From Desulfuromonas sp. SDB (GTDB taxonomy: Bacteria; SDB-A), in contig LKUE01000412.1 of the NCBI GenBank assembly GCA_001412365.1, forward strand, positions 1-16,563: a stretch of 16,563 bases of DNA, in the 5' to 3' direction. This document shows, one piece after another, positions 1-16,563 of the stretch. Under the pieces are notes generated by a model. It did no database searches. It had not been told where the DNA came from and was given only the letters and a program-made list of their open reading frames with translations. Position 1 is the stretch's first letter. Every line of letters starts with the position of its first letter. The position numbers and the translations under genes are program-made.

Positions 1-2
1 AA

Positions 3-1226
3 TTAATTGATTTCACCAGCTTTTTTCAAAGAAATTTTTGACAATATTGGTCCAATCAACTCGTGGATTACAGTAGCCCCAATAATGATACTTATAATAT
101 AGTCTGCAATAACGGAAAATTCTTGGTGCTGTTTGATCACCAGAGCCAAGCCCACTACAATACCCCCCTGGGGTATCAATCCCCCTATGGTATATTTTTT
201 TACAGGAGGAGAGCTTCTGGAAATAGTTGCTCCCAGCCAGGTTCCCACAAATTTTCCGGAATTCCGAAGCACTATAAAAATCAGCACCAGCAAGATAGAA
301 GAGCCGAAAACTTTAAAATTAAGATGCATCCCGCTCAGGGTAAAAAATATTACAAATATAATTTCCTCGGTATATCTTTCCAATATCTGAAAAATTTTCT
401 GCCGGTTGGGATTGAAATTAACTACAATTAAACCCATTGACATTGACGCCAGCAGGGGATCCGCCCCTACCAGGTCGGACAAACCGTAACTCAGAGATAG
501 AAAAGCCATAATCAGCACCAGGTAAACACCATCGCTATCACCTTTGACTATTTTATTGAAAAGATTCAACAAAACGCCAAATAAAACCCCGATTGCCACG
601 GAGCCAATTATTATCAGCATTGGTTTAAACACCGATGAAAAAAAACTAAATCCAATATGTGCCATTAAACTCTGGGAAATAACTATGGCAAAACTGAAAT
701 TGATAATTCCCATTACATCATCAAATGCCGCCACTCCCATCACCGTAGAGCTGACTGGTCCTTTAGCCTTGTATTCATGGGCTACCGCTAGTATTGAAGT
801 AGGATCGGTGGGAGATGCCAAAGCGGCAATTAATAAACTAAACGGAATATATGTGGCGATAAGAGTAGCATGAGGTATTTTTAACATCATCGGTGAAAAA
901 AGCACAAAACCCAAGGAAGTGGCAATAAATGCCAGTTGCGCTTCAAAAAAAGTGATGCTGATAATTCCCTTCCCCAATTCCTTGATTTTCTTAAACAGCA
1001 GGGACCCTCCTATGGAAAAGGCAATCACTGCTAAAGACAGGTTGGTGACGGGATCAGTATGGTCAATAAAATTAGCAGGGATTATTCCGGTCAAATCAGG
1101 ATCAAGCAATATTCCCGCCACAATGTAACCGGTAATCTTTGGCAGCTTCACTGCTTTGGCTATTTCACCAAACAGAAATCCAAAAAACAGGATTAAGCCA
1201 ATTAATAAAATAGAATTAGAAAACAT
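3..1226 (-). CDS. Cation:proton antiporter, CPA2 (KefB/NapA-like) family, membrane domain only
   Basis: A 407-residue integral membrane protein that probably exchanges Na+ or K+ for H+ across the cytoplasmic membrane. Hydrophobic segments run through the whole length (about 12-13 helices). The family-typical stretch ALASPTDPTSILA (residues 135-147) is followed by an AAFDDV motif with Asp169-Asp170. A paired acidic site at this place is typical of electrogenic CPA2 antiporters (family knowledge). No cytoplasmic TrkA-N/TrkA-C regulatory domain follows, so it is the short form. The gene is complete: its stop lies at the very edge of the window and its ATG is preceded on the minus strand by a GAGG-containing leader. 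It is transcribed divergently from the permease-EIIA fusion gene. The cation is not determinable from sequence. Confidence 0.88.
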   Translation of the reverse strand: MFSNSILLIGLILFFGFLFGEIAKAVKLPKITGYIVAGILLDPDLTGIIPANFIDHTDPVTNLSLAVIAFSIGGSLLFKKIKELGKGIISITFFEAQLAFIATSLGFVLFSPMMLKIPHATLIATYIPFSLLIAALASPTDPTSILAVAHEYKAKGPVSSTVMGVAAFDDVMGIINFSFAIVISQSLMAHIGFSFFSSVFKPMLIIIGSVAIGVLFGVLLNLFNKIVKGDSDGVYLVLIMAFLSLSYGLSDLVGADPLLASMSMGLIVVNFNPNRQKIFQILERYTEEIIFVIFFTLSGMHLNFKVFGSSILLVLIFIVLRNSGKFVGTWLGATISRSSPPVKKYTIGGLIPQGGIVVGLALVIKQHQEFSVIADYIISIIIGATVIHELIGPILSKISLKKAGEIN

Positions 1227-1252
1227 CTCTCTTTGTCCTCTTGTATAATTTC

Positions 1253-1281
1253 ATTATAAACACAATATCTTCCAGATAAAA
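1253..1281 (-). promoter_or_regulatory. Candidate sigma-A-type promoter for the antiporter gene
   Basis: Read on the minus strand, a perfect TATAAT (1258 to 1253) lies 17 bp after a weak TTTTAT (1281 to 1276). Transcription would start near 1246, giving a leader of about 20 nt that carries the GAGG ribosome site. The -35 match is poor, so this rests mainly on the -10. The rest of the 126-bp divergent spacer (1227-1352) shows no convincing promoter for the permease fusion gene; a plus-strand TATAAT at 1244-1249 lacks a -35 at the right distance. Confidence 0.35.
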
Positions 1282-1352
1282 GAGGTTTCTCCATCCAGGA
1301 TTTATATTGAGTATTAATGAATATGGGGTAAACTTAAATTACGGATTCATCA

Positions 1353-3209
1353 ATGAAACTAAAAAAAGATCTTCTTTTAAGCGATGTGTTCTGTGTAGCC
1401 TCTGGTTCCATGATTAGTTCCGGATTGTTTGTTCTTCCCGCCATAGCTTATGCCAATTTAGGAGGGGCAGTTTTTCTTGCCTATCTAGCCGCAGGTATTC
1501 TGGTCATTCCCACGGTATTCAGCAAGGCGGAACTGTCAACAGCTATGCCTAAGGCAGGAGGAACTTATTTTTTCATTGATCGAAGCATGGGTGCAGGCTT
1601 CGGAACATTGGCTGGAATTTCCGCCTGGTTTTCACTAAGTTTTAAAAGTGCTTTTGCTTTTATCGGCATAGGCGCATTTGCCAGTTTGTTACTTCCTGAT
1701 ATTTCCATGTTGGAAATAAAGTTAATATCCATTGCCTGTTGCCTGTTATTTACGGTGGTAAATCTACTCAGCGTCAAACATACCGGAAGATTTCAAACCA
1801 TCCTCGTTTTCGGTCTGATTTCCATAGTGGTTTATTACATAATTACCTCTTTTCCCCATATTTCCCCTGACAACTATCAACCTCTTTTCAAGGGCAGTTT
1901 CAGAACATTTTTGGCTACAGTAGGATTAATTTTTATTTCCTATGGAGGATTAACCAAGGTGGTCAGCATTGCGGAAGAAGTTGACCAGCCCACGGTAAAC
2001 TTGCCCCGGGGAATATTGCTTTCCTTTTTTGTGGTTACCACTTTATATGTGTTAGCTGTATTTGTTACGGTGGGATTGATGGGCAATCAACTGATGGTTG
2101 ATAATAATCCGGTGTTAACTCCGTTGTCTCTGGCTGCTAAAAAATATTCAGGAAGCTTGGGGTTGGGATTGCTGTCAATGGCAGCTATTCTGGCTTTTTT
2201 AACCACTGGAAATGCGGGGATTCTTGCTTCTTCCCGGACACCACTGGCAATGAGTAGAGACAGGCTTCTTCCTTCTCTGTTCAGTAAAATTGGAACAAAA
2301 CATCAAACTCCCTATATATCCATCTTGCTAACTTCATTATTTATGATTTCGGTGATAACTTTCCTGGACTTAGAAATGCTTGTCAAAACTGCATCTACTC
2401 TTAAATTGCTGCTATTTGCTTTTGTAAACATATCTGTAATCATTATGAGAGAAAGCGGCATTCAAAATTACCGCCCTAAATTCAAAGCCCCCGGGTACCC
2501 CTGGCTCCAGATTGCAGGAATTCTAAGTTACGGAATATTGATTTTTGAAATGGGTTATGTTCCCTTAGTGATATCCGGAAGTTTTCTTTGTTCGGGACTT
2601 CTATGGTATTGGCTTTACGGACGGATAAGATCCAACCGGGAATCAGCAGCCGTTCACTTAATTCGAAAAATAACCGCCAGGGAATTGCAAGCTGAACCCC
2701 TGGAAAATGAATTAAGAGAAATCGTCAGGGAAAGAGACGGCATTTCCAAAGACCGGTTTGATTTAATTATTGAAAACTGTGAAGCAGTTGATATTACCCA
2801 GTATATGGAAATGGAAGATTTCTTCAAATTGATATCTAAGCATATATCTCCGGGACTGGAAATAAAACCGGAAGAGTTCTTTTCTTCGATTATGGCAAGA
2901 GAAAACGAAAGCACCACCGTGCTAACCCCGTTTTTAGCCATTCCCCATATTATCCTAAAGGGTGAACATAAATTTAACATTATCTTAGCCAGATCCTGCC
3001 CGGGGATTAAATTTCCCGGCAATTCAGAATTAGTTCATGCTGTTTTTATTTTAGCAGGCTCCCGGGATGAAAGAAATTTTCATCTACAGGCATTAGCTGC
3101 TTTTGCTCAAATTGTTCAAAATCCTGATTTTGAAAACAGATGGTTGAAAGCGCCGGGCACTCAGGCTTTAAAAGATATAATCCTGCTGGGTTCAAGATCC
3201 AGAATTTAA
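1353..3209 (+). CDS. APC-family amino acid permease fused to a C-terminal PTS EIIA-like domain
   Basis: A 618-residue fusion. Residues 1 to about 425 form an APC-superfamily transporter with about 12 helices. It opens with the substrate-binding type motif SGSMISSGLFVLP (residues 18-30) and has the conserved PKAGGTYFF (66-74), typical of amino acid/cation symporters. After a charged linker (about 425-485), residues 486-618 resemble a fructose/mannitol-type EIIA domain. It keeps the phospho-acceptor context AIPH (His532), the preceding RENESTT stretch (516-522) and the second conserved His in NFHLQAL (His577). EIIA domains accept phosphate from HPr. Here the domain probably senses PTS or nitrogen-PTS phosphorylation and gates transport (inference), since no EIIB or EIIC is nearby. 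The ribosome site is weak (GGAT, 1343-1346). The stop codon overlaps the stop of the convergent MATE gene. The amino acid substrate is unknown. Confidence 0.88.
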   Translation: MKLKKDLLLSDVFCVASGSMISSGLFVLPAIAYANLGGAVFLAYLAAGILVIPTVFSKAELSTAMPKAGGTYFFIDRSMGAGFGTLAGISAWFSLSFKSAFAFIGIGAFASLLLPDISMLEIKLISIACCLLFTVVNLLSVKHTGRFQTILVFGLISIVVYYIITSFPHISPDNYQPLFKGSFRTFLATVGLIFISYGGLTKVVSIAEEVDQPTVNLPRGILLSFFVVTTLYVLAVFVTVGLMGNQLMVDNNPVLTPLSLAAKKYSGSLGLGLLSMAAILAFLTTGNAGILASSRTPLAMSRDRLLPSLFSKIGTKHQTPYISILLTSLFMISVITFLDLEMLVKTASTLKLLLFAFVNISVIIMRESGIQNYRPKFKAPGYPWLQIAGILSYGILIFEMGYVPLVISGSFLCSGLLWYWLYGRIRSNRESAAVHLIRKITARELQAEPLENELREIVRERDGISKDRFDLIIENCEAVDITQYMEMEDFFKLISKHISPGLEIKPEEFFSSIMARENESTTVLTPFLAIPHIILKGEHKFNIILARSCPGIKFPGNSELVHAVFILAGSRDERNFHLQALAAFAQIVQNPDFENRWLKAPGTQALKDIILLGSRSRI

Positions 3210-4633
3210 GAAGCCAGTAAAATTTTTTCTTTTAAATACTTCCAGTTCCATCTGAAAACCATAACTGAGGTTTTAACCTTACCTTTTAGCTGGGGATGAA
3301 GCTCTAAAAGTATTCCAAACCATATGCTTAAAATGGTTCCCTTGACAATGCTGGTAATGGTTATGCTCCACCAAACGCCATCTAATCCTAATAGCAAAAA
3401 TTCAGACAGCACAACGGCTAGAGGAATTCTCAAACCAGTAAAAATGATTCCAATTATCGAAGGAGGAATTGTCCTTCCCAATCCATTAAATGCTCCTGCT
3501 GAAATAATTTCGTAGCACATCAAAAGTTGAGATAAAGCTAAAATTTTCAGATAGGAAACTCCATAGCTTACGGTTTCAGCATCATGAACAAAAAGTTTTA
3601 CCAGGAATTCAGGCCAAAACCACAATATTGCAGAGGTTACCAGCCCCAGAATTGAAATCAAGCCCATGGTTAGATAATATCCCTTGAAAATTCTATTCCA
3701 CTTTGCTGCCCCAAAATTTTGTCCGATGAAAGCACACAGGGCGGTTGAAAATCCACTGGCAGTCATATAAGAGATTCCCTCAACCTGTATGCCAATCTTC
3801 TGAGCAGCAATGGGCAATGCGCCCCATTGAGATATTATGCGAGCTAAAAAAATTGCAAAAACAGAAAAAGATAAACTTTGAAGGGCAATGGGCAATCCAA
3901 ATCTAATAATTTTAATTATATAATTCCAGGAGGGCAGCTTAAAAAAATTCAATCCTGGAAGGGGCTGCTTTTTATGCTTTAAATAAAACAAAAAAATTAC
4001 AGTTACTATAACTTGAGATAATACAGTGGACCAAGCTGCTCCTACTATTCCCAAAGCAGGGAAGAAACCAATGCCAAAAATCAAAAATGGGTCGAGAATA
4101 ATATTTAAAGCCAGTCCTATGGAGTTAATATAGAAAGGAGTGCGGCTGTTTCCTGAACCGTTGTAAATTCCTGAAAAAACCGGATTTAAAAACATAACCA
4201 CTGAGCTAAAGGAGATAATTCCCAAATAGGAAATTGACATATTAATCACTGGTTGCTGCTTAAACCCGTAAAACTGCACGAATTGTCCTCTAAATAAAAA
4301 CATTACCACCCCGAATATTATGGACATAAATAAACTCAATTGGATGGAGTTTTCAGAGAACAGTTTAGCCAGGTTTAAATCACCTTTTCCCAATGACTGT
4401 GAAACGCCGATTTCTGCGCCAACTTTGGTTATTAAAATAAAGGAAAACCCAAACCAAATTAAAAATCCAGCGGTGCCGATAGCGGCGACAGCTTCACTGC
4501 TGATCTTTCCTATCCAGATCATATCAGTAAGACTGTAGGTCATTTGAATTAAGGAAGTGGCTATTACCGGCATAGCCATTTTAAAGATATTACCAAGGAT
4601 ATTACCCTTGGTAAGGTCTTGTGTTTTCGGCAT
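3206..4633 (-). CDS. MATE-family efflux transporter
   Basis: A 475-residue inner-membrane protein of the multidrug and toxic compound extrusion family, which exports cationic compounds using a Na+ or H+ gradient. It opens with the typical DLTKGNILGNIFKMAMPVI (residues 6-24), contains two homologous halves of about six helices each, and its length fits the usual 440-480 residues. Conserved segments visible include MTYSLTDMIWIG in helix 1-2 and GFSTALCAFIGQNFGA in the second half, the MATE repeat signature. The ATG has only a weak upstream ribosome site. The gene is convergent with the permease-EIIA gene and divergent from the molybdenum-hydroxylase operon. Nothing in the sequence ties its substrate to the purine cluster. 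It is not one of the common uracil-xanthine permeases. Confidence 0.9.
   Translation of the reverse strand: MPKTQDLTKGNILGNIFKMAMPVIATSLIQMTYSLTDMIWIGKISSEAVAAIGTAGFLIWFGFSFILITKVGAEIGVSQSLGKGDLNLAKLFSENSIQLSLFMSIIFGVVMFLFRGQFVQFYGFKQQPVINMSISYLGIISFSSVVMFLNPVFSGIYNGSGNSRTPFYINSIGLALNIILDPFLIFGIGFFPALGIVGAAWSTVLSQVIVTVIFLFYLKHKKQPLPGLNFFKLPSWNYIIKIIRFGLPIALQSLSFSVFAIFLARIISQWGALPIAAQKIGIQVEGISYMTASGFSTALCAFIGQNFGAAKWNRIFKGYYLTMGLISILGLVTSAILWFWPEFLVKLFVHDAETVSYGVSYLKILALSQLLMCYEIISAGAFNGLGRTIPPSIIGIIFTGLRIPLAVVLSEFLLLGLDGVWWSITITSIVKGTILSIWFGILLELHPQLKGKVKTSVMVFRWNWKYLKEKILLAS
4590..4614. repeat. 9-bp inverted repeat inside the start of the MATE gene
   Basis: TTACCAAGG (4590-4598) and CCTTGGTAA (4606-4614) are perfect reverse complements around a 7-nt loop. 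In the MATE mRNA this would fold about 20-45 nt after the start codon, in codons 7-15. It arises partly from a repeated codon string encoding Gly-Asn-Ile-Leu-Gly-Asn, so it may be coincidence. A hairpin this close to the start could reduce translation (inference). Confidence 0.4.
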
Positions 4634-4659
4634 TATTTACATTTTTTTTGAATTTGGAA

Positions 4660-4688
4660 AATTTAGAAGCACTGACCGAAAAAGTAAA
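4660..4688 (-). promoter_or_regulatory. Candidate promoter for the MATE gene
   Basis: On the minus strand TTTACT (4688 to 4683) is followed after 17 bp by TAAATT (4665 to 4660). Transcription would start near 4653, about 20 nt before the MATE ATG. Both hexamers are only moderate matches in an AT-rich spacer, so confidence is low. Confidence 0.3.
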
Positions 4689-4723
4689 GGATTATTTATC
4701 TGAATCCATTTTTGTTATTGCTA

Positions 4724-4752
4724 TTGACAGAAAATTTTTCTACTTCTAATAT
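4724..4752 (+). promoter_or_regulatory. Near-consensus sigma-A promoter of the molybdenum-hydroxylase operon
   Basis: A perfect -35 TTGACA (4724-4729) is followed after exactly 17 bp by TAATAT (4747-4752). The expected start of transcription, about 7 nt downstream, is at 4758-4761, on or next to the ATG at 4761. No Shine-Dalgarno sequence lies before that ATG, which is consistent with a leaderless mRNA. A second TATAAT (4755-4760) abuts the ATG but is 25 bp from TTGACA, too far to pair with it. Confidence 0.6.
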
Positions 4753-4760
4753 TTTATAAT

Positions 4761-5585
4761 ATGTCTGAGCCCAAATGGTATTATCCAACTGATGTTGATT
4801 CCGCCATTGAACTTCTGAATTTAAATGAACCCCTGTTTCATGCGGGGGGAACGGGAATACTGATGAGAGGTTTTTTGGGAGTGAGTAATATAATTGATTT
4901 ACAGAATTTGAAGCTGAATTACACTATTTGTCAAAATAAAAACATAACTATAGGTGCAATGACTTCATTTTCTCAGGTAATAAAATTCATTAAAACCATA
5001 AATTTAAATTCACTGTTAATAAAATCCTTATCCAGGGCGGGGACAACTCCATTGAGAAATAGAATCACCCTGGGAGGAAGTTTAGCCTTTTTGCCGCCTT
5101 GGTCTGATCTCATTGGTCCCTTAATTGCTTTAAACGCTAAAGTTGAAGTTAAAGGGCTTAATCAGGGCATTTACCCCATACAAGAATTTATAAGAAATCC
5201 ATCCATACAGAATAAAAGTTTGATAACTGGAATAAATTATCCCTTATCTGACTATTCTAATTTTTACCATCGAGCCACCCTTACCCAGGTGGGATTTGCT
5301 AACTTTACCTTATCCATAATTGGAAAACAGAAAAGCCGGACTGTTGAAAATTTAAAAATTGTAATAACCGGAACAAAAAACAGATATCAAAATCTAACTG
5401 ATTTAGAGCAAAAACTAATTGATAGACCAGTTGATTTTAATTACTTTGAAAAGAATGTTAATTCCACCCAGCTTGATTTTTCTGCAAAAGAACTCGGTTC
5501 GTCAGAGTACATCACTCGCCTGGCTAAATACCATTTGTTAAACGGCTTACAGCAGGTGTTCACTGAGGAGAAAGAAGATAAATGA
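4761..5585 (+). CDS. Molybdenum hydroxylase FAD-binding subunit (XdhB/CoxM-like)
   Basis: The 274-residue medium subunit of a xanthine-dehydrogenase-type enzyme. It binds FAD and passes electrons from the 2Fe-2S subunit to NAD or another acceptor. The N-terminus WYYPTDVDSAIELL is the usual start of this family and supports the chosen ATG. The first FAD loop is HAGGTG (residues 27-32). The second is TTPLRNRITLGGS (95-107), equivalent to the common IRN-x-ATIGGN motif with Ser in place of Asn. SSEYITRLAKYHLLNGL near the C-terminus matches the end of the CO-dehydrogenase flavoprotein C-terminal domain. At 274 residues it is slightly short. It is first in the operon, and its stop overlaps the next start as ATGA. 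The substrate is carried by the large subunit, so purine specificity is inferred from context. Confidence 0.9.
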   Translation: MSEPKWYYPTDVDSAIELLNLNEPLFHAGGTGILMRGFLGVSNIIDLQNLKLNYTICQNKNITIGAMTSFSQVIKFIKTINLNSLLIKSLSRAGTTPLRNRITLGGSLAFLPPWSDLIGPLIALNAKVEVKGLNQGIYPIQEFIRNPSIQNKSLITGINYPLSDYSNFYHRATLTQVGFANFTLSIIGKQKSRTVENLKIVITGTKNRYQNLTDLEQKLIDRPVDFNYFEKNVNSTQLDFSAKELGSSEYITRLAKYHLLNGLQQVFTEEKEDK

Positions 5586-6061
5586 ACGGAACTTTCATTG
5601 TTAATAAAGTTGCCTGCAATTTCAGTTTTAATCCCACCGCTCGTTTATTAACTGTACTCAGAGATAACGGTTTTACCGAAGTGAAGCAGGGTTGCCAAGA
5701 AGGACTGTGTGGCGCTTGCCTGGTTATAATTGACCAACAGCTGGTCAATTCCTGTCAGGTATTAGCGGCAAGCTGTCTGCAAAAACAAATTACTACGGTT
5801 AAAGGGATAGGCACCCTTCACCATCCCCATATTATTCAAGAAGCATTTGTAGAAGCAGGTGCAGTACAGTGCGGTTTCTGCACCCCGGGAATGGTTCTGG
5901 CAACTTACAATTTACTGAACCAGATACCCCAACCCAGTGAAGAGCAGATAAAACAATTTCTGGATGGGAATCTCTGTAGATGCACCGGTTATGTTAAAAT
6001 CATAAATGCAGTAAAAATTGCTGCCCGTAGACTAAACCAGGGGAACCATGGCAAAAACTGA
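5582..6061 (+). CDS. Molybdenum hydroxylase 2Fe-2S subunit (CoxS/XdhC-type small subunit)
   Basis: A 159-residue electron-transfer subunit carrying two 2Fe-2S clusters. The plant-ferredoxin-like N-terminal domain has Cys38, Cys43, Cys46 and Cys58 in the pattern CxxxxCxxC...C. The helical C-terminal domain has CGFC (97-100) and CRC (132-134), ligands of the cluster next to the molybdopterin. All eight ligands are present, so it should be functional. The length is normal (150-170). The start overlaps the FAD-subunit stop by 4 nt, and its own end overlaps the molybdenum subunit by 14 nt, indicating translational coupling of all three chains. In E. coli XdhD this domain is fused to the molybdenum domain; here it is separate. 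Confidence 0.95.
   Translation: MNGTFIVNKVACNFSFNPTARLLTVLRDNGFTEVKQGCQEGLCGACLVIIDQQLVNSCQVLAASCLQKQITTVKGIGTLHHPHIIQEAFVEAGAVQCGFCTPGMVLATYNLLNQIPQPSEEQIKQFLDGNLCRCTGYVKIINAVKIAARRLNQGNHGKN
5728..5750. repeat. 9-bp inverted repeat within the 2Fe-2S subunit gene
   Basis: AATTGACCA (5728-5736) and TGGTCAATT (5742-5750) are perfect reverse complements with a 5-nt loop. It lies in codons for residues around Asp51-Asn57, between the third and fourth cluster cysteines. It could form an intragenic mRNA hairpin. No function can be assigned and chance is possible. Confidence 0.4.
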
Positions 6062-8393
6062 CTGTTTTAAATCAGTAGGAAAAAATATTCCTAAAATTGA
6101 CTCCTTGGGATTATCTACAGGAGAAGAGAAATTTACCGATGATTTTTGCTTTCCCCGGCAAATCTACTGCAAGCTGGTTTACTCCTCCTCCCCCTTTGCA
6201 AAAATCATCAATCTTGATCTTTCAGGTGCAGAAAAGCTTTCAGGAGTGGTAGAAATTCTCAGCTATAAAAACACTCCTTCGCTTTTTCATACTACCGCAG
6301 GGCAAGGATTCCCAGAGCCCTCTCCCTATGACACAAAACTCTTTGATCAAACCGTTCGCTTTGTGGGAGACCGAATAGCCCTGATTGCTGCAGAAAATCC
6401 TGTAATTGCTGAACTTGCCGCAAGGAAAATAAAAATTGAATATCAGGAATTTACTCCTGTATTCAACCCCCAGCAGTCAACCTCTTCTCCCCCTCTTCAT
6501 TTTCAAGGAGAACACGCTGTAATTCCTGTACCCTATCTGCCTGAAAAAAACATTGCGGCAAAAGTTGGGTTTGAAATTGGTGCAGTGGATAGTGTTTTAA
6601 AAAACTCGGACCTTGTAATTAATAAAATTTATCAAACTCACTATGCGTCCCACTGTGCTCTTGAACCTCATTCCGCAATTTCATATTTTGATAGCCGGGG
6701 ACGTCTGGTCATAATCTCATCAACCCAGGTGCCCTTTCACGCCAGAAGAATAGTAAGTCAGATTTTAGATTTGCCGGTTAAATTTATCAGAGTTATAAAA
6801 CCAAGAATTGGGGGAGGTTTTGGAGGAAAACAGGAAATACTGTTAGAACCACTGGTCGCCTTGATTACATTAAGAACAAAGCGTCCGGCAAGGTTAGTTT
6901 TATCCAGGGAAGAGGTGTTTATATCAACCCGAACCCGCCACCCCATGGAAATTGAGTTATCGGTGGGGGCGGATAAACAAGGCAGTTTGACCGCCATCAG
7001 CATGAAAGCATTAATGAATACGGGCGCTTATGGCTCCCATGCCTTAACTGTTCTGTCCAATACCGGTTCCAAGACCCTACCTTTATTCAATAAAATTAAA
7101 AACATCCGTTTCCACGCCCACTCTGTTTACACCAATTTACCGGTGGGGGGAGCTTACCGTGGCTACGGGGCAACCCAGGGATATTTCGCCTTAGGTCAGC
7201 AAATTGATATATTGGCAAGAGAACTAAAGGTGGATGTGCTTGAAATATATAAACAACAGCATATTAAATCCGGAGAAACCTCTCCTGTTTTTGAAGTTCT
7301 GGGAGAGGGGAAAGAAGGAACCAGCCAGAATATAACCTCTTGTCAGTTAACTGAATGTATTGATCAGGGATCCCAAAAAATTGATTGGTACGGCAAACGG
7401 GACAAGCGAATTAAAAATGGTCACTGGGTCAGGGGAGTGGGAATGGCAGCGGGAATGCAGGGGTCCGGCATCCCCCGGGTAGACCTGGCCAGTGCTTATA
7501 TTAAAATTAATGATGACGGATCATTCAACCTGAATATTGGAGCTACTGATTTAGGAACCGGTTCTGACACTATTTTAGCCCAAATCGCCGCTGAAACATT
7601 GCACACCGACCCCAGTCAGTTAATAGTGCTGTCATCAGATACAGACACCACTCCTTTTGACGTAGGTGCTTATGCTTCCTCCACCACCTATATATCCGGC
7701 AATGCCGTTCGCAAATGTGCTGAAAAAATTAAAACAAAACTTATCACCGCGGGAGCGGAACTTCTCCAGGTTCAACCACAACAAGTATCCTTGGAAAACC
7801 AGGCAGTTGTTTGCAGGAAAGATAAGCGACGTTGCAGCTACGAAGAAATTGCCCGGTATTCTCTTTATTCCGAAAACCAGCACCAGATTCAAGCAACCAC
7901 CTCTAACTTTTCCAATCAATCCCCGCCCCCTTTTATTGCCCAATTTGCCGAAGTTGAAATCAATCCTTTTACCGGAGAATTAAAACTGCTGAATTTTGTC
8001 TCCGCAGTGGACTGCGGACAGCCAATTAATCCCCTTCTGGTGGAAGGGCAAGTGGAAGGGGCAGTAGTAAATGGTATAAGTTATGCTTTAACAGAGCAAT
8101 ATAAATTCAGTTCAGCTGGCAGAATGCAAAATGCTAATTTTAAATATTATCATCTGTTTCGCACCCCGGACCTTTGCAAGGTCAAGACAATTATAGTGAA
8201 TTCTTATGAACAATCAGGTCCTTTTGGCGCAAAATCAATAGGGGAAATAGCTATTAACGGACCGATGCCGGCAATTGCCAATGCAATTTTTGACGCGGTA
8301 GGAATAAGACTGTATCAATCCCCCTTCACTCCGGAAAAAATTTATCAGGCAATCCACTGTTGTCATAAAGAACTGACTGAGCGCCGGCAGTAA
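6048..8393 (+). CDS. Molybdenum hydroxylase large (molybdopterin-binding) subunit, xanthine-dehydrogenase/XdhD type
   Basis: The 781-residue catalytic subunit, with an aldehyde oxidase/xanthine dehydrogenase a/b hammerhead domain (about 10-140) and a molybdopterin-binding domain (about 150-770). Visible motifs: VGKNIPKID start (9-17), GGGFGGKQE (255-263), GGAYRGYGATQG (367-378, the Arg-containing substrate loop), DLGTGSDT (501-508), DVGAYASSTTYISGNAV (538-554), CGQPINPLLVEGQ (656-668) and GAKSIGE (727-733), whose Glu733 is the expected catalytic base. It resembles the XdhD/selenium-dependent branch more than carbon-monoxide dehydrogenase, as it lacks CoxL's AYRCSFR loop. It probably hydroxylates or dehydroxylates a purine (inference from neighbours). 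The sulfur or selenium third ligand on Mo cannot be read from the sequence. A purine-rich AGGGGA precedes the ATG at short spacing. Confidence 0.93.
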   Translation: MAKTDCFKSVGKNIPKIDSLGLSTGEEKFTDDFCFPRQIYCKLVYSSSPFAKIINLDLSGAEKLSGVVEILSYKNTPSLFHTTAGQGFPEPSPYDTKLFDQTVRFVGDRIALIAAENPVIAELAARKIKIEYQEFTPVFNPQQSTSSPPLHFQGEHAVIPVPYLPEKNIAAKVGFEIGAVDSVLKNSDLVINKIYQTHYASHCALEPHSAISYFDSRGRLVIISSTQVPFHARRIVSQILDLPVKFIRVIKPRIGGGFGGKQEILLEPLVALITLRTKRPARLVLSREEVFISTRTRHPMEIELSVGADKQGSLTAISMKALMNTGAYGSHALTVLSNTGSKTLPLFNKIKNIRFHAHSVYTNLPVGGAYRGYGATQGYFALGQQIDILARELKVDVLEIYKQQHIKSGETSPVFEVLGEGKEGTSQNITSCQLTECIDQGSQKIDWYGKRDKRIKNGHWVRGVGMAAGMQGSGIPRVDLASAYIKINDDGSFNLNIGATDLGTGSDTILAQIAAETLHTDPSQLIVLSSDTDTTPFDVGAYASSTTYISGNAVRKCAEKIKTKLITAGAELLQVQPQQVSLENQAVVCRKDKRRCSYEEIARYSLYSENQHQIQATTSNFSNQSPPPFIAQFAEVEINPFTGELKLLNFVSAVDCGQPINPLLVEGQVEGAVVNGISYALTEQYKFSSAGRMQNANFKYYHLFRTPDLCKVKTIIVNSYEQSGPFGAKSIGEIAINGPMPAIANAIFDAVGIRLYQSPFTPEKIYQAIHCCHKELTERRQ

Positions 8394-8401
8394 TAAAATA
8401 A

Positions 8402-8430
8402 CGGAGGCAAATGCATTTGCCTCCGGTTTT
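8402..8430 (+). terminator. Perfect 24-bp palindrome with short T-run: partial terminator, attenuator or operator
   Basis: CGGAGGCAAATG (8402-8413) is followed immediately by its exact reverse complement (8414-8425), then GTTTT (8426-8430). As RNA it would form a 10-bp G+C-rich stem with a TGCA loop and a tail of only four U, so termination may be partial. It sits 9 bp after the large-subunit stop, in the 68-bp gap (8394-8461) before the hydantoinase gene. This would lower or tune expression of the downstream genes (inference). The dyad could equally be bound by a dimeric regulator: a weak TTGCCT (8417-8422)/TATAAC (8438-8443) pair with a 15-bp spacer overlaps it. Confidence 0.6.
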
Positions 8431-8461
8431 AAATATCTATAACCTTGAAAATGGAAATTCA

Positions 8462-9808
8462 ATGATGGTAATCAAAGACGGTTTGGTGTTTATAAAAGAA
8501 GCCGGTGATTTTGTAAAAACAGATATTAAAATAAAGCAGGGGCGGATTGTTGATATAAAACCAAATATTCCGGCGGAAGGCAAAATTCTCCCCGCCGGTA
8601 ATTTACAGATATTTCCAGGAATGATTGACCCCCACGTTCACTTAAATGATCCGGGATTTAATCAAAGGGAGACATTTCTCACCGGAACCAGCGCTGCTGC
8701 TGCCGGCGGGGTTACCACTATTGTGGATATGCCCTGTACTTCAAATCCGGTTATAATTAATCTGGCTAATTTAAATATAAAACTTAAACAAGTTGCCGAC
8801 CGGGCAGTGGTTGATTACGGATTTTTCGGAGGAGTTTCAGGAAAATCATATTCCCCCCGTACAGAAAAAGATATTGGGGAACTGGCATCCCGGGTATTGG
8901 GTATTAAAACCTATTTTCATTCTTCTGACAAAAACTACACCCGGGTTAATCATTATCAATTTCAACATATTTTAGCTATTTGCAAGTCATATAAAAAACC
9001 AGTTTTACTTCATGCCGAAGATCATGATTTTGTAAAACATGCGCAAAAAACTATGATGGACAAGGGCAACCGACCGGAGGATTACTATCTTTCCCGCCCG
9101 GAAACAGCAGAGCTCCTTGCGGTGCAAAATGCAATTGCCTTAAACCGTAATGTACAGGCAAATCTCCACATCGTTCATTTAGCTACCGGAGAAGCTTCCG
9201 ATTTAATCCAGCACAATCCTGCCACCGGTGAAACCGCGGCTCACTACCTTGCCTTTGATTTAGGTGATTTCATCAGTCAAGGAGCCAGCTTAAAAGTAGC
9301 CCCCTGTATAAAACCATCTAAAAACAAAAAGCATTTATGGAAAAACCTCCAAGCAGGCATTATTGATTACATCGCCTCTGATCATGCTCCCTGTCCCCCC
9401 ACCTCTAAGCAATCTGAGTCAGTGTGGGAGCAGTATTCAGGAATACCGGGATTGGAAACCAGCCTGCTGTTTTTGTATTCAGAAGGATTGCTTAAAAAGA
9501 GAATTTCACTTTCCCGCTTTGTTGAAGTGACCAGTTCAGCAGCAGCCCATAAATTCGGTTTGGAAAAGCAAAAGGGGGGTATCTCTGTGGGCAGACACGC
9601 TGACTTAGTTTTAATTGATCCTAACAAAACCACGGTGGTTAAGGGGACAGATTTTTTTTCCAAAGGGAAGATAACTCCCTTTGAGGGATGGAAGTTTAAA
9701 GGGAAAATTATCAACACCGTGGTCAGGGGGGAAATTGTGTTTGATCACCTCAAGGGGATATGTGTTGATCCGGGGTATGGAAAATATGTGGGAGGAGGTA
9801 GAAATTGA
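8462..9808 (+). CDS. Cyclic amidohydrolase of the hydantoinase/allantoinase/dihydroorotase family
   Basis: A metal-dependent cytoplasmic hydrolase that opens cyclic amides such as hydantoins, dihydropyrimidines or allantoin. From the ATG at 8462 it has 448 residues, the normal size. Metal ligands visible are HVH (58-60), the probable carboxylated Lys149 in GIKTYF, His184 in LLHAEDHD, HIVH (236-239) and Asp307 in YIASDHAP. The C-terminal TPFEGWKFKGKI (405-416) followed by NTVVRGEIVFD is close to allantoinases and dihydroorotases. The frame is open back to 8411, but that ATG sits inside the palindrome and adds 17 residues unlike the family. ATGATG at 8462-8467, preceded by GGAA, fits better. 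In ssnA/ygeW-type clusters a hydantoinase holds this position and probably opens an oxidised purine or its imidazolone product (inference). Confidence 0.9.
   Translation: MMVIKDGLVFIKEAGDFVKTDIKIKQGRIVDIKPNIPAEGKILPAGNLQIFPGMIDPHVHLNDPGFNQRETFLTGTSAAAAGGVTTIVDMPCTSNPVIINLANLNIKLKQVADRAVVDYGFFGGVSGKSYSPRTEKDIGELASRVLGIKTYFHSSDKNYTRVNHYQFQHILAICKSYKKPVLLHAEDHDFVKHAQKTMMDKGNRPEDYYLSRPETAELLAVQNAIALNRNVQANLHIVHLATGEASDLIQHNPATGETAAHYLAFDLGDFISQGASLKVAPCIKPSKNKKHLWKNLQAGIIDYIASDHAPCPPTSKQSESVWEQYSGIPGLETSLLFLYSEGLLKKRISLSRFVEVTSSAAAHKFGLEKQKGGISVGRHADLVLIDPNKTTVVKGTDFFSKGKITPFEGWKFKGKIINTVVRGEIVFDHLKGICVDPGYGKYVGGGRN
9791..9807 (+). promoter_or_regulatory. Strong ribosome binding site selecting a TTG start for the SsnA-like gene
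   Basis: GGAGGAGGT (9791-9799) lies 5 nt before TTG at 9805-9807. No ATG in the frame occurs near the conserved N-terminus, and the family start (R-Y-I-I-G-N-G) begins right here. The TTG overlaps the hydantoinase stop as TTGA, coupling the two genes. Confidence 0.8.
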
Positions 9809-11091
9809 GATATATTATTGGAAATGGAATAATTTACGACGGAAATATTTTTTACCCTCAAGGCAGTATACTAATAGATCAAAGTGAAATTGAACAGGTA
9901 GGTCCCTGTGAAAAAATAAGTGCGGAGGGAATAGAATTTATTGATGTCCAGGGGAGATTAATTATTCCCGGTTTGCTAAACCCCCATTTTCATTTTTACT
10001 CCTCTCTTTCTCCCGGTCTCAGCCCCTTGAAATCTCCGAAAAACTTTACCGAGGTACTGAAGTATTTCTGGTGGCCCTTAGACCAAAGTCTTGATGAGGA
10101 AAGTATTTACTACTCCACTTTGTTGGGAGCAATGGAATCGGTAAAATATGGAGTGACCATGATTTTCGACCATCATGCCTCCATGAATTATATATCGGGA
10201 AGTTTAAATATAATTAAGCAGGCATGTCAGTTAATGGGGATAAAAGCATTGTTATGCTATGAAATATCCAATCGCCTTAACCATTTGTGTTTAGATCAAC
10301 AGATTGAGGAAAATTTAAACTTCCACCAACAAAATAAGGATTCCGGGTGGTGTAAGGGAATTTTAGGTCTTCATGCAAATTTCACTTTAGATTCTTTTAA
10401 CCTGGAGCAGATAAAATCAGATTTTCCTGAAAATATCCCTATTCATATCCACTGCGGGGAAGACCGGTGCGATCTCCAATACTGCATTGAACAGGGATTT
10501 AAAGGACCGGTGGACCGTCTTAATCATTACAATTTACTGTCTCCCGGCTCAATACTAGCTCACTGTGTTCATCTGTCGGATAGAGATGTAAGTTTAATTA
10601 AACATTTCAATCCAGTAGTTGTTTCCAATCCGGAATCAAATTTTAACAATGGGGTTGGAGAATTTAATCCTGAAATAATTAAAAGGTATCTTGTGGGAAC
10701 AGATTCAATGAGCGCAGACATGATTGCCACCCACCGGTTTCACTACTTAACTGCGAATAACAGCAGTTTACCCCAGATGGGCAACCTGATATTCTCCCAT
10801 CGAAACAGTATTCAGCAAAAATATTTTCCCAACACCGGTCTTTTAGAACCTGGTTATAAAGCGGATCTGGCAGTTCTGGATTATATTCCCTGTCAGCAGG
10901 TTGACCTCGACAATGTAATCTCCCACTTGCTGTTCGGAGCGAAAACCGGTTCAACCTACCTGACTGTAAGCGATGGAAAAATCATTTATGCTCAGCATAA
11001 TTTTACCAACATCAATGAACAGGAAATATATTCCCAAGCCATGAAGGTGGGAGAAAAACTAAAACAGAGGTTTTTAAAATGTCAGGTATAA
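9805..11091 (+). CDS. ssnA: SsnA-type aminohydrolase (amidohydrolase superfamily)
   Basis: A 428-residue amidohydrolase of the chlorohydrolase/guanine-deaminase-like group. SsnA proteins are consistently found with selenium-dependent molybdenum hydroxylase genes (family knowledge), and the exact reaction is unsettled. Metal and active-site residues are visible: NPHFHFYSSLSPGL (59-72, the HxH after strand 1), HIHCGED (214-220), LAHCVHL (251-257) and VGTDSMSADM (297-306), with Asp300 as metal ligand. The length fits. A TTG start is used after a strong GGAGGAGGT site. The gene overlaps the hydantoinase by 4 nt and the flavoprotein gene by 13 nt. It probably deaminates or hydrolyses a purine-derived intermediate. 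Plain guanine deaminase is the main alternative. Confidence 0.85.
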   Translation: MRYIIGNGIIYDGNIFYPQGSILIDQSEIEQVGPCEKISAEGIEFIDVQGRLIIPGLLNPHFHFYSSLSPGLSPLKSPKNFTEVLKYFWWPLDQSLDEESIYYSTLLGAMESVKYGVTMIFDHHASMNYISGSLNIIKQACQLMGIKALLCYEISNRLNHLCLDQQIEENLNFHQQNKDSGWCKGILGLHANFTLDSFNLEQIKSDFPENIPIHIHCGEDRCDLQYCIEQGFKGPVDRLNHYNLLSPGSILAHCVHLSDRDVSLIKHFNPVVVSNPESNFNNGVGEFNPEIIKRYLVGTDSMSADMIATHRFHYLTANNSSLPQMGNLIFSHRNSIQQKYFPNTGLLEPGYKADLAVLDYIPCQQVDLDNVISHLLFGAKTGSTYLTVSDGKIIYAQHNFTNINEQEIYSQAMKVGEKLKQRFLKCQV

Positions 11092-12194
11092 AAGTTGATT
11101 TATGCGGGATTAAACTCGCCAATCCGGTATTAACTGCCCCCGGTCCCAATGTCCGCACGTCCATGCAAATGCTGGAGGCGGTTAAGGGAGGGGTTGGGGG
11201 AATTGTCTCTAAAACTATATCCACCCACCCTGCCAAAGATATCAAGCCCACTATAACCAGAACATTTTTTCATGGGGTTATGAATTGTGAAACCTGGTCT
11301 GAAATTTCGTATCAGGATTTTCTGGCGGATTTAGAGGCAGTTAAGAAAACCGGCATACCCCTAATCGTATCCTTGGGATATTCAGCACAGCAGTTGAGTA
11401 TACTCGGTGAAATTATTGAAAAAGAAATAGATCCCCATGGTTATGAATTTTCAACTCACTATGTGGGAAAAGAAATTGAACCTTTAAAACAAATTGCCCT
11501 GTCTTTAAAAGGCAAGGTAGATAAGCCGGTTTTTATGAAAATATCCCCTAACTCGCCGAATATTGAAAACATAGCCAGGCATTTATCTGAAATTGTAGAC
11601 GGTTTTGTGGCTATAAACTCATTTGGACCGGTTCTGGATTTCGATGTGGAAGCTATTGACTCTCCTCTTTCCTCTGATTTCGGACAAGGATGGTTATCCG
11701 GTCCTCCCATCATGCCTCTGGGGCTGAGGATTGTTTATCAAATAGCAGGAATCCAGAACAAACCAGTTATTGGAGTTGGAGGCATCAGTTCAGGCTCGGA
11801 TGCGGTAAAATACATGATGTGCGGGGCTAAAGCCGTGGGGATATGTTCTGCTGCACTTACACATGGTCCCGATATTTACGGGAAAGTATCCCGCCAAATA
11901 GAACAATGGCTTGATCAGCATAACTACATTGAGTTGTCCGATATTTACGGACTTTATGCTGAAAAAACTACACAAAGAATTACCGGATCATATAATCCGG
12001 TAATAAATGTAAACGACAAATTATGCGTAGGTTGCGGCAATTGTATATCAAAATGCCCCAATCATGCTTTATTCATGGATGAACAAAAAAAACAAGTGCA
12101 GGTAAATGCAGATAACTGCATTGGTTGTGGTTTTTGTAGAGGGTTTTGCCCTCAACAGGCATTAACTATAAAACGGAGAACAGGAAGTGATTGA
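11079..12194 (+). CDS. Dihydroorotate/dihydropyrimidine-dehydrogenase-like flavoprotein with C-terminal 2x[4Fe-4S] domain
   Basis: A 371-residue protein with an FMN-binding TIM barrel (about 1-290), like PreA and class 1 dihydroorotate dehydrogenases, followed by a bacterial-ferredoxin domain. FMN-binding segments include NPVLTAPGPN (15-24), FMKISPN (152-158) and GVGGISSGSDAVKYMMCGAK (232-251). Cluster ligands are Cys316/319/322/326 and Cys347/350/353/357, all in CxxCxxCxxxCP form. The loop that normally reads N-x-SCPN or N-L-SCP with the catalytic Cys reads FSTHYVG (124-130), so the usual acid/base Cys is absent. It probably transfers electrons between ferredoxin or another donor and a heterocyclic substrate, perhaps reducing a ring double bond (inference). 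It overlaps both neighbours. The N-terminal half of dihydropyrimidine dehydrogenase (the PreT/YgfK-like part) is not in the window. Confidence 0.87.
   Translation: MSGIKVDLCGIKLANPVLTAPGPNVRTSMQMLEAVKGGVGGIVSKTISTHPAKDIKPTITRTFFHGVMNCETWSEISYQDFLADLEAVKKTGIPLIVSLGYSAQQLSILGEIIEKEIDPHGYEFSTHYVGKEIEPLKQIALSLKGKVDKPVFMKISPNSPNIENIARHLSEIVDGFVAINSFGPVLDFDVEAIDSPLSSDFGQGWLSGPPIMPLGLRIVYQIAGIQNKPVIGVGGISSGSDAVKYMMCGAKAVGICSAALTHGPDIYGKVSRQIEQWLDQHNYIELSDIYGLYAEKTTQRITGSYNPVINVNDKLCVGCGNCISKCPNHALFMDEQKKQVQVNADNCIGCGFCRGFCPQQALTIKRRTGSD
11979..12004. repeat. 10-bp inverted repeat at the barrel/ferredoxin domain boundary
   Basis: ATTACCGGAT (11979-11988) and ATCCGGTAAT (11995-12004) are perfect reverse complements around a 6-nt loop. 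The hairpin encodes residues around 301-309, exactly between the flavin barrel and the ferredoxin domain of the DHOD-like protein. It may be a remnant of domain joining, an mRNA element or chance. Confidence 0.45.
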
Positions 12195-13416
12195 AAGAAT
12201 AATAACCAAAGCCACTTCTTTCCGGGACCAGGTAACAAAAATTTTATCTGAACTTATCCAGGTAAAATCGTTAAGCGGAAAAGAACAATTGGTTTTAGAT
12301 AAAATAACACAGATTTTAGACGATCTTGAATTAAGAACATATTCTTATGACCAGCTGGGCAATCTAATATTGAAAATCGGTTCAGGATCTCAATCCATTG
12401 CTTTTGACGCTCATATTGATACAGTAGACAGTGGAGATCTTGAACAATGGAAAACCGAACCGTTTTCGGGGGTGGTTGACTCCGGATTCATCCATGGAAG
12501 AGGTGCGGTTGATCAAAAAGGAGGGGCGGCAGCAATGATTGCCGCAGCCCATATAATTAACCAGTTAAATCTGTATCCTCAATATACTTTGTTTTTTACC
12601 TTCACTATCATGGAAGAAGATTGCGACGGTCTATGCTGGAATTATTTAATTGAGAAGCACCATTTGAAACCTGACTTCGCAGTTATAACCGAACCCACCA
12701 ATTTAAATGTCTACATCGGACATCGGGGTAGAATGGAAATTGATGTTGAATTCAAAGGCATTTCCGCTCATGCTTCCGCTCCATCCAGAGGAAGAAATGC
12801 TATCTATTCAGCCTGCTACAACATTCTGGATTTAGAACAGTTAAACAACCAGCTTAAATCAGATCCTTTCTTAGGGTCAGGCTCACTGGCGGTAACCAAT
12901 ATCCGCTCCAATTCCCCCTCTTTCTGCGCCATCCCCGATTACGCCATCATCCATCTGGATCGAAGATTAACCTCCGGGGAAACTGCCCAGTCTGCCCTGG
13001 TTGAAATCGAGCATGTGCTTAAAAAAAATCTGAAATCCGATCAATACCACGTTTCCATTCCTCAATATCTTAAGCCAAGTTACCGGGGAATAACTTATCC
13101 TCACAAGAAGTTTTTTCCTTCCTGGATAACCAATATGGAGCATCCTTTGGTGGAAGCGGCTCAGCAGACCTATCAGCAGTTGTTTGGTTATCTTCCAGAG
13201 CTGGGCAAGTGGATATTTTCCACCAATGGGGTTGCTCTATGCGGCAAGCATCATATTCCTACCCTCGGCTTTGGCCCGGGGAATGAAATATACGCTCATT
13301 CCCCTAATGAAAAAATACCACAGGAAGATTTGGTTCAGGCTTCAATTTTTTATTCCCTTTTACCCCATTACTTAACTCAATCTACTAACCAAGGGACAAA
13401 AACAAATGAAACATAA
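12187..13416 (+). CDS. ygeY: YgeY, M20-family metallohydrolase linked to selenium/purine clusters
   Basis: A 409-residue dizinc hydrolase of the M20/ArgE-DapE family. YgeY-specific stretches are clear: DAHIDTVDSGDLEQW (74-88), GRGAVDQKGG (104-113), MEEDCDGLCW (142-151), TEPT (168-171), GHRGRMEI (178-185), KWIFSTNGVA (341-350) and GFGPGNEIYAHSPNE (361-375). Zinc ligands and catalytic residues are His76, Asp78 (catalytic Asp), Asp109, Glu143 (general base), Glu144, Glu169 and His371. His195 in SAHASAP is the dimer-domain His. Nothing is missing. It starts with GTG at 12187, 8 nt after GGAG (12175-12178), overlapping the previous gene. The likely role is hydrolysis of an N-carbamoyl or amide group on a linear intermediate, followed by the carbamoyltransferase encoded next (inference). 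Confidence 0.94.
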   Translation: MIERIITKATSFRDQVTKILSELIQVKSLSGKEQLVLDKITQILDDLELRTYSYDQLGNLILKIGSGSQSIAFDAHIDTVDSGDLEQWKTEPFSGVVDSGFIHGRGAVDQKGGAAAMIAAAHIINQLNLYPQYTLFFTFTIMEEDCDGLCWNYLIEKHHLKPDFAVITEPTNLNVYIGHRGRMEIDVEFKGISAHASAPSRGRNAIYSACYNILDLEQLNNQLKSDPFLGSGSLAVTNIRSNSPSFCAIPDYAIIHLDRRLTSGETAQSALVEIEHVLKKNLKSDQYHVSIPQYLKPSYRGITYPHKKFFPSWITNMEHPLVEAAQQTYQQLFGYLPELGKWIFSTNGVALCGKHHIPTLGFGPGNEIYAHSPNEKIPQEDLVQASIFYSLLPHYLTQSTNQGTKTNET

Positions 13417-14395
13417 GCATTTAATTAGTTTTTCGAACTGGAGTGCTGATGAAATTAATGAAATTTTAGAACTTTCTACCCAGCTTAAACAGAAGAGAAA
13501 GAACGGGGAAATAATTGAACCACTGAAACAAAAAACTTTGTTTATGCTGTTTTATGAACAATCAACCCGAACTAGAAATTCCCTGGAAGCAGCGATGACA
13601 CAGCTGGGTGGACATGCCCACGACCTAACTGTGGAAAAAATGCAGATTTCCCATGGAGAAACAGCTAAAGACACCGCAAAGGTCCTGTCCCGGATGGGAG
13701 AGGCAATCGCAGTAAGAAACTGTTTTTTTAACCAGGGAAACAAATATCTAAATCAGTTAAAAGAACATTCCGACATTCCGGTTATTTCCATGCAGGATGA
13801 TATTTATCATCCCCTCCAAGCAATAGCGGATATGATGACCATAAATGAAGTATTTTATTCCCAGGTTACTCATCTAAAGGTGTCAATTTGCTGGACCTAC
13901 GCCACTACTCATCTAAAACCACTCTCTGTTCCCCATTCACAGCTATTGATGTTCCCTAAATTTGGCATTGATCTTTCCATTGCCCATCCCCCTGAATTTC
14001 CCCTTATGCCCGAAGTAATCGAGAAGTCTGAGGCAATCGCCCAGGACAATCAAACCCAGTTAAACTTCGTGGACAATTTAGAAGCTGCTCTAGACCAGGC
14101 AGATATCATCATTCCCAAAAACTGGGGAGGATTTCTGGGGGTTGAAAATTTTAAAGGAAGGGAAGAGCAGATAAGGGCAATTAAGTCAAAACAAAATGAT
14201 TATCAGAACTGGATATTAGATGAAAAACTTTACAAACTGGCAAAACCGAATGCCAAGATCATGCATGCCTTACCTGCAGATAGAAATCATGAAGTAACCG
14301 ACCGCCTTTTAGACAGTGAAAATTCAGTGATTTATCAGGAGGCGGAGAACCGACTTCATACTGCAAAAGCAATATTAACCTATTTAATGACATGA
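13406..14395 (+). CDS. ygeW: YgeW-type carbamoyltransferase-like protein
   Basis: A 329-residue member of the aspartate/ornithine carbamoyltransferase superfamily. Carbamoyl-phosphate-binding motifs are intact: EQSTRTRNSLE (51-61) and YHPLQAIADMMT (134-145). Diagnostic YgeW features are KPLSVPHSQ (171-179) in place of usual OTCase sequence, HALPADRNHEVTD (287-299) and QEAENRLHTAKA (311-322). The ornithine-site motif DxWxSMG of OTCase is absent, so ordinary ornithine is unlikely as substrate. In a catabolic setting it would remove a carbamoyl group from a ureido compound onto phosphate, giving carbamoyl phosphate for ATP synthesis by a carbamate kinase (inference; no kinase in the window). The ATG lies inside the end of ygeY, preceded by AAGGGA, and its stop overlaps the next start as ATGA. 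Confidence 0.93.
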   Translation: MKHKHLISFSNWSADEINEILELSTQLKQKRKNGEIIEPLKQKTLFMLFYEQSTRTRNSLEAAMTQLGGHAHDLTVEKMQISHGETAKDTAKVLSRMGEAIAVRNCFFNQGNKYLNQLKEHSDIPVISMQDDIYHPLQAIADMMTINEVFYSQVTHLKVSICWTYATTHLKPLSVPHSQLLMFPKFGIDLSIAHPPEFPLMPEVIEKSEAIAQDNQTQLNFVDNLEAALDQADIIIPKNWGGFLGVENFKGREEQIRAIKSKQNDYQNWILDEKLYKLAKPNAKIMHALPADRNHEVTDRLLDSENSVIYQEAENRLHTAKAILTYLMT

Positions 14396-15600
14396 CCACT
14401 TTTCCTCATTACCAGTGTACTCAATGTAAATCCTCTTTCTCCCTCTCTCCAACTTTATATGTTTGTCCTCATTGCAGAAAAAAGCAAAAATCTGAACCCT
14501 TGAATGGAATACTGGAGGTAGTGAATTATGGTTCTCCCCGTATAGAAAATATTTTTTCATTTCTTCCGGTGGAAAGAAAATATTTTCCTGCTGTCCCTAT
14601 CGGCAGCACTCCTTTGTGGAAAGTTCAAAATCCGCATAGTAAAACATCTTCGATAGAACTTTATGTAAAAAATGACACCTTAAATCTAACCGGATCAACT
14701 AAAGACCGGGCATCTTATCTGGTCACCGCCCTGGCTACAAAATTCAATTATCCTGCAATATGTGTCGCCTCCACTGGAAATGCCGCATCGTCACAAGCTG
14801 GTTTATGCGCCTGTGCAGGTCTTTCCTCTATTGTTTTTATTCCTGAAAAAACACCCCAAGCTAAAGTTCTGCAGTGTCAACATTACGGAGCAAAAATTTT
14901 CAAGGTGGCAGGAGGTTATGATCAAGCCTATCAAATGAGTCTGGAATACACCCGGGAGCATGATCAAAAAATATTATCCAGAAACACCGCTTATAATCCC
15001 TTAACTATAGAAGGAAAAAAAACTGTTTCCCTGGAAATATTCAGGGACATGGGTAAAGTTCCTGATTATATTTTTATCCCCGCCGGAGACGGGGTTATTT
15101 TATCGGGGGTGTATAAAGGATTCCGGGACCTGGTGGACTACGGTTTTTCTAACCATGTTCCCAAAATCATCGCAGTTCAATCTAGTCAAAGCTGTGCCCT
15201 GTACCATGGTTTATACCAGGGGAAGTTTGATCAGAATTATCAAGCACAAACCATCGCCGATTCTCTGTCCGTAAACATTCCCCAGGCTGGTTATTTAGCC
15301 ACATCCTACTTGAGTAAATACCAGGGAGAAATCATGCTGGTTTCTGATCAGGAAATTCTTGATGCTCAAAGAGAGCTTTCCTTAAACACCGGGGTGTTTG
15401 CAGAACCTTCTGCGGCAGCAGGATATGCTGGTTTCAAAAAATATCAAAATTTCAAATTAAATTCCTCTGTTGTTCTATTAATTACTGGAAGCGGATTTAA
15501 AGATATGGACAGGGCAGCAAGTTTATCTTTTAATCCTGTTCCCCTGATATCCAGTGTCGGGGAAATTGACCTTTTTACCACCAGGGAAAAGCAAAGGTAG
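14392..15600 (+). CDS. Threonine-synthase-like PLP enzyme with N-terminal zinc ribbon
   Basis: A 402-residue fold-type II PLP enzyme. An N-terminal zinc ribbon has Cys9, Cys12, Cys25 and Cys28, as in archaeal-type threonine synthases. Catalytic parts: LTGSTKDRAS (99-108) with Lys104 as the Schiff-base lysine, ASTGNAASS (126-134) as the phosphate cup, AGDGVILSG (231-239) as the second glycine loop, VFAEPSAAA (335-343) and ITGSGFKD (364-371). It is not YgeX, whose Lys motif and N-terminus differ. It sits where clusters of this type encode YgeX, the 2,3-diaminopropionate ammonia-lyase, so it may carry out the terminal beta-elimination to pyruvate and ammonia (inference). Genuine threonine synthase is the alternative, but no homoserine-pathway gene is nearby. 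It is coupled to ygeW by an ATGA overlap. Confidence 0.88.
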   Translation: MTTFPHYQCTQCKSSFSLSPTLYVCPHCRKKQKSEPLNGILEVVNYGSPRIENIFSFLPVERKYFPAVPIGSTPLWKVQNPHSKTSSIELYVKNDTLNLTGSTKDRASYLVTALATKFNYPAICVASTGNAASSQAGLCACAGLSSIVFIPEKTPQAKVLQCQHYGAKIFKVAGGYDQAYQMSLEYTREHDQKILSRNTAYNPLTIEGKKTVSLEIFRDMGKVPDYIFIPAGDGVILSGVYKGFRDLVDYGFSNHVPKIIAVQSSQSCALYHGLYQGKFDQNYQAQTIADSLSVNIPQAGYLATSYLSKYQGEIMLVSDQEILDAQRELSLNTGVFAEPSAAAGYAGFKKYQNFKLNSSVVLLITGSGFKDMDRAASLSFNPVPLISSVGEIDLFTTREKQR

Positions 15601-15653
15601 AAATGCAGGTTTATTCTTTAATCAACCAGCTAATTTTCAGGAGAAAATAACCA

Positions 15654-16466
15654 ATGGAACCGGATACAGATATTTACACTTCTATTGCCAGAAAAATAAA
15701 TCAACACCAGGAATTTTTAGTTGTTCATGTTGTGGACATAAAGGGTTCAACTCCGGCAGAACTTGGCTCTAAAATGATAATCAATTCTGACCTGTCTTCC
15801 CAAGGGACCATAGGAGGGGGAGAGCTGGAACATCTGATACTAACCAGGGCGGAAGATTACTTTAAATTGAAAAAATCACATTTTGAAAATTTTGATCTCA
15901 ACGAAATCTCTTCTCAGCAGATAAATTGCGGAGGACAAATCAGTTTATTTATTGAGTATTTTCCGTCTCCGGAAAAACTATTTATATTTGGGTACGGACA
16001 CGTAGCAAAAGAATTAATACTATTTTTAAAAAGACTGGATTGGAACTATACGGTAATTGATCACCGGAAGTTTTCATCACCTCCCCCTTTCCTGATTTCT
16101 CAAATAAATTATCACGATTTCATTCATTCCTACCAGTTCCCTCCTGGTTCTTATTATTTAATAATGACTCCCTCTCACCAATATGACTACCAAGTTTTAC
16201 AATGCCTATTAAAACGGGAGTTGCAGCCCAAATACATCGGCTTGCTGGCTTCCTCAAGAAAAGCCCGGAATATGATGAGTAAACTTGTACAAGAATTATG
16301 CCTTCCTCCCTCCTTGTCTTTCCTGTTCTCTCCTGTAGGGCTGGACCTGGGGGGCAAAAAACTGCCCGAAATTGCCCTTTCCATTGCCTCTCAGTTGCAG
16401 CTGCTCCGTTCGGAAAAAACCAAATTTGACCACTTGACCATAAAATATGAAGACCCTTCAAATTGA
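15654..16466 (+). CDS. XdhC/CoxI-family molybdenum cofactor sulfuration/insertion factor
   Basis: A 270-residue maturation factor that binds molybdenum cofactor, presents it for sulfuration (or selenation in some systems) and inserts it into the apo-hydroxylase (family knowledge). The N-terminal XdhC_CoxI domain shows KGSTPAELGSKM (30-41), GTIGGGELE (51-59) and the conserved NCGG (91-94). The C-terminal Rossmann domain begins IFGYGHVAKEL (111-121) and ends with SPVGLDLGGKKLPEIALSIA (226-245), close to the usual PIGLDIG-x-x-x-PEEIA. The length is normal. AGGAGA (15639-15644) precedes the ATG. A 53-bp non-coding gap separates it from the PLP enzyme gene, with no hairpin or promoter seen, so it probably stays in the operon. 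The target is very likely the hydroxylase encoded upstream. It is named differently from the E. coli 2Fe-2S subunit also called XdhC. Confidence 0.92.
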   Translation: MEPDTDIYTSIARKINQHQEFLVVHVVDIKGSTPAELGSKMIINSDLSSQGTIGGGELEHLILTRAEDYFKLKKSHFENFDLNEISSQQINCGGQISLFIEYFPSPEKLFIFGYGHVAKELILFLKRLDWNYTVIDHRKFSSPPPFLISQINYHDFIHSYQFPPGSYYLIMTPSHQYDYQVLQCLLKRELQPKYIGLLASSRKARNMMSKLVQELCLPPSLSFLFSPVGLDLGGKKLPEIALSIASQLQLLRSEKTKFDHLTIKYEDPSN

Positions 16467-16563
16467 ACTATCCGCTAAAGTAAAGATATATCCTGCTGAT
16501 TTATCTCCTGATTTAGTTAACTATCTAAAAAAGCACCTCTACGTCCATAATTATCAGTATTTT
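16447..16563 (+). CDS. Start of an unidentified gene, truncated by the window end
   Basis: An ATG at 16447 opens a frame that stays open for 39 codons to the last base. The start lies inside the end of the XdhC-family gene (20-nt overlap), the same pattern as other junctions in this operon, which supports a real gene. The visible residues contain the segment LSPDLVNYLKKHLYVHNYQYF shortened here to its key positions: Leu-Ser-Pro-Asp-Leu, Lys-Lys-His-Leu and Asn-Tyr-Gln-Tyr. This loosely recalls the N-terminus of some DEAD/DEAH-box helicases (leu-rich helix then N-P-x-Y), but 39 residues are too few to assign a family. No ribosome site of note is visible. Confidence 0.5.
   Translation, partial: MKTLQIELSAKVKIYPADLSPDLVNYLKKHLYVHNYQYF

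Follow-up and report, generated by a model that had tools for sequence, protein, structure and literature searches.

The reductive uric acid pathway and its last enzyme

The reductive uric acid pathway has been worked out only recently with enzymes from E. coli and C. difficile. According to Li et al. (2025) urate is converted to yanthine and, after reductive opening, to 2,3-diureidopropionate, from which the ureido groups are lost stepwise to yield 2,3-diaminopropionate (DAP), and YgeX finally converts DAP to pyruvate and ammonia (PMC12507026). In that study Pfam family PF00291 served as the marker of YgeX, which means that proteins resembling threonine synthase (ThrC) would count as YgeX too. 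In a literature search that covered few subscription papers we found no published account that places a ThrC-like enzyme in a urate cluster.

Here, we describe that in many anaerobes that apparently degrade uric acid by the reductive route the cluster slot of YgeX is occupied by a ThrC-like protein, which is usually paired with a CysK-like one. This ThrC-like end is a variant of a known pathway and not a new kind of system. The end of the pathway is probably run in much of the bacterial world by enzymes other than those of E. coli.

The purine operon of Desulfuromonas sp. SDB

The window, i.e. the whole analysed stretch of 16,563 nucleotides (contig LKUE01000412.1), contains a compact operon on the forward strand at 4761-16466. 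Adjoining genes overlap by a few bases from the SsnA-like through the ThrC-like gene. The following features were assigned:

4724..4752, + strand, possible promoter TTGACA-17-TAATAT before the operon (consensus match only)
4761..5585, + strand, XDH-family FAD subunit (profile matches)
5582..6061, + strand, XDH-family 2Fe-2S subunit (profile matches)
6048..8393, + strand, XDH-family molybdopterin subunit (37% identity to E. coli XdhD, 32% to XdhA)
8411..9808, + strand, HyuA/AllB-like cyclic amidohydrolase (AllB 331.8 bits, cut-off 357.85; 29% to E. coli HyuA)
9805..11091, + strand, SsnA-like aminohydrolase, 428 aa (31% to E. coli SsnA)
11079..12194, + strand, UacX-like DHOD-fold reductase, 371 aa (two 4Fe-4S motifs, no FAD domain)
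12187..13416, + strand, YgeY-family hydrolase, 409 aa (NF009555 471.5 bits, cut-off 321)
13406..14395, + strand, short HALPADR-type carbamoyltransferase in the YgeW slot, 329 aa (below the YgeW and OTC cut-offs)
14392..15600, + strand, ThrC-like fold-type II PLP enzyme, 402 aa (PALP profile, AlphaFold2 model)
15654..16466, + strand, XdhC/CoxI-type molybdenum hydroxylase maturation factor (profile matches)

By profile searches these genes correspond to those of the reductive uric acid pathway. XDH, an SsnA-like and a HyuA-like enzyme, UacX/YgfK, YgeY and a carbamoyltransferase are shared with the E. coli and C. difficile clusters, and the reductase of the window (PF01180 92.3 bits, cut-off 27, together with 4Fe-4S domains) matches C. 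difficile UacX in its architecture (PMC12507026). In contrast with those clusters the window lacks YgeX; it encodes the ThrC-like PLP enzyme instead, and the genome a CysK-like one on contig C73. The top curated family of the product of 9805..11091 is SsnA, with 375.7 bits below the cut-off of 444. As the SsnA, HyuA and XDH homologues of the window all stay below their curated cut-offs, the exact purine substrate of the operon is one that we infer.

The carbamoyltransferase gene shares four bases with the ThrC-like gene (13406-14395 and 14392-15600); the overlap had been described in the earlier note on this DNA. The same note had taken this upstream gene for ygeW, which has to be corrected: its product reaches only 158.7 and 154.2 bits with the curated YgeW models (cut-offs 453 and 500) and belongs to the short HALPADR type. 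Other clusters, too, have a gene for a short HALPADR/HPLPADR carbamoyltransferase ahead of the ThrC-like one, and its use in place of the knotted YgeW is a second replacement within the pathway. The same short type was observed in loci of WOR-3, Neomarinimicrobiota and some others.

Promoter-like motifs matching the consensus occur 34 times against 29.4 expected by chance. Between the genes of the XDH molybdopterin subunit and the HyuA-like protein lies a perfect hairpin of ten pairs (8402-8425) that may be a terminator or attenuator; it spans the called start of the HyuA-like gene, the true start of which may sit further downstream. Upstream of the purine operon an open reading frame (1353-3209) encodes an APC-like permease of 618 aa with a long C-terminal extension that resembles PTS IIA-type domains by eye.

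The threonine synthase-like protein: family and fold

The 402-residue protein belongs to the PALP family (Pfam PF00291, E 2.9e-66) and its top sequence matches in NCBIfam and the PDB are threonine synthases. An AlphaFold2 model (pLDDT 93.5) is closest to ThrC structures (Z 42-47.5), with Z 43.2 and an rmsd of 2.2 over 338 residues for T. thermophilus ThrC (1v7c) and Z 47.5 for A. thaliana ThrC (2c2b); serine and threonine deaminases are similar as well, at a Z of about 36. It shares with ThrC about 30% identity, the SxKDR lysine (GSTKDR, with K104 as Schiff-base lysine) and the STGN cup (ASTGNAAS at 126-133), and differs in its N-terminal zinc ribbon C9/C12/C25/C28, of which the first three cysteines are invariant and C28 nearly so among 55 relatives. 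Thus, family, ThrC matches and model agree with the fold-type II PLP enzyme with ThrC-type motifs that had been read from the sequence before.

The curated ThrC model TIGR00260 gives the window protein 134.0 bits (cut-off 167.1), though some other members of its clade do exceed this value. PRK08197 (NF006050, "threonine synthase") is the closest curated family for most clade members; the deep purine-linked members L036 and L042 pass its cut-off of 303 with 323.7 and 346.1 bits, whereas the window protein scores 168. For the purine-linked members "threonine synthase" is probably a misnomer. With the YgeX model NF006058 the match is weak (48.6 bits, cut-off 276), and pairwise comparison with YgeX yields 21% identity over 199 residues and an hhalign probability of 95.6 at 19% identity. 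The two proteins have the cluster slot, fold type II, a D/N-T-A-aromatic segment and probably the expected reaction in common; yet, with an identity of about 20% that extends along only part of their length, they are, as judged from these comparisons, not orthologous.

The active site

In an alignment on T. thermophilus ThrC we compared 116 clade members with 15 ordinary threonine synthases. In the clade T88 is replaced by A and S155 by A or G (115 of 116 each), while R160 (to T, L, M or S), Q164 (to K), N188 (to D), T239 (to D) and R/K242 (to S, A, C or N) are exchanged in all 116; the 15 ordinary enzymes without exception retain the ThrC state. At the positions of T88, S155, R160, N188 and T239 the window protein has A131, A200, T205, D233 and D290, and ThrC N154 is retained as N198. 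In T. thermophilus ThrC the substrate phosphate is held by T88, N154, S155 and R160. Two acidic residues that are fixed near this former phosphate-binding site would match a substrate that carries a second amino group. A further segment, R-[NSC]-T-[AGS]-x-[NH]-P, is found in 111 of the 116 members, and its R-N-T-A-Y/F version is closer to the aligned D-T-[AS]-[WY] of YgeX than to N-S-x-N-P of ThrC. The replacements provide a plain example of an active site that has shifted from a phosphorylated substrate towards what is probably a diamino acid.

Loss of the phosphate site, which had been proposed earlier, is supported by T88A, R160T/L, N188D and T239D. The Thr in GSTKDR, which had been offered as its sign, was dropped as a substrate marker, since this position varies within the clade (F 72, L 31, Y 9, S 2 and T 2).

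PLP enzymes and homoserine supply in the same genome

The genome of Desulfuromonas sp. SDB (433 contigs, 98.7% complete) encodes four PF00291 proteins, namely CysK, TrpB, a CysK-like protein of 486 aa and the ThrC-like protein. No YgeX above the NF006058 cut-off was found, which at this completeness rules out a copy elsewhere, and there is no other match to TIGR00260. Homoserine dehydrogenase (PF00742) is missing from this genome and from three relatives of the same family but present in 14 of 14 control genomes; the three relatives have neither the ThrC-like nor the CysK-like gene. Without YgeX, another ThrC or homoserine dehydrogenase in its genome, the ThrC-like protein is not an ordinary threonine synthase. 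That such an enzyme came to lie in the operon by chance has hardly any probability: fold and nearest solved relatives are those of ThrC and it is the sole ThrC-like gene of its genome, but a supply of homoserine is lacking, the signature residues T88, S155, R160, N188 and T239 are replaced, the TIGR00260 score is too low, and most clade genomes contain a second, better-scoring ThrC elsewhere. A separate ygeX with no other thrC, the pattern that the earlier note had set against its own reading, does not occur here: YgeX is absent, and homoserine dehydrogenase is missing along with the other thrC.

Phylogeny and linkage to purine clusters

A scan with one genome per species yielded 528 ThrC-like relatives. 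The best 80 of them by sequence come from WOR-3, Neomarinimicrobiota, Spirochaetota, Bacteroidota, Acidobacteriota, Desulfobacterota, SAR324, Denitrovibrio, Cloacimonadota, Verrucomicrobiota, Chlorobiota and others, and members of the clade occur next to reductive-urate genes in over ten phyla. Among loci of at least 12 kb selected by protein similarity alone, 36 of 59 show at least two further pathway genes besides XDH. Many ThrC-like loci encode a true knotted YgeW (63-69% identity to E. coli) and YgeY (up to 75%), and also YgfK, SsnA and YqeA. In a WOR-3 locus (L047) the gene order of the window is kept from the XDH FAD subunit through the ThrC-like gene. In the tree 61 zinc-ribbon sequences form a group (support 100/98) separate from ordinary ThrC (100/100), and its core of 47 sequences (100/99) contains the window protein.

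For the linkage test genomes of Spirochaetota and Bacteroidota were filtered by the presence of SsnA only and then searched for YgeX and ThrC-like genes, which were regarded as linked within 25 kb of SsnA. In the 86 genomes with SsnA, YgeX is linked in 21, the ThrC-like gene in 42 and both in none. Without correction for relatedness, the 53 Spirochaetota have 21 linked YgeX and 18 linked ThrC-like genes and the 33 Bacteroidota none and 24, respectively, with both linked in no genome of either phylum; many of the YgeX-linked Spirochaetota genomes are near-identical. Regardless of linkage, ThrC-like genes are present in 16 of 18 SsnA-positive Spirochaetota without YgeX versus 11 of 35 with YgeX (Fisher p 1e-4, relatedness uncorrected). 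These data, together with the clade, support the view that a non-orthologous protein occupies the YgeX slot, and this far more widely than could be seen from the window. On the other hand, YgeX is also present in 11 of the 27 Spirochaetota and 7 of the 31 Bacteroidota that have the ThrC-like gene, though unlinked to SsnA; in each of the 18 genomes with both genes, YgeX is either on a different contig from SsnA or separated from it by more than 50 kb.

The recurrence of this linkage across phyla and the absence of joint linkage also bear on whether the protein is a catabolic serine/threonine deaminase, aiding amino acid use and merely carried in the purine operon. ThrC-type enzymes can deaminate threonine by β-elimination (PMC12172450) and the fold is also near that of the deaminases, so the reaction lies within reach. 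Nevertheless we regard this explanation as improbable, because neither linkage pattern fits it and two invariant aspartates in the former ThrC pocket would be hard to reconcile with a neutral side chain.

Six Spirochaetota genomes (G141, G369, G405, G400, G409 and G393) that have the pair of ThrC-like and CysK-like genes also contain a YgeX gene (L170-L175), which has no pathway neighbours in the stretch examined.

Proposed role

We suggest, with a probability of about 50%, that the ThrC-like protein is a ThrC-derived 2,3-diaminopropionate lyase that closes the reductive uric acid pathway. The upstream enzymes of the operon would convert the purine to 2,3-diureidopropionate, from which carbamoyltransferase and YgeY would strip the two ureido groups. 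The resulting DAP would form an external aldimine on the PLP of K104 and lose its α-proton, the 3-amino group would be expelled to give aminoacrylate, and hydrolysis of the latter would release pyruvate and ammonia as with YgeX in E. coli. With its threonine deaminase activity the ThrC type already has β-elimination at its disposal. The substrate, the elimination and a function beside the CysK-like PLP enzyme of 486 aa are those parts of the lyase reading that we infer.

If the last step in the Bacteroidota, in some of the Spirochaetota and in many phyla without cultured members is indeed performed by a ThrC-derived and a CysK-like enzyme, surveys based on ygeX miss many urate degraders, while those based on the whole of PF00291 mask the difference between YgeX and the ThrC-like/CysK-like proteins. 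Furthermore, the respective "threonine synthase" genes would be misannotated and would mislead predictions of amino acid auxotrophy.

The second PLP enzyme

The CysK-like gene of Desulfuromonas sp. SDB (L004:949-2406, on contig C73) is located beside genes for an amidohydrolase and an XDH subunit. Contig C73 was considered as direct continuation of the window, but this was dropped because the ends do not overlap. Copies across phyla are 52-65% identical to this one, the protein shows stronger conservation than its ThrC-like partner, and its gene is often followed by that of an SsnA/GuaD-like amidohydrolase. The protein reaches no curated family cut-off, and assignments as SbnA or cysteate synthase were dropped for this reason.

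In 39 of the 80 named loci the CysK-like gene adjoins the ThrC-like gene and in 16 more it is on the same contig. Of the Spirochaetota and Bacteroidota genomes with the ThrC-like gene, 25 of 27 and all 31, respectively, have the CysK-like gene as well. Among SsnA-positive Spirochaetota both genes occur in 25 genomes, only one of them in two and two, and neither in 12 (p 9e-7); in SsnA-positive Bacteroidota they occur together in 31 of 33. The CysK-like protein is probably part of the same pathway and, being nearly always found with the ThrC-like gene, it may have replaced YgeX jointly with it. YgeX is reported to act on both D- and L-diaminopropionate. With a rather low probability, the pathway has acquired a new end, in which two co-encoded fold-type II PLP enzymes, the ThrC-derived one and the CysK-like one with its roughly 486 aa, stand in for YgeX in many phyla and split the stereoisomers between them or relay an intermediate.

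The earlier reading of a new diaminopropionate lyase, or of another elimination, is thus supported in part: it holds for the occupation of the slot, but the reaction of YgeX may involve the CysK-like partner, which could not be seen in the window. Tentatively, the CysK-like enzyme could itself be the DAP lyase, or the two PLP enzymes could work one after the other or each on its own isomer. The ThrC-like protein would then catalyse a different step, such as the elimination of urea from an intermediate with one ureido group like albizziin, or β-replacement by water to form serine. Besides the near-perfect co-occurrence, the stronger conservation and the neighbours of the gene on C73, this alternative is favored by Desulforhopalus, where the ThrC-like gene is near a serine hydroxymethyltransferase gene and a full YgeX cluster is about 21 kb away. 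On the other hand, ThrC-like clusters usually keep YgeY together with YgeW or two carbamoyltransferases, i.e. enzymes for both ureido groups, so that DAP is still the expected end product. Moreover, YgeX is present in two of the three genomes that have the CysK-like but no ThrC-like gene, and two genomes (G164 and G181) have the ThrC-like gene with neither CysK-like nor YgeX, all of these being small numbers from incomplete MAGs. In G167 a cluster reads YgeX-XDH-SsnA-CysK-like and the genome has no ThrC-like gene. The patterns of G167 and of G164 and G181, although drawn from few and possibly incomplete MAGs, favor the ThrC-like over the CysK-like protein as YgeX counterpart. As counter-examples, all three genes are close to each other in one cluster (L112), within about 23 kb in Desulforhopalus (L065/L169) and within about 6 kb in G419.

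In four loci (L180, L181, L182 and L041) no YgeY was detected but two or three different carbamoyltransferases occur, mostly with a YqeA-like carbamate kinase. Here phosphorolysis may account for the loss of both ureido groups, which would save extra ATP.
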